NCBI GenBank assembly: GCA_947503525.1
Contig: CANNEA010000006.1
Coordinates: 1 to 64,000 of the forward strand
DNA: 64,000 nucleotides
DNA from: an uncultured Carboxylicivirga sp.
GTDB lineage: Bacteria > Bacteroidota > Bacteroidia > Bacteroidales > Marinilabiliaceae
Direction of reading: 5' to 3'
The translations under genes were made by a program, and so were the position numbers. Under the pieces are notes generated by a model. It searched no databases and was not told where the DNA came from. It saw only the letters and a program-made list of their open reading frames with translations. Shown here in pieces: positions 1 to 64,000 of this stretch; within the stretch, counting starts at the first letter, position 1, and each line of letters starts with the position of its first letter.

Positions 1-304
1 CAAGGGTACCCTTGGGGACTAACGTGAATGTTATTATATTAGTCCAATAATCTGTAACGGTTATTTAGGACTAGTCAAAAAGAGAATAGACGCTTTGATA
101 TTAGGTCAAATACTTATTAATCTTCGCTCATGCCGCGAGGTTTTTCATTTCTTGTCTTAACACAAGAACGGTAGCAAAGAAAGCCGATAGCTATCGAGTC
201 AAGGCTACGGTTGAAATTACCACAGATATCTGCATCTATTTCACCTGAGACCGATGTTCATAATGTCAATTGCTGACACATCAATGAGCATATGCTTCAA
301 TGGA
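1..304. other. Gene-free stretch downstream of lepA
   Basis: No convincing gene is visible on either strand. The first 14 bases form a perfect 7+7 palindrome (CAAGGGT/ACCCTTG) cut by the window edge. On the minus strand a short open stretch around 140-200 reads like the C-terminal end of a protein, but it has a stop upstream and no recognisable family, so it may be a decayed remnant. No lepA terminator with a clear stem and T-run was found. Confidence 0.4.
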
Positions 305-2092
305 TTAATCTAACTTCAATACAGCTAAGAAGGCTTTTTGTGGTACTTCCACATTACCAACCTGCTTCATACGTTTCTTACCTTTTTTCTGCTTTTCCAG
401 TAGCTTACGTTTACGCGAGATATCACCACCATAACATTTGGCAGTTACATCCTTACGAACGGCCTTAACGGTTTCGCGAGCAATAATTTTAGCCCCAACC
501 GCAGCCTGAATAGCAATATCAAATTGCTGGCGAGGGATCAATTCTTTCAGCTTCTCGCACATACGGCGTCCAAATACCTGCGCATTATCAAAGTGAATCA
601 ATGAGGATAAGGCATCAACAGGTTCACTGTTTAATAATATATCTAAGCGAACTAATTTGGCTGCTCTAAACTCAATAGGGTGATAATCGAATGAGGCATA
701 TCCTTTGGATATACTCTTAAGTTTATCATAGAAATCAAATACAATTTCAGCCAATGGCAATTCAAATTCCAGATCAACACGATCAGAAGTTAAATAATGC
801 TGTTTCATTAAAACACCGCGTTTACCAAGGCAAAGGGTCATAATCTGACCAATAAATTCCGACTTGGTGATAACTGATGCTCTGATATAAGGCTCTTCGA
901 CAACTTCCAGAATAGTTGGTTCCGGTAACTCCGAAGGAGTGTGCACATCTATGGTTTCACCTTTTTTGGTCTGGGCAATATATGGTACGTTAGGTACTGT
1001 TGTTATCACAGCCATGTCGAACTCACGATCCAAACGTTCCTGGATGATTTCCATATGTAATAAACCAAGGAATCCGCATCGGAAACCAAATCCTAAAGCT
1101 GCTGATGATTCCGGCTCATAGGTTAGCGAGGCATCATTTAATTGCAGCTTTTCCATTGCCGCTCTTAAATCTTCATAATCTTCGGCATCGATCGGATAAA
1201 CTCCGGCGAATACCATGGGTTTTACTTCCTCAAATCCACCGATGGCTTCAGGACAACCATTCTTAACATGCGTAATGGTATCTCCAACCTTAACCTCTTT
1301 ACTGGTTTTAATTCCTGAGATGATATAACCTACATCACCTGTTTTTAATTCTTTACGCGACTCCATATCCAGACGAAGTACTCCTACTTCATCGGCATAG
1401 TATTCTTTTTTAGTATTAAAGAATTTAACTAAGTCGCCTTTCTTAACGCTTCCGTTTACTACCTTGAAATAAGCAATAATACCACGGAATGAATTAAATA
1501 CTGAATCGAAAATTAAGCCCTGAAAAGGCGCTTCTGGATCTCCTTCGGGTGCAGGAACACGATCTGTTATGGCGTGAAGTATATCATGAACACCTTCACC
1601 CGTTTTACCACTGGCTCGTACAATTTCTTCACGATCGCAGCCAATTAGATCAATAATCTGATCTTCCACCTCTTCGGGCATGGCATTGGGTAAGTCCATC
1701 TTATTTAAGATTGGAATAATGGTCAAGTCATTTTCGATGGCCTGATATAGGTTCGAAATGGTTTGCGCCTGTATGCCCTGAGTGGCATCAACAATTAAAA
1801 GTGCTCCTTCACAAGCTGCAATAGAACGTGATACTTCGTACGAAAAATCAACGTGTCCAGGGGTGTCGATGAGGTTAAGAACGTATTTTTCATTATTTAG
1901 CTCATAATCCATTTGAATGGCATGACTCTTAATGGTAATTCCTCGTTCGCGTTCCAGGTCCATATCATCAAGCACCTGAGCTTGGGCATCTTTTCCTGAT
2001 ACAGTATCCGTGTACTCCAATAATCTATCGGCCAGGGTACTTTTACCATGATCGATGTGAGCTATAATGCAAAAATTACGTATATTCTTCAT
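305..2092 (-). CDS. lepA: Elongation factor 4 (LepA), ribosome back-translocation GTPase
   Basis: This is a 595-residue translational GTPase, the usual length for LepA/EF-4, which acts on stalled or mistranslocated ribosomes in the cytoplasm. The G1 motif HIDHGKST lies near residue 12, the switch II DTPGH near residue 77, and NKMD (G4) near residue 130. Domain II ([12 protein letters not shown]), the EF-G-like domains and the lysine-rich C-terminal domain specific to LepA (ending in [10 protein letters not shown]) follow in order. The start at [18 protein letters not shown] fits the family. It stands alone: the upstream gap of 335 bp holds repeats. Family assignment is certain; nothing odd is seen. 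Confidence 0.98.
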
Positions 2093-2211
2093 CTACCTAT
2101 TATTCAATTCGTTCCACCTCAAATCGTTCAACTTCACTTTTCAAGTCTGCAAAGATACTCATTTCCTTTAAAACTAAATACAGAGATGTAAATACCCGAA
2201 AGAAAATACTT

Positions 2212-2256
2212 AAGGAGCGGCTCTTTATTTACAAGACTTAGATAAAGAGCCGCTTC
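2212..2256. repeat. Dispersed hairpin repeat, copy 1
   Basis: Two arms, AAGGAGCGGCTCTTTAT and an inverted partner ending ATAAAGAGCCGCTT, flank a loop of about 14 nt. Near-identical elements occur at 42427-42473 and 43880-43924, and a diverged one at 12979-13025. All are intergenic and 45-47 nt long. Confidence 0.8.
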
Positions 2257-2373
2257 ATACCCTTTAGATATATATATTCTACTAAGTTTAAAGGAGGGAG
2301 TTATGGTGCACCTTCCTTATTCCCCCACCGCCTATGGCCCTTCCACACGGGGAAGAAATGGGTAGGAAATTTA

Positions 2374-2413
2374 TTCTCCCCACGGGGAGATACCCGAAGG
2401 GAGAGGGGGAGAT
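2374..2413. repeat. GA/CT-rich intergenic element
   Basis: The palindrome TCTCCCC-n2-GGGGAGA at 2375-2390 is followed by a purine-rich tail (GGGAGAGGGGGAG). The same design, TCTCCCC-n4-GGGGAGA then GAGAGGGG, recurs at 10515-10546. No coding potential is visible. Together with the hairpin copy at 2212 it fills the gap between lepA and the helicase gene. Confidence 0.5.
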
Positions 2414-2427
2414 CGGTTTAAATACCT

Positions 2428-5151
2428 TTACTTTATCAATCGTTTAATTCTATTTATTGCATTAACCTTATTCTTTTGCCAATAGCTATAGTGCAGGGGG
2501 AAAGTTTTAACACCGGTTCTACCCAGTGTTTTATAGCGTTCAAAAGTAAAGGCCTCTTTAAACATTCCCGGGTAACCAATTAAGTCGATAAAATAATTGT
2601 TGTTATTGTGGCTTATCAGAATATCCAATAAGCTACCTGCCAAAGGATAAGCCGTTTTTATGCTGTCAAACTTTAATTTATTCAGTTCCTTAAGCACTTC
2701 TGTCTGAAACTCATCTGCCTCAATTTCTTCTTTTGGGGCATGTGTAAAGTCATCAATAAAGCGAAGGTATTTGTATAAAAGACTGTCCTTTTTTAATACC
2801 GAGACTTCAAGCGATTTTATAATTATCTGATAGGACTTTGCACGGGTTATCCCTACATTAAACACCTCGGGTTTATTTAAATGGATAAAAGCCGAGGGAT
2901 GAGTATTGGGGCATACGCCAAAGGATAGTATTATAAAGTCCCGTTCCGAACCCTGAAAATGATAAGGTGTACCACATAATATATCGAATTGCTTCAGCTC
3001 CTTCAAATCGTATTTCTCACGAAGCAATTTGTTGATAAAATTAACCTGAGAGCTAAAGGGAGAAACTATGCCAATGGAAGGTGGAGTGTCGTCCTCCTTG
3101 TGCTTTGCGATGAGTTTATTTAATTGCTTAATAACTTCATTGGCTTCAATGGCGTTAATGCCTTTCCCATCGCGTTGGCCATCGACATCAAATACTTCAA
3201 TCTGCTTATGGGTGGTATGTTTGGGCGTAGACTTCAATACCTTTAACTGACCTTCGTAGAACTGCTCGTTACTAAACTCAATTAAAGAAGGTGTAGAACG
3301 AAAATGTTCGCGAAGGAAAGTAACCTGTTCCTGACTTTGAACATTGGATAGGTACACATCCAGAATACTGCGATTGCGGTAATCAAACATTCTATTTTCC
3401 GGCAGTTGATGGCTCATGCGGAAGTTGGCCTGCTGCTGCCTCGAAACAAAAGAATAGTGTCGCAGTTGATTGGGATCACCCACTACTACTGCTCGTTTAG
3501 CCCGATAAATAGCTGGCAATGCCGAGGCGATATCGCACTGTGTAGCCTCATCGATGATAACCAGGTCAAACATTTCCTTTTGAAGTGGCAGTACATCATT
3601 TAAATCGGATAAGTTAGCCAGCCAGATGGGGAATACCTTTAGTACATTTTCATGATTGACATAGTCCATCAATCGCTTATACTCCGAAAAAGAACTGGCC
3701 ACTAAGGCATCATAAAACCATGCTATATCCTGACGATAGTTCTTGATGTTCTCCTTTATATTGTTTCTTACCTTCAGTTTTGAATATAAATTGACTTCTT
3801 TATCCAGCTTGGATAATACCACCTGCAAGCGATTAAAGATCTCCCAGATTTTTTCACCATCATAAGCAATACTTGATAGGTAGAACTTACGCCATTTATC
3901 CAGTAATCCCAGATTATCTGAAAATGACAGATCGGAAAGTTTCATTTCACCTTCGACGTATTCATCAAAGCGCTTTTCAAGTTCCAGTAACTCCCGATTA
4001 AATCGATCAACAGTGGTTTTGTTAATGCTGTTATAGCCTGAAGATGAAATGCCGCTGAGGTAGTTGCGTATTTTAGTGGTTAAGCTGAATTTATATCTTG
4101 CTCCACTGGTATGAATAAGGTAATCTTTTAACCTAAAATGCGAGTTTAACATCGATCGAAGGACTTCAACCGCCTGTTTGGTTTTTGATACAATTAAAAC
4201 CGATTGATTGTTAACCACAGCGTCAGCCACAATGGAGGTAATGGTATAGGACTTGCCGGTTCCGGGAGGGCCAATGATAACAGAGTTGTTGTAATAGTAG
4301 GCATTCTGAAGCGCCTTATATTGCTCAGTGTTTAGTCGTGATTTATAATAACTGAAGTCAAAATGCCTGCTATGCGCTTTATCTGAAAGTAATTCGCGAA
4401 GCGAGGCATTAAATTCCCCTTCCTCACTTAATGCATTGAGGTCGTTAAGTACCCGTAATGACGATTCAGCCTTTTCAACAAGCACCGTGCCCGCGGCAGG
4501 GATGATTTTAAATTGATCACTGTCGTAGGCGGTGTCGCTAAGGTGTTTCCTTATTTTAGCCACCGACCACAGTTTAGGATACATCAGTAACTCATCGCAG
4601 TGTATGTTGCTGAAATATTTATCAAACAAGGACTTCAGGCCAATTAAATCCGTATTGTATTGCTTAAGTTTATCCGATAATTCACCTAAAAATAAATCTT
4701 TACTCAGGCTCGGGTCTTTAAGTTCAAGTTTGGAGAGTATAGATTGATTTATAATAAAAGATTCGGCCTCAGTCTCCAAGTAGCTGATGCCTTCATTGTT
4801 TTTTATATTGGCCGGGTAGAGCAGTAGGGGTGCACAGATGCGTTTGTCTTTAATCAGTGGATTCTCACTCTGGCCCAATATAAAGAAACAGCCATAAAAG
4901 AGTTTTTTCTCCAGCTGGTAAAGCTGCATTTCCTTTTCAAGGTCGGCCACTTTTTTATTGTTGTAGGGTATTAATGGCAAATCATCCCTCACCAGTTCTT
5001 CATTACCACTCACAAACCATTTATAAGGGTATTTCGTAGCTAAAATGTTTTCTACCACAAACTCCTTATTATCCTGTTTGTAGCAGTCGCGAAAGTATGA
5101 GTAAAAGTTTTGAGCTTTAATAGAATTTAGTGCAGAAGGGTGGTTATGCAT
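2428..5151 (-). CDS. Upf1-like superfamily 1 helicase with C-terminal nuclease-like domain
   Basis: This 907-residue protein has a long N-terminal region without recognised motifs (about 1-270), then an SF1 helicase core split by a coiled insertion. Visible motifs are a Q-like segment near 273-283, Walker A GPPGTGKS at 294-301, Walker B VIIDEATQ at 531-538, motif III GDPNQLRHYSF at 558-568, and the C-terminal motifs HFQGSERDFIILS and NVGITRAK. This is the AAA_11/AAA_12 (Dna2/Upf1) layout. The last 90 residues resemble the Vsr/DUF559 nuclease fold (AGSLLDILI...YFIDLIGYPG), but the expected acidic catalytic position looks changed. It follows the DprA-like gene on the same strand after 179 bp and has its own candidate promoter. 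A role in defence or DNA repair is inferred; the helicase call is firm. Confidence 0.85.
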   Translation of the reverse strand: MHNHPSALNSIKAQNFYSYFRDCYKQDNKEFVVENILATKYPYKWFVSGNEELVRDDLPLIPYNNKKVADLEKEMQLYQLEKKLFYGCFFILGQSENPLIKDKRICAPLLLYPANIKNNEGISYLETEAESFIINQSILSKLELKDPSLSKDLFLGELSDKLKQYNTDLIGLKSLFDKYFSNIHCDELLMYPKLWSVAKIRKHLSDTAYDSDQFKIIPAAGTVLVEKAESSLRVLNDLNALSEEGEFNASLRELLSDKAHSRHFDFSYYKSRLNTEQYKALQNAYYYNNSVIIGPPGTGKSYTITSIVADAVVNNQSVLIVSKTKQAVEVLRSMLNSHFRLKDYLIHTSGARYKFSLTTKIRNYLSGISSSGYNSINKTTVDRFNRELLELEKRFDEYVEGEMKLSDLSFSDNLGLLDKWRKFYLSSIAYDGEKIWEIFNRLQVVLSKLDKEVNLYSKLKVRNNIKENIKNYRQDIAWFYDALVASSFSEYKRLMDYVNHENVLKVFPIWLANLSDLNDVLPLQKEMFDLVIIDEATQCDIASALPAIYRAKRAVVVGDPNQLRHYSFVSRQQQANFRMSHQLPENRMFDYRNRSILDVYLSNVQSQEQVTFLREHFRSTPSLIEFSNEQFYEGQLKVLKSTPKHTTHKQIEVFDVDGQRDGKGINAIEANEVIKQLNKLIAKHKEDDTPPSIGIVSPFSSQVNFINKLLREKYDLKELKQFDILCGTPYHFQGSERDFIILSFGVCPNTHPSAFIHLNKPEVFNVGITRAKSYQIIIKSLEVSVLKKDSLLYKYLRFIDDFTHAPKEEIEADEFQTEVLKELNKLKFDSIKTAYPLAGSLLDILISHNNNNYFIDLIGYPGMFKEAFTFERYKTLGRTGVKTFPLHYSYWQKNKVNAINRIKRLIK

Positions 5152-5177
5152 ATTTATTTTTCTTGTGCTTGATGGCT

Positions 5178-5185
5178 CAAAGTTA
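5178..5185 (-). promoter_or_regulatory. Candidate -7 element for the helicase gene
   Basis: On the minus strand the sequence reads TAACTTTG, an exact match to the Bacteroidota -7 consensus TAnnTTTG, 27 bp before the helicase ATG. No clear -33 TTTG is present at 19-21 bp spacing, so support is partial. Confidence 0.4.
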
Positions 5186-5330
5186 ATAAAAGTTGGCAGG
5201 GAGTATGTTTGATAATTGGGGTAGTTGTAATCTATATTTATAAATCACTTCGTATAATAATTTTTCTAGTGACAAACAATAATTGTATTCTTAAAAACGT
5301 GATGCAATTACTCACTAACTTGGATATTTC

Positions 5331-6242
5331 TCAAAATAAGGTGCTTTTTTGATCTCCTATTTTAGTTAATAACTGAACTACAGAATCTAAATTAGCTCTA
5401 TTTGTTTCTCGACTCTTTCTTAGGGGGTGAGCACCTTTGGTAAGTAAGTGTTGATTTCCAGAAGCTTCCTCAGGCATCCCTTCATAGACTGGTGCAAATA
5501 AGGGTTTATTCATTTCTAAGGTCTTATATCCGGCATCTATGCTACCGCCCTTAATTTTAGCTTCAATAAGAAACATAACATCGCTAAGAGCAATAATAGT
5601 AGCATTCCTTTGCATTGCTCTATTTATAGACCATATTGCATTTGGCATATATTCACTTACTACTAATGTGCGATTCCAATCCCAGATATCTTTAAGGTGT
5701 CTCTTAATATTAAAGTGTTCTATCCCTTCAGGTAAAACTATAATGGTTTCTCCACCATCTTTTAACGCCCAATAATGTGTTTCTTGGTCAATTCCTGAAG
5801 CGTAACCAGAAACGACTACAATATCTCTGTCAGAAACTTGTTGAGCAATATCTTTAGCAACATCAATGCCTTTAGCACTTGCTTTACGGCTACCACAAAA
5901 ACCAACTTTCCTTTTTTTTAACAAATCTATATTGCCTAAACAAGATATGATTGGAGGGCAATTATTACCCAAATCTTTTAGTGCATTAGGAAAGTTGGGG
6001 TGAAATCGATTAAGAAAAAATGGCTTTGGGTTATCAAGTTTTAGATTTAACATAGGATTTAATGAAAGAACGGTTTTAAGTTCCTCTTCTTTCAAAACAT
6101 GTTTAAGACAGCTTTCTATTGTTTCATTATCAATTACATCATTTGAAAGTAATTTTTCAATGTTTTGTAAAGTTTTATTAGCCTTTACACGCCCAACACC
6201 TTTTAATGTTAAAATGTTATATATTAATCTAAAACTTTTCAT
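5331..6242 (-). CDS. DprA/Smf-like DNA-processing protein, short form
   Basis: The 303-residue protein has an N-terminal helix-hairpin-helix-like segment (LTLKGVGRVKANKTL, residues 12-26) and a DprA Rossmann domain with the hallmark VGFCGSR and SGYASGIDQETH motifs and the segment IIVLPEGIEHF. DprA normally loads RecA on incoming single-stranded DNA. This one is shorter than typical DprA (about 360 residues), and I see no C-terminal winged-helix domain. It starts 2 bp after the stop codon of the phosphoribosyltransferase gene, so the two are surely co-transcribed. The pairing with a ComF-like enzyme and an AIPR gene, away from competence genes, suggests a defence-associated DprA rather than the housekeeping copy. 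Superfamily is sure; role is inferred. Confidence 0.85.
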   Translation of the reverse strand: MKSFRLIYNILTLKGVGRVKANKTLQNIEKLLSNDVIDNETIESCLKHVLKEEELKTVLSLNPMLNLKLDNPKPFFLNRFHPNFPNALKDLGNNCPPIISCLGNIDLLKKRKVGFCGSRKASAKGIDVAKDIAQQVSDRDIVVVSGYASGIDQETHYWALKDGGETIIVLPEGIEHFNIKRHLKDIWDWNRTLVVSEYMPNAIWSINRAMQRNATIIALSDVMFLIEAKIKGGSIDAGYKTLEMNKPLFAPVYEGMPEEASGNQHLLTKGAHPLRKSRETNRANLDSVVQLLTKIGDQKSTLF

Positions 6243-6244
6243 AA

Positions 6245-7096
6245 TTATGAATTGTCAGAATCCTTTCTTGCTTTGACTATTGTTAAACCATATACCTTTT
6301 TTATTCCTGATTCTTTCAATTTCATTGCAACATACTGTAAAGTTGTTCCAGATTGATATAAATCGTCGATTAATATAACACTTTTAGGATTGGATTCAAG
6401 ATTTATTTCAATACCTGTTGTTTCTAACGCATCCCATCGTTCTAGAAATGATAATTCTTTCAATTGACTCTTCTCAGATGCCCAGTTAACACTGGACGAA
6501 ATATCTGTCACTCCACACTTCAATGCAATTCTACCTGCAATTTTCATTGGCAGATTTACTTTGCCTAATTTGCTTGAAGGAATTGAGCACACATGTAAGC
6601 AGTCTTTGTAATGTGGAGTAGAATTAATAAAGTCAATAACCCTATCGGCTATTTTAATTCTGCTTTTTGAACAGCTGTGCCATTTAGCTTGGAATTCTAA
6701 TTCTCCTAAAGCAGTTCTTTCTCCTTCAGAATTAAAATGTTCAGACAGAGCAACTGATATATCGAGATTATCTCTTAGAAATACGATTTCGTTATATTTT
6801 TCTTTGAATTTAAGCATTTCATCATACTCCAACCTTTCTTTCATTGGATACCAGAAACCATATTTTGTCCGTATTAAAGAGAAACCTGTTTCCTTTTTCA
6901 ATATCTTTCCAATAGACTCCTCAAAGGGAACATTTAATACCCATTTTATATCCTTAAATGTTTTCTTTTTTAGTGCATTCTTATGGCATGAATTAAAGCA
7001 AATTCTTTTTGCTATATCAAGGTTATGACTTTCAATTACCTTATCGTAGGTAATTTTTGTTGAAGGGTTAATTATTTCTTCAAAACTAAATAGCAT
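6245..7096 (-). CDS. ComF-like phosphoribosyltransferase
   Basis: This is a 283-residue protein with a type I phosphoribosyltransferase PRPP-binding loop near its C-terminus, VILIDDLYQSGTTLQYVAMKL (about residues 241-261), which is the ComF/PRTase signature of two acidic residues followed by SGTT. A segment around residues 33-37 (CFNSC) could be a reduced version of the ComF zinc site. The N-terminal 120 residues have no recognised domain. It is tightly coupled to the DprA-like gene (2 bp) and lies 155 bp after the AIPR gene on the same strand. In naturally competent bacteria ComF and DprA act together in DNA uptake; here the extended N-terminus and context point elsewhere. Substrate unknown. 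Confidence 0.75.
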   Translation of the reverse strand: MLFSFEEIINPSTKITYDKVIESHNLDIAKRICFNSCHKNALKKKTFKDIKWVLNVPFEESIGKILKKETGFSLIRTKYGFWYPMKERLEYDEMLKFKEKYNEIVFLRDNLDISVALSEHFNSEGERTALGELEFQAKWHSCSKSRIKIADRVIDFINSTPHYKDCLHVCSIPSSKLGKVNLPMKIAGRIALKCGVTDISSSVNWASEKSQLKELSFLERWDALETTGIEINLESNPKSVILIDDLYQSGTTLQYVAMKLKESGIKKVYGLTIVKARKDSDNS

Positions 7097-7251
7097 GATT
7101 GTTCATTGTAAGGTTAATGGCATTAATTCTTTGGAGCTCTTTCTTTACCACACAACCAGAATTAGTATTAGAGGTTGCGTGGTGTTATCCAATTAACAGT
7201 TTCGCAGATTGAATGGGATACATTTCTTGATATTTTCCATTTCAACTGCTA

Positions 7252-8985
7252 TTACTTATGAGAAATATTGTGAGGTGCACTTCTATTGGCTTCGTCAACT
7301 AAATTTTTAGTCTTTGACAACAGTTTAATATCTTGTTTATCGGATTTATCAAAATCTGCACGATCTATTACACCTATGCATTCTTTAAAGGCTTTTAAAG
7401 CAGTATTCTCATCATTTAACAGATCTAGTAAAACCTGACAATACTTATCCATTTTCTTGGAGTTAAATTCTGGAAGTTCGTTAGCTTGATTAAGCATTCT
7501 AAACAACATAAGAATATGAAAACGAACCTTTTTATAGGAAGAATCTATTTCTCGACGTCTAAAAAATGTCTCCAACTTAAAGTAACCGAATGCACTTGTA
7601 TAATAAGGGGAATAAACATGGTCAGGTGTGAATATTTGAGCTTTACCTTCATTAAGTTTATTTACTATTGTTCCAAAGAAACTTGTAACGGTATGAGGGG
7701 TATTTAAAAACATAGCAGAGAAAGACTTTATCTGGTATGGCACTGTTATGATTCTTGTTTTTAAAACTGAACTATCTGAATTGTATTGCTTGGAACGTCT
7801 TTCATAATATAGTTTTGAGTCCCCACTATAAGAATTATAATATTGCTCAAGACTTCTTTGAAATCCAGTGAGAGAGGCTAGTTGTTCCTTCTTAATTGGA
7901 GTTTGATTATTTGTAGCTAATGTAATTCTATTTTTTATTTCATCATCATCTGTTGCAATTATCTTAATAGGGACATTTACATTGTTTATAAACTCACTAT
8001 TTCTATTGTTAAATAAAACATTGCTCGTTTGACAGCCATTTACAATCTGGTAATCCTTGATTGTAAATCTATCACCAGTTGGTGAAATTGCACTGGCTAC
8101 AATTGTGACCCCGTTATTTAAAACACTAAAAAGGTCAGAATCGGGATTGTTCAGTGTTTTTTCAATTCCACTATTTACATCGTTATTATTTCCCTGGAAA
8201 TCTCTTACATTGTCTTCAAAAACATTAACAAGGTTATCATCTTCGTCAGAAAGTATTTTCTTAAATTCTTCAAATGGTAATAATCCAATATATGCTTCTG
8301 AAATTCCGTTAATTGACGGAAGAGTTACTCTATTACTAAAACTAATTGTAGTCGAAATTGCTTCCTTAGTTTTTCTGTATGATGCAGCAATTTCTTTTGC
8401 TCCTAATGGGTGAAACAAAACTTTCTCGAATAAGCTTGCTTGTTCTAAATCAATCACTCCTTGATTAATTACAGCCTGTAAATTCTGGTCACCAATCCAT
8501 TTTCCTGTGGTGCAATAAAATAATTTAATCGTTGGATTATCTTTAAAATGAGGTGCTTTAGCATATAAGTAATCAGAGATTTCTGCAAATCTCTCAATAT
8601 CTTCATTGCGAACCAAAGATGGTGATTCCGTAAAGAAATCCTTTACACCAAAAATAAATGTATTTAAGTCTCCACTATTAAAATTAGAAGATGTCTTAGC
8701 CTGAATAAAAGTATATGTTACTTCAAGTGAATTATTACGGTCTAATAAATCGTCTATCTCCTCTTTATTTTCAATAAGCTGTCCATTTACAATAATCGCA
8801 ATCCCATCAATACCTGTATCCCCTCCATCTCCAACAGTAACTGCACTTAATTCAAAAGTCTTGGAATACTCATTAGAAATAACACAATAGTTAACCAATT
8901 TTTCAAAATCTTTAGAGTCACCTTGGGAATTAAGTTCTTGATTTACTAGCATCTCTGCTATTAAACTTTTTGTTATTCTATCCAT
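7252..8985 (-). CDS. AIPR-family abortive infection phage-resistance protein
   Basis: The 577-residue protein has the two-part layout of AIPR (PF10592) proteins. The N-terminal nuclease-like region carries GDGGDTGIDGIAI (D56, D60) followed by FIQAKTS (Q95, K97), a D...QxK pattern of the PD-(D/E)XK type also seen in restriction enzymes. The central AIPR domain contains LNNGVTIVA and DYQIVNGCQTSNVLFNN, its most conserved stretch. Family members are linked to abortive infection against phage. It is the first gene of a minus-strand run with the PRTase and DprA-like genes. It is AT-rich compared with lepA and groEL, in keeping with horizontal transfer. The family call is strong; cleavage target and trigger are unknown. 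Confidence 0.88.
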   Translation of the reverse strand: MDRITKSLIAEMLVNQELNSQGDSKDFEKLVNYCVISNEYSKTFELSAVTVGDGGDTGIDGIAIIVNGQLIENKEEIDDLLDRNNSLEVTYTFIQAKTSSNFNSGDLNTFIFGVKDFFTESPSLVRNEDIERFAEISDYLYAKAPHFKDNPTIKLFYCTTGKWIGDQNLQAVINQGVIDLEQASLFEKVLFHPLGAKEIAASYRKTKEAISTTISFSNRVTLPSINGISEAYIGLLPFEEFKKILSDEDDNLVNVFEDNVRDFQGNNNDVNSGIEKTLNNPDSDLFSVLNNGVTIVASAISPTGDRFTIKDYQIVNGCQTSNVLFNNRNSEFINNVNVPIKIIATDDDEIKNRITLATNNQTPIKKEQLASLTGFQRSLEQYYNSYSGDSKLYYERRSKQYNSDSSVLKTRIITVPYQIKSFSAMFLNTPHTVTSFFGTIVNKLNEGKAQIFTPDHVYSPYYTSAFGYFKLETFFRRREIDSSYKKVRFHILMLFRMLNQANELPEFNSKKMDKYCQVLLDLLNDENTALKAFKECIGVIDRADFDKSDKQDIKLLSKTKNLVDEANRSAPHNISHK

Positions 8986-9198
8986 GTCATTTTTGTGTTT
9001 TCAATTTAGTTACTGCCACTCCTAGTTTATCCTTCAATAGTTAATACCCAAATTCCCCAATCGTAACACATTTTTCTTAAAGCCGTTAGTTGCTTGATTA
9101 AGCATTTCCTTTTCTTAATAGGGTATTGGTGCTCTAAAAAAAACTTAAACTTTTTTAAGTAGGTGTACTAGCTGGGCTTGGTTGTTTATAATATAATT

Positions 9199-9230
9199 AG
9201 GCCTCCCCAAAACCAATTGAGGAGGCCCTT
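9199..9230 (-). terminator. Hairpin after the 226-residue orphan gene
   Basis: Inverted repeat GGCCTCC/GGAGGCC with a 14-nt loop sits immediately after the stop codon of the minus-strand gene. It is GC-rich but lacks a good T-run, so termination is only probable. Confidence 0.4.
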
Positions 9231-9233
9231 GGA

Positions 9234-9914
9234 TTAATCTTCATTACTTTCGTCACCACCACCTTTGCCTTTCAGGTCCACAATAATGCGGGCGGCGCGG
9301 TAGCTGTTGTACGCTTTAGGCTGCGTCAGTTCCATCATCAGCATCAGTTTATCAATACTGTTTTTAAGCAGGTCGTCAGCCTTTTTAAACTCAAGTTTCA
9401 GCTCGCGTGTAGCCTGTGAGCGGGTTATAATTTCGCCGCGCGGCGAACCCACCAGTGCTGCAAAGTCGTTAATATCACCTTCCAGCAGGTTTAAGCTTTC
9501 TTCGCTTACGCCATAGTCGGCCAGTTCAGCCACTATGCCTCGGGCAATCTGCAGAATATTACGGCAGGCTGCCAGTAGCTCTTCATCGGTCATGCCCCTT
9601 AAGCTGCTGGGGCTTACCTTAACCTTCACCTCCAGATCGGGCTTCTGCTGGGTATGCGCATACGCGTACACCACTGCAGCTACTTGAATACTTGCTTGAA
9701 TCATCTCAGCTTCTTCTTTCATTTTTAATTGACTCGAAGAAGCAGAATAGCCTTGTTGAACCTGATAGATTTCATGGATCAACTTTACAATGGAGTCAAA
9801 TTGCCCCATCGCTTCCGCCAGTGCGGGAATCGTGTTCAGATCATCCTTAAATAAGCCAAACACATGGTTAACGGCTACATACATAGCCAACTTATTACGC
9901 TGTTTTGCAGTCAT
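9234..9914 (-). CDS. Orphan helical protein, GC-richer than neighbours
   Basis: I do not recognise this 226-residue protein as a named family. It has no signal peptide or membrane segment and is predicted by eye to be largely alpha-helical: an N-terminal MTAKQRNKLAMYVAVN, a middle segment rich in Ala/Glu/Gln, then a long C-terminal helical part. It ends in a Gly- and acid-rich tail (KGKGGGDESNED). The gene is clearly richer in G+C than its surroundings, with codons such as CGC, GCC and CTG frequent in parts, suggesting separate ancestry. The 21-bp tandem array at 10141-10413 lies directly upstream of its start, and a hairpin lies directly downstream, so gene and array might travel together. 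Reality as a gene is well supported; function unknown. Confidence 0.7.
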   Translation of the reverse strand: MTAKQRNKLAMYVAVNHVFGLFKDDLNTIPALAEAMGQFDSIVKLIHEIYQVQQGYSASSSQLKMKEEAEMIQASIQVAAVVYAYAHTQQKPDLEVKVKVSPSSLRGMTDEELLAACRNILQIARGIVAELADYGVSEESLNLLEGDINDFAALVGSPRGEIITRSQATRELKLEFKKADDLLKNSIDKLMLMMELTQPKAYNSYRAARIIVDLKGKGGGDESNED

Positions 9915-10140
9915 AATATTATTAGCTTAGTTTATTCATATGGGCCTCCTAATCTGGAGAGACCCTGTCATAGGTTAATTGCATAAATGCGTATTCGTAA
10001 CACCTTTTTAGTATGCTATTTTCGGTTTTGTTGATAAACTGCTGTTTTTTATCCACTAAGATGGATTTACTGTTGATTAATGAATTGTCCCACTAAAGTC
10101 CTACTGGCAGAACGCCAGGGTTTTATGTTGGCAGCATCAA

Positions 10141-10418
10141 TTTGGGTACTGACAGATACGGTTTGGAAGCCGACAGATACGAAAGGGAAAGTGGAAGATG
10201 CAATTTGGAGAGGAGAAGACATCATTTGGAAGCCGACAGCATCGATTTGGGCACTGACAGATACGATTTGGAAAGCGACAGACTTCTTTTGGACACTGAC
10301 AGATTCGGTTTGTAAGGTGGAAGATGCAATTTGGACACCGAAAGCATCGATTTGGAAGGTGACAGATGTAATTTGGAGAGAGGAAGACACCATTTGGAAG
10401 CTGACAGATAGAGTTTGG
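10141..10418. repeat. Tandem array A: 13 units, exact 21-bp period
   Basis: TTTGG (or a close variant) recurs every 21 bp without any indel from 10141 to 10414. The unit consensus is about TTTGGAAGCYGACAGATACG plus one base. Units differ by substitutions only; two share the variant AAGGTGGAAGATGCAA or nearly so. As 21 is a multiple of three, three reading frames stay open across the array: heptads of the form W-x-x-T-D-x-[IV] on the plus strand and two others on the minus strand. None has a convincing start or family, so I treat the block as a minisatellite. It fills the 900-bp gap between groEL and the orphan gene. Confidence 0.9.
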
Positions 10419-10514
10419 TAAGGGGACAATATCAATAATGTGAAAGCCTTTTATACATGGAATATTGTAAATCATTTCCACTACAGTCAGCAATAATAAA
10501 ATACGCTAACACAG

Positions 10515-10546
10515 TCTCCCCTTTAGGGGAGATCTCGAGAGGGGTG
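10515..10546. repeat. GA/CT-rich intergenic element, second copy
   Basis: TCTCCCC-n4-GGGGAGA is followed by GAGAGGGG, matching the element at 2374-2413. The rest of 10419-10784 has no gene that I can support. It includes a segment near 10570-10590 of the CACAGAG type and a third, weaker GC-rich patch at 10699-10711. Confidence 0.45.
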
Positions 10547-10784
10547 AAAATAAATAGCAGCAAAAACAAAACACAGAGTTGCAGAGGCACAGAGTTTCTT
10601 AAGGATAATCTTCAAGCGAAGTAGGAATAAGTAATCACAAGCTATTTGCAATGCTGATTAAAGTATATCAGGAAAAATACCCCCTCAGACTACGCCAGCT
10701 CCCCGGGGGATAATATTATGCAGTACAATAGAAAGCTAACTTCCCTTGAGTGCAAGGATAAGATGATTCGATTCTGCCACATAA

Positions 10785-10816
10785 AAAAAGAGGAACCCGT
10801 TTGGATTCCTCTTTTT
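10785..10816 (-). terminator. groES-groEL terminator
   Basis: Perfect 11-bp inverted repeat AAAAAGAGGAA/TTCCTCTTTTT, followed on the minus strand by a T-run, 20 bp after the groEL stop codon. This is a canonical intrinsic terminator. Confidence 0.85.
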
Positions 10817-10836
10817 GATATATGGTAAAATGATTC

Positions 10837-12504
<1,668 letters not shown>

Positions 12505-12511
12505 TTACTAA

Positions 12512-12790
12512 TTAAAGGATATACAACACATCAGTCTGAGACATCAACAAGAAATCTTGTCCGTCGATGTTTAATTCTGTACCACCATACTTTCCGTACA
12601 ATACAACATCACCGGCTTTTATTTCCATAGCTTCGTCTTGCTTGGCAGCACCTACCAATACAACTTGTCCTTGTAAAGGCTTTTCTTTTGCCGAATCAGG
12701 GATGATGATTCCACTTGCTGTTTCTTTTTCAGCTTCTTGTGGCTTAACCAAAATTTTACCGGCTAGTACCTTACCTTTTAAATCTGACAT
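12512..12790 (-). CDS. groES: Co-chaperonin GroES (Hsp10)
   Basis: A 92-residue GroES, slightly short of the E. coli protein (97). The mobile-loop region (EAEKETASGIIIPDSAKEKP) contacts GroEL, and the LYGKYGGTEL motif is conserved. It is the first gene of the groES-groEL operon. About 100 bp upstream lies an 8-bp inverted repeat (CTTTTTTG/CAAAAAAG at 12890-12916) that might be a control site; this is speculative. Confidence 0.98.
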   Translation of the reverse strand: MSDLKGKVLAGKILVKPQEAEKETASGIIIPDSAKEKPLQGQVVLVGAAKQDEAMEIKAGDVVLYGKYGGTELNIDGQDFLLMSQTDVLYIL

Positions 12791-12889
12791 ATCAATTAAT
12801 TTTTAAGTTTAAACATATTAAATACTGATGGCTTTTTCTCACAAAGTATGCCAAAGCAATTTATGATGTGTTTTTCTCAAATTCACTGA

Positions 12890-12916
12890 CTTTTTTGCAG
12901 TCATATGACAAAAAAG
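12890..12916. promoter_or_regulatory. Inverted repeat upstream of groES
   Basis: Arms CTTTTTTG and CAAAAAAG are separated by 11 bp that include CATATG. Position, about 100 bp before groES, would suit an operator or an upstream AT-rich element. No known operator consensus matches. Confidence 0.25.
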
Positions 12917-12978
12917 GCCATTGCTACTGTCAGTTTTTGATAGTGATAAAAAGAAGACCTGACATAATGTGCATAAAT

Positions 12979-13025
12979 AAGGATCGCATCTTTAAGAGCA
13001 TTATGCCAATAAAGATGCGATCCTT
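12979..13025. repeat. Dispersed hairpin repeat, diverged copy with compensatory changes
   Basis: A perfect 16-bp stem, AAGGATCGCATCTTTA/TAAAGATGCGATCCTT, with a 15-nt loop. The arm differs from AAGGAGCGGCTCTTTA (copies at 2212, 42427 and 43880) at three positions, and each change is matched in the opposite arm. With the secG terminator it accounts for most of the 307-bp gap between groES and secG. Confidence 0.75.
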
Positions 13026-13039
13026 AAAATTTTTTCATA

Positions 13040-13076
13040 AAAAAAGTGTCAAACCAAATCGGTCTGACACTTCTTT
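13040..13076 (-). terminator. Terminator after secG
   Basis: Stem GTGTCAAACC/GGTCTGACAC (one mismatch), followed on the minus strand by a run of seven T, 22 bp beyond the secG stop. The run of A on one side and T on the other could let it work in both directions. Confidence 0.8.
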
Positions 13077-13097
13077 TATATCGTATGCTTCTAAAAA

Positions 13098-13448
13098 CTA
13101 TTGTCCGTCTTCAGTAGCCTGATCTTCTGCTTGATCTCCCTGCGCTGGTGTTGGGAAGGCAGGAACTTCTTGTTGCACTGGTAATGCGTTCACTTTCTCA
13201 TCAATCTCCGCTCCAGCTGCTTGACCTTTTGGCAATACCATTACGGCTACAAAAGATAAAACTAACAATGTACCCGCAAGAGTCCATGTAGCTTTTTCAA
13301 GAAAATCTGTTGTTTTTCTAACACCCATTACCTGGTTAGAAGCCGAAAAGTTAGAAGCTAAACCTCCACCTTTAGAGTTTTGAACCAGTACTATAAGGAT
13401 AAGAAGAACACTTACCAGAATAACCAGTATCGAAATAAACTGATACAT
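13098..13448 (-). CDS. secG: Preprotein translocase subunit SecG
   Basis: A 116-residue inner-membrane protein with two transmembrane helices (about 2-22 and 52-73) separated by the cytoplasmic SecG signature VLVQNSKGGGLASNF. It assists the SecYE channel and SecA cycling. The C-terminal extension after residue 75 is Gln/Glu/Ala-rich (ending QAEDQATEDGQ), common in Bacteroidota. It is the last gene of the sigma54-regulator/lptE/TPR/secG run, 11 bp after the TPR gene. Confidence 0.95.
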   Translation of the reverse strand: MYQFISILVILVSVLLILIVLVQNSKGGGLASNFSASNQVMGVRKTTDFLEKATWTLAGTLLVLSFVAVMVLPKGQAAGAEIDEKVNALPVQQEVPAFPTPAQGDQAEDQATEDGQ

Positions 13449-13459
13449 ATTTCTCTGTT

Positions 13460-14407
13460 TTATTTATTATTAATTAATTTTTCAAGCTCTTTAATTCGCT
13501 CGGCAAAGTAAACATTTTTTTCGGGATATTTCAAACGCAACTTTTCATAAATGCTAATGGCCTTATCGTGATGGTTTTGTTTGATGTAAATATTTGCCAG
13601 AGTTTCAGATAGTAGGTCATCAGCATCGTCAACACTTTTTTGATGTCGGTCATCATTATCATGCTTCAAACCGGTATCGTTGGTGGATCTAATGCGTGGG
13701 GTTTCAACGGTTAAAAAACTATCGATTAGTTGTTGCGATTTCTTTTTAACAGGTTGATCTACCTTCTCTTCTTCCTTCTTAACAGGTGCATGGCGAAGAA
13801 CATTAAGCCATCCTGAGAACGAACGGTTGTCATCCTCTTCATGTTCAACGGCTTCTTTTAATTGATAGCCTGAATAATCAGAAGATTCGTACTCTAGAAA
13901 ATCGGCACTTGGCAGCACAATTGAATTTTCTTCCTCCTGATGGCTCGCCGAAGCGTCTGAGAAATCAATTCTTTGACCTTCACCTGTTTCATACACATCA
14001 TCGGCCTGAAAGTAATCGGCAAACGAACTTACATTAGTTGAAAGTTTAACCGAAGATTGCCGTTCTTTGTTTTGCTCAGTTTGATCTTCCTTAGTTGGGC
14101 TGGCTTTTTCAGCTGGCTTTACAATCTGTTTAGGAGCCTCTTGGTCTTCCTTCTTTTCTTCCTTTTCAACCGAAGACTTCTGATGTACTAATTCAAATAG
14201 TCGCTTTCGATCTGAAATAAAAGCAGCTGAAGTTTTAAGCTCACTATTAAACTTTACGTGATCAAGAATATGAAGATTTTTGACTAATAATACACGAGCC
14301 GTTTGAAACCATGGATATTCATCAATGATTTCATTGAGTGGATTAACCGTTTCTTCGTTAAGAAGATTGGGTTCAGATACATAGTCAAAAAACTGAGTTT
14401 TATTCAT
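13460..14407 (-). CDS. Acidic protein with C-terminal tetratricopeptide repeats
   Basis: A 315-residue cytoplasmic protein with no signal peptide. The N-terminal part (1-75) looks folded (FFDYVSEPNLLNEETVNPLNEI), the middle 80-240 is low-complexity, rich in Glu, Lys, Ser and Gln, and likely disordered. The last 60 residues form a TPR pair (LSETLANIYIKQNHHDKAISIYEKL...). Proteins of this layout occur between lptE and secG in many Bacteroidota, which is what we see here: 20 bp after the lptE gene, 11 bp before secG. No function is established that I know of; an envelope-assembly role is a guess from context. Confidence 0.85.
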   Translation of the reverse strand: MNKTQFFDYVSEPNLLNEETVNPLNEIIDEYPWFQTARVLLVKNLHILDHVKFNSELKTSAAFISDRKRLFELVHQKSSVEKEEKKEDQEAPKQIVKPAEKASPTKEDQTEQNKERQSSVKLSTNVSSFADYFQADDVYETGEGQRIDFSDASASHQEEENSIVLPSADFLEYESSDYSGYQLKEAVEHEEDDNRSFSGWLNVLRHAPVKKEEEKVDQPVKKKSQQLIDSFLTVETPRIRSTNDTGLKHDNDDRHQKSVDDADDLLSETLANIYIKQNHHDKAISIYEKLRLKYPEKNVYFAERIKELEKLINNK

Positions 14408-14427
14408 TTATTGGGATTGGAATTTAT

Positions 14428-14937
14428 CTACCAGTCGGCAAAAGCTTTGTTAAAAATATTTTCAGTTATTTCCTCAACCATTTCTTTGGTTAAATCTGCT
14501 TCAACGGCATTAATGTTTTGAGAAGATTCAAAATCGCGAAAAGCAGAGAAGCTTGATTCCCAATTTTGTTTAGGGTCCTTATAATTTTTATACCTCACTT
14601 TCACATTCATTGTCAGTCGCGTTTCTGCCGATATCGCATCCGCCTGAATAGCCATTGGACGAATTGAATATCCTGTAATTTCGCCTGAGAAATCGATATC
14701 ACCTGTATTGGTCGCCAATTTTAAGCGCGATTCGTTGGTAACACGGTCTTTTAATCCTTCAGTAAACTCCTGACTTAAAGTAGGATTAATTAATGGAGCC
14801 CGGTTATCGAAATATTGTACCGAATACGTATTAATATTTTCAGGAATGGAAGCTCCACTCATGGTAACATTAATTGAGCATGATACCAATACCGTAAAGG
14901 ATATTGCAAATATGATAATAGTTTTAATGTAATTCAT
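14428..14937 (-). CDS. lptE: LptE-like LPS-assembly lipoprotein
   Basis: A 169-residue lipoprotein: hydrophobic signal with lipobox LVSC (Cys20), then the Bacteroidota LptE-family sequence VTMSGASIPENINTYSVQYF. LptE forms the plug of the outer-membrane LptD translocon that inserts LPS. Sequence identity to the E. coli protein is expected to be low, so the call rests on the lipobox, the conserved N-terminal strand, the length, and the sigma54-regulator/lptE/TPR/secG order typical of the phylum. It starts 21 bp after the regulator gene. Confidence 0.85.
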   Translation of the reverse strand: MNYIKTIIIFAISFTVLVSCSINVTMSGASIPENINTYSVQYFDNRAPLINPTLSQEFTEGLKDRVTNESRLKLATNTGDIDFSGEITGYSIRPMAIQADAISAETRLTMNVKVRYKNYKDPKQNWESSFSAFRDFESSQNINAVEADLTKEMVEEITENIFNKAFADW

Positions 14938-14958
14938 CTGCTATGTTGATTATGGCCT

Positions 14959-16200
14959 TTAGCCTTCGATTTTATATTCTTTAATTTTACGATATAAGGT
15001 GCGTTCAGAAATGCCTAGTTCCTGTGCTGCTTGTTTTCGTTTTCCATTGTATTTATCAAGCGCCTTTTTTATGAGCTCAATTTCTTTGTCGGCCAATGAT
15101 AATGATTCTTCAACAAATTCTTCAGTGTCTTCAATGCTTGAATGATCATCCGCTGGAGTGAAGTTAGGCACTGATTGAACGGTGCTTTCAGGCACGAAGC
15201 CACCTTCATCATCCTGATATAATTTTTGGATGATTTGTGAGTGTTCTGCCTGCGCAACCACGGGTCCATCTTCCATCATTCCATGAACTAACTTTTTCAA
15301 ATCGTTCATGTCTTTCTTCATATCGAACAATACTTTATACAATATTTCTCGTTCAGTATTAAAATCAGAGCCGCCTGGGGCATTTTTGGTATCTATAATG
15401 GCTGGCAAATTATCTCCCGAATGATAGGGCAAATAATGGGTCATTGTTTCAGCATCGATATCTCTTTTTTGCTCAATAACTGATATTTGCTCAGTTATAT
15501 TTTTAAGTTGGCGAATATTACCCGGCCAACGATAGCCCGTTAATAGATCTTTGGCATCGTTGTTTAGTTTAATGGCGGGCATGCGGTAACGGTTGGCAAA
15601 ATCACTCGAGAATTTACGAAACAACAAATAAATATCTTCCGATCGTTCACGCAATGGTGGAACATTTATAGGAACACTGTTCAAACGGTAAAATAAATCC
15701 TCACGAAATTTAGCTTCCTTAATTGCACTTTCCATATTAACATTGGTTGCTGCCACAACCCTTACGTCCGTTTTAAGAACCTTGGAAGAACCTACTTTCA
15801 TAAATTCGCCGGTCTCCAATACTCTCAATAAGCGAACCTGTGTAGATAAAGGCAATTCACCAATTTCATCTAAAAATATAGTGCCTTTATCGGCTTCTTC
15901 AAAATAGCCTTTACGATCAGACAGGGCCCCGGTAAAGGCTCCTTTTTCATGACCGAATAATTCTGAATCAATTGTTCCTTCTGGTATGGCGCCACAGTTA
16001 ACCGCTACATATGAACCATGTTTGCGTGAACTGGATTGATGTATAATCTGAGGGAAAGTTTCCTTACCCGTTCCACTTTCACCAGTAATTAATACAGATA
16101 AATCGGTTGAGGCCACCTGAACAGCAACATCGATGGCTCTGTTTAATCCAAATGAGTTTCCTATTATACCAAATCTTTGTTTGATTTGTTGAAGATCCAT
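14959..16200 (-). CDS. Sigma54-interacting transcriptional activator lacking a receiver domain
   Basis: This 413-residue NtrC-type activator begins almost directly with its AAA+ domain: Walker A GESGTGKE (40-47), the sigma54-contacting GAFTGA loop (87-92), Walker B GTIFLDEIGE (106-115). A linker of about 130 residues with acidic patches follows, then a Fis-type helix-turn-helix (KQAAQELGISERTLYRKIKEY). There is no receiver or sensor domain, so activity is probably set by expression or by a partner. It heads an operon with lptE, a TPR gene and secG. A palindrome and a TAnnTTTG element lie in its leader, compatible with autoregulation (inference). Confidence 0.95.
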   Translation of the reverse strand: MDLQQIKQRFGIIGNSFGLNRAIDVAVQVASTDLSVLITGESGTGKETFPQIIHQSSSRKHGSYVAVNCGAIPEGTIDSELFGHEKGAFTGALSDRKGYFEEADKGTIFLDEIGELPLSTQVRLLRVLETGEFMKVGSSKVLKTDVRVVAATNVNMESAIKEAKFREDLFYRLNSVPINVPPLRERSEDIYLLFRKFSSDFANRYRMPAIKLNNDAKDLLTGYRWPGNIRQLKNITEQISVIEQKRDIDAETMTHYLPYHSGDNLPAIIDTKNAPGGSDFNTEREILYKVLFDMKKDMNDLKKLVHGMMEDGPVVAQAEHSQIIQKLYQDDEGGFVPESTVQSVPNFTPADDHSSIEDTEEFVEESLSLADKEIELIKKALDKYNGKRKQAAQELGISERTLYRKIKEYKIEG

Positions 16201-16232
16201 ACCTACACTTGCTTTTGTATTGATGATTCGTT

Positions 16233-16251
16233 GACTGCTATTTTAGCAGTC
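16233..16251. promoter_or_regulatory. Palindrome in the leader of the sigma54 activator gene
   Basis: GACTGCTA-TTT-TAGCAGTC is a perfect 8+8 inverted repeat, 33 bp before the activator's ATG and just downstream of the candidate -7 element. It could be a repressor site or a short RNA hairpin. Confidence 0.45.
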
Positions 16252-16258
16252 GGACTGA

Positions 16259-16266
16259 CAAAGTTA
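16259..16266 (-). promoter_or_regulatory. Candidate -7 element of the sigma54 activator operon
   Basis: Minus-strand TAACTTTG matches TAnnTTTG exactly and lies 59-66 bp upstream of the start codon, in the gap between this operon and the divergent kdsB. The -33 element is not clear. Confidence 0.45.
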
Positions 16267-16369
16267 CAATTATCCTACTTTTTTGCAGGAAAAGAATAAA
16301 ACTATTTTTACAATAGTTCGTCGCTGAAAAATATCATTAAATTTACCTTAAATACTATTAAGGCAAAAA

Positions 16370-17128
16370 ATGACGAATAATATTCTGGGATTAATCCCTG
16401 CACGATATGGCTCAACTCGCTTCCCGGGAAAGCCTTTGGCCGACATTGGTGGCAAAACAATGATTCAACGTGTTTATGAGCAAACCAAAAAAGAATTGAA
16501 ATACGTTTATGTTGCTACTGATGATAGGCGCATTGAAGCCGCAGTGAAAGCCTTTGGAGGACAGGTGGTAATGACATCAGTAGATCACCAGAGCGGTACG
16601 GATCGTTGCGCCGAAGCCTTGGAGAAAGTCCAGAAACTTGAAAACAAGACCTTTCATGCCGTATTGAATATTCAAGGTGACGAACCTTTTATCAGTCCTG
16701 AACAAATTGCACTGGTAGCAGGCTGTTTTGAAAACGAAGAGACGCAGCTGGCAACACTTGTTAAGCCAATCAGTGTGTCGGAAGATTTATTCAATGCCAA
16801 TAAACCTAAGGTGGTGGTTAGCGCCGATAAAATGGCCTTATATTTTAGTCGGTCTCCAATTCCTTATTTGCGATCAGAACCTGAAGATCAGTGGGTAAAT
16901 AAACACAAATATTTTAATCACATTGGATTATATGGATACAGAACCGATGTGTTAAAAGAAATTACACAATTGCCATTGGCCCGGCTCGAATTGGCCGAGT
17001 CACTCGAGCAATTACGATGGTTAGAGAATGGGTACAAAATTAGGGTGGAAGAAACCAATCAACAAGCGATTGCTATTGACACGCCTGAGGACCTTGAGAA
17101 ATTATTGAAATCCGGATTAATATCATAG
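16370..17128 (+). CDS. kdsB: 3-deoxy-manno-octulosonate cytidylyltransferase
   Basis: A 252-residue KdsB that activates Kdo as CMP-Kdo for lipid A core synthesis in the cytoplasm. The nucleotide-binding loop IPARYGSTRFPGKPL (residues 8-22), the segment VATDD, the NIQGDEPFI motif and the sugar-binding HIGLYGYR are conserved. It diverges from the sigma54 activator and is followed after 3 bp by glgB, so LPS-precursor and glycogen-branching genes share a transcript. Full length and ordinary otherwise. Confidence 0.97.
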   Translation: MTNNILGLIPARYGSTRFPGKPLADIGGKTMIQRVYEQTKKELKYVYVATDDRRIEAAVKAFGGQVVMTSVDHQSGTDRCAEALEKVQKLENKTFHAVLNIQGDEPFISPEQIALVAGCFENEETQLATLVKPISVSEDLFNANKPKVVVSADKMALYFSRSPIPYLRSEPEDQWVNKHKYFNHIGLYGYRTDVLKEITQLPLARLELAESLEQLRWLENGYKIRVEETNQQAIAIDTPEDLEKLLKSGLIS

Positions 17129-17131
17129 CTT

Positions 17132-19135
17132 ATGTGGACACCAAACCTGATTAAAAACGACCAATGGCTTCAGCCATACGCTTCAGAAATTATCAAGCAA
17201 CATTCACGCTATAAGAATAAGTTGGATGAAATTGTTGAACTCCATGGTAGTTTGAGCAATTTTGCTTCCCGACATCAGGAATTGGGTCTTCATAAAACAA
17301 AAACGAATTGGATAATAAAGGAATGGGCACCAAATGCCAGTCACTTGTTTCTTATTGGTGAGTTCTCATCATGGGAAAAACAAGCGGATTTCAAATTTTA
17401 TCGAAAAGATCATGGTATTTGGGAATTGGAAATCCCATTTGATACCCTTAAGCATGGAGATAAATTTAAACTTCATGTTGAATGGGAAGGGGGAGAAGGA
17501 GATCGGTTACCTTCTTTTGCCAATAGAGTGATTCAGGATGAGCAGACTAAAATATATAATGCTCAGGTTTGGGCACCCGAAGAGGATTTTAAATGGACTG
17601 ATTCTGATTTTCGCCTGAATGAAAGCCGTTTTCATCCACTGATTTATGAGGCGCATGTAGGCATGGCTTCCGAAGAAGAAAAAGTAGCCTCTTTTACCGA
17701 ATTTATGGAGAATATTCTTCCCCGGATTAAAGAGTTGGGATATAATACCATTCAGTTAATGGCTATTCAGGAGCATCCCTACTATGGAAGTTTTGGTTAC
17801 CATGTTTCCAATTATTTTGCGGTGAGTTCGCGATTTGGTACTCCGGAAGAGCTAAAGATGTTAGTTAATAAGGCTCATGAAATGGGATTGGCCGTTATTA
17901 TGGATATTGTACATTCTCATTCGGTTAAGAATGAATTGGAAGGCTTAAGCAATTTTGATGGAGACAGGACTCAATATTTTATGGAGGAGGATCATCCGGC
18001 CTGGGATTCCAGATGTTTCAATTATGCCAAAGATGAGGTGCTTCAATTTTTATTATCTAATTGTAGATATTGGTTAGAGGAATATCATTTTGATGGTTTT
18101 CGTTTTGATGGCGTAACCAGTATGATGTATTATGACCATGGATTAGAAAAGGATTTCACGGCTTATAAAGATTATTTTGATGGCGTTTGCAACGAGGATG
18201 CTAAATGTTACCTGACTCTGGCCAATAAGTTGATTCATGAAGTAAAGCCGGGAGCACTTTCAATTGCCGAAGAAATGAGTGGTTACCCTGGTTTGGCCGG
18301 TCGCATTGAGGATGGTGGAATTGGTTTTGATTACCGTTTGTCGATGGGAGTGCCCGACTTTTGGATAAAGATGATAAAAGAACAGCGGGATGAAGAGTGG
18401 AAGGTAGGATCCATCTTTCATGAATTAAGCCAACATCGTGCAGAGGAAAGAACCATCAATTATGCCGAATCGCACGATCAGGCATTGGTGGGCGATAAAA
18501 CCATAATTTTCCGATTGGCAGATAAAGATATGTACGATCATATGTCGGTTAATTGGAGGCATTTGGTAATTGATCGGGCCGTGGCTTTGCACAAGATGAT
18601 ACGACTCATAACCTTGTCAACGGCATCGGGAGGCTACCTTAACTTTATCGGCAATGAATTTGGCCATCCCGAATGGATTGATTTTCCTCGTGTAGGCAAC
18701 AATAATTCATATCAATATGCCAGAAGACAGTGGTCTTTGGTGGAAAATCCAACACTTCGCTTTCAGCAATTAAATGCTTTTGATATAAGCATGATTCAGC
18801 TATTCAGGACAGAAAACTTGTTGAATACCGAATTGTGGCATCGTTTTGATAACGATACCGATCAGGTATTGGCTTATTCCAGAGGTGATCATTTATTTGT
18901 TTTCAATTTCAATCCTGAGCAATCGTTCACTTCATACGGTATACCTGTTGACCCGGGTAAGTATCGCGTGCTGTTTTCATCGGATGATGAAAAGTACGGA
19001 GGTTTTAGTCGGGTTAATAAGGAGCATATCTATTATTCCCAATCGGTATCAAAAGACCAGCATCAATTACTTGTTTATCTACCTACCCGATCGGTAATTG
19101 TATTTAGAAAGCAAGCAATAAGGAGGGTTTATTAG
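17132..19135 (+). CDS. glgB: 1,4-alpha-glucan branching enzyme (GH13)
   Basis: A 667-residue branching enzyme that makes alpha-1,6 branch points in glycogen. An N-terminal CBM48 domain (about 45-135; NWIIKEWAPNASHLFLIGEFSSW) precedes the TIM barrel. GH13 motifs are visible: MDIVHSHSVKN, the nucleophile motif FDGFRFDGVTSM, the acid/base motif IAEEMSGYPG, and NYAESHDQ. A C-terminal beta domain closes it. The eukaryote-like form (short N-terminus, YYDHGLEKDF) is usual in Bacteroidota. It starts 3 bp after kdsB and converges on the synthase-phosphorylase fusion, with a shared terminator between. Confidence 0.96.
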   Translation: MWTPNLIKNDQWLQPYASEIIKQHSRYKNKLDEIVELHGSLSNFASRHQELGLHKTKTNWIIKEWAPNASHLFLIGEFSSWEKQADFKFYRKDHGIWELEIPFDTLKHGDKFKLHVEWEGGEGDRLPSFANRVIQDEQTKIYNAQVWAPEEDFKWTDSDFRLNESRFHPLIYEAHVGMASEEEKVASFTEFMENILPRIKELGYNTIQLMAIQEHPYYGSFGYHVSNYFAVSSRFGTPEELKMLVNKAHEMGLAVIMDIVHSHSVKNELEGLSNFDGDRTQYFMEEDHPAWDSRCFNYAKDEVLQFLLSNCRYWLEEYHFDGFRFDGVTSMMYYDHGLEKDFTAYKDYFDGVCNEDAKCYLTLANKLIHEVKPGALSIAEEMSGYPGLAGRIEDGGIGFDYRLSMGVPDFWIKMIKEQRDEEWKVGSIFHELSQHRAEERTINYAESHDQALVGDKTIIFRLADKDMYDHMSVNWRHLVIDRAVALHKMIRLITLSTASGGYLNFIGNEFGHPEWIDFPRVGNNNSYQYARRQWSLVENPTLRFQQLNAFDISMIQLFRTENLLNTELWHRFDNDTDQVLAYSRGDHLFVFNFNPEQSFTSYGIPVDPGKYRVLFSSDDEKYGGFSRVNKEHIYYSQSVSKDQHQLLVYLPTRSVIVFRKQAIRRVY

Positions 19136-19206
19136 AGAAATACTCATTGCATAAAACGAGAAGTAAACCAGGTCGTCATTAGGGGACAAGACAATAGGAT
19201 AAAAAT

Positions 19207-19234
19207 AAAGCCCTGTATTTCTACAGGGCTTTTA
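19207..19234. terminator. Bidirectional terminator between glgB and the glycogen operon
   Basis: Perfect 11-bp stem AAAGCCCTGTA/TACAGGGCTTT with a 4-nt loop, with A-rich and T-rich flanks, lies between two convergent genes, so it can serve both strands. Confidence 0.85.
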
Positions 19235-19256
19235 TCTAGTAATTGATTTTTAAAAT

Positions 19257-22200
19257 CTATAACCACCTCATTACACCAAAGTCTTGCTTGTGAGGCAGGT
19301 GTTTGTGATCAGGATACATGCGGACACCAAACTTAAATACACCGGGGAAATTAAGGGTGTGTTTCAGTTCGTAATGAACACGAGTGCCTTCTTCCTTAAC
19401 CACAGTAAACTTTTCAGTTTTAGCTCTGGAAGATTTACCCTCGTCTGATCCTTCAGTGATGACCATTTCAAGTCCAACTTCTACTCCGGCCAATTGTTTA
19501 AGGTCAACCACTACTTTTATGCTGTATTCATCGCCAATACCAAGTTCCTGACGACCAATATCAGGCACCTCCATATCCACAACTTCAACATCGTTCCATC
19601 CTTGCATCACTTTACGTTTCCAGGTGGCAAGTTCACGAGCGATACTATAGTCGTTAGCTTTTAATTCTTTAAGACGTTTGCCTAAAGGACCATAAAAACG
19701 CTCGCGGTAATCATCCATCATACGCTTAGTGGTGTAATCCGGAGCAATTGTAGCGATTGAGTTTTTAACGTATTGTAGCCACTTCTTTGAAATACCTTCG
19801 CTGTCTCTGTCATAGTAATCAGGAATGATTTCATTTTCAAGCATACTATAGATAACAGCAGCATCCAATTCATCCTGATAATCCTGATTTTCGTAGGTGC
19901 GTTTATCAGTAATTGCCCACCCGGCATTTTCACGATAACCTTCGTACCACCATCCATCAAGAACACTGAAATTAAGCACACCATTCATTTCGGCTTTCTG
20001 ACCAGATGTACCGGAAGCTTCCAACGGTCTGGTTGGGGTATTCATCCATACATCCACACCACTTACTAAACGCTTGGCCAAATCCATGTCGTAGTTTTCA
20101 AGGAAAACGATTTTTCCTATAAACTCAGGTCGACGTGATATTTCAACAATATGTTTGATTAAGGATTGACCACCACCATCGGCAGGATGCGCCTTACCAG
20201 CAAAAATAAACTGTACAGGTTTGTCCGGATTATTAACAATCTTAGCTAATCTTTCTGTATCGGTAAATAGAAGATGTGCTCTTTTATAAGTTGCAAATCG
20301 TCGTGCAAAACCAAAGGTCAATGCATTAGGATCGAGCTTTTCAAGAACTTCGTAAATGGTTGATGGATCTGCATGTATAGTGGACATGTTTTCGTATGTC
20401 CGGTCCTTGATGTAATCCATCAATTTAAGCTTGAGTCCTTTTCGGATATCCCAGATCTTAGAATCGGCAATGCTTTGGATGTGCTCCCAGTAACTTTTAT
20501 TAGCTAAATCTGACATGAAGTCATCATCAAACTGGGTTTCATAGAATTTGCGCATATCTTTTGCAGTCCATGTTCCATAATGAACACCATTTGTAACATA
20601 ACCAATGTGTAATTCTTCAGGATAAAATCCTTTCCACACATTCTGGAACATATCTTTCGATACCTCGCCATGTAGCCAACTTACACCATTCATGGCTTGT
20701 GAAGTTTTGGCAGCAAGGTTACTCATGCTGAACTTTTCGCCTTTGTCACCTGGGTTCTCACGACCAAGATCCATAAATTCGTCCCATGAAATATTTAGTT
20801 TTTCAGGAATGTGACGAAGATAGATTCTGAACATATCCTCATCGAATTTATCATGACCGGCAGGCACGGGAGTGTGAGTTGTAAATAAAGAAGAAACCCG
20901 CGTCATTTCCATAGCTTCGTGATAGGTGAACTTACATTCAATCATATCAACCATACGTTGAATGTTGATTAAAGCCGCATGTCCTTCGTTACAATGGTAC
21001 ACTTCGTTGCTTATCTTCAACTGATTCAACATTCTTATACCGCCCATTCCTAACAGGATCTCCTGCTTCAGACGATTCTCCCAGTCTCCACCATACAAAC
21101 TATGGGTAATATCTCTATCCGCATCATTATTTGTTGCCAGATCGGTATCGAGCAGATATAGCGGAATTCGTCCAACCATTGCTTTCCATACCTTGGCATA
21201 AACGGTTCGACCTGGCATATTTATAGCCACAGTAACTAATGAGCCATCTTCATTTCGTACTTCATCCAAAGGAAGATTTGAGAACTCCTGGGCATCGTAT
21301 TGAGCCATTTGTTCTCCACTCAAGGACAAGGACTGCTTAAAGTAGCCATAGCGATAAAGTAAACCAACGGCTACCATATTAACGGCGCAATCACTGGCTT
21401 CTTTTAAATAGTCACCTGCAAGAACACCAAGACCACCGGAATATATTTTAAGAATATCATTAATTCCATACTCCATGCTAAAATACGAAATGGAAGGGCC
21501 ATCACAATATGGCTTGTCCATATAGGCTTTAAACATGTCGTATACCTTGTTTACTTTCTTAAGGTATGTTTTGTCTTCAGCCAGATTACTTAAGCGGTCG
21601 TATGAAACCTTCTCAAGAAGAAGCATTGGATTCTTCTTTACTTCAACCCATAGAGCCTTATCAATTTCTTCATAAAGTTCAGTGGCTTGATAATTCCATG
21701 ACCACCATAAGTTATGACTTAATTCTTGAAGCGCTATTAGTTCTTCCGGTAATTTGGATTTAACAACTATTCTTTTCCAGATTGGCTGTATCGAAGGCTG
21801 AGGCTTGGTTCGAATACGAGCGTCCTTTAGTACAGGACTTAAATTGTCTTTTCGATTAATTACAGCCTTCAATGCAATGTCATAGGCCTTATAATAATGT
21901 TTTATTAGGGTATCCCATTCAACCGATTGCGCAATTTGTTTGGATTTGGCTCTTATGATTTTCACTTCATCCTCATCTATTGAGCTATAAGCTTCGATAA
22001 CTTTGGAGATTTCTTTTGCAACCTCCTGATGATTTGAATCATTACGGTGTAAAACTTCTACACCATCTTTAATGCCTTTCGTAAATTGTTGTGCCCAAAG
22101 CCCGAAACCGGCAAGATCCGTTGTGATTGTTGGTACATTAAAAGCTAAACTCTCAACAGGTGTATATCCCCATGGCTCGTAATACGATGGGAATACCGTA

Positions 22201-23492
22201 AGATCCATCCCTATTAACAGATCGTAATAGTGCATGTTGAATATCCCATCATCGTTGTTGAGATAGGATGGCACAAAGATTAATTTAACTCTGTCACCTT
22301 GTTCGTTATTAAGGTGTGTATCCTGTATTTTATTTATGATTGGATCATAACCTAAATCATTCAACCCATGAGTTAGAAAAGGATTGTCTAGAGTGGACTT
22401 GTTATCCGGATTCTCCAATTTTTCAATTAAATCTTTTCTTGGCCCATAAGTATTGGCCGGTATAAGTACGAATGCAACAACATCGCGTTCAATACTATTA
22501 GATTCATTTAAATCTTGCAGGGCATCCATAAACACATCAATGCCTTTGTTTTTGTATTCATACCTTCCGCTATTGGCTACAAATAAGGCATCTTTACCCA
22601 ATTCGTATCCCAATAGAGCCTCAGCTACAGTGCGTAGTTTTTCTCTAGCTGCTTTTCTTTTGGTATTAAAGTTTTTGCCTTTCGGAACATAGTCTTCTTC
22701 AAAGCCATTGGGCGTTACTACATCAATTTCGCGCCCACAAAATTGATTACACTCACGAGCCGTAATCTCTGATACAGTTGTAAAGCAATCCACATTCATG
22801 GCCGTTCTTTTTTCCAAAGAATGTTTTGCTACAACGTTTAGATCTTGGGCTTTTGTGTCGCCATCATATTCACTCATGTGATCGTAAAAGGCATATCCAT
22901 TACCTGCTAATGAGCGACCTATGGTTGTGGCGTGCGTTGTAAAAACGGTTCCGACTTGTGGTAGAGCTTTATTTAAATATAAAGCACCTGAACCGGTCAT
23001 CCATTCGTTGTAATGAGCAATAACCTTGTCGTTCATGCTAAGGAAATAGCGATAGAAGCTCTCAATCACTTTACCGGATGCATAGCCAAACAAGAGGGAC
23101 TCAATATAATCCCAATGACCGCTTAAACTATCTACGCCATACCATTCCCAATATTTGGCAAGGATATCATCTTTCATTTGCATAAATGAAGTAAAGTCGA
23201 CCAGTACTACTATTGGCCGACCTACTATATTCCATCTTCCAATTCTTACTGATATACCTTCTTGACTTAACTCTTCTTTCCAATCTGGAAAAAGGCTGTC
23301 TTCAGGAAGAAATTCAGGATTGGAAGGCGTACCTCGCCATACGTCAGGTCCAATAAAAACGACCTTGTCCTGAAACTCTTGCACCATCGTCTGCGCTTTT
23401 GTGGCCAATACTGTGTGAATGCCACCCATCTTATTACATACTTCCCAACTTGTCTCAAACACATAGTCAGGCTTTAAAAAGCTACTAATCAT
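19257..23492 (-). CDS. Glycogen synthase / alpha-glucan phosphorylase fusion
   Basis: A 1411-residue fusion of two opposing enzymes. Residues about 1-560 are a GT3-type (animal/yeast-like) glycogen synthase: YVFETSWEVCNKMGGIHTVL at the N-terminus, FTTHATTIGRSLAGNG, and the PSYYEPWGYTPVESLAF donor-site motif. Residues about 575-1411 are a GT35 alpha-glucan phosphorylase of the short GlgP type: LSHNLWWSWN, SMEYGINDILKIYSGGLGVLAGDYLKEA (in part), FTTHTPVPAGHD, FARRFATYKRA, and EASGTSGQKAEMNG, whose Lys near residue 1165 should bind PLP. It is the last gene of the five-gene glycogen operon, 43 bp after the small CBM48-like gene. Such fusions exist in related genomes as far as I recall; how synthesis and breakdown are kept apart is unclear. 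Confidence 0.93.
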   Translation of the reverse strand: MISSFLKPDYVFETSWEVCNKMGGIHTVLATKAQTMVQEFQDKVVFIGPDVWRGTPSNPEFLPEDSLFPDWKEELSQEGISVRIGRWNIVGRPIVVLVDFTSFMQMKDDILAKYWEWYGVDSLSGHWDYIESLLFGYASGKVIESFYRYFLSMNDKVIAHYNEWMTGSGALYLNKALPQVGTVFTTHATTIGRSLAGNGYAFYDHMSEYDGDTKAQDLNVVAKHSLEKRTAMNVDCFTTVSEITARECNQFCGREIDVVTPNGFEEDYVPKGKNFNTKRKAAREKLRTVAEALLGYELGKDALFVANSGRYEYKNKGIDVFMDALQDLNESNSIERDVVAFVLIPANTYGPRKDLIEKLENPDNKSTLDNPFLTHGLNDLGYDPIINKIQDTHLNNEQGDRVKLIFVPSYLNNDDGIFNMHYYDLLIGMDLTVFPSYYEPWGYTPVESLAFNVPTITTDLAGFGLWAQQFTKGIKDGVEVLHRNDSNHQEVAKEISKVIEAYSSIDEDEVKIIRAKSKQIAQSVEWDTLIKHYYKAYDIALKAVINRKDNLSPVLKDARIRTKPQPSIQPIWKRIVVKSKLPEELIALQELSHNLWWSWNYQATELYEEIDKALWVEVKKNPMLLLEKVSYDRLSNLAEDKTYLKKVNKVYDMFKAYMDKPYCDGPSISYFSMEYGINDILKIYSGGLGVLAGDYLKEASDCAVNMVAVGLLYRYGYFKQSLSLSGEQMAQYDAQEFSNLPLDEVRNEDGSLVTVAINMPGRTVYAKVWKAMVGRIPLYLLDTDLATNNDADRDITHSLYGGDWENRLKQEILLGMGGIRMLNQLKISNEVYHCNEGHAALINIQRMVDMIECKFTYHEAMEMTRVSSLFTTHTPVPAGHDKFDEDMFRIYLRHIPEKLNISWDEFMDLGRENPGDKGEKFSMSNLAAKTSQAMNGVSWLHGEVSKDMFQNVWKGFYPEELHIGYVTNGVHYGTWTAKDMRKFYETQFDDDFMSDLANKSYWEHIQSIADSKIWDIRKGLKLKLMDYIKDRTYENMSTIHADPSTIYEVLEKLDPNALTFGFARRFATYKRAHLLFTDTERLAKIVNNPDKPVQFIFAGKAHPADGGGQSLIKHIVEISRRPEFIGKIVFLENYDMDLAKRLVSGVDVWMNTPTRPLEASGTSGQKAEMNGVLNFSVLDGWWYEGYRENAGWAITDKRTYENQDYQDELDAAVIYSMLENEIIPDYYDRDSEGISKKWLQYVKNSIATIAPDYTTKRMMDDYRERFYGPLGKRLKELKANDYSIARELATWKRKVMQGWNDVEVVDMEVPDIGRQELGIGDEYSIKVVVDLKQLAGVEVGLEMVITEGSDEGKSSRAKTEKFTVVKEEGTRVHYELKHTLNFPGVFKFGVRMYPDHKHLPHKQDFGVMRWL

Positions 23493-23535
23493 ACCTCTCT
23501 TTTTTATCTTCAGATCAAAGTGTTTTTACTAAGGT

Positions 23536-23841
23536 TTACAATTTTAAGATTGCATTTTTTTGTTCATCGCCCATTCCGGTGTCAACAAAATCATCTGCTT
23601 CTTCATCTGTAAGCCAAAAAGTGTTGTTAACTAAATACCTAAACTGTACGCTTTTTCCAGTTTCTAAATAGCAAGTTCCGGTGAAACTGCCATTTTTTAA
23701 TTTATCCATTGTCGTTTCTGATGGATCCCAATTGTTGAAATCACCGACGATACTTGCTGATTCAGCATTTTCGATTTTACCTAATTTAAATGTCACCTTG
23801 CATTCAGGCCGGCTTTTCAGATACTGTTTTTTGATACTCAT
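23536..23841 (-). CDS. Small CBM48/isoamylase early-set domain protein
   Basis: A 101-residue stand-alone domain of the AMPK-type glycogen-binding/CBM48 fold: CKVTFKLGKIENAESASIVGDFNNWDPSETTMDKLKNG (in part), a typical GDFNNW motif with conserved Trp, then QFRYLVNNTFWLTDEEAD. It has no catalytic domain or signal peptide, so it is probably a cytoplasmic glycogen-binding adaptor. It sits between the GH57 gene (53 bp) and the synthase-phosphorylase fusion (43 bp) in one operon, suggesting it targets or regulates these enzymes on the glycogen particle (inference). Confidence 0.9.
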   Translation of the reverse strand: MSIKKQYLKSRPECKVTFKLGKIENAESASIVGDFNNWDPSETTMDKLKNGSFTGTCYLETGKSVQFRYLVNNTFWLTDEEADDFVDTGMGDEQKNAILKL

Positions 23842-23894
23842 TTTTGTAATTTTAAAAGTGGTTAATAAGTCTGGTTGCCCGTGCGTTGTTTAAA

Positions 23895-25205
23895 TTACGA
23901 TTTACTTGTTTTTCTCTTTCCCGCTGATTTTATTTGTTTTTCAAGACGTTTTATTTTTTCATCCTTCTTTTCAATGATTTTAGTTAAGTTGGCAACTTCC
24001 TGATCCGAATTGGATTCCGGTACTTCTGCATTAAGTCTTAATGTGAAGTCGCTAAGTACATTCATGTAATTGATGAATGCTTCGTATGGCGTTTCATAGG
24101 GGTTGAAATAAGCATGAACATCACCATCTGAGAAAAATTTAGTACTCATATAATAGAAGTGGTCACTAACTTGCAGATAGCGCCAATCCTTCAGTAGTTT
24201 CTCATCTTTACATTGATTCACCTTAGGAAGCAAGGCGTATAATTTTTCAAAGGCTTCATTTTGCATTTCATTACCCAGCCAGGCTGTCAAATCCCTTTCT
24301 TCATCGGCCCAACTAATTGCATTTGGAACGTGAATAGCTGAAACCGGTTGAAGTTCTTTAATTAATTCACTCGGAGTGCTAAACTTAAGCTGTTTGGTTT
24401 TAATAACCTCTTGTGGAAGATCTTCCAGGAATTCAAATATTCCTGTTTCTTTCCATTGGTGTTCGCCAAAGGTTTCATAATCCATAAATAGGTTAACTAC
24501 TTCCTCTTTTTCATCTACCTTCAATAGCCAATCCACGTATTTTTTTGTACTTAGAGGCCATTCGCACCAACCTTTATTACCAAATCGGAAAGCGATGTCA
24601 TCACTAAGTATGAAATTCTTAAGAAGTACTTTTAATTTCGGATCAATGGCATTACAGTATAAGAAATTAGGGCTTTTCCATCCAAGAACATGTTTGGCTC
24701 CTTCGGTAAGCATACCTTCAAACCCCATGGATTTAACCATTTGTCCTATCTCATCGGAATAAATCAACTCAGTATTCCTAAATACCTTTGGAGTGTAGTT
24801 GAAATGTTTTTTGATTGCCTTCTTATGCAGGTCGACCTGTTTTTTAAATTCAGCCTTATCTTTAAGAGCGACTAAGGAATGCGAGTAAGTCTCGGCCAAT
24901 ATTTCTACATCACCGGTTTCGACAAGCTTTTGAAAGCTTTCAAGAACCTCTGGAGCATAAAGTTGAAATTGATCCAGAGCCACCCCGGATATTGAAAAGG
25001 TAACTTTAAACTGCCCTTTGTGCTTAGTGAGAAGCTTTAATAACAGTTCATTGGTAGGTAAATAACATTTTGTCATTACCTTATCTAATACCGATTCATT
25101 CGTGTAATCGTCATAGTAATAATGATCTTGTCCAATGTCAAAAAAACGATATCTTCTGAATCTGAATGGCTGGTGTACTTGAAAGTAAAAGCAAATATTT
25201 CTCAT
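23895..25205 (-). CDS. GH57 alpha-amylase/4-alpha-glucanotransferase
   Basis: A 436-residue GH57 enzyme without signal peptide, so it acts on intracellular alpha-glucan. It starts with the family hallmark ICFYFQVHQPFRFRRY. The presumed nucleophile lies in EILAETYSHS (Glu105) and the acid/base in FMDYETFGEH (Asp241). A C-terminal coiled segment rich in Lys and Glu (about 395-436) ends the protein. It lies 16 bp after the GT4 gene in the glycogen operon. Whether it hydrolyses or transfers glucan chains cannot be told from sequence. Confidence 0.94.
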   Translation of the reverse strand: MRNICFYFQVHQPFRFRRYRFFDIGQDHYYYDDYTNESVLDKVMTKCYLPTNELLLKLLTKHKGQFKVTFSISGVALDQFQLYAPEVLESFQKLVETGDVEILAETYSHSLVALKDKAEFKKQVDLHKKAIKKHFNYTPKVFRNTELIYSDEIGQMVKSMGFEGMLTEGAKHVLGWKSPNFLYCNAIDPKLKVLLKNFILSDDIAFRFGNKGWCEWPLSTKKYVDWLLKVDEKEEVVNLFMDYETFGEHQWKETGIFEFLEDLPQEVIKTKQLKFSTPSELIKELQPVSAIHVPNAISWADEERDLTAWLGNEMQNEAFEKLYALLPKVNQCKDEKLLKDWRYLQVSDHFYYMSTKFFSDGDVHAYFNPYETPYEAFINYMNVLSDFTLRLNAEVPESNSDQEVANLTKIIEKKDEKIKRLEKQIKSAGKRKTSKS

Positions 25206-25221
25206 AATCTGTTGGTTTAGG

Positions 25222-26508
25222 TTAAACTAATACGGAGTCGTAAACGGATTTTACATTACGCGCCGAATTCTCCCATTTTAATGAATCAACTTCCTCTTTG
25301 CCGTGTTTAACAAACATTGAGGACAAAGCAGGGTAGCTAACAATACCGTGAATGGCATCAGCCATTGCCTCTATGTCCCAAAAATTGGTCTTTATTGCAT
25401 AAGTCAAAATTTCAGCAACACCGGATTGATGCGAAATAAGCACAGGCACAGAGCTTTGCATGGCTTCAAGTGGAGAAATGCCAAAAGGCTCTGACACCGA
25501 AGGCATCACATACAGATCACTCATTCGAAGCATATGAAAAACATCATCGCCTTTCAAAAATCCGGTAAAGTGAAACTTATCCATAATGTTAAGGCTGGCA
25601 GCTCTGCGAATCATTTTTTCCATCATGTCACCGCTTCCGGCCATTACAAAACGAACATTGTCAACTCGCTTTAATACCGCATTTGCTACCTCTATAAAAT
25701 ATTCAGGACCTTTCTGCATTGTAATGCGCCCAAGGAAAGTCACAATCTTTTCACCTTCATTTTTCTTTATTGGAAATTCAGAGAGGTTTTCAGACGGTTC
25801 TACAGCATTGTAGACCGTTACCACTTTTTCAGCAGGAATACCGTATTTTTCAATGACAGTTCTTCTTGTGAGATTACTAACAGTGATGACTTTATCAGCC
25901 GCATTCATGCCCCTTTTCTCAATTTCAAATACTGTGGGGTTAACACTTCCTCCGCTTCGATCAAAATCGGTGGCGTGAACATGCACAACCAAAGGTTTAC
26001 CCGATGCTTCTTTTGCCGCTATTCCAGCCGGGTAGCAAAGCCAATCATGGGCATGTATAACATCAAATTCGTTATCCTGGGCAATAACATTCGATACAAT
26101 TGCATAATCAGCAATTTCCTTAAGTAAGTTGGGACCATAGGTTCCGGTAAAATCAACCTTGCCTTTTTCATTAGTTTGTACAAATTTCCGCGTACCACTA
26201 ACTTCATAGCTATTCATGGTCCAAAATTCTTCAGGATCTACATAAGGAACCAGTTTTGAGTCTACTTCAATGTAATCTAACTGCTTAGCAAATTTACTCA
26301 CATTCAGCTTACGTTGTTTAATAGGAATGTTATTTGCACCAACCAATTGCATTGTTGATTGATCTTCGTCACCAAAAGCTTTCGGGACGACAAAAATTAC
26401 ATCCAAATCAGGAATATGCGATATACCTTTAGTTAGCCCGTAGCAGGCTGTGCCTAATCCTCCAGATATATGAGGAGGAAATTCCCATCCAAACATGAGT
26501 ACCCTCAT
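25222..26508 (-). CDS. GT4/GT5-like glycosyltransferase, glycogen synthase-type
   Basis: A 428-residue GT-B glycosyltransferase. The N-terminus MRVLMFGWEFPPHISGGLGTA has the KxGGL-like acceptor motif of starch/glycogen synthases, IHAHDWLCYPAGIAAKEASG is the substrate-binding loop, and the C-terminal domain has FLGRITMQKGPEYFIE and EPFGISPLEAMQ with the E-x7-E donor motif. It is cytoplasmic and lies 13 bp after the debranching gene. With the GT3 synthase in the fusion protein, this locus has two candidate glucan synthases; one may make primers or maltosaccharides (inference). Confidence 0.9.
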   Translation of the reverse strand: MRVLMFGWEFPPHISGGLGTACYGLTKGISHIPDLDVIFVVPKAFGDEDQSTMQLVGANNIPIKQRKLNVSKFAKQLDYIEVDSKLVPYVDPEEFWTMNSYEVSGTRKFVQTNEKGKVDFTGTYGPNLLKEIADYAIVSNVIAQDNEFDVIHAHDWLCYPAGIAAKEASGKPLVVHVHATDFDRSGGSVNPTVFEIEKRGMNAADKVITVSNLTRRTVIEKYGIPAEKVVTVYNAVEPSENLSEFPIKKNEGEKIVTFLGRITMQKGPEYFIEVANAVLKRVDNVRFVMAGSGDMMEKMIRRAASLNIMDKFHFTGFLKGDDVFHMLRMSDLYVMPSVSEPFGISPLEAMQSSVPVLISHQSGVAEILTYAIKTNFWDIEAMADAIHGIVSYPALSSMFVKHGKEEVDSLKWENSARNVKSVYDSVLV

Positions 26509-26521
26509 AGAAGTAAGTGTG

Positions 26522-28453
26522 TTAGATTGTGAAAGATTCTATTGATTTAATTACTCGTAAAATTCCTGCAACATTCCAAGCCATTGACACTGCACCCTTT
26601 GCTGTGTGGGGTGGATTGCCATTATAACTTTCTGAAATCGTGCCCAAACAGTGTTTGCCCAGTTCTTTTTCAAACTGTTCAAGTAAACGTTGGACAAAGT
26701 GTAAACCACCTTGCTTATGTATAGTTAAGTAAGCATCAACAAAAAACGGAGTTAACCATGGAAATACAGTACCCTGATGCAATGCTAAATCACGTTGGGC
26801 TACTGCGCCTTCCATTACTCCTTTGTATTTTGGGTCCTGAGGCGAAAGGCTTCGAATGCCTTTGGGAGTAAGCAATTCTTTTTTTACAATATCAACCACT
26901 AACTTTTGCTTATCAATGTCCAGAGGAGAATAAGGCAATGCGGTCGCAAAGATTTGGTTAGGTCGAATCGAAGTATCTTTTTGGAAACTGTCATGATAAT
27001 CGGCCAGATATCCTCGTTCTTCAATCCAATATTTTTCAATAAATGCTTGCTTCACAGTTTCTGCAAATGGTTCCCATTCGCTTACAAAAGCATTATCATT
27101 ATTTATTTTAGCCTGATCCACGGAAAACATTATGGCATTATACCAAAGCGCATTTACTTCAATTGGCATGCCATATCGGGGTGTTACCGGTTGATTATCA
27201 ACAACTGCATCCATCCATGTTAATGCGATACCATCCACTTTGGCATAAATCAGTCCACTAGAGGTAAGTCGAAACTGCTGTGACGTGCTGTTTTTGTATA
27301 ATGAAAGGATGGACTTGAACAGGTCTCCGAATTTTGACCATGTATTTTCTATTCCACAGTAATCTTCACATTTCTGTAATGTCCAGAATAACCACAGTGG
27401 AACATCAATATCTTTTATAACTAAGGTCTCTGGATTCAGGTATTCTGTTTTTATTTGCTCAATTGCACTTTTTAGAATCTGAGAAAAATCTGCTTTATCT
27501 TCCTGAAATACGGTCAGACCCGGCAAGGATACTAATGTATCTCTTAGTCGAGATCCGTACCAATGATAGCCGGCAATAAGTTTACACTCTTTCCCATTCC
27601 GGATAATGAATTGCTGTGCAGCATTTAAAAGATTATTTTGCAGACCAGTTCTTGGGACTCTTTTCTTTGATTCTCGGGTAAACTTGGCTTTAAGTGAGCC
27701 ACTTTTAGCAGAACTTGTACTTGCTGAGAAAACAATGCTTTCGCCCTTTTTAATTTCGATCTCAAAATAGCCAGGAGCATATAAATCTTCGGTAAAATTA
27801 TACCCTCGATGTTGCTCCTTTATATACTCTACATCACGATACCAATCCGGATTAGCTACAAAATCATTTTCTTTATTTAATTGCATATGCAATTCAGGAA
27901 ATCCTTGATAAAGATTAAGCTTTACGCCATTTTCATCATAGGAGTAGCGAGTATTAGCATTTAAGTTTTCCTTGGTTAAATTATGTATATGCCGGAATGC
28001 CAGAAACGGAGCGAGGCGCAATGTTGTAGGCGAACTGGCTTCTAGTAAAGTATATCGTAATAATACCTGCGATTCACGTTCAACCAATACGATTTCCTGG
28101 GACAGAACAACCCCACCAACTCTATACGTTATTTTAGGTGTTGGATCAGTTGTAAAGTCTCTCACATATTTATGCCCCTTAGGTTCATAGTGACTTCCCT
28201 TATATTTATGGATTCCTAAGTTGAACACTTTATTGCGTTGGACAATACTTGCGTCTAATGAAGAAAGTAATACATGTCTTTCATTGTCCAGGTTTTCAAC
28301 CGGGGCAATAAGCAAACCATGATATTTTCTGGTATTACATCCAATGATAGAACTGCTGGAATAGGCTCCAGCTCTATTGGTACGTAGGATCTCCTTAAAA
28401 AGAGAATATTCCAGATTGATAAGGCGTGTTTTATCCAAATGTTCAATACTCAT
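26522..28453 (-). CDS. Glycogen debranching enzyme (amylo-alpha-1,6-glucosidase type)
   Basis: A 643-residue cytoplasmic debranching enzyme. I place the start at the ATG giving MSIEHLDKTRLINLEYSLF, 20 codons inside the longest frame, because the extra residues are hydrophobic and unlike the family. The N-terminal GDE_N domain carries TNRAGAYSSSSIIGCNTRKY, then a linker and an (alpha/alpha)6 barrel with AGYHWYGSRLRDTL, IALTWMDAVVDNQPVTPR and GNPPHTAKGAVSMAW, the carboxylate-containing active-site segments. It is the promoter-proximal gene of the five-gene glycogen operon. I saw no clear TAnnTTTG promoter in the 193-bp upstream gap. Confidence 0.94.
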   Translation of the reverse strand: MSIEHLDKTRLINLEYSLFKEILRTNRAGAYSSSSIIGCNTRKYHGLLIAPVENLDNERHVLLSSLDASIVQRNKVFNLGIHKYKGSHYEPKGHKYVRDFTTDPTPKITYRVGGVVLSQEIVLVERESQVLLRYTLLEASSPTTLRLAPFLAFRHIHNLTKENLNANTRYSYDENGVKLNLYQGFPELHMQLNKENDFVANPDWYRDVEYIKEQHRGYNFTEDLYAPGYFEIEIKKGESIVFSASTSSAKSGSLKAKFTRESKKRVPRTGLQNNLLNAAQQFIIRNGKECKLIAGYHWYGSRLRDTLVSLPGLTVFQEDKADFSQILKSAIEQIKTEYLNPETLVIKDIDVPLWLFWTLQKCEDYCGIENTWSKFGDLFKSILSLYKNSTSQQFRLTSSGLIYAKVDGIALTWMDAVVDNQPVTPRYGMPIEVNALWYNAIMFSVDQAKINNDNAFVSEWEPFAETVKQAFIEKYWIEERGYLADYHDSFQKDTSIRPNQIFATALPYSPLDIDKQKLVVDIVKKELLTPKGIRSLSPQDPKYKGVMEGAVAQRDLALHQGTVFPWLTPFFVDAYLTIHKQGGLHFVQRLLEQFEKELGKHCLGTISESYNGNPPHTAKGAVSMAWNVAGILRVIKSIESFTI

Positions 28454-28646
28454 AAGCCAATAAATTAGGATTATTAAGTTAACACCTTTTTTTAGATGTT
28501 GTAAATTAATCAAGAAGTAATTTAAGGGTCATTGAATAAAGAGGGATCATTTATCCAATGTTTTACAATACAAAAGTGAGAAAAAAAGCTAATGAAGCAA
28601 ATCAAATTGTAAATTAATTTAGCTTTTTAACTTATGATTTAGAGTT

Positions 28647-29633
28647 TTAACATAGTTTAGAATTGTAAAATGTAAATAATTGACTCAAATTTACCTTTGG
28701 ATACTCATTTTTGATTTGCTGAAGAATAGTAATGTTTTTTTTCAAAAACTCTTGATGTGGAATGGAAGTTGGATCAAATGGACGGTGTTTGGCAGCTGTT
28801 ATTAGCTTACCTATTTTTTTATTAAAAATGTGTGCATGGTTGTCAAGCCAGGAAAGAATAAATTTTTCGCGGATATATTCCACAGCCATTGGTGAGGGGT
28901 GAAGCATATCATTATCAAAATAACGATAATCCCGCAAGTCATCTAATAATAGTTCATAGGCAGGGAAATAACTAACATTATTAAAATTCGCACATAACTC
29001 CTCGATGGCCAGTAATAATATAGCTTTACTCAGTTGATTGCCATGAGCACCATCCTTCCAATGTCGAACAGGGCTTACGGTAAGAATAATTTTTAAATCT
29101 GGATTATCTGATTGTAGTCTCTTAAATACAATGCTATATTTATCAACAATATCTTTAACATTGGATAAGGAACGATTGAAATAGGATGCAGGCCATTTAT
29201 GACAATTGGAAACAACTTGTTGCGAATCTTTCAATTCATAAATCCAGGAGGTGCCAAAGGTGATGAACAGGACATTAGTTTTTTTTAGGAAACGAGCCCC
29301 TTCTTCTAGTGTCTTGTTAATATGGTTTAAGCAATTCTCTTTATTCGAATGGTTAAAACTCCCGTGGTGGTCAAAACTTTGCCATGTTGAATTGTGATGA
29401 ACTAAATCATTTTCACTGTAAGTTGTGGCATCAGATAAGCGTTCAAGACTTTTGGCAATGGAGAATGGATTGTAAAGGACTCCAAATGGATTAACTAAAG
29501 CATTAAAGTTCATCTCAGAAAAGTAGTTGCCAATATTTGTGGCAAAACAGCTACCCATAAACAACATGTGCGAATGATAGGGGATTTGTTGTTCTTGTTT
29601 GGGGATGTCTATTTCTGTTCTGAATTTAACCAT
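28647..29633 (-). CDS. GSCFA-domain protein
   Basis: A 328-residue GSCFA (PF08885) protein, named after the motif seen here at residues 28-32 (MGSCFATNIG). Other conserved segments are NPFGVLYNPFSI, FGTSWIYEL, TVSPVRHWKDG and the Asp/His-containing DMLHPSPMAVEYI. The fold is of the SGNH-hydrolase type, with Ser in GSCFA and the DxxH element as likely catalytic residues. Substrate unknown. No signal peptide. It stands alone downstream of the rprY terminator. Confidence 0.92.
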   Translation of the reverse strand: MVKFRTEIDIPKQEQQIPYHSHMLFMGSCFATNIGNYFSEMNFNALVNPFGVLYNPFSIAKSLERLSDATTYSENDLVHHNSTWQSFDHHGSFNHSNKENCLNHINKTLEEGARFLKKTNVLFITFGTSWIYELKDSQQVVSNCHKWPASYFNRSLSNVKDIVDKYSIVFKRLQSDNPDLKIILTVSPVRHWKDGAHGNQLSKAILLLAIEELCANFNNVSYFPAYELLLDDLRDYRYFDNDMLHPSPMAVEYIREKFILSWLDNHAHIFNKKIGKLITAAKHRPFDPTSIPHQEFLKKNITILQQIKNEYPKVNLSQLFTFYNSKLC

Positions 29634-29665
29634 GAAGTGAAAATACTACTTTCTTGAATAGACAC

Positions 29666-29697
29666 AAAAAAAGCCGCTACGTAAACGAAGCGGCTTT
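29666..29697 (-). terminator. Terminator after the response regulator gene
   Basis: Stem AAAGCCGCT/AGCGGCTTT with a short loop and a run of seven T on the minus strand, 18 bp after the stop codon. It closes the long co-directional run from acpP. Confidence 0.85.
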
Positions 29698-29714
29698 ACT
29701 TAATATCGTGAAGA

Positions 29715-30398
29715 TTACATGACTAATTTGTATCCTTTACCATGAACATTGATGATTTCAACACTAGGCTCATCTTTTAAATGCTTTCTAAGCTTGGTAA
29801 TATAAACATCCATGCTTCGTGCATTAAAATAATTATCATCTACCCAAATGGTTTTTAAAGCAAAGTTACGTTCCAATACTTTATTAGCATTAGTACATAA
29901 AAGCTTAAGCAATTCAGATTCTTTTGTAGTTAGTTTAACTACATTATCGTCGTCAAGTAACTGTTGTTTTTGTGTGTCAAACTTGAACTTACCAAGTTGA
30001 TAAAATTCCTGGGCTGCATTACCTCCTTTTGTTCTACGAAGAATTGCCTCGATGCGAAACAATAATTCTTCCATGCTGAATGGCTTGGTCAAGTAATCAT
30101 CTGCACCAATTTTAAAGCCCTCAAAGATATCTTCTTTAAGTGATTTGGCTGTTAAAAAAATGATAGGTACATCAGCGTTAACCATACGAATATCTTTTGC
30201 TAATGAGAATCCGTCTTTTTTGGGCATCATAACGTCCAAAATGCAAATGTCGTACTTTTTCGACATAAAGGCTTTGTAACCTTCTTCGCCATCCGGCAAT
30301 AAATCCGTTTCAAGTCCTTTTGCTTCTAAATACTCTCTAAGGAGCATTCCTAAATTCTCATCGTCCTCTGTCAGGAGGATTTTATATTCTTTTTCCAT
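29715..30398 (-). CDS. rprY: OmpR/PhoB-family response regulator, RprY-like
   Basis: A 227-residue response regulator: receiver domain with acidic pocket (EDDE, residues 11-14), phospho-acceptor Asp55 in ICILDVMMPKKDG, conserved FLTAKS and LTKPF, then a winged-helix DNA-binding domain ending in VHGKGYKLVM. It overlaps the histidine kinase gene by 17 bp, so translation is probably coupled. Closest in layout to Bacteroides RprY, which responds to envelope and oxidative stress; the gene symbol is by resemblance. Confidence 0.92.
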   Translation of the reverse strand: MEKEYKILLTEDDENLGMLLREYLEAKGLETDLLPDGEEGYKAFMSKKYDICILDVMMPKKDGFSLAKDIRMVNADVPIIFLTAKSLKEDIFEGFKIGADDYLTKPFSMEELLFRIEAILRRTKGGNAAQEFYQLGKFKFDTQKQQLLDDDNVVKLTTKESELLKLLCTNANKVLERNFALKTIWVDDNYFNARSMDVYITKLRKHLKDEPSVEIINVHGKGYKLVM

Positions 30399-31959
30399 TC
30401 TTTAGTGTTTTTAGAGGTAGGAATATGTCAAATTTTGTGCCAACTTTTAATTCACTTTCAACGGATATCTGGCCACCATGATCGTCTATAATTTTTTTAA
30501 CGTAGGCAAGTCCTAATCCAAATCCTTTAACATCATGAACATTACCGGTTGGAACCCTATAGAACTTTTCAAAAATCCGTTTGAGGTTATCCTTTGATAT
30601 CCCCATGCCGTTATCTTTAATCGAAATTACAATTCCATTGTTTTTATTCCAAGTTTTAACATATAAAACTGGAACTCCCATCTTATATTTAACAGCATTG
30701 TCAAGCAAGTTATAAATAACATTTGTAAAATGCACGTCATCAACGCTTATAATGCTGTTCTTGGCTTCTAAACGTTCGATTATTTTACCTTTCTTATTTT
30801 CAACCTTGATCCTAAAGTTATTAGTTACATGATGAATTATATCATTAATGTCAACATTTTTTAGTTTAAGACCAGATTTTCCTTTTTCAAATATAGCCAT
30901 TTGCAGGACTTTTTCAACCTGAAAACTAAGACGTTTGCTTTCATCCTGAATAACTCCTGAGATATGTTGAAGTGTTTTTGGTGTTTTAATGACTGTTCCA
31001 TCCTTTAGCATTTGTGAGGCTAATGAGATGGTTGATATAGGTGTTTTAAACTCATGTGTCATGTTATTGATAAAGTCATTCTTTATCTGATCCAGGCGTT
31101 TTTGTCGAATGATAATGATAATTGTTATCACGGATAAAAATACCATTATTAAAGTGAAAGCCGCCGAAGGAATTACCAATCCCAATGATTCAAAGATTGG
31201 ATTAGGCTTTTGAGTAAAATGCACATAAATAAAGTTCGCCTTTGTGTGTATGTCTCCAGGAAAAAGGCGCTTTTGATACAACTGTTGCGCTTTATCGCTG
31301 TTATAACTTTCGGTTTGAAAAACAGTTTCGCCTTTTGAGTTTATAATGGCGTACTCGTAAAGGAAAGGTATGCCTTTGTCTTCGAACTCCTGGAAAAGAT
31401 ACTGTTGCAAACGCATGTTGTCAATGCGCTTTTCAATAGGAACTTCCTGAATATACGAATTTAGTAAAGCGTCTTGTCTTTTATCGTAATGCGCTTTGAT
31501 TTCATTTCGCATGGCCATCATAGCACCACTTAGTGGATCAACTTTACCATATCCACTAATTGAAGTTCTTCCTTGAAAGGTGGTTAGGAGCGAATCTTTT
31601 TCATAGGTATTAAGGTTATATTTACCTCGCGATAAGTTCAATTTAAATAAAAAAGTTAGTTCCTTTTCCGCATTATATAAATCTCCCTGAGCGCTATTGT
31701 TAAAATATTTGCTATTTGGTTGTAGGTTACTAGGTAATTTATTTTGAGGTTTTGGGTTAAATGAGCGCTTTGTCAACATGGCTACCTCATCTCGCTCCAA
31801 CCTACCTATCACATCATCCATTGCTTTAGTTACCAACTGATCGAAATGTTCTTCCTTTAATTTTGTAGCACTCATAATCCATAAAGTTTGGATATACGTC
31901 AGTCCTATTAAAGAAATGGCCATTACAATAGTAAGTACAAGTATCAACTTTTTACTCAT
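30382..31959 (-). CDS. rprX: Membrane sensor histidine kinase, RprX-like
   Basis: A 525-residue kinase with two transmembrane helices (about 5-28 and 262-285) enclosing a 230-residue periplasmic sensor region without a recognised domain. The cytoplasmic part has the H-box NNMTHEFKTPIS (His302), N-box VIYNLLDNAVKY, G1 DNGMGIS and G2 GFGLGLAYVKKI. It partners with the overlapping response regulator. It starts 46 bp after the IPExxxVDY-like gene, in line with the acpP-fabF-rnc run. Confidence 0.93.
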   Translation of the reverse strand: MSKKLILVLTIVMAISLIGLTYIQTLWIMSATKLKEEHFDQLVTKAMDDVIGRLERDEVAMLTKRSFNPKPQNKLPSNLQPNSKYFNNSAQGDLYNAEKELTFLFKLNLSRGKYNLNTYEKDSLLTTFQGRTSISGYGKVDPLSGAMMAMRNEIKAHYDKRQDALLNSYIQEVPIEKRIDNMRLQQYLFQEFEDKGIPFLYEYAIINSKGETVFQTESYNSDKAQQLYQKRLFPGDIHTKANFIYVHFTQKPNPIFESLGLVIPSAAFTLIMVFLSVITIIIIIRQKRLDQIKNDFINNMTHEFKTPISTISLASQMLKDGTVIKTPKTLQHISGVIQDESKRLSFQVEKVLQMAIFEKGKSGLKLKNVDINDIIHHVTNNFRIKVENKKGKIIERLEAKNSIISVDDVHFTNVIYNLLDNAVKYKMGVPVLYVKTWNKNNGIVISIKDNGMGISKDNLKRIFEKFYRVPTGNVHDVKGFGLGLAYVKKIIDDHGGQISVESELKVGTKFDIFLPLKTLKNGKRI

Positions 31960-32005
31960 GGAAACAAAAATAGTAGGCTATATGAATATATTGAGAGCTT
32001 TAACA

Positions 32006-32419
32006 TTAATTAACAGGGATTTTCTTCACATTCAGGCTGCTAAGCTCGGTGTGAGGAGGTAAATATTTTGTGATTTCCTGGTTATTTATGTTATAACATC
32101 CTTTAATGTTTGGAATGGAAGCAATACAAGAAATTAGTTTCTTTTGCTCAATCAAATTGCTCGGGCAGATTATATAGTCGATGCCTTTGGGTGTTTTTAA
32201 TAATTTTTGAAGCGAGCTGGATAGTTTCAGGAGATATGAAGTTTCTATGGAGGATTGGTTTTCTAATTCAAACAATTGCACGTCATAAGCCATGATGCTT
32301 ATTTTTTCTTCACAGATTAAATAATCACCTAGTTTTTTGAGGTGTAGCAAGAGGGCGTGTGTTTTTAAATCTGTAGCCAGACCCATATAACTTATACTAT
32401 CTTGAGGACTTTTCTTCAT
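32006..32419 (-). CDS. Divergent IPExxxVDY-family protein
   Basis: A 137-residue soluble protein. The family is named after a short motif; here the matching position seems to be TPKGIDYIICP, preceded by YLLKLSSSLQKLL. The match is weak, but position is diagnostic: in many Bacteroidota this family follows acpP-fabF-rnc, as here (53 bp after rnc). Function of the family is unknown to me. The usual next gene, pyk, is absent and rprX follows instead. Confidence 0.6.
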   Translation of the reverse strand: MKKSPQDSISYMGLATDLKTHALLLHLKKLGDYLICEEKISIMAYDVQLFELENQSSIETSYLLKLSSSLQKLLKTPKGIDYIICPSNLIEQKKLISCIASIPNIKGCYNINNQEITKYLPPHTELSSLNVKKIPVN

Positions 32420-32472
32420 GGAAATATTAGCATGAATATTAGTCTAATATAGTAAAAGATTATTGAGTGCTG

Positions 32473-33204
32473 CTATATTTCCTCCAGAGATTGTAAAGCT
32501 TGATGGGCAGCATTCTGTTGAGCTTCCTTCTTAGAGTATCCTTCTCCTTCTCCAAGTAACTCTTCATTAATAATGGCTCGTGCAATAAATGTGGCCGTTA
32601 GTTCTGAAGCCTCATGAATTTCTTCGGTAACGAAATTGACGTTTTTCTTATGCTTCTGACCCCATTCTATCAAAATCGATTTATAGTTGGTGTCTTTCTT
32701 TGCAATACTGTGCAGGTTGATGTACTTGTCAATTAACCTTTTTTGAATAAAGGCTTTACATTTAGAATAACCTTTATCAACATACACCGCGCCAATTAAA
32801 GCCTCAAGGGCATCGCCGAGAATGCTTGTTTGTGATGCATCTATTTGAGATTGCATTTTAACCCAATGTTGCAAACCCATTTGATAAGCAATATTGTTAA
32901 GTAAATTTCGGTTAACAATGCGCGCCCTTGTTTTGGTGAGGAAACCTTCGTTTTTATTGGGAAACTGCTCAAATAGGATTTCTGCAACTATGGCACCTAA
33001 AATTGCGTCTCCAAGGTACTCGAGGCGTTCATTATTGATAAAGCCTTTTTTATTGGCTTTAATCATTGCTGATTTATGTACCATGGCCTGCTGGTATAAT
33101 TCCATATTATTTGGGCGAAGACCAGTTGCTGACCATATAAAATTATAAAACTTCTTCCCTTTGAAGGGAAGAAGTTTTATAATGTGCAAAAGTGGTTTAA
33201 TCAA
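32473..33204 (-). CDS. rnc: Ribonuclease III with self-complementary 5' coding end
   Basis: A 243-residue RNase III, cleaving double-stranded RNA in rRNA and mRNA processing. The catalytic signature NERLEYLGDAILGAI, the second acidic motif LGDALEALIGAVYVD and a C-terminal dsRNA-binding domain (EGYSKKEAQQNAAHQAL) are intact. A longer frame runs back into fabF, which is implausible; I take the TTG at 33204 (10 bp after the fabF stop), with TTG at 33189 as an alternative. The N-terminal LLPFKGKKFYNFIW matches the extension seen in Bacteroidota RNase III, so the region is coding. Residues 8-21 are encoded by a perfect inverted repeat that may be an autoregulatory substrate. Confidence 0.93.
   Translation of the reverse strand: MIKPLLHIIKLLPFKGKKFYNFIWSATGLRPNNMELYQQAMVHKSAMIKANKKGFINNERLEYLGDAILGAIVAEILFEQFPNKNEGFLTKTRARIVNRNLLNNIAYQMGLQHWVKMQSQIDASQTSILGDALEALIGAVYVDKGYSKCKAFIQKRLIDKYINLHSIAKKDTNYKSILIEWGQKHKKNVNFVTEEIHEASELTATFIARAIINEELLGEGEGYSKKEAQQNAAHQALQSLEEI
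33142..33183 (-). promoter_or_regulatory. Perfect 20-bp inverted repeat in the start of rnc
   Basis: Two 20-nt arms, 33142-33161 and 33164-33183, are exact reverse complements around a 2-nt centre; in RNA this gives a stem of about 18 bp with a UUCAAA loop. It lies 6-21 nt after the likely rnc start codons and about 30 nt after the fabF stop. A double-stranded stem here would be a natural RNase III target and could also hide the start region. A weak terminator role is possible, as four U follow it. Confidence 0.75.
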
Positions 33205-33214
33205 AACTACTTTT

Positions 33215-34462
33215 TTACAATGCTTTAAATACCACAGATGCATTGTGACCACCAAATCCAAATGTATTGGATAAAGCCACTTTAACCGAACGTTCCTGTG
33301 CTTTGTCAAAAGTGAAATTGAGATTATTGTCAATTTCAGGATCGTCTTCAAAGTGATTAATGGTAGGAGGCACAATGCCATTCTTGATGGCTAAGATACA
33401 TGCCATAGACTCAATAGCCCCGGCAGCACCAAGCAGGTGTCCTGTCATGGATTTTGTTGAACTGATATTCAATTTATAAGCATGATCACCGAAAACTTCT
33501 TTAATGGCTTTGGTCTCCGCAATATCTCCTAGAGGTGTTGAGGTTCCATGTACATTAATATAGTCAACTTCGGATGGATCAATGTTATTGTCCTTCAGTG
33601 CATTTGCCATAACTCGTTTTGCTCCCAATCCTTCAGGATGTGGTGCAGTAAGATGATGTGCATCAGCAGTCATGCCAGCTCCAACTACTTCGCAGTAGAT
33701 TTTAGCGCCACGTGCTTTAGCGTGCTCATATTCTTCAAGAATCAATGAAGCACCGCCTTCGCCCATCACAAAACCGTCACGTCCTTTATCAAATGGACGG
33801 GATGCAGTTTTCGGATCGTCGTTACGTGTTGACAAAGCTTGCATAGCATTAAATCCACCCACACCGGCTTCATTAATTGCAGCTTCTGAACCTCCAGTTA
33901 CAAATGCATTTGCTTTGCCGAGGCGTATTAAATTATACGCATCGCCAATTGCATTGGTTGAAGAAGCACAAGCCGAAACGGTACCGAAATTAGGACCACC
34001 AAAACCATGTTTCATAGAAATATGGCCTGGGGCAATGTCGGCAATCATTTTCGGAATGAAAAAAGGACTTAAACGTGGTGTTCCGTCCCCTTTTGCATAA
34101 CCTGTTGCTTCGTCTAAAAATGTTTTGATACCACCAATTCCTGTACCCCAAATAACACCAACCTCATTGTTGTCGATGTCTTCTGAGTCAAGCTTTGCAT
34201 CAGCAATAGCCTGATCGGCAGCAATTATCGCATATTGAGCGTAAATGTCAAGTTTTCTAACTTCTTTACGATCAAAATACTCTTTGGCATCATAACCTTT
34301 AACCTCGCACGCAAACTGTGTTTTGAACTTTGAGGCGTCAAATTGAGCAATAGGTGCTGAACCACTTACTCCATTTACCAGGTTAGTCCAAGTCTCATCA
34401 ACTGTCTTACCTAGTGGTGTAATGGCACCAAGCCCCGTAACAACTACTCTTTTTAACTCCAT
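33215..34462 (-). CDS. fabF: Beta-ketoacyl-ACP synthase II
   Basis: A 415-residue condensing enzyme of type II fatty acid synthesis. The Cys-His-His triad is visible: Cys165 in VSACASSTNA, His305 in NVHGTSTPLGD, His342 in KSMTGHLLGAAGA. The C-terminal NTFGFGGHNASVVF gate is intact. It follows acpP by 28 bp and precedes rnc by 10 bp. Confidence 0.98.
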   Translation of the reverse strand: MELKRVVVTGLGAITPLGKTVDETWTNLVNGVSGSAPIAQFDASKFKTQFACEVKGYDAKEYFDRKEVRKLDIYAQYAIIAADQAIADAKLDSEDIDNNEVGVIWGTGIGGIKTFLDEATGYAKGDGTPRLSPFFIPKMIADIAPGHISMKHGFGGPNFGTVSACASSTNAIGDAYNLIRLGKANAFVTGGSEAAINEAGVGGFNAMQALSTRNDDPKTASRPFDKGRDGFVMGEGGASLILEEYEHAKARGAKIYCEVVGAGMTADAHHLTAPHPEGLGAKRVMANALKDNNIDPSEVDYINVHGTSTPLGDIAETKAIKEVFGDHAYKLNISSTKSMTGHLLGAAGAIESMACILAIKNGIVPPTINHFEDDPEIDNNLNFTFDKAQERSVKVALSNTFGFGGHNASVVFKAL

Positions 34463-34490
34463 AACTACTCTTAAGTTATCCTACTCGTTC

Positions 34491-34727
34491 TTACTTAGCG
34501 TTTTCTTCGATATAAGAGATAGCATCTCCTACAGTTCCGATATTCTCTGCTTGATCGTCTGGAATAGCAATGTTGAATTCTTTTTCGAATTCCATAATCA
34601 ATTCTACAGTGTCAAGAGAGTCAGCTCCTAAATCATTGGTGAAGCTAGCTTCTGGTGCTACTTCTGTTTCGTCAACTCCCAACTTGTCTACGATGATTGC
34701 TTTTACTCTTGATGCAATGTCTGACAT
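34491..34727 (-). CDS. acpP: Acyl carrier protein
   Basis: A 78-residue ACP; the phosphopantetheine attachment site is Ser37 in [16 protein letters not shown]. It is acidic with four helices, as usual. First gene of the acpP-fabF-rnc run. The divergent purN gene starts 174 bp away. Confidence 0.98.
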
Positions 34728-34900
34728 AGCTCTAAGTTTTTTTAAATTAATACTAATAAAATGTTTTTAAACAACTTTGCAAAGAAATACATTTGTGGAT
34801 AATAATTCAAACTTCGTGTAAAGAAATTGATTATTCGCCTCTATTTTTTCTATTTTTACCCTTTGTTTCGAATAAAAATATCAAGTCTAAATAATAGATA

Positions 34901-35470
34901 ATGAAAAAGATAGTTCTTTTTGCATCAGGTTCTGGCTCAAATGTCGAAAACATTGTTAATTTTTATAAAGAAAATGAAAAGGTCGAAATTTTAAGGGTAT
35001 TTACCAATAATCCAAAAGCCTATGTAATTGAGCGTTGTGCAAAACTGAATATTGAATGTACTGTGTTTGGTCGAAAAGAATTCAGGGATAACCTTGTGAT
35101 ATTGGACGAGTTAAGGAGTATTAACCCCGATTTAATTGTGTTGGCAGGTTTCTTATGGTTAATACCAAGTGATTATATTCAATCTTTTCCTCAAAAAATC
35201 GTCAATATTCACCCTGCAATGTTGCCAAAATATGGAGGTAAAGGTATGTTTGGGCAGCATGTTCATGAAGCGGTAGTTCAAAATGGAGAAAAAGAAACTG
35301 GCATTACCATTCATTATGTGAATGAAAGATATGACGAAGGACAAATTATAAAACAGATCAGTTGTGAGTTAAAGTCCACCGATACAGCTGAAGATGTAGC
35401 TTCGAAGATACACGAACTTGAATACACCCATTTCCCTTTAGCCATAGACGAATTATTAAATAAAGACTAA
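34901..35470 (+). CDS. purN: Phosphoribosylglycinamide formyltransferase
   Basis: A 189-residue PurN that formylates GAR with 10-formyl-THF in purine synthesis. The N-terminal FASGSGSNVENIVNFY binds the phosphate, NIHPAMLPKYGGKGM contains the catalytic Asn-His pair, and YVNERYDEGQII carries the catalytic Asp. Single gene, divergent from acpP. Confidence 0.96.
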   Translation: MKKIVLFASGSGSNVENIVNFYKENEKVEILRVFTNNPKAYVIERCAKLNIECTVFGRKEFRDNLVILDELRSINPDLIVLAGFLWLIPSDYIQSFPQKIVNIHPAMLPKYGGKGMFGQHVHEAVVQNGEKETGITIHYVNERYDEGQIIKQISCELKSTDTAEDVASKIHELEYTHFPLAIDELLNKD

Positions 35471-35563
35471 TTAGGATTGCATATAAAGGATAATAAAATA
35501 CTTTTATAAACGAATCAATATTTTGGTTGGTCTGATTTTTGATTTAAAGTTTTAAAAAACATT

Positions 35564-36139
35564 ATGAGAAAAATATTAGCAAGTATACTTGTTGTTTCAC
35601 TTTTAGTGAGTTGTAGCAGCATGAAGGTGAGTTCGGATTATGATAGGACAGTTGATTTTAAACAACATCATACCTTTAGTTTTATTGGATGGCTTGAAGA
35701 TAGTAATGAATTAATGAATAAATTCGATCAACGACGCCTTGAGGAAGCTTTTACGGAGCAATTTGAGAAGAGGGGATATACATTAGTTGAAAAAGGTGGA
35801 GATATTGAAGTTTCCCTTTATATGGCGGTCGATGAGAAAACCGGTAAAACGGCTTATACCACACACATGGGTGGAATGTATGGTTATGGTTATGGATGGG
35901 GCTATGGCTATGGTTATGGCTACGGAATGGGAACTTCGCATACAACTATAGAGGAGTATGATTATAATGTTGGAACCTTAGTTGTAGATGTATTTGATGG
36001 AAAGTCAAAGCAGTTAATTTGGCAAGGCGTTGGCTCCGATACAGTTATTGAAAATCCGAAACAACGAGCCCGAAAGATTCCTTATTTTGCGAGTAACATC
36101 ATGTTTAAATACCCGATTAAACCGGGTAAACGAAGATAG
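35564..36139 (+). CDS. DUF4136 lipoprotein with a Gly-Tyr repeat insertion
   Basis: A 191-residue lipoprotein: signal peptide with lipobox LLVSC (Cys17), then the DUF4136 fold (VSSDYDRTVDFKQHHTFSFIGW, in part). DUF4136 proteins are envelope lipoproteins of unknown function. The loop from about residue 104 to 125 is a run of Gly-Tyr repeats (GYGYGWGYGYG...), encoded by an imperfect GGTTAT/GGCTAT hexamer tract, so its length may vary between strains. The C-terminus is basic (KPGKRR). Confidence 0.88.
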   Translation: MRKILASILVVSLLVSCSSMKVSSDYDRTVDFKQHHTFSFIGWLEDSNELMNKFDQRRLEEAFTEQFEKRGYTLVEKGGDIEVSLYMAVDEKTGKTAYTTHMGGMYGYGYGWGYGYGYGYGMGTSHTTIEEYDYNVGTLVVDVFDGKSKQLIWQGVGSDTVIENPKQRARKIPYFASNIMFKYPIKPGKRR

Positions 36140-36175
36140 TTCGGAAATCTGTATATCATGATTAAATTATAATCT

Positions 36176-37090
36176 ATGACACTAAGTAAGGCTGACGAAG
36201 GAGTAGAGCAAATAGAAAGGCGAGCAATTCTCGTTTCAATGTTTAGCGCATTATTCTTTTCCTTACTGGGTTTCATTTTTTCCATTTGGTCGTCCTCACA
36301 AGCCGTTCTTCTCGATGGTGCGTTTAATTTAATTTCCGGAGTAACCATTGGTTTTGGTTTGAAAATTTCAAAACTGCTGAATGCTCCGGTTTCTTTCAGG
36401 CGTCCGGCAGGTTATGTGGCCTTAGAACCTTTATACATTATTATTAAAGGGTTTATTGTTTTTGGATTGACGGCTTTTGTTGTTATCAGTAATGTCATAT
36501 TATTACTAAATGGTGGTAATGAATTAAAGTTGGGGGTGATCATCATCTACATATTAATAGCCTTAATCGGTAATATTTTAACCTATGTGTATGTAAAAGC
36601 TAAAAACAAACAAATTGATTCTTCTTTATTACAGGTAGAAAAGGATAACTGGATGATTAATACAGTTATTACCGCAAGTATTGCGCTTTCATTTGTAATC
36701 GCATTTATTTTTCAGGATGGTTTCTTAAGCCCATATGTAAAATATGTGGATCAGATTATTGTTATTGCAGTGGGTATCTTAACCATAACTATTCCAATCA
36801 GAGCGATGTCAACAGGAACCAAAGAGTTGTTGCTAATTGGGCATGATGAGGCATCGCAGAATGAAATTGAAGGAATGATTGATGAAGCTTTGCAGGATGA
36901 GCCTCTTGCAAAGCGTAAGTTATATGTATTAAAAACCGGCCGTAAGCGTTGGCTCACCTTGTATGTTCAGCCAGCTAAAGATGTTGTTCCCATTGATTAT
37001 TCCGATCGAATTAAAGATAAATGCGAAACACATCTTCTTAAGTCAATCAGCAATGTTGATGTTGAAGTAATTATTAGCCGACGCGATTAG
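36176..37090 (+). CDS. Cation diffusion facilitator-family transporter, altered metal site
   Basis: A 304-residue inner-membrane protein with about six transmembrane helices and a C-terminal cytoplasmic domain. TM2 has SSSQAVLLDGAFNLISG, corresponding to the CDF motif that normally reads S-x-A-L-x-x-D-x-x-H/D-x-x-x-D; here a Phe replaces the expected ligand. The TM5 region (DNWMINTVITASI) also differs from the usual HxxxD pattern. Metal specificity therefore cannot be taken from standard CDF zinc exporters. Its stop codon overlaps that of the convergent M23 gene in the tetranucleotide TTAG. Confidence 0.8.
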   Translation: MTLSKADEGVEQIERRAILVSMFSALFFSLLGFIFSIWSSSQAVLLDGAFNLISGVTIGFGLKISKLLNAPVSFRRPAGYVALEPLYIIIKGFIVFGLTAFVVISNVILLLNGGNELKLGVIIIYILIALIGNILTYVYVKAKNKQIDSSLLQVEKDNWMINTVITASIALSFVIAFIFQDGFLSPYVKYVDQIIVIAVGILTITIPIRAMSTGTKELLLIGHDEASQNEIEGMIDEALQDEPLAKRKLYVLKTGRKRWLTLYVQPAKDVVPIDYSDRIKDKCETHLLKSISNVDVEVIISRRD

Positions 37091-38355
37091 AATTGCTTAA
37101 GGGCAATGCTGTCCAATTTTAGCTTCAAGGGTTCAATAAATACATTAAAAGTATCTCTGTTTTCTTCTTTAATAGGATTCACAGGTGGAGCATCAATTCG
37201 TAATGGATCAACCGGTTTACCATTTTTAAAGACTCTAAAGTCCAGATGCGGACCTGTAGATAGTCCTGTAGAGCCAACATAGCCGATTAATTGTCCTTGC
37301 TTTACTTGTACACCTTTAGCCATGCCTTTGGCAAAACCTCTGAGGTGCATGTATACTGTTGTGTAAACACTGTTGTGTTTGATCTTAAGGTAATTTCCTC
37401 CACCTCTTTTTTGATAACCTTTTACCGAAATCCTTCCATCTCCCAAAGCATATACCGGAGTGCCAGATGGAGCCGCATAATCAATTCCATGATGCGGACG
37501 ACGAATCTTTAATACCGGGTGTAAGCGGCTGTGAGAAAACTTGCTGCTTATGCGTGAAAATTTTAGTGGAGCCTTTAAAAATGCCTTTCTTAAGCTCTGT
37601 CCTTCTTCGTCGAAGAAGTTCCAAACGCTGTCTTCCTCAAAGTTGAAGGCATAATAATCTTTACCTCTATGATGAAACACAGCCGCATGTACTTTCCCAA
37701 CACCAATGCTTAAACTGTCAACAAAATGTTCGTCGTATAATACCTTAAAGTTATCGCCTTTTTCAATTCCGAAGAAATCTACGGTCCATGCAAATATTTC
37801 GGATAATTCAATGGCCAAAAGAGGATTTAGTCCATTATCTGTCATTGCGTTCCATAAGGATGATGTTATAACACCGGAAGCTTCCATTGGTACGCTGACT
37901 GTTTCTTTAATGTCGCGATACACATTAATCGAATCTGTTAATGATACCACCATATAATCGGTGTTGTCAATCTCATAAACGAAATGTTGCAGACTTTTTA
38001 AAGAATCCTGACTCAAGAACATTGCATAATGATTTCCAACCTTTATTTTGCGAACATCAAATACAGGTTTCGACTTTTCAACAATCTTGTGGATAGTCGG
38101 ATAATCTACTCCAGCTTTAAGAAATATATCTGCCAAAAATTGATTGCGCTTAACCCGATTCCCTTCCACAGCGAAAGAATCTAATGGTAATCCATATAAT
38201 AGTTCGGGTTCGGGTACCTCAACAATTTCCATTGAATCAATGGTTTCATCTGTAACAACTGAACGCGGATGATTATAGCGTTGAATTCCGAAATAAATAC
38301 TTGGTATTAGTACCAGGACTGCAAGAACTATGATGATTATGGTCTTTCTACTCAT
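37087..38355 (-). CDS. M23 peptidoglycan metallopeptidase, membrane anchored
   Basis: A 422-residue protein with an N-terminal membrane anchor (about 5-24) and a C-terminal LytM domain. The zinc site is seen in HHGIDYAAPSGTPVYA (about 289-304); the second motif reads GPHLDFRVFKNGKPVDP, where HLH of the family appears as HLD. The middle part has the beta-rich substrate-guarding region of Bacteroidota M23 proteins (KVGNHYAMFLSQDS). It probably cleaves cell-wall peptide cross-links in the periplasm. Confidence 0.9.
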   Translation of the reverse strand: MSRKTIIIIVLAVLVLIPSIYFGIQRYNHPRSVVTDETIDSMEIVEVPEPELLYGLPLDSFAVEGNRVKRNQFLADIFLKAGVDYPTIHKIVEKSKPVFDVRKIKVGNHYAMFLSQDSLKSLQHFVYEIDNTDYMVVSLTDSINVYRDIKETVSVPMEASGVITSSLWNAMTDNGLNPLLAIELSEIFAWTVDFFGIEKGDNFKVLYDEHFVDSLSIGVGKVHAAVFHHRGKDYYAFNFEEDSVWNFFDEEGQSLRKAFLKAPLKFSRISSKFSHSRLHPVLKIRRPHHGIDYAAPSGTPVYALGDGRISVKGYQKRGGGNYLKIKHNSVYTTVYMHLRGFAKGMAKGVQVKQGQLIGYVGSTGLSTGPHLDFRVFKNGKPVDPLRIDAPPVNPIKEENRDTFNVFIEPLKLKLDSIALKQF

Positions 38356-38453
38356 GTTAAATAATTGTCAGGTTGTTGTGTAAGCAATAAGTCAGGTTTT
38401 TCTCGAAATCGTCTAGCCCTAGGCTAATAAATTACTAAGATAGGATTTCTATT

Positions 38454-39320
38454 TTATATTTTAATCTTATCAAAGCCTTGTCCATACACCCCCATAACTG
38501 TTCCAACCGTAATAAATGCCTCAGGATCGATCTGTTTGACTACCTTAAAAATCATCTGGGTTTCATTTTTACGGGCAATGACCATCAGTACTTTTCGCTC
38601 TTCACCGGAGTAGCCTCCGGTACCGTGTAAAACGGTTAATCCACGTTCAGCTTCAAAAATTACAGATTTACGTAATTCATCCGGTTTACTTGAAATGATA
38701 AAGAACTGCACCGTTTGTTTATTCCCTGAGATAACCATATCAACCGTATAAGCTAAAATAGCCATGGTCATAAATCCATAAACAACGGTTTCGATGGATG
38801 AGGTGTGGAGCAGAAAATAGGATGATGAAATGATCAGTACATCCATACCCAACAGTAAGCGTCCAAGGCTTATATTTTTGTATTTATTAATAATCATGGC
38901 CACAATGTCTATTCCGCCTGTACTGCCGCCATTTACGAATACAATTCCGGCACCAAGTCCACCAAGAATACCTCCAATGATGGCATTCATCATGATTTCA
39001 GAAACAATCGGCTCATCAAATAAAGGACGCATTACAGTCAGTAAGCCCGAAAAAACCAGTACGCAATAAATGGTTTTAATTCCAAAGGAAGCGCCAAGAA
39101 TCCGTATGGCTAAAAGAATTAAAACGGCATTGATGACTAAGGTAGTTAAACCAACATCCCATCCCAGCAGGAAATATATAATGGTGGCAATACCTGTTAA
39201 TCCTCCACCTACAATTTTTGCAGGAATCAGAAAACCAGTCCAACCCAGGGTGCCAATTGCTAAACCAATGGTTAACATCAGGTAGCTACGTATTTCTTTT
39301 AGGATTTTAGTGCTTTGCAT
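38454..39320 (-). CDS. YitT-family membrane protein with DUF2179 domain
   Basis: A 288-residue protein with five or six transmembrane helices (first: LMLTIGLAIGTLGWTGFLIP), the YitT glycine-rich motif VNGGSTGGIDIVAMIINKY, and a soluble C-terminal DUF2179 domain (GLTVLHGTGGYSGEERKVLM). Such proteins are inner-membrane and of unknown transport role. It lies between leuS and the M23 gene on the same strand. Confidence 0.93.
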   Translation of the reverse strand: MQSTKILKEIRSYLMLTIGLAIGTLGWTGFLIPAKIVGGGLTGIATIIYFLLGWDVGLTTLVINAVLILLAIRILGASFGIKTIYCVLVFSGLLTVMRPLFDEPIVSEIMMNAIIGGILGGLGAGIVFVNGGSTGGIDIVAMIINKYKNISLGRLLLGMDVLIISSSYFLLHTSSIETVVYGFMTMAILAYTVDMVISGNKQTVQFFIISSKPDELRKSVIFEAERGLTVLHGTGGYSGEERKVLMVIARKNETQMIFKVVKQIDPEAFITVGTVMGVYGQGFDKIKI

Positions 39321-39367
39321 GTCTTTAGATTATAAGATCGATAGACCAATAGAGATATGGAATGTAA

Positions 39368-39399
39368 AAACTGCCTGACAAATAATTACCAGGCAGTTT
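39368..39399 (-). terminator. leuS terminator
   Basis: Perfect 10-bp stem AAACTGCCTG/CAGGCAGTTT, 12-nt loop, followed on the minus strand by a short T-run. It lies 23 bp after the leuS stop. Confidence 0.8.
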
Positions 39400-39421
39400 C
39401 TGTTTATTTGAAATAATAGGC

Positions 39422-42205
39422 TTACCCTACTACAATATTTATAATCTTCTTAGGAACTACAATAACCTTTCGAATGGTTTTGCCTTCAATCCATTTAGCT
39501 GCATTTTCATGTGCCAACACGGTCTCTTCAATTTGCTTTGGATTCATATCGGCCGGTAAATCCAGCTTGAATCGCATTTTACCGTTGAAAGAAACCGGAT
39601 AAGTTACAGATGATTCCACCACTAAACTTGGGTTGAATTCAGGCCACTTTGTATCACATACAGTTGTATCATGACCAAGGGCATGCCAGAGCTCTTCTGA
39701 AAGGTGCGGTGCGAAAGGCGCCAACAAGGCCAGTAATTCCTCTAATATCTCACGCTTATTACACTTAAGGTCATTTAATTCATTTACACAAATCATAAAT
39801 GCACTCACGCATGTGTTGAATGAGAAACGCTCTACGTCATCACTGATTTTCTTAATTGTACGATGTAGTACCTTTAATTCATCAGGCGTAGCTTTTTCGT
39901 CGCTCACATTAAACTGATCGCCATTATAAAACAAACGCCATGTTTTCTTAAGGAATTTATGAACGCCATCAATGCCGTTCGTATCCCAAGGTTTACTTTG
40001 TTCTAAAGGTCCTAAGAACATTTCGTACAAACGTAATGTATCCGCTCCATACTCAGCAATAATATCATCAGGGTTAACCACATTGTACATCGACTTGGAC
40101 ATCTTTTCAACAGCCCATCCGCAAACGTATTTGCCGTCTTCCAAAATAAATTCAGCATCAGCATAATCCGGACTCCATTTTTTAAATGCCTCCATGTCCA
40201 ACTCATCGTTGCGAACAATGTTTACATCCACATGAATTGGTGTAACATCGTGCTCTTTACGAAGATTATAGGATACAAAAGTATTGCTTCCCTTTTTACG
40301 ATAAACAAAGTTTGATCTTCCCTGAATCATCCCCTGGTTGATCAACTTCTTATATGGTTCATCCTTCACAACTTCACCAATATCGAAAAGGAATTTGTTC
40401 CAGAAACGTGAATAAATTAAGTGACCGGTAGCATGTTCTGTACCTCCAATGTAAAGGTCAACATCCTGCCAGTATCCATTTGCCTCTTTACCCACAAGTG
40501 CCTTATTGTTTTTAGGATCCATGTAGCGCAAATAGTAGGCCGATGATCCCGCAAAACCAGGCATGGTATTTAGTTCCAATTGATAACCTTCTTCAGTCTT
40601 CCAATCTATAGCACGTCCCAATGGTGGCTCACCTTGTTCTGTTGGTAAGTATTTATCTATTTCAGGTAAAGTCAAAGGCAATTGGGATTCATCCAACATA
40701 TAGGGTAGGTTATCCTTGTAATATACCGGGAAAGGTTCACCCCAATAACGTTGACGACTAAAAATGGCATCACGCAAACGGTAATTCACTTTTACTTGAC
40801 CAATGCCTTTTTCTTTAATATAGTCTTTGGTTTTGGCAATTCCATCTTTTACATCTAATCCGTTTAAGATGTCGGAATTAACCATAGTTCCTTCTTTCGA
40901 ATCAATTGAATCTTCCCAGTAAGCCGGATCGGTTTCTTCAGCGCCAACAGGAATAACAACCTGACGAATTGGTAAATTGAAATGCTTTGCAAAGGCAAAA
41001 TCTCGCGAATCGTGCGCCGGTACCGCCATGATGGCTCCTGTACCATATCCGGCCAATACATAATCGCTAATCCAAACCGGAATTTCTTCGTTGGTTAATG
41101 GATTGATGGCGTATGATCCGGAGAATACACCGCTTACCTTTTTAACTTCAGCCAAACGTTCGCGTTCGGTACGCTTGTTTGTTTCTGCAATATAATCATC
41201 TACCACACTGCGCTGCTCAGGAGTAGTTAATTGATCAACCAATTCACTTTCCGGTGCCAATACCATAAAGGTAACTCCGTAAACCGTATCGGCTCTGGTG
41301 GTGAAAATCTCCATGTTAACATCGGAGTCTTTTGCTTTAAAAGTCATTTCAGCACCCTCAGAGCGACCAATCCAGTTGCGCTGTATTTCTTTTAATGAAT
41401 CACTCCAATCAACATTATCTAATCCGTTTAAAAGACGCTCAGAATAGGCAGAAACGCGCAATGACCATTGACGCATTATCTTTTGTTCAACGGGATGACC
41501 TCCGCGAACAGAAACGCCTTCTTTAACTTCGTCATTGGCTAAGACGGTTCCCAGGGCAGGACACCAGTTAACCATTGTGTCGGCCAGGTAAGCCAAACGA
41601 TAGTTCAATAATATTTCTTGTTGTTCTGTATCTGATTTTGCCTTCCATTCATCAGCTGTAAACTCCAATTCTTCGCTACAAGCTAAATCCAATCCTTGGG
41701 TTCCAACAGATGCAAAAGCCTCCGCTAACTCCGAAATTGGTCGTGCTTGTTTAGCCTGATTGCAATAGTAATGATTAAACATTTGAATAAATGCCCATTG
41801 TGTCCAATGGTAATAATCAGGATCACAGGTTTTCACTTCACGATCCCAATCGTAGCAAAAACCAATTTTATCCAGCTGCTCGCGATAACGCTTAAGATTA
41901 TTTTCGGTTGTGATAGCCGGATGTTGGCCTGTTTGGATGGCATACTGCTCAGCTGGTAAACCATAGGCATCGTATCCCATTGGGTGCAACACATTAAACC
42001 CGTTTAAGCGCTTATAGCGGCTATAAATATCAGAGGCGATGTAGCCAAGTGGGTGTCCAACATGTAATCCTGCTCCGGATGGATAAGGAAACATATCGAG
42101 TACATAAAATTTAGGACGACTCTCATCTACATCTACTTTGTAGGTTTTTTTGTCAATCCAATACTGCTGCCACTTCTGCTCCAGGTCCTTAAAATTGTAT
42201 TCCAT
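39422..42205 (-). CDS. leuS: Leucyl-tRNA synthetase
   Basis: A 927-residue class I synthetase. The HIGH motif appears as HVGH (48-51) in [15 protein letters not shown] and KMSKS as [11 protein letters not shown] near residue 700. The editing (CP1) domain with [13 protein letters not shown], the zinc-finger-like insertion, the anticodon-binding domain and the C-terminal domain are all present. Length and start fit the Bacteroidota enzyme. Single-gene transcript with its own terminator. Confidence 0.98.
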
Positions 42206-42654
42206 GATATTTATATGAATGCTCGTATTTATTCTCTTTAGTTTCAGGCTGCAAAACTAGTAAAACTTATCCTTTTTGGCGAAGTAGATGAGCTGATTTT
42301 AAACAAGCTGATTGCTTTCTCCTTTTTGTTTGAGGTGCTCAGGTCGATTATTTCCTCAATTGTATTGGTAGTTTGCATCAAAGAACAGTTCAGTAATAAA
42401 TATCCTGCATATGCTGTTATAGTAAAAAGGAGCGGCTCTTTATACACATCATGCAAATAAAGAGCTGCTCCTTAAAACAGATATATTTTAGGAGTTTAAT
42501 AAAAGGCGATGCAGAAAATATTGAAAAGCTTAGCTATCATTTATTTGAGTTTTATACTTTTAGATTTTACGTCAAGAATTAAACTATCCTATTTTATTTC
42601 AACACGTTTAAAGGTTAAGATATTTGGTAGTTCAATTCTTTTGGGAATTCGTGA
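42206..42654. other. Gene-poor gap upstream of leuS
   Basis: Apart from a hairpin repeat at 42427-42473, I see no supported feature. A 70-residue open frame on the minus strand (42244-42456) ends in the hairpin and resembles no family; I treat it as chance. Confidence 0.4.
42427..42473. repeat. Dispersed hairpin repeat, copy 2
   Basis: Arms AAGGAGCGGCTCTTTAT and ATAAAGAGCTGCTCCTT pair over 17 bp with one mismatch (G-T) and a 13-nt loop. Same family as the elements at 2212, 12979 and 43880. Confidence 0.8.
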
Positions 42655-42777
42655 TTAGATCCTGTTTTTCTTAAGGTTTAATAATTCTTTAACTGCAAGT
42701 ATTGCTTGATCCTGATATGAATCAGCGTCATTAAGTATTTCTTTTAATTGAATTTCAGTATAATCGCCATCTTCCAA
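42655..42777 (-). CDS. Possible 40-residue protein or gene remnant, TTG start
   Basis: Reading from a TTG that directly follows an in-frame TAG, the frame encodes an acidic helical peptide (EDGDYTEIQLKEILNDADSY...AVKELLNLKKNRI). The pattern resembles the N-terminal stretch of small Bacteroidota proteins with an L-x-E-I-L-x-D-x-D-S-Y motif. It may be a true short gene or the remnant of a longer one that lost its start. It lies right after the 63-residue gene on the same strand. Confidence 0.3.
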   Translation of the reverse strand: MEDGDYTEIQLKEILNDADSYQDQAILAVKELLNLKKNRI

Positions 42778-42784
42778 CTAGCTT

Positions 42785-42976
42785 TTATTGACGACGCTCC
42801 TCAGGACTTAACTCCTTTTTTGACAATGCACTCAGCGACACGCCATCTTTACCAAATGCATGGGAGTGTTCCATTTTGGGAATGGTATCGCCATGAGCCT
42901 TACGATCCTTTGAAAAAGGGCGCCGTGGTCTTTGTCTGTATATCCATTTTTGCAAACCAAATCCTGAATAACCCAT
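42785..42976 (-). CDS. Small basic protein, MGYSGFGLQKWIY type
   Basis: A 63-residue, strongly basic peptide: MGYSGFGLQKWIYRQRPRRP, then FSKDRK and a polar C-terminus ending PEERRQ. No signal peptide or membrane helix. The aromatic, basic N-terminus looks conserved rather than random, and base composition is higher in GC than the flanking DNA. I know no function. It precedes the 40-residue frame by 7 bp. Confidence 0.5.
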   Translation of the reverse strand: MGYSGFGLQKWIYRQRPRRPFSKDRKAHGDTIPKMEHSHAFGKDGVSLSALSKKELSPEERRQ

Positions 42977-42996
42977 TATAAATGAAGTTTAGTGCC

Positions 42997-43476
42997 TTAT
43001 TTTATCCGTTCAAGTGTATAGTACAATAATCCACCCGGCCTTTCTTGTGCCAATACTAACATATTTCTACTGTGTTTTTCAAGCTTCATGGTGGTGGATT
43101 GAAACAAAGGCTTATTGTGTTCCTCTTTGCTAATGGTTTGCCATGAGTTATTCTTTTCAAACTTTAGAGTGTCAATGGTAAAGCGCAGCCTTTGGCTTTT
43201 TAAGCCAAGTTTAAGCTGTCCTGTTTGTATTCTTGTATTTTCAAGTTCATTCTTAGCTATTGTCATTGTATAGCTTAGGTCCGGACGGATTTCATAACTA
43301 GTGGCAAGGGATAGTATTTCTGCATTTTTGATGAGCTCAGCAGGGACGTTCTCCATATTCACTTTAAGATCGCTTACTTTCCATTGACCTATCACTGTAT
43401 CCTTACCAAATTCAGAAGTGCAGGAAAAGCTAAGAAAAGTAAAAAGCAATAGAAGAGAGTAGAGTTTAAATTTCAT
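42997..43476 (-). CDS. Lipoprotein, lipocalin-like
   Basis: A 159-residue lipoprotein with signal peptide and lipobox FSFSC (Cys19), then beta-rich sequence beginning IGQWKVSDLKVNMENVP, a pattern common in lipocalin-like/DUF domains of Bacteroidota where GxW marks the first strand. Ligand unknown. It lies 21 bp upstream of the small basic protein gene on the same strand. Confidence 0.75.
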   Translation of the reverse strand: MKFKLYSLLLLFTFLSFSCTSEFGKDTVIGQWKVSDLKVNMENVPAELIKNAEILSLATSYEIRPDLSYTMTIAKNELENTRIQTGQLKLGLKSQRLRFTIDTLKFEKNNSWQTISKEEHNKPLFQSTTMKLEKHSRNMLVLAQERPGGLLYYTLERIK

Positions 43477-43686
43477 AGATTGGAAATATTTAGCATTAAA
43501 AATAGACTTTTATGTTAATATTTCAAACTGACCTTGTTCTTGTTGTCATACAATTCTAATTGACGGAATCATATAAACAAGACACCTTCGCTAAGAAACA
43601 AGGGCCTGGTGCTTGAATATAAGGAACTGTTCCATATCTGTACCTGAATTTTAGCTTATAGATGTTATCCCCTGCTCTGGTATTGA

Positions 43687-43854
43687 GAGTACCTGCTTGT
43701 GATGGTTAAGTACATGGCTGGTAAAGGCAAGTACATAGTGATGAAGCATAAATACGTACTCGGAAGGTATAAGTACACACTCGGGAGGTTCAAGTACATG
43801 GTCGGGAGGTTCAAGTAATCACTTATATAGAGCAAGTACATACTTATTAGAACT
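43687..43854. repeat. Tandem array B: 8 units, exact 21-bp period
   Basis: AAGTAC or a one-base variant starts at 43687, 43708, 43729, 43750, 43771, 43792, 43813 and 43834, with no indel. The unit is about AAGTACATGGTCGGGAGGTTC. The plus strand reads as heptads KYxxGRF until a TAA in the seventh unit. The sequence is unrelated to array A although the period is the same. It lies in the 478-bp gap between the TonB receptor gene and the lipocalin-like gene; I see no gene in that gap. Confidence 0.88.
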
Positions 43855-43879
43855 GATCTGGAGTTTTGAGAGTTTAAAC

Positions 43880-43924
43880 AAGGAGCGGCTCTTTATTAAA
43901 AGATGTCAATAAAGAGTCACTCCA
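43880..43924. repeat. Dispersed hairpin repeat, copy 3
   Basis: Arm AAGGAGCGGCTCTTTAT with a partner ATAAAGAGTCACTCC that has decayed at two or more positions. It lies 25 bp after array B and 30 bp before the TonB gene's stop codon. Confidence 0.75.
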
Positions 43925-43954
43925 TAGAAGTTTTTGCAATGGCGTGTCATTGTT

Positions 43955-46207
43955 TTAAAAGACCACCGTCAAACCAAGAAAGAAATTTCTTCCGGGAGCG
44001 TAAATTGGATTACTAGTTCCACGAACCGAACGATTTAAGTGTTCATAGTATGCCTCATCCAAAACATTATTTACCATGGCATTCACTTTAATCGATTTGG
44101 ATATGTTATACCCCAATTTTAAATCCAATAGAGCAAATGATGGTGTTGCAGTTTCTCCATACTCTAAAGAGATGCGATCTTGTTCCAAGACATATCTGAA
44201 AAGTATTTCCGGGATTAATTTATTGTTGAAATATTTGCCCAACAAGCTATATCGAAAATCCAAAGGTGGTATTTCGGGTAAGGGTTCATTGCGCTCCAAA
44301 TCTTTGGCATAGGTATACGCCATTCCCAATTGATGTTGAAGCCCCAAAGCGAGGTGTTGTGTCCAATTAAACTCAAAACCAAATTTTGAGGCATCATCAA
44401 TATTTATATATCTCCTAACACCAGGACTTGTTGGTATGCGTGGATCAAGATCAGGATCGATTACTGATGAAATGTAGTCCTGTAAATATGATGCAAATAA
44501 ATCCACATTAATGGCTGATTTTTCAGTCTTCCATTCAAATGTCAAATCCAACTGATTATTAATTTCAGCTTTTAATTGTGGATTACCTAACATCTCATAC
44601 GGATCTTGCCCAATCGGAAAATAGTTGATATAACGTTCGCTCAGGCTTCCACTTCGCTGGGCACGACCCAAAAATAAACCTGCACTTAGCTGATTGGTAA
44701 ATGCCTTTTGAATTCCAAAACTTAGGTTAGGATTAACCTGTGTGACCTTGGTATCGGGATACAGCTCAGAAAACTCAGGGCTTGGATCTTTTATGTCCGC
44801 ATTATTTAATTCCAATCGTCCGGAAAAAATGTAATTGAACGATTCTGTATTGAGATGATACTCTCCAAACAAGGCCGTTTTAGTAATGCTTCCGTTTTGC
44901 CAGGCATTATCTTGGAGTATCATACCGGCATTAGGTCCCATTAAAAATTCTCTGACTCTGGTACCTTCTGCACTTTCGGTTCTTAAATCGGCGCCTGCAT
45001 ATAGTTTTGATTTTGAGAATTGCCAGATCCCTTCCGTTCGTCCACCATAGTTGTAGGTTTTAGCTGCTGTTTCAGCATCCATCATTCTTGGATTCAATGG
45101 CTTTAATCGGTTGTCCATAAAATGATCAACAAAGGATCCAAAAATAGTGGTATTCCATGATTTTAGTTTTTTACCGTGAATCTGAATGTCATGACGGGCA
45201 TTAAACATCCATGTATCATCATTACGAAGATCCATTGCAAGAGCCGGGAAATCAACATCACGAGCCATATTGTAGATGGCAGAGAAGCGTAGTTGTTGAT
45301 TGTTGCTTAGTTTTAAACCCAAGTTGCTTCCAAAACTGCCTCTTAAAAATCCGGCTTTTACATTTTCACCATTTCCATCTTTATAATCATCGCCCTGCGA
45401 CCAGGCTCCAAAAAAGCTTAAATCATATTTGGCTTCACTGAATCCGATTTGACCCTCACCACGTATAATGTTGCCATTACTTTCATAGCCGGTTGAAAAC
45501 CTGCCATAAACACCTGGTTCTTTAGTGAACTTTAATTTGGATGGAATAAAATTGATGGTTCCACCAAAGCCTGTTCCATAACGTAGGGCATGAGGGCCCT
45601 TTAGTACTTCAACACGATCCATCATATTGGGAGCCATCTGACTGCTCGGAGGATCCATACGATTGGGGCAAGCAGCTGTGGCGCTTTGGGCCCCATTCAT
45701 CACAATGTTGAGCTGATCGTATTTAAAACCACGAAATACGGGATCAAAGCCATAATTTCCACTTTTACGGATGCTGTTAAAGGCGGGTAGTTGATTTAAT
45801 ATATCTGCTCCATCATGCTGCATTCGTTCCTGGAAATCAATTGTAATGCCATCATCTGTTTGAATGCTGGTTCTTAAGGCTATTACAGATACAGGATATA
45901 GATTAACAGTAGTGCTTCGGCGGTGATAGAGTTGTTTGTCAACCACATCCAGAAGTTGATTTTCGTTCCATTCCCAGCTGCCATACTGAACATGTGATAT
46001 TTTTATTGACCTTCCTTTAACGAAAGAAAAAGAGATTAGCCCATTAGCATCCGACACTCCTTGTTCGTTACCGTACTCAAATGTAGCGGCAATAATTGGC
46101 GAGTTGTCATCGTAATCCAATAAGCTAAATTGCATTTTAGATTGTGCCATTGCGCTATTCACGCTAAGGCATAGAATTAGTATTAAGAATATATTCTTGA
46201 ATGTCAT
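43955..46207 (-). CDS. TonB-dependent receptor with OprC-like copper-site signature
   Basis: A 750-residue outer-membrane receptor: signal peptide (cleavage near AMAQ, residue 22), an N-terminal carboxypeptidase-like domain (25-105), a plug domain (VFRGFKYDQLNIVMNG... VEVLKGPHALRYGTG) and a 22-strand barrel ending in aromatic VVF. The plug contains C180-P-N-R-M184 and an early barrel loop contains H362-F-M364. A CxxxM plus HxM set with this spacing is what I recall as the copper site of Pseudomonas OprC, and the following MDPP is shared with OprC/NosA. Import of copper is thus inferred. The small Cys-rich gene upstream is on the same strand. Confidence 0.9.
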   Translation of the reverse strand: MTFKNIFLILILCLSVNSAMAQSKMQFSLLDYDDNSPIIAATFEYGNEQGVSDANGLISFSFVKGRSIKISHVQYGSWEWNENQLLDVVDKQLYHRRSTTVNLYPVSVIALRTSIQTDDGITIDFQERMQHDGADILNQLPAFNSIRKSGNYGFDPVFRGFKYDQLNIVMNGAQSATAACPNRMDPPSSQMAPNMMDRVEVLKGPHALRYGTGFGGTINFIPSKLKFTKEPGVYGRFSTGYESNGNIIRGEGQIGFSEAKYDLSFFGAWSQGDDYKDGNGENVKAGFLRGSFGSNLGLKLSNNQQLRFSAIYNMARDVDFPALAMDLRNDDTWMFNARHDIQIHGKKLKSWNTTIFGSFVDHFMDNRLKPLNPRMMDAETAAKTYNYGGRTEGIWQFSKSKLYAGADLRTESAEGTRVREFLMGPNAGMILQDNAWQNGSITKTALFGEYHLNTESFNYIFSGRLELNNADIKDPSPEFSELYPDTKVTQVNPNLSFGIQKAFTNQLSAGLFLGRAQRSGSLSERYINYFPIGQDPYEMLGNPQLKAEINNQLDLTFEWKTEKSAINVDLFASYLQDYISSVIDPDLDPRIPTSPGVRRYINIDDASKFGFEFNWTQHLALGLQHQLGMAYTYAKDLERNEPLPEIPPLDFRYSLLGKYFNNKLIPEILFRYVLEQDRISLEYGETATPSFALLDLKLGYNISKSIKVNAMVNNVLDEAYYEHLNRSVRGTSNPIYAPGRNFFLGLTVVF

Positions 46208-46339
46208 TTTATCAATTTATATAGTTGATTGTATTCGTTTACAAATACACGCACACCATATTCTTCCACAAAGTATTAATACCGATATATGAATGGTATA
46301 ATAGAGCAATGTGGTAGCTGTTGGATAGGCGTTTTTTAA

Positions 46340-46726
46340 TTAGGCAATCAACATTTTTGGCGGACGAAAAATGTCACTAAGATGTGAGGTATAGGCAAAC
46401 AAAAATTGCATTGTACACTCACTTTTTTTAGCGTTTGGAATAAGAGGTTCGTGCAATATGTTATTGGATTGCACCAGAAAAAGAAGTATCTCTATTTTTT
46501 GATTGATCTTATCAGGTTTGTCATCCTGATCATTGGGATCTACCTTTTTTAATTGTTTAGCCAAGTGACATTTACCATTACAGCCGCTAGTAGGTTCATC
46601 CTTGTTGATACATAGTACTTCGGCAATAAAATCCTGATTGATTTTAAAGTCAAATACAATCCATATTTTCGTTAATTCCGGTAGTAGAATAACTAGTAAC
46701 AACGATATGGATAGCCATTTCTTCAA
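46340..46726 (-). CDS. Small exported Cys-rich protein next to the TonB receptor
   Basis: A 128-residue protein with an N-terminal signal/anchor (about 4-25) and a cluster CINKDEPTSGCNGKCHLAKQL (C39, C49, C53, H55), well suited to bind a metal ion. The second half is charged (DPNDQDDKPDK) and ends with an amphipathic stretch. I recall similar proteins near TonB receptors in other Bacteroidota but know no assigned function. The receptor gene follows after 132 bp on the same strand, so co-expression is plausible. Confidence 0.75.
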   Translation of the reverse strand: MKKWLSISLLLVILLPELTKIWIVFDFKINQDFIAEVLCINKDEPTSGCNGKCHLAKQLKKVDPNDQDDKPDKINQKIEILLFLVQSNNILHEPLIPNAKKSECTMQFLFAYTSHLSDIFRPPKMLIA

Positions 46727-46814
46727 TGGAAAAATTAGAATTAGTTAAAGCAATAAAAGAAAGTTTGCTCTAATAACTATTCAAAGTGGCAATTGTTTTA
46801 CCTGAACCCCACTC

Positions 46815-49070
46815 TTAGGAAATTAATTCAGGATTTGGAATCCATTTTTTACGTAAAATCACTGATACCTTGGTTCCAACATTCTGTTCAGAGTTAATGT
46901 GTAATTGTGCACCGATTAAATAGCTTAGCTTATCAGCAATACTCAAGCCCAAGCCTGCTCCGCGATGTAAAGTAGTGCCAGTATTAATTTTAAAGAAATC
47001 TTTTTTCACTTCTTCCTTATACTGATTATCAAAACCTATTCCTCGGTCGTTAATGCCAATAATGATTTCCTCTTCATTGGAGTCAATGGTGATTGAAATC
47101 AAGCCTTTATCAGAAAATTTCACGGCATTATCCATAATATGACAAAGGATACGATGAAGGCAGTCCTTATCACTTTCAATGGTTAACTGCACATCCCCAT
47201 TGATGCTCAGACTTAGATTTTTATTGAGTCCATTAATTTTTGATAGGGCATACTCTTTTATTTCGAGCATAAGAACATCAATAGTAAAGGATTGCTTTTT
47301 TATTTTAAGCTGATTGGTTGTGATCATTGATATTTCCATAATATCATTGACCGTTTTTAGTAGATCTTCGGTATTAGTCTTTATTATATTCAAATAGGAT
47401 TTTACTTCAGTAACATTTGCATCTGCATCGATTAATCCAGAGAAACCATGAATTGCATTCATTGGCGTTCTAATTTCGTGCGACAAGTTGGTAAGGAAAG
47501 AAGACTTTAGTTGGTTGGCTTCTTCAGCTTGATTTTTAGCCAATTCCAGTTCTCTGTTTGAATGTTTTAATTGTTTAATTAGGCGTTTCTTCTCTCTGTA
47601 CCTCCAGTAAAGAAGCACCACTATGAATAGTAAGGCTATTCCTAGTGCTAAAATTAAACGTTTCCAATAGCGTTGATCATTTAATTTGGCTTCGGTTTCC
47701 AGTGCGCTAATTTTATCTTCTCGTTGTTGCAATTCGTAATAGGTACGTAAGGCCTGAGCACGATCTTTTCCAGCTATAGTTGCCAAACTGTCAGAGTAGT
47801 TCTTATGAAGGTTGACGTACTCAAAGGCCTTTTGGTAGTCGCCTTGCTGCTCAGCACAAACGGCTAATTGTCCATGGATTTGAGCCATCTTTTGCACACT
47901 GCTTTGTACTTCCGCAATCTTTAATCCAGCTAGTAACGACTGTTTTGCTTCTTTGGTATTTCCTAGTGCCAGGTGATATTTAGCAATCCGTAAGTGCATT
48001 GCAGTTATGCCGGATGAGAATTTTCTATCAGAATATAAAAGCAGAGCTTTTTGGTAAACAGGTAGAGCACCCTGATACTGCCCCATGTCAAATAATATAT
48101 CAGCTTTAGTAACCTCAGTCTCAGCCATAGTCATGGGCGATCGGTTATTGAACAGATAAAGACTTGCACTATCAACTTGGCTTAATGCTTTATCATATTC
48201 TTCCAAATGCTTATGTATTTGTGCTTTATTCTGATAATTGGCGCCAACCAAATATGAATTATTGGTAGATTTACCATATTCAATCACTTCTGAGTATTTG
48301 CTTAAGGCATCTTTATATTCGCCCATTAACTCGTAAATAGAGGCCACTCTGCTTAGCATTGAATACTGTCTTAGCGTGTAATTTATATTGCTATAAATGT
48401 TCTGAGCCTTTAAATAGTTTTCAAGGGCCAGATCAAGAACGCCAAGTTTCTTATAATAAATGCCATAGTACATATATATTCTACCGCGACGATATTCGTT
48501 TGGGTAACTTTTTCCTTCATGTTCTGCTTTTGAAAACCACGCTACAGCTTCATCAAAGTGGCCAAGATTCCAATTAGCCATCCCATAATAATAATATAAC
48601 TCACCTTTAAGATTTGCATAAAACTTATCAACATATTGATTAGCTGAATCTAGTAGTTGAATAGAAGCACTGAGATTTTTATTACTAACTTCATTTAAGG
48701 CTTTTATTTCAATAGCTCGGATACGGGCTGGCAGGTAATTATAAATGATAAGTAGTGAGTCCACCTTTTGTAAATAAATGCTCATGGTATCCTTTCTATT
48801 ACTGTACCAATAAGATTTGGATAAGGCGGTCAGGATATCAAACTTAAGTTCAATGTTATCTGTGTTTTCATAATGTTGTAGCAGATTTTTCCTGTTGTTA
48901 ATAATCTGCCGATAAAGTAAATCAGTGTGATCATTGATCAAAGAGGAAAAGTCTTCAGTAATTGTTTTATTCGTAATTGATTTGTTAAACTCGTTACGAA
49001 TAACCTGAGCAGAGCTATTTAAGCCGATCAGGCACAATGCTATTATTAGTACTGTTTTGATTGTATGCAT
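46815..49070 (-). CDS. TPR-containing membrane histidine kinase
   Basis: A 751-residue sensor kinase: signal peptide, about eight tetratricopeptide repeats in the periplasmic part (about 75-440), one transmembrane helix near 470-490 ([18 protein letters not shown]), a coiled coil, then the H-box [15 protein letters not shown] (His near 527), N-box IMDNAVKFS and G boxes ([19 protein letters not shown]). There is no receiver domain and no response regulator next to it, so its partner is elsewhere. This is a common type in Bacteroidota. The signal sensed is unknown; whether it controls the copper-receptor genes is open. Confidence 0.92.
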
Positions 49071-49311
49071 TTACTCGTGATAAAACTGTATAGCTTTTGA
49101 TGTTAAGATAGCCAATATATTGTTTTAAGAGGTAATTACGTTTAGTTTCTTGATGAATGGCTTGATTTATTGATTAAAAAGTGAAAACTGTAAGTGATTT
49201 CTGCTTGAAGCAATTACTGATCGTTTATAGCTAAACGTATTCGCCTGAAGTGACTGTTCAAATCAGCATTCTGGTCTGACGATATAGCTAAATAACTTGG
49301 TTTTACGCTCT

Positions 49312-49650
49312 TTAATCAGTCTCCCAGGGACGAGGTGATATTACATTGCAACTTATATTGTGTCTAACTAATTCGTTTGAGAACATGGCTGTAAGCCCTA
49401 TGGCTTCGAGTGAAGAATTAATGCTTAAGGTAATCCAGGACGCGATGTACTCATAGGATAAGTTCAATTGATCAGCTTTCCTTTTTTCAATTACAACAGT
49501 TATTCCTTCGACTTCCTTAAATTCACAAATACTATCGGATTTGTCAATCTTTTCCAGATCATCAACTGTTACAAAAACGTATTCTCCTTTATTTAATTTG
49601 GGAGATCATCCTTTTATCAGCCGTTTTAAATTGGTTTCTCCAGACTTACC
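49312..49650 (-). pseudogene. ACT-domain (DUF2241-type) pseudogene
   Basis: The minus strand reads through as an ACT-domain protein: SGETNLKRLI, then after a TGA (49606-49608) [61 protein letters not shown] and [16 protein letters not shown]. This order matches intact family members, which continue with a His-Asp segment (HDHIFV) missing here: the frame ends early with PRPWETD and a stop. The start codon position reads GGT instead of ATG. Lost start, internal stop and lost C-terminus show a dead gene. Intact relatives probably bind amino acids. Confidence 0.8.
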
Positions 49651-49797
49651 TTTTTTTCGAAAAGTTAATCAATAGAAAATTAGCATCGAAATTAAATTTA
49701 TACCTGAACGATTCTTCTTGAGATACAAAAAGCGTTTAATTGAATATTTATAAATCATTTAAACGCATAAAACTATTGGAGCTGTAAAGTTTAATCT

Positions 49798-50673
49798 TTA
49801 AATCGAATGGCGTTCAGGTACACTATTTAAGTATTGCTCACCTAAATTTTTAATGGCATGGTCAATTCTTTTAATCGACATCTCTTTTTCCGATGGAAGT
49901 GATGCGTCGAAGGCCACTGTGTTAATGCCATGAATGCCCAGATAAGCCGTATTAAAATCTATTAAATCAATGAAATGTTTCTGCTCTTCGAGCACTTCTA
50001 TTTCAGGTGCTGGCTCAAAAATGCCATTTTCAACATCTTTGGCCAATTGACTGTCACCAAATGCTCCCATTGTTGTAATTGAAATCCCAATAGGCTCTGA
50101 GTGATTGATCAGCTTAGCCGTGTCTAGAGCATTTTGCATGCCTTTACCTTTTCCGGCTGCGCCAAAAATAATAATATCAATATGGGTCATTCCGGCCTTA
50201 TTCAAGCGTTCTAATTGTTTGTAAGAATCCTCAAGAGTGAAACCCTTATTCATATAATCAAGTGTTTTCTCGTTTCCGGTTTCTACACCTACCCATAAGT
50301 CACCAATTCTTAAATCACGCAGTTGACGTAACTCTTCATCCGATTTACTTTTAATATTATTTATGGAAGCATACATTGTTATGCATTCAACTTCAGGAAA
50401 ATATTCGATTATCTTTTCAGCAATGGGCTTTAAACGATTAGCTGATAGCACAAAAGCATCGCCATTAACTAAAAATACGCGTTTAACGTTTTTGTATAAT
50501 TGTCGGGCTTCCTTTAAATCTTCTTCTATCTGATCTATCTTCTCCATTGTGAATCGCACATCTTTATACATGGTGCAATAAGTGCATTTGTTATGCGCAC
50601 ATCCAACAGTGACCTGAAGCAATAAGCTTTCTGCTTCATAGGGAGGTCTATAGATTGGTCCTGTAAAATTCAT
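49798..50673 (-). CDS. Radical SAM protein
   Basis: I start at the second ATG (50673), giving 291 residues beginning MNFTGPIYRPPYEAESLLLQ; it has an AGGAG ribosome-binding site at the right distance, which the first ATG (50691, inside the SDR gene) lacks. The 4Fe-4S cluster motif is VGCAHNKCTYC (C25, C30, C33), a CX4CX2C pattern. Later motifs include VGVETGNEKTLDYMNKG, a SAM-binding element, and IIFGAAGKGKG. It resembles the coproporphyrinogen-oxidase-like/YgiQ-type branch. The reaction is unknown. Last gene of the nitroreductase-SDR-radical SAM operon. Confidence 0.88.
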   Translation of the reverse strand: MNFTGPIYRPPYEAESLLLQVTVGCAHNKCTYCTMYKDVRFTMEKIDQIEEDLKEARQLYKNVKRVFLVNGDAFVLSANRLKPIAEKIIEYFPEVECITMYASINNIKSKSDEELRQLRDLRIGDLWVGVETGNEKTLDYMNKGFTLEDSYKQLERLNKAGMTHIDIIIFGAAGKGKGMQNALDTAKLINHSEPIGISITTMGAFGDSQLAKDVENGIFEPAPEIEVLEEQKHFIDLIDFNTAYLGIHGINTVAFDASLPSEKEMSIKRIDHAIKNLGEQYLNSVPERHSI

Positions 50674-50683
50674 TTTTTTCTCC

Positions 50684-51481
50684 TTAATCAATTATTTGAT
50701 TGGTGGTTTCAATCAATTTTTTAATGGCATCCTCATTATAAGCGTCGGGATGTGCCTGACTATACATGCCATTATCATTATCAAAATATTTGCCTGTCAT
50801 TCCTTTGTGTTTATCCGAAATGGCAAGATCATACAAAATATTTGTGCCCTTGTCGGCAGGTGACCAGTGTTGGCCATATGCTTCCAAAGCCATTTTAGTA
50901 TTTAGCAATGAGCCTGGGTTAACTGCGATTACTGTGATGTCTTTTTGTTCTTTAGCCAGATAAAAACTCCACATGGTGAGGGCCAACTTACTAATAGCAT
51001 AGCTCTCGTTGACCGACACTTCTCTTGATCCACTTATAGCATTATATACAACCGGAGATTGCGCAGCTGAGCTTAAATTTATAATTCTAGAATTATTACC
51101 TTTTTTAAGTAAGGGAAGAAGTCTATTAGTAAGTGCAACGGGCGCCAGATAGTTAACTGTAAATCTCAGGTCTAAACCGTCAGCATTTCTGGAAGACGAG
51201 CTTTTGAAAACACCGGCGTTATTAATTAAAATGTCGATGTGCGAAATTTCTTTTTTCACTTCTTCGGCCATTTGTTTTACAGCATTTATATCAGAAAAAT
51301 CAGCAACAAAACCCTTGATGTCTGATTTATTAGATTGAGTTTTTAGTTCGGTAACTAAATGTGCGACTTTTTCTTCGCTTCTTCCATGCACGATTACCCC
51401 GTGCCCTTCTTTGGCTAACTTGATGGCCAACAGTTTTCCTATTCCATCAGTGCTGCCTGTGATTAATACATTCTTTTTCAT
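50684..51481 (-). CDS. Short-chain dehydrogenase/reductase
   Basis: A 265-residue classical SDR. Cofactor motif TGSTDGIGKLLA (residues 8-19), NNAG at about 87-90, catalytic Ser/Tyr/Lys in NLSSAAQS and YAISK. Substrate unknown; the family resembles retinol-dehydrogenase-like SDRs. It lies 23 bp after the nitroreductase gene and 10 bp before the radical SAM start chosen here. Confidence 0.93.
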   Translation of the reverse strand: MKKNVLITGSTDGIGKLLAIKLAKEGHGVIVHGRSEEKVAHLVTELKTQSNKSDIKGFVADFSDINAVKQMAEEVKKEISHIDILINNAGVFKSSSSRNADGLDLRFTVNYLAPVALTNRLLPLLKKGNNSRIINLSSAAQSPVVYNAISGSREVSVNESYAISKLALTMWSFYLAKEQKDITVIAVNPGSLLNTKMALEAYGQHWSPADKGTNILYDLAISDKHKGMTGKYFDNDNGMYSQAHPDAYNEDAIKKLIETTNQIID

Positions 51482-51504
51482 CAGAAATAATTCTCTTAGT
51501 ATAC

Positions 51505-52047
51505 TTACACAAAACGTAATATCTCATCAACATCTTTTCGCTTAGTTGGGGCGGGGTGCCCATCTTCGTGTCCATAAACGATAAGTGCAGCCACGGTTTC
51601 TTCTTTTGGTAAGTTTACAATTTTCGAAATTGACACATCATTAATTACTCCCATAACGCATGTGCCTATACCCTTGGCATGTGCAGCCAGACAGAACGTT
51701 TGACAGGCTATTCCCGCATCAAATACCTCCCAAAGGTTGGCTTTTGAAGTCGCGTAATCATCGCCCTCCAGCTTACCACTTTTACCTTTTACAAAACTTA
51801 AAACTGCTACACCCTTCGCTTCTTTTAAAGTGTTGATGTTATACACAAAACCTTCCACGCCATCTGTGGCAAGCTTTTTTATTGTCGCTTCATCATCAAC
51901 CAATGTGTAACGCGCAACCTGAAAATTTCCCCAAGAAGGTGCCCATCTGCTTAACGACACAATTTCTTTCATGGTATCACGCTTTACTTTCTCATTTTTA
52001 AATTTCCGAACACTTCTGCGATCGGTAATCATTGCTATTGCATCCAT
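51505..52047 (-). CDS. Nitroreductase-family FMN oxidoreductase
   Basis: A 180-residue nitroreductase: ITDRRSVRKFKNEKV binds FMN phosphate, SRWAPSWGNFQVARY and the C-terminal GIGTCVMG and VYGHED complete the fold. Such enzymes reduce nitro-compounds or quinones with NAD(P)H. First gene of a three-gene operon that diverges from an AraC-type regulator, which is likely to control it. Confidence 0.94.
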   Translation of the reverse strand: MDAIAMITDRRSVRKFKNEKVKRDTMKEIVSLSRWAPSWGNFQVARYTLVDDEATIKKLATDGVEGFVYNINTLKEAKGVAVLSFVKGKSGKLEGDDYATSKANLWEVFDAGIACQTFCLAAHAKGIGTCVMGVINDVSISKIVNLPKEETVAALIVYGHEDGHPAPTKRKDVDEILRFV

Positions 52048-52109
52048 GGTATTTTCTTTTTAGCTTATTCTTAATCTTAGCTTAATGACTTACATTTTAA
52101 TTTATGATG

Positions 52110-52117
52110 CAAATTTA
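52110..52117 (-). promoter_or_regulatory. Candidate -7 element for the nitroreductase operon
   Basis: Minus-strand TAAATTTG, an exact TAnnTTTG match, 63-70 bp upstream of the nitroreductase start. No clear -33 element, as is usual for activator-dependent promoters. Confidence 0.45.
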
Positions 52118-52210
52118 GATCAAGCATCTTGTGTAGCTGTTGTATTAATGTTGGCTAAAATTGTACCTAAGTTGGAAATGTACGTTCTATTATTGAATAT
52201 TTCACTTAAG

Positions 52211-52243
52211 TTTCATTTATATGGATTCTATAGCCTATATTTG
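52211..52243 (+). promoter_or_regulatory. Promoter of the AraC-type regulator gene
   Basis: TTTC (52211-52214), 21 bp, then TATATTTG (52236-52243), an exact -7 match with a one-base-off -33 element. It lies 25 bp before the ATG. Confidence 0.55.
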
Positions 52244-52267
52244 AACTGAAATTCCAATATATATACA

Positions 52268-53122
52268 ATGTTTATTAAGTCGATCAATAATATATTTGAA
52301 ATCCACCTTGAGGAATTAGTGTCTTGGGGAAACCGTGCTTATAAAAATAATTTCTTTGAAATTGTTTATGTTGAGAGAGGTTCAGGGAAACAATGTATTA
52401 ACCAACATGAGTTTGAATATAACGAAGGAAATATATTTTTGCTTCCTCCATTGGATTGTCATTCTTTTAAAATAGAAGAGCCATCTCGATTTTATTTTAT
52501 TCGATTTACAGATCATTATTTTTTGAAAGATGATGGCTTGACCAATTACAATAGTTGGTTTGATCGAATAGCGTATATATTGGCCAATTACAATAAGGTA
52601 CCCGGAGATATAATTTCAAGTGATAGAGAGCGACAATTTATCATCAACACCATTAAATCAATTTATCAAGAGTATTTATCGGCCGATCATTATTCGGAAT
52701 CAATTATAAGTGGAGGTGTGGCTTCGATTCTTAACATCCTCGCCAGAAGTATTGAAAAAAAATATGTGGAGCAGGCCAATGAAATAGATAATCGTTTTGG
52801 TGAAATATTACGATATATCAATACAAATATTGCCAATCACGAGAGTCTTCGAATACCGCTGTTGGCCAATAAATTTGGCGTGTCAAAATCTTATTTCTCC
52901 GAATATTTTAAAAAGCAGGCAGGAGTAACTTTGGCCGATTATATCCTTAAATCGAAACTTAAGATTGTAGAAACAAAAGTACTGCATACCGATTTGACAT
53001 TGAAAGAAATAGCCTATCAACTTAACTTTGCCGATAGTAGTCATTTGGCACGATCTTTTAAAAAAGTGTATGGAATGACTGTTAAGGAGTTCAAGAAGAG
53101 TGGACATGTCTGTTTGGCATAA
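52268..53122 (+). CDS. AraC-family transcriptional regulator
   Basis: A 284-residue regulator with an N-terminal cupin-like sensor ([26 protein letters not shown], in part) and a C-terminal double helix-turn-helix ([20 protein letters not shown] and the PxxF-like [19 protein letters not shown]). It diverges from the nitroreductase operon with a 220-bp shared control region containing two candidate -7 elements, so it is the probable regulator of that operon. Its end is 1 bp from that of the convergent ADP-ribosylglycohydrolase gene. Confidence 0.93.
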
Positions 53123-53123
53123 A

Positions 53124-54431
53124 TTATTCCGTCAAGGGAATGTTCCACACATTCTTTTCTAAATCTATACTACCACCTATTTCTTCAGTAATAACTCTGT
53201 CTATAATGCTTAGGCCTGTTTTTGCCATATTGTCAAAAGTGTCGATTCCATTGTTTGGGAAATTCTGACGGGTTCGGTGAATGTTGAAACGGTTTGAGAA
53301 TTTTCGCTCAAAAGCTTTTTCTACACCTTCCTTTCCGATCATAAAACCCAGCATTCCACCCCAGGTTGCAGTTGGATTGTCCGAATCCCAACCGGCAAGT
53401 GTTCCAATTTTAATGGTTTCAACAATGTCGCCCTCTCCGTAAAACAAGCTCACCAGACTGGCGGCAAAGTTAATTCCGGCGGCAAAACAGCCATTACAAT
53501 AGAGTTCTCTCGAGGTGAGGTCGTATCCATCCATTTGATTGACCTGATATCTGACATATAATGAATCACGGGTTTGTTCCCATGGGATGCCACTATTGTA
53601 AAGTTGATAGGTGTAATCAAACATTTTTGAAGCATATGATGTTTGGGGAAGGACTTTTTTCGCTTCCTGAGCCATCCAATGCACCTGTTCATTCATTTTA
53701 TCGGAATGATGCACCGAAGCCAGAGCATACAAGCTTACATAGAATTTTGAAATGTATTCCGCATCTGCACGTGCGATTGTTTGAATAGGAAGATGAGCCA
53801 GCTTTAATGCGATATCCGGTCGGCTAGGCGCAAAGAGTCCGAAAATCTCAGTGGTCAACTGGGCATCTATCATGTCGTAATGCTCATTTAACTTGGGATC
53901 ACCTGTATCTGGAGGTAAAATGCTATCAGCCATTAAATCATAGGCCTTTTGGTTTGATACCCATAAGAAGTTTTCTTCTTCTGACATAATGTGTTTTAAC
54001 CATCCATCGCGAATCTGTACAGGGCTTAGCAAACTGGTTTGATGGCTATACATCAAGTGCTGATACATGTATTCAACGTCAGTGTCGTCATCTGCTCCCC
54101 ATATTTCATTGGTATCGCGAAATACAAAGTCTATTGTAGCTGATAAATCACTTGGAACACCTTGTCCCCATATGCTTGGCTGATCGGGCTGTCCCCAATC
54201 ATCCCGGGTATAAAAGTCCCCGGTTTTTATCTCACCAATATTTCCAATCTTATCCATTTCAGTGACCAGGCCTGTCCAGTTAGCAATGCATTGCCCTAAC
54301 CAGAAACCATACAATTGATCAGCATATTTATCGCGTGATATTTCAATGGTATCAGCTTTTTCAGAACTATTTTTTTGATTAAATGAGCAGGCACTAATAA
54401 TAAACAATAGACCAAAGATGATGTATTTCAT
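53124..54431 (-). CDS. Exported ADP-ribosylglycohydrolase-family lipoprotein
   Basis: A 435-residue lipoprotein (lipobox IISAC, Cys15) of the DraG/ADP-ribosylglycohydrolase fold. The two metal-binding motifs are visible: WGADDDTDVEY near residue 112 and AGWDSDNPTATWGGMLG near 348. Known DraG enzymes remove ADP-ribose from proteins inside the cell; this one is on the outer face of a membrane, so its substrate may instead be a glycoside or secreted nucleotide derivative. No operon partner. Confidence 0.88.
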   Translation of the reverse strand: MKYIIFGLLFIISACSFNQKNSSEKADTIEISRDKYADQLYGFWLGQCIANWTGLVTEMDKIGNIGEIKTGDFYTRDDWGQPDQPSIWGQGVPSDLSATIDFVFRDTNEIWGADDDTDVEYMYQHLMYSHQTSLLSPVQIRDGWLKHIMSEEENFLWVSNQKAYDLMADSILPPDTGDPKLNEHYDMIDAQLTTEIFGLFAPSRPDIALKLAHLPIQTIARADAEYISKFYVSLYALASVHHSDKMNEQVHWMAQEAKKVLPQTSYASKMFDYTYQLYNSGIPWEQTRDSLYVRYQVNQMDGYDLTSRELYCNGCFAAGINFAASLVSLFYGEGDIVETIKIGTLAGWDSDNPTATWGGMLGFMIGKEGVEKAFERKFSNRFNIHRTRQNFPNNGIDTFDNMAKTGLSIIDRVITEEIGGSIDLEKNVWNIPLTE

Positions 54432-54522
54432 GGTTGCCGAATTTTGTAATAACTAGCATAAAGAAAGCGAAAAACGGCTGTTATAAAAAACTGGTCTGAA
54501 TAGGTCTTTACGATGCATACAC

Positions 54523-55230
54523 TTATGGTTCCCAATAGGCCACTTTATACGGAAGGCCATCTTCGGAGAAAGTATAATCATCCGTAATAAAACTGAAACC
54601 ATTTTTCTTAGCCATATGATTGGCAAGGCAAAGACAAAGCGCATCAATCAAATCATCAGGCCGTACATCTTTACGTTTATATTGAGCAATTCCAGTATTA
54701 TATACTTTTAATATAGTATCGTCATACTGACTTAAAATCTCTAATCGCTCATTGCGTCCTTGTTCGGTGGATTTTTTAGTTTCAACAATACCCTTGTTGA
54801 AGTACTTAAAACACAGTTCAGGATGACTCTCTATAAATTCAATTTTACCACGATGTTGATTTAAAAATACATCGAGCTGTTTAATTTTTGATTTAATGTT
54901 AAGACTTTGAATGGATAAACTTTTACCCTCTTCTTTGAAGTTTAATTGTTTGGCTTTGGTAAAATCATCTTCATAAACGGCTGCTTTACATGGAGTATTA
55001 AAAACAGTTGAACTGCGCTTACCCATTTCACGGCGTAATGTTTGATCAATACTTCGCGGGTGTGTGGGAGTAGCCAAACCCATAGGCATATCAATAAGTA
55101 TCCTCTCTGGAAAGGATTCATCATTAACAATCTCCTTAATCTGTTTATGAATTGAAATAGAGTAATGCCCCTGATAATACGAAACCATTACCCATCCATA
55201 TGGACAACCATCAATGCTAGCTACATACAT
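54523..55230 (-). CDS. DUF429 protein
   Basis: A 235-residue DUF429 protein: the N-terminal ASIDGCPYGWVMVSY and ERILIDMPMGLA resemble RNase H-fold nucleases (Asp in SIDG, Asp in IDMP), and the later FIESHPELCFKYF and DDLIDALCLCLA give further acidic residues. A nuclease-like activity is inferred. It is single and ends 91 bp from the lipoprotein gene. Confidence 0.88.
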   Translation of the reverse strand: MYVASIDGCPYGWVMVSYYQGHYSISIHKQIKEIVNDESFPERILIDMPMGLATPTHPRSIDQTLRREMGKRSSTVFNTPCKAAVYEDDFTKAKQLNFKEEGKSLSIQSLNIKSKIKQLDVFLNQHRGKIEFIESHPELCFKYFNKGIVETKKSTEQGRNERLEILSQYDDTILKVYNTGIAQYKRKDVRPDDLIDALCLCLANHMAKKNGFSFITDDYTFSEDGLPYKVAYWEP

Positions 55231-55258
55231 TTCAATTTGATGTTATTGAGGAAAAATG

Positions 55259-55287
55259 AAAAAAGGCTACCACAAAGGGCAGCCATT
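55259..55287 (-). terminator. Terminator after the DUF2892 gene
   Basis: On the minus strand GGCTGCC pairs with GGTAGCC (one G-T pair) and is followed by six T, 20 bp after the stop codon. Confidence 0.6.
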
Positions 55288-55306
55288 TGTATCCTTTATG
55301 CTTGAT

Positions 55307-55510
55307 CTACTTTTTCTTGCAAGTGCTTAAACCAAATGGGGCATATAAAGGACAAAAGCTAACAAAGCTTGTTAAAGCAAAAATGGCAGCTAAAACAAGA
55401 AGAACAATCCCAAGTGTTCCGCTAATTATATTGGTAAAATACAACACTACAATTACCGCAGCTGTTAATAATCTGATGATTTTGTCAGCTGATCCCATAT
55501 TCTTTTTCAT
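55307..55510 (-). CDS. DUF2892 small membrane protein
   Basis: A 67-residue protein with two transmembrane helices and the DUF2892 pattern: KKNMGSADKIIRLLTAAV at the start and the Cys-containing FVSFCPLYAPFGLSTCKKK end. In other bacteria this domain can be fused to rhodanese (YgaP). The paired Cys residues suggest thiol or sulfur chemistry at the membrane (inference). Confidence 0.92.
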   Translation of the reverse strand: MKKNMGSADKIIRLLTAAVIVVLYFTNIISGTLGIVLLVLAAIFALTSFVSFCPLYAPFGLSTCKKK

Positions 55511-55682
55511 ATCAAACTATTTTAATGGTTGTTAGTTTAAGTTCTAACCATTAGGTAGTGAGATTGTTTAGTATGCTATTTTGTTTGTACCTATTAATGT
55601 CTTGCTACGATTAAAAGATATTATCCTATAGAATTATCCACTAAACTTCATTTCTATTTATTTATTTCTACAGATATACTTT

Positions 55683-55715
55683 TTTGTGGTCTGCCAAGGT
55701 TTATATTTACATTTG
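55683..55715 (+). promoter_or_regulatory. Promoter of the PH-domain operon
   Basis: TTTG at 55683-55686, exactly 21 bp, then TACATTTG at 55708-55715: a full match to the Bacteroidota -33/-7 consensus. Transcription would start near 55722, 64 bp before the chosen ATG. Confidence 0.7.
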
Positions 55716-55785
55716 ATATTATTTTAGTTGGATAGATCGACAAGCACAAACGGGAGTAGTGCTTTTTAAACAAACCCTTGCATTC

Positions 55786-56316
55786 ATGATAGAAAAATTA
55801 GAATTTGAGAATAAGGAAATAGATATTGAGGAATTACCTAAACTTGAGGATCTTAAATTCAATCGAGTTGAGAAAAACTACCTTCTGGTTTTATTATTAA
55901 GAATTATCATTTTTGGATTAATATTCAATGGTATAGGAGCATTTTTTTATTTTACTAAAACAATGGGTATACCATCGGAGGTGATTCAATACATCTTATT
56001 GGCCATTAATAGCCTTTTTGCCTTGCGTGTTATATTGACGATACTTTCTTTCAAAATTAGAGCCTATGCCATTCGGGAGAGGGATATCTCTTATCAGAGA
56101 GGATTAATTGTTTTTAAGCAAACCACCGTGTCGGTGAATAGAATGCAGCATGTGGAGTTAACTCAATCTTTACTTATGAAACTTTTTAATTTATCTACCG
56201 TGAAAATTTACACAGCAGGTGGTAGCCAATCCGACATTAGTATTGCGGGTATTAATAAAGAAAAAGGTGAAGAAATTAAAGATCTATTAAGCGAAAAACT
56301 TAGCCAGCATGCGTAA
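55786..56316 (+). CDS. Bacterial PH-domain membrane protein (YdbS-like)
   Basis: A 176-residue protein with two transmembrane helices (about 30-52 and 65-88) and one bPH2/DUF304 domain (RERDISYQRGLIVFKQTTVSVNRMQHVELTQS, in part). I prefer the ATG at 55786 over a GTG nine codons upstream. It overlaps the next gene by 8 bp. Paired YdbS/YdbT proteins occur in many bacteria and may affect envelope homeostasis; function is unproven. Confidence 0.88.
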   Translation: MIEKLEFENKEIDIEELPKLEDLKFNRVEKNYLLVLLLRIIIFGLIFNGIGAFFYFTKTMGIPSEVIQYILLAINSLFALRVILTILSFKIRAYAIRERDISYQRGLIVFKQTTVSVNRMQHVELTQSLLMKLFNLSTVKIYTAGGSQSDISIAGINKEKGEEIKDLLSEKLSQHA

Positions 56317-57799
56317 TATAGATCTTACAAAACCCAATAGGCAAGCGCCCAAAGGTCTGGTACTTATACTGGCCATGAGTATTCAAAAGTTAATCCGGGC
56401 ACTTTGGCCAATGCTTCTAATTTACTTTTGGAAGAACGATCAATTTGTGGAATACCAGACTATCATTAATGTGGGTATAATAGTTATTATCCTATTGCTC
56501 TCTATACACGCTGTTTTGTATTATTTAAATTTCAAGTTTTATGTAGATAAGGATCACTTTATTCTTCGAAAAGGCTACCTGCGTAAACAAGAATTGAATA
56601 TTCCACTTGATCGCATTCAATCGGTAAATTACAAAGCAAATGTATTGCAACGTTTGTTAAAGGTGGTTAGTCTTGAAATTGATACAGCAGGATCGGTAAA
56701 AAAGGAACTTAAGATATTGGCCCTGGAGCTTGATTATGCAGATACCTTAAAAAATGCATTGAGTACTTCTGTTAACGTGAAAGAGACAGAAGATGTAAAT
56801 CAGGATGTGCCAATAAAAGATGAGCAGGCTGAAAAGCTATTAAAAATAGAAATAGGCGAACTGGTGAAGATTGGTTTGTTGCAAAACCATTTGCAGATGG
56901 CTTTGCTAATACTTGCCTTTGGTTGGCAGTTCTATAACGAATTGGCAGATTCGTTTAAAGAGGAGATCAGCCAGGTTTCAGGTCAGGTAAATGAGCAAAT
57001 TCTTCAATCGAGTTTAATTGTCTTAATCTTTATGGGCCTTTTATTTTTCGGAATTAGCATATTGGCCTCGGTAATAAAGATTATAGTGAAGTTTTTCGAT
57101 TTTGAGTTTTCAAAAACAGAATCATCATTTCAAATGCAAGCTGGTTTATTAAATCGGAAAAACATGATTATCCCCTTCAAGAAAATACAGGAATTGTCAT
57201 GGGGAACTAATCCTTTAAAAAAGGCTTTTTCACTGTTCTCAATAAAAATAAAACAAGCCAATAGCCAAGTCGACAAGAAAAAATCTTTGATGGAAATACC
57301 TGGCTGCGGGAATGAAAACTTAAATCAACTCAAAGAAGTCATTTTTGGAGAAGACGAGTTTTTAAGAGACAGGAAATATAAGATATCCGGAAAATTCTTC
57401 TGGCGCGTCTTATTTATTATGGGCTGTTTGCCAATTTTGATAAGTTCACCTCTCTACATTTATGATGTGGTACATTATATAGTGCCCATTCTGTGGTTTG
57501 GCTTTAGCACTTTTGCATCATGGTTGGCCGTCAAAAAAAGGTATTTTCAGATTAGCGAAAATCAGCTTATTATATCTAAGGGTATGTTTGGTCAGGATTG
57601 GAAACAACTGGAAATTTATAAAATTCAAGTTGTGGATTTCAGGCAGTCAATTTTTCAGAAATCATCTGGTCTGGCAGGCATCCAGATTTATACGGCATCG
57701 GGTAGTACCTCCATTCCTTTTATCAATGAAAATTTAGCTAAAGAGTTGCATAAATTCCTGGTATATAAAATACAGTCAACTGAAAAAAGCTGGATGTGA
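56309..57799 (+). CDS. Bacterial PH-domain membrane protein (YdbT-like)
   Basis: A 496-residue partner of the preceding gene with three bPH2/DUF304 domains (starting near residues 70, 255 and 410; each has a pattern like RKGYLRKQELNIPLDRIQSV) alternating with three pairs of transmembrane helices. It is translationally coupled to the YdbS-like gene by an 8-bp overlap. Converges on the GH2 gene with a shared terminator. Confidence 0.9.
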   Translation: MRNIDLTKPNRQAPKGLVLILAMSIQKLIRALWPMLLIYFWKNDQFVEYQTIINVGIIVIILLLSIHAVLYYLNFKFYVDKDHFILRKGYLRKQELNIPLDRIQSVNYKANVLQRLLKVVSLEIDTAGSVKKELKILALELDYADTLKNALSTSVNVKETEDVNQDVPIKDEQAEKLLKIEIGELVKIGLLQNHLQMALLILAFGWQFYNELADSFKEEISQVSGQVNEQILQSSLIVLIFMGLLFFGISILASVIKIIVKFFDFEFSKTESSFQMQAGLLNRKNMIIPFKKIQELSWGTNPLKKAFSLFSIKIKQANSQVDKKKSLMEIPGCGNENLNQLKEVIFGEDEFLRDRKYKISGKFFWRVLFIMGCLPILISSPLYIYDVVHYIVPILWFGFSTFASWLAVKKRYFQISENQLIISKGMFGQDWKQLEIYKIQVVDFRQSIFQKSSGLAGIQIYTASGSTSIPFINENLAKELHKFLVYKIQSTEKSWM

Positions 57800-57805
57800 G
57801 ACGCA

Positions 57806-57850
57806 AAAATATTTCCCGGATTTGTTATTTTCAAAACCGGGAAATATTTT
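57806..57850. terminator. Bidirectional terminator, PH operon and GH2 gene
   Basis: Perfect 14-bp stem AAAATATTTCCCGG/CCGGGAAATATTTT with a 17-nt loop, between the convergent ends at 57799 and 57877. Confidence 0.8.
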
Positions 57851-57876
57851 ATGATGAGTGCATAAGGCCTTACGCC

Positions 57877-59709
57877 CTATTTCTCCAGTTCAAGTTCGGA
57901 ATAGAATTGTTGTAAGGTGAAGAATGCCTTTTTTCTATTGCCTGTTTCCGAAATAAGTCCTTTTCTGTTCCAGCCATCCTGATAAGGTATTAGCATGCGA
58001 CGTGGTGAACGGAAATCTGCCAGTATCCATGGTGTAATACCACTTAGTTGAGGTATCTTAGCCAGAGTCGGTAATGTCTCTTCATACAATAACTCCTGAA
58101 ATTCCTCGCTCCACCGAGTCATATTATCGGCATGGTAGCCTTGTAAGGCACCGGCTCCGAATTCCGAGATAATTACCGGTTTATCCATATCAATCTCCCA
58201 ACGGATATTTTTAATGTTGTCAATGTCGCCACCATACCAACCATAGTATTGATTAAAACTTAGGATGTCTACTTTCTCGGCAAAAGGATCTTCCACAACC
58301 ATAATGTTGTTATCACTTTCTTTGCCGTGATCTTCCAGGGCAGCACTTATTAAGCGTTGATTATCCAGTTGACGTGTGGCATCAACCAGCTTACTTAAAA
58401 ATCTCAGTCGTTCATCCGACATGGGTGTTTCATTGGCCATGGACCAGATAATGACTGATGCACGGTTTTTATCTCTATTAATTACTTCGCTTAGTTGTTG
58501 TTCAGCTTTTTTGTAAGTTTCAGTATTTCCCCATTGGATGGTCCAGTACACCGGTATCTCTTCCCACAGCAAGAGACCCATTTCATCCGCTAGTCGTGCC
58601 ATATTTTCATTATGCGGATAATGAGCCAAACGTACAAAGTTACAACCTAACTCCTTAGCCCATCCGAGTAGCATTCGAGCATCTTCCATTGAGTGCGCTC
58701 TTCCACCTCGCATCACATTTTCTTCATGTATACAGATGCCCTTTAAAAATACAGTTTTGCCATTGAGCACAATGTCAGAACCTTTTGTTTCAATGGTACG
58801 AAAGCCTATTTTATCTGAAATCTTATCCTCTTGGCTTGTAATGATAACCTCATATAATTTTGGATTGGTATCACTCCAGGCTTCATACTTTTTTATTGGA
58901 ATTTCTAGCTTGATCTGGCCTTCCTGATCAGCGGTATATGATTTATTTATTTTTAACTCAGGAATGGAAACACTGACTTTTGAGTTGGCTTTATTGTCTC
59001 CATTCAACTGAATGAAACCGGCAATGACATTCTTCTTACTCTTGTCAAGCTGAAGACTGTAATCTTCAATAAAGGTTGGACTTAATTCATAAATGGTTAC
59101 ATCACGAGTAATGCCTCCATAATTCCACCAATCAGTGTTTAAGGTTGGTACTTCGTCGGCAGCTCGTTTATTATCTACTCTTACAATTACAAAATTATCC
59201 GTTGCTTTAACATGCTTGGTCATCTCAAAATTAAAGGGGGTAAATCCACCCTTATGCATGCCCAGCTTCTGACCATTGACATATATATCAGCCCGGTAAT
59301 TTACGGCCCCAAAATGCAAATAGTAGCGTTTCGATGAATCATAATTCGGGATGTCAAAAGACTTCTTATACCACAGTGTCCCTTCGTAATAAAACAGTTT
59401 TTCTTCTTGAGAATTCCAATCACCCGGAACAAGTAAAGTGGGGGATGCATCAAAATCATACTCAACCAAATCCATTTTGTTTTGTGGTTTGGTATTGGTG
59501 TAAAATGCCCCAGCTCCCGGATTTGGAGACCCATCGTGTGGTTGCCATCTGTAATTGTAATAGCCGGTTTCATACATGTCAACAATGTAGTTCCATTTGC
59601 CATTGAGGCTAATACCTTCGCGTAAATAATTATTTTGAAGTAATGTATTGGAGAATAATAAAAAGCTGTTGAGTATCAACAATGCAGCTATTAAGAGTTG
59701 TTTCTTCAT
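57877..59709 (-). CDS. Glycoside hydrolase family 2 enzyme, secreted
   Basis: A 610-residue GH2 protein with signal peptide (about 1-20). A jelly-roll sugar-binding domain (VPGDWNSQEEKLFYYEGTLWYKK, in part), an immunoglobulin-like domain and a TIM barrel follow. The acid/base Glu lies in SMANETPMSD (near 425) and the nucleophile in VIISEFGAGALQGYH (near 516). The short form fits beta-glucuronidase or beta-galactosidase; which one is not decidable. Probably periplasmic. It stands next to an SMP-30 gene, 110 bp apart. Confidence 0.93.
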   Translation of the reverse strand: MKKQLLIAALLILNSFLLFSNTLLQNNYLREGISLNGKWNYIVDMYETGYYNYRWQPHDGSPNPGAGAFYTNTKPQNKMDLVEYDFDASPTLLVPGDWNSQEEKLFYYEGTLWYKKSFDIPNYDSSKRYYLHFGAVNYRADIYVNGQKLGMHKGGFTPFNFEMTKHVKATDNFVIVRVDNKRAADEVPTLNTDWWNYGGITRDVTIYELSPTFIEDYSLQLDKSKKNVIAGFIQLNGDNKANSKVSVSIPELKINKSYTADQEGQIKLEIPIKKYEAWSDTNPKLYEVIITSQEDKISDKIGFRTIETKGSDIVLNGKTVFLKGICIHEENVMRGGRAHSMEDARMLLGWAKELGCNFVRLAHYPHNENMARLADEMGLLLWEEIPVYWTIQWGNTETYKKAEQQLSEVINRDKNRASVIIWSMANETPMSDERLRFLSKLVDATRQLDNQRLISAALEDHGKESDNNIMVVEDPFAEKVDILSFNQYYGWYGGDIDNIKNIRWEIDMDKPVIISEFGAGALQGYHADNMTRWSEEFQELLYEETLPTLAKIPQLSGITPWILADFRSPRRMLIPYQDGWNRKGLISETGNRKKAFFTLQQFYSELELEK

Positions 59710-59819
59710 TATTATGAAATTTTATGGTGTGTTTTATGTCCAATAGTAGCTATTAGGCCCTAATTTAATTTTAAAATAGAGACACATGAAAGGATGCAAG
59801 AAACCTTATATATTCTTAA

Positions 59820-60722
59820 CTAATTAACACCTTTCGTAGTCATAGCCACCCTATAAATGGATGTTCGTGCAGTAATATAGAGCTGCTTCCCATTTTTACC
59901 GCCAAAGCATACATTCGATGGACGTTCTGGTACTTCAATAGATTCAATAAAGTTGCCTGATGCAGAATATATGTCTACCGAATGTTTACCTCGAGGTGTC
60001 ATGTAGACATTACCTTTTTTATCTACAGTCATGCCATCACAGCCCACTTCAACGAACAGAGTTTTGTTACTGAGTGTTCCATCCGGATTAATACTGTACT
60101 GATAGGTCTTGCTTGCTTGTGCATCGGTGACATATAGTGTTTTGCCATTGGATGTACCAATTACACCATTGGGCTTTTCAAAATCGTCGCATACTCGTAC
60201 TACAGAAGAACGATCTGGATTGATATAGTAAACATGCATGCCATCCTGATCAAGGTTTTTAACGTCTGATCCATATTTAGGATCAGTAAAATACATGCCA
60301 CCATTCGGGTGAATCCAAACATCGTTGGGTTGGTTAAAGCGTTTGCCCTCATAGGTATCTGCAGCAATACTTATAGTGCCATCCGGAGAGGTTAGGCTAA
60401 TTCGTCCCGGATCACCTTCGCAGGCTGCCAGATTGCCTTGTTTGTCAAAGTACAGGCCATTGGTGCGCCCACTTTCTGTTCGAAAGGTATCCAACTTGTT
60501 ATCCACTGTCCATATTAATATTAAATGTTGTCTTAGGTCGGTGAAATAAACGTTGCCTTTAGCATCTGCAGCCGGACCTTCAGTGAATTTAAAGTCACCA
60601 GCCAGCTTTTCCACTTCTCCAACTTTAAGGATTTTTGACTTTCCTTTTTTTGATTGAGAAAGGCCATAGCTTGGACTGAGTAAGAATACAATAGTGATTA
60701 ATGATACAACTGTGGTTTTCAT
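59820..60722 (-). CDS. SMP-30/gluconolactonase-family protein, secreted
   Basis: A 300-residue six-bladed beta-propeller with signal peptide (about 1-23). Family segments include FTEGPAADAKGNVYFTDL, the metal-site NQPNDVWIHPNGGMYFTDP (in part) and KPNGVIGTSNGKTLYVTD. It may open sugar lactones in the periplasm. Same strand as the GH2 gene, so a joint role in sugar-acid use is possible (inference). Confidence 0.92.
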   Translation of the reverse strand: MKTTVVSLITIVFLLSPSYGLSQSKKGKSKILKVGEVEKLAGDFKFTEGPAADAKGNVYFTDLRQHLILIWTVDNKLDTFRTESGRTNGLYFDKQGNLAACEGDPGRISLTSPDGTISIAADTYEGKRFNQPNDVWIHPNGGMYFTDPKYGSDVKNLDQDGMHVYYINPDRSSVVRVCDDFEKPNGVIGTSNGKTLYVTDAQASKTYQYSINPDGTLSNKTLFVEVGCDGMTVDKKGNVYMTPRGKHSVDIYSASGNFIESIEVPERPSNVCFGGKNGKQLYITARTSIYRVAMTTKGVN

Positions 60723-60802
60723 GGCGATGGAATTAAATGGTAAGTGAATGTTGATTTGTATTTAATTTATTTATTATCAGGTAGGTGTTTGGTTGTTGAG
60801 GT

Positions 60803-61453
60803 TTACAACTTATGTTTCTCTACTTCTATCCTTATAAATTCAGGTAGGTAATCAGGAGTACATCCTTTTGATACAATCTGATCTTTATAAAGCCCAATCT
60901 TCTTTCCTAATTCAATACATCGCGCTCTAAATGGTTTATCGTAGATTCCTATAAAAGCTGCTGTAAAATTCATTGCCCATTGTACTTCCGGAACTTCATT
61001 TTCTAGTCCCTCTTCAATTTTTGAAAGTAATTCATCTGTATTAGGAGGAGGTGTTTTTCCGGCCCATCGTAATCTTGCCTGATAGTACCAGAAAATACAT
61101 CTTTGCATTGGAGAGGGACTCTTTTCCCATGATTCAAGCAGAGCTATTGTTTTTTTATCTTTCGTCAATTGATTGGCCATTAGCCAATCTGCCAACTGAT
61201 TTCTTTCATTATACTCATGTTGCTGAATGTTAGTTTCGAGTTGGTCAATTAGCTCTTGACTCAGCATTTTTTTATCCATTATCAGTATAGCTAATTGTCG
61301 CGGATAAAACTCTTTAATGGACCATAATTCCATAGCCAGTTCATGATCCTTTTTGATTTCTTTGGCGATCTTTCGTAAATCACCTAGCTTGGTTTGTTCC
61401 GAATTAATTTGTGAATAAATGTCCTTGGCTTTTGCAGACAGTTTCATAATCAA
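60803..61453 (-). CDS. DNA alkylation repair (AlkD-like) protein
   Basis: A 216-residue all-helical HEAT-like protein of the DNA alkylation repair family: GDLRKIAKEIKKDHELAMELW, YPRQLAILIMDKK and a Trp-containing WYYQARLRW. AlkD enzymes remove positively charged alkylated bases. A second ATG two codons in is an equal start. Stand-alone gene. Confidence 0.85.
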   Translation of the reverse strand: MIMKLSAKAKDIYSQINSEQTKLGDLRKIAKEIKKDHELAMELWSIKEFYPRQLAILIMDKKMLSQELIDQLETNIQQHEYNERNQLADWLMANQLTKDKKTIALLESWEKSPSPMQRCIFWYYQARLRWAGKTPPPNTDELLSKIEEGLENEVPEVQWAMNFTAAFIGIYDKPFRARCIELGKKIGLYKDQIVSKGCTPDYLPEFIRIEVEKHKL

Positions 61454-61793
61454 TAGGTTTTACTTACTTAGCTTACTGAATGAAAGATAAAAATTAATCT
61501 TCTACATTCATAAAGAAGCAATTAAATTTAGTCACATTTTAAGTTCCTAAGCTGTTGAGGTTGCATACATTCTGATATACACCATTAAATTTTTTGGATA
61601 CAGCATCGGATATTAGAATATAGATCTAATGGTCCTACAAGACTTTCATATCTTACTCATTTTTGCCTTATTCTTCTAGATTATGAACAATTTTTTCTTT
61701 TTAGCAGAGAAATGCTGCAATTGCCTCAGGTTCCAGGTTACCTCGTTGTGTTGAAACTTGTATGTTATTGCATAGCAAGTTTGTCATTCAAAT
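61454..61793. other. Gap without a visible gene
   Basis: AT-rich stretch of 340 bp between the AlkD-like gene and the 3' end of the broken alcohol dehydrogenase gene. No frame, repeat or terminator that I can support. Confidence 0.4.
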
Positions 61794-62751
61794 ATTAAAC
61801 GGCAATTATAACATTGCCCATTTTATGTCCTTTGTCAACGTATCGATGTGCTTCGACTATTTTTTCCAAGGGATATTGTCTGTCAATAACCGAAGTTAAT
61901 TTTCCTTCTTCACAAAGTGTTTTAAGATATGTGAGATCTTCTTGTTTTAACTTTTATCCTTCTGAAGATTTTAAAGCATCCAGAAATATTCCGTTCTTTT
62001 TTAAGGATTTCTTACGATCAGAAGGAGCTATCATGCCTACTGAATCAAAAATAACATCATAGATTTTGTTTTCATCGTTGAAGTTTTTCTGGGTGTAATC
62101 AATAACCTTGTCTGCGCCCAAAGATTTTACCATTTCGATATTCTTGGTACTGCAAACGGCAGTAACCTGTGCTTCATAATATTTTGCCAACTGAACTGAA
62201 TAGGTGCCTAGACTTCCAGAAGCTCCATAAATAAGGACTTTTTGACCTTTTTGAATATTTGCCAGCCTTAGGACTAACAAAGCAGTTAATGCTCCATTGG
62301 CCAGAGGAGCTGCCTCTTCATAGCTTAAATTGGTTGGCTTTATTGCTATAAGTCCATTCTCAGGCATACATTTATATTCAGCATAAGCGCCAAACTTATA
62401 TCCCTCATAAGTAGATGCAAAGACTTGATCTCCAATCTTGTATTTGGTAACATCACAACCTAGCTCTGCAATTTCTCCGGCTAAATCCATTCCTAAGATC
62501 TTATTTCTAGGACCATTAATTCCTAGTATCAATCTCATAATGGGCTTAAAGAAAAAATCTTTAACTGGTCCTAAACCAGGCCTAAAACCACGTATTTTGG
62601 CATCACCAACATGAGCAGTAGTTGCATGAGTTTTTATCAGTACCTCATGAGGTTTCGGCACAGGTTTTTCAATGTTTTGTAGTTGAAGGACTTCTGGAGG
62701 TCCATATTTTGTGCAAATTATTGCTTTCATACTTTCCAGTTCTTTGCTCAT
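61794..62751 (-). pseudogene. Zinc-type alcohol dehydrogenase/quinone oxidoreductase, broken by one stop codon
   Basis: The frame starts as a medium-chain dehydrogenase (MKAIICTKYGPPEVLQLQNI near residue 8, then VLIKTHATTAHVGDAKIRGF and the nucleotide-binding LIYGASGSLGTYSVQLAKYY). After residue 265 a TAA (61954-61956) interrupts it. Beyond the stop the same frame continues in the family's style ([47 protein letters not shown]) to a natural stop at 61794. Thus a single nonsense change cuts off the last 52 residues. The truncated product lacks part of the catalytic domain and is unlikely to work. Confidence 0.85.
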
Positions 62752-63116
62752 ACTTAGATTTGTTATTTATAAACGATGAAAACGTGATTACTCTATAATA
62801 TTTGCACTCTCAATTCCATTTAAATGTAATGAATTTATGTGGTTAATTGGGTCGTTATCTTGCTACTACCCTAAATGTATCGTTTTTTAATTATCTTTGA
62901 TTTACTAAAATTAGTTGATGTATAATAGTAAGAAGGATTTGGTGAAGTAAATAACTTTTGCTGTCCTGCCTAAAGTTATCCCACGTTTTCAGTCGACAAT
63001 TCCTTGTCCTCTGATTTATCATGTATTATATTGTGATTTCAGTATTATGGCCATGTGCTAAATATGAAATATGCATTTTTAATCAGCTATTGATTAATAG
63101 CTTTAATTTAAATGTT
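62752..63116. other. Divergent control region
   Basis: 365 bp between the start of the broken dehydrogenase gene and the methyltransferase gene. No exact TAnnTTTG element or strong inverted repeat found. Confidence 0.35.
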
Positions 63117-63890
63117 ATGAGTAAAGAAATTCAATCAATTCACGAATTCGACTTAAATTTAATTTGCGAATATTATTCTACCGTTAAACGACAAGGGCCC
63201 GGTAGCCCTGAAGTAACAAAGAGAGCATTAAGCTTTATTAATAATCTTAATGCCCAGTCACGCATTGCCGATATTGGGTGTGGAACCGGAGGACAGACCA
63301 TGGTATTGGCTCAAAATACTGCTGGGTTTGTTACTGGTATTGACATGTTTCAGATTTTTATAGACATCTTTAATTCAAATGCTCGAGAGTTGAAACTTGA
63401 AAATAGAGTTAAAGGTGAAGTTGGCTCCATGGAAAAACTCCAGTTTAAAGATGAGGAGTTAGATCTTATTTGGTCGGAAGGAGCCATTTATAACATTGGC
63501 TTTGAACAAGGTTTAATGGAGTGGAGAAGGTTTCTTAAGAAAGGTGGATACATTGCCGTATCAGAGGCTTCGTGGTTTACTGATGAACGACCTAAAGAGA
63601 TAGAAGATTTTTGGATGGATGTCTATCCGGGTATAGATACAATTGCTAATAAGCAAGCTCAGATGCAAAAAGCAGGTTACCTACCTGTTGCTTCATTTAT
63701 TTTGCCTGAGAATTGTTGGATAGAACATTTTTATGAGCCTCAGGTTCAGGCTGAAATTGACTTTCTAAATAAGCATGAAGGTAATAAGGCGGCAGAAGGT
63801 TTTATTGCCAATCAAAGGCACGAAACTCAATTATATTATAAGTACAAGGCGTATTATGGCTACGCTTTCTTTATAGGTAAAAAGATTTAA
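63117..63890 (+). CDS. Class I SAM-dependent methyltransferase
   Basis: A 257-residue methyltransferase. I choose the ATG at 63117 ([20 protein letters not shown]); the upstream 32 codons are hydrophobic and unlike the family. SAM-binding motif I is [12 protein letters not shown], followed by TGIDMF and [14 protein letters not shown]. Substrate is unknown, small-molecule type. A strong terminator follows. Confidence 0.92.
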
Positions 63891-63897
63891 TTTAATC

Positions 63898-63930
63898 AAG
63901 GATTGCTCGCTTGGGCAATCCTTTTTTTTA
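63898..63930 (+). terminator. Methyltransferase gene terminator
   Basis: Perfect 9-bp stem AAGGATTGC/GCAATCCTT with an 8-nt loop and a run of T, 8 bp after the stop codon. Confidence 0.9.
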
Positions 63931-64000
63931 CCTGATTGTCCTGAAATGTAATGGATAAGAATTTAAGTCTGTTGTGTTTAATGTGTATAATTTGATAGTC

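Follow-up and report, generated by a model that had tools for sequence, protein, structure and literature searches.

What is the perfect inverted repeat near the 5' end of rnc, the gene for RNase III, in this uncultured Carboxylicivirga sp., and does the RNA helix that it encodes act on rnc, on the genes before it, or on nothing at all? Its arms occupy 33142-33161 and 33164-33183, are 2 nt apart and pair without a mismatch (100%); they lie within the rnc frame of the window, by which we mean the whole stretch of 64,000 nucleotides that was analysed. The genes of the locus and the parts of the hairpin are listed here from upstream to downstream.

34491..34727 (-): acpP (acyl carrier protein), a 78-aa ORF identified by eye from the sequence; first in the presumed transcript acpP-fabF-rnc
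33215..34462 (-): fabF, an ORF with the Pfam ketoacyl-synthase N and C domains, directly upstream of rnc
33215-33217 (-): fabF stop codon
32473..33204 (-): rnc (RNase III), coding sequence from the proposed start, which is placed by alignment; Pfam Ribonucleas_3_3, Ribonuclease_3 and dsrm
33202..33204 (-): proposed rnc start TTG, 10 nt past the fabF stop, from alignment
33187..33189 (-): TTG taken as the start in the first-pass annotation, probably codon 6 of rnc
33165..33183 (-): hairpin, 5' arm, 19 bp, from codon 8; its distance from the first base of the start codon is 21 nt
33161..33164 (-): hairpin loop, 4 nt as folded
33142..33160 (-): 3' arm of the hairpin, ends at codon 21
33134..33141 (-): U-rich flank past the helix, 5 of 8 T, on which a terminator reading (see below) is based

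The inverted repeat and its setting

Twenty inverted-repeat pairs with arms of at least 16 nt lying within 200 nt were listed for the 64-kb window and the rnc repeat is the only perfect one among them, which confirms the exact 20-nt arms described in the first-pass annotation. The longest perfect stem of the window is accordingly 20 bp, as against maxima of 8-14 bp in 100 dinucleotide shuffles. Folded as the minus-strand mRNA, the repeat gives a helix of 19 bp with a 4-nt loop, in agreement with the 18-19 bp hairpin that had been proposed, and it does lie inside the rnc coding sequence as claimed, in the same frame as the Pfam matches to RNase III and its dsRBD. The five other inverted repeats of the window with at least 86% complementarity are all between ORFs, whereas the rnc hairpin is intragenic. 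Three intergenic hairpins (2211-2259, 42427-42473 and 43882-43923) have a common arm, GGAGCGGCTCTTTAT, of which the 6.56-Mb genome contains only three exact copies, all inside the window and on the same strand; two more, at 12978-13026 (24-nt arms, 88% complementary) and 57806-57850 (19-nt arms, 95% complementary), are possible terminators. A smaller hairpin around the proposed start (33184-33216) appears in the plus-strand fold and is absent from the minus-strand (mRNA) folds, and the two branches of the genus, judged by eye, have it in different registers.

A search of the 6.56-Mb genome found no second copy of the rnc palindrome (one of its two hits is the palindrome aligned with itself), and a mobile or repeat origin is rejected on this ground. 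A plasmid origin is rejected as well, since the fabF-rnc stretch had no megablast match among plasmids. Rfam returned five matches for positions 32900-34900 of the window, every one below the gathering score, and no matches for 11 loci that carry the helix; a known RNA family is therefore rejected, no match having reached the gathering threshold.

The start of rnc had been presumed to be the TTG at 33187-33189. On alignment with 13 relatives of the same genus, the TTG at 33202-33204 falls opposite GTG in 9 of the 13 and opposite TTG in the other 4, and this codon is probably the start of rnc, the earlier assignment being probably five codons too far downstream. With the start at 33202-33204 the hairpin spans codons 8-21. 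Behind rnc lies an ORF of 137 aa (32006-32419) without a Pfam match at E≤0.001.

Conservation of the helix in the genus and the order

The rnc helix is present in all 13 same-genus genomes that were fetched. The genus alignment has 15 sequences (14 distinct), namely the window, the 13 relatives and one sequence from a sister genus, and 99.6% of its 266 cells are paired, compared with 54-62% when the register is slid. Changes on both sides are seen in 7 of the 19 pairs, the covariation score is above those of all 500 shuffles, and on four of five measures none of the 500 shuffles is as high, the measure of further pair types being the one that is not above the shuffles (175/500). At one locus (L011) a U-A pair has been swapped for G-C by way of two amino acid replacements, Leu to Arg and Lys to Thr. 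The comparison of relatives for compensatory pairing, which had been put forward as a check on the hairpin, thus came out strongly positive.

For the wider comparison we used 154 rnc starts from 65 families, all anchored on a conserved downstream motif: 28 from a first search, 26 from a second (the new ones among its 30 loci) and 100 additional stretches fetched from the matches of the second. This second search covered 295 genomes, 280 of them with a match, and the loci were taken from among the matches listed, which biases the 154 towards rnc genes resembling that of the window and probably makes carriers look more frequent in the order than they are. Going by the named carriers (Bacteroides, Prevotella etc.), the order is taken to be Bacteroidales. 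The start codon assigned to rnc at or close to the proposed position is GTG in 96 of the 154 loci, TTG in 27 and ATG in 12, the remaining 19 having none of the three. The GTG start stands a few bases past the fabF stop in these 96 loci, in carriers and non-carriers of the helix alike, and its conservation in this position suggests that the translation of rnc is coupled to that of fabF.

When 48-nt windows were slid along the loci, a single deep dip of z was obtained at the helix site, with a mean z of -3.4 and 56% of the 154 loci below -2, while elsewhere 1-12% of the loci are below -2, apart from a shallow dip about 50 nt further on that reaches up to 19%. Among 134 loci with long flanks, 90 windows with z < -4 fall in the start region (81 in the 88 loci labelled as carriers and 9 in the 46 others), whereas about 540 nt of fabF contain 16 such windows and the remaining rnc 10. 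The RNA at the helix site folds better than its synonymous recodings in 76 of 148 loci (p≤0.01; 6 of the 154 cannot be tested there on account of an in-frame stop), and 69 of these 76 beat all 300 recodings; at the two control sites the same test is significant in 6 and 2 of the 154 loci. At least 13 of 16 pairs form around one common centre in 71 of the 154 loci, and around any other centre in at most 3. Within a strict set of 70 loci from 23 families, which have one common helix centre, pair 13-40 is G-C in 37 and A-U in 30, and pair 14-39 is A-U in 33 and G-C in 30. For sets that were unselected for the helix (65 loci, one per family, and all 154), the paired cells and the covariation are both above all 500 shuffles; the count of pairs changed on both sides is saturated in these sets (188/500 for the 65 loci and 319/500 for the 154).

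The codons at the helix also differ from those used elsewhere in the same genes. Ile is encoded by ATA in 59 of 59 cases at the helix against 180 of 793 elsewhere, Arg by AGG in 30 of 40 against 34 of 550, and Pro by CCT in 27 of 29 against 36 of 133. The double constraint of RNA pairing and protein sequence, which the first-pass annotation had ascribed to the codons of the repeat, is shown by this selection at the codon level and by the order-wide covariation. As to the strand, G-U pairs outnumber A-C by 71 to 16 in 76 loci of the carrier families, the counts being 118:113 in other families and 95:69 across all 80 loci of the named-genome scan described below. The G-U excess in the carrier families indicates that the paired strand is the mRNA (sense), and an antisense RNA or a DNA-level palindrome is rejected by it as the selected form. 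The helix has a median length of 19 bp (76 loci, in a table where one carrier, L059, is mis-parsed as 2 bp), the middle half being 17-20 bp (125 loci), and some stems have 13-15 bp. The loops of 119 loci include 29 of the GNRA type and 18 of the UNCG type, for part of which common ancestry and the codons may account. From these comparisons of sequences it is near certain that the rnc mRNA contains a helix conserved across many families beyond what the protein demands.

Distribution of the helix

The scan of named genomes was made on the best 80 of 586 candidates. Among these 80, the helix is found in Bacteroides, Phocaeicola, Prevotella, Hallella, Parabacteroides, Dysgonomonas, Labilibaculum and Ancylomarina, and further in Gaoshiqia, Maribellus, Sunxiuqinia, Anaerophaga and Muribaculaceae; it is absent from the loci of Alistipes, Rikenella, Millionella, Paludibacter, Perlabentimonas and Taibaiella. 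RNase III therefore does not need such a helix everywhere, the first five of these lineages being without it. At least 12 pairs form in 56 of the 80 loci, which include at least two A+T-rich ones without a stable fold (L220 and L257). The best named match to the RNase III protein of the window, again among the best 80 of 586, is that of Anaerophaga thermohalophila with 57%. Within the order, 78 of the 154 loci are outside the strict carrier set. Outside it, a class-level sample gave 143 matches, of which 60 were fetched and 49 left after 11 without the anchor motif had been dropped, and no signal comparable to that of the order was found in these 49, judged by folds and pairing. Three of the 49 have the same centre as their best one (11-13 of 16 pairs, weak folds), and another three reach -13 to -16 kcal/mol at the site without that centre.

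When 134 RNase III proteins were placed on a quick tree, with the helix columns excluded, the trait required 11 changes compared with 38.3 when it was shuffled, the labels being set by a hard cut (88 of 134 with the helix) that leaves the 9 start-region windows of z < -4 among the 46 loci counted as lacking it. The helix may or may not have had a single origin in the order. The gene fabF adjoins rnc in all 76 carriers, and the helix is found in 76 of 144 loci where fabF is adjacent and in 0 of 10 where it is not (p 0.0014), an association that is confounded by ancestry.

The shallow dip about 50 nt downstream corresponds to a second site, at which 12 of the 154 loci beat their synonymous recodings, and 10 of these 12 have no significant first site (one of the ten being untestable there). 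The hairpin in these loci (L025, L027, L144, L148, L152, L153 and others) is formed by the GFYPxN codons, at about codons 16-33 of the anchored frame, and the conserved GFYPxN residues themselves favour a palindrome at this position. It may be that one RNase III substrate has here replaced another, for which the evidence is weaker than for the first site.

The probable role of the helix in RNase III control

A helix of about 19 bp makes about two turns and is long enough for cutting by RNase III, and the one described here lies in the gene whose product binds double-stranded RNA. We lean, with somewhat better than even confidence, to the reading that the hairpin in the rnc codons is a cis-acting element, most likely a site of predicted RNase III cleavage by which the enzyme limits its own synthesis. 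The acpP, fabF and rnc genes would then be read as one transcript on which the ribosomes finishing fabF start rnc. Where free RNase III is plentiful, it would cut the helix before or between elongating ribosomes and the rnc part would decay; where it is scarce, the ribosomes would melt the helix and rnc would be translated. As the cut would be made behind fabF, it would lower rnc and spare acpP-fabF, by a logic like that of the rpsO-pnp case taken up below. The adjacency of fabF in all carriers would also be explained by another kind of device for setting an expression ratio, and the alternatives have to be weighed against the same data.

An intrinsic, perhaps partial, terminator at the start of rnc would make most polymerases stop after acpP-fabF and keep rnc low, and the translation of rnc could relieve it. 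A consensus scan for terminators does flag the hairpin, though it found 2 sites in all where 2.7 were expected, and the outermost G-C pair is followed by at least 6 T in 8 nt in 61 of 125 loci. The helix is also found only where fabF sits just upstream, and the five intergenic hairpins of the window, as possible terminators, are of similar size; because these are equally long, the size of the helix alone decides nothing on this point. Against termination, what would be the U tract belongs to the helix, and its pairs covary. Pairing holds in 67 of 79 loci at 8-45, in 57 at 7-46 and in 51 at 6-47, compared with 42, 40 and 38 on shuffling (0 of 1000 shuffles in each case), and 8-45 is G-C or C-G in 23 of the 79. 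If T is counted past the end of the complete helix, at least 6 in 8 nt are found in only 25 of 125 loci. The tract is interrupted by an A at a fixed position in 113 of 126, and T in the four codons past the helix is barely above codon usage (+0.51, compared with +0.24 in loci without the helix). We consider a terminator unlikely on this balance, and only a little less so a control of translation, in which the helix would slow or hold ribosomes past a weak start, or RNase III or another dsRNA-binding protein would block them without cutting. A position about 21 nt past the start is just beyond the reach of an initiating ribosome, and the distance from the start codon to the helix in carriers is narrow, with a median of 21 nt and a middle half of 18-22. 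The start is GTG or TTG in 70 of the 76 carriers; non-AUG starts are, however, also frequent without the helix (53 of 78 loci), and the second site, which is significant in 12 of 154 loci about 50 nt past the first, fits a substrate better than a ribosome spacer.

It is much less probable that the helix serves the upstream mRNA, i.e. that the helix or its processed half shields the 3' end of acpP-fabF from exonucleases and that any effect on rnc is secondary. Such protection would agree with fabF being adjacent in every carrier and with the lack of the helix in all 10 non-adjacent loci, but 68 of the 144 fabF-adjacent loci do without the helix, and the intergenic gap could meet the same need while leaving the codons of RNase III unconstrained. 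A repeat that arose by chance, as a mobile palindrome or as a side effect of the protein sequence would look identical if one copy in one genome were all that was available; the comparative tests (folds, recodings, covariation and codons) and the absence of another copy refute this explanation, and we give it next to no weight.

Self-limitation by RNase III, as favoured here, has known counterparts. RNase III of E. coli is described as cutting a helix in the 5' leader of its own message (rncO) and thereby lowering it (PMC8708148, PMC3386247). Both cases thus have a helix in the enzyme's own mRNA, the E. coli cut being one that lowers the message; rncO is, however, in an untranslated leader, whereas the Bacteroidales helix is inside the coding frame and behind another gene. 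For the rnc of S. aureus, a stem-loop in the coding sequence is reported to be cut by RNase III in a negative feedback; this site is a long irregular helix, cut at U+296 and said to be conserved among staphylococci (PMC3386247). The helix of the present work differs in being near-perfect, in lying at codons 8-21, an unrelated place, and in being found in many families. Cleavage of the absB (rnc) operon transcript of Streptomyces coelicolor is also stated to act via the coding sequence (PMC3386247; cited in PMC2936110), so that by the account in PMC3386247 it has its element in the same kind of place as here. In the E. coli rpsO-pnp transcript a cut by RNase III between the genes is described as lowering pnp with the upstream gene unaffected (PMC8708148); the site is, as here, downstream of the message of an abundant gene, but it is intercistronic and controls pnp rather than rnc. 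Autoregulation of rnc in Sinorhizobium meliloti, for which cleavage of the enzyme's own message in vitro is reported as support (PMC6121014), resembles our proposal in involving that message. A literature search at the level of titles and passages, which covered few subscription papers, brought up no description of such a feedback site for any Bacteroidota and nothing on cleavage of an rnc message from this phylum, and the main text of the B. thetaiotaomicron transcriptome paper mentions neither rnc nor fabF. A survey of structured RNAs in human microbiomes reports 2022 candidates overlapping coding regions (PMC8040213), among which the rnc hairpin may possibly have been listed before without remark. 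Autoregulation by RNase III is known; the place of the proposed site, its age and the constraint on the enzyme's own N-terminus would be new.

To the fullest form of the proposal we would give about even chances. It holds that an order-wide RNase III operator lies inside the first codons of rnc, that a substrate of about 19 bp dictates N-terminal residues and rare codons (ATA, AGG) in many families and keeps the messages for abundant acpP-fabF and scarce rnc on one transcript, and that a few lineages without this helix have another about 50 nt further on. RNase III feedback has so far been described in a few Proteobacteria and Gram-positives, in a different place each time. The annotated rnc starts and N-termini in the order deserve to be revisited, and the locus illustrates clearly how an RNA structure shapes the protein sequence and the codon choice of a housekeeping enzyme. 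If the proposal is true, this would be a very old feedback element of an order dominant in the gut and the sea, found by the comparison of sequences alone.
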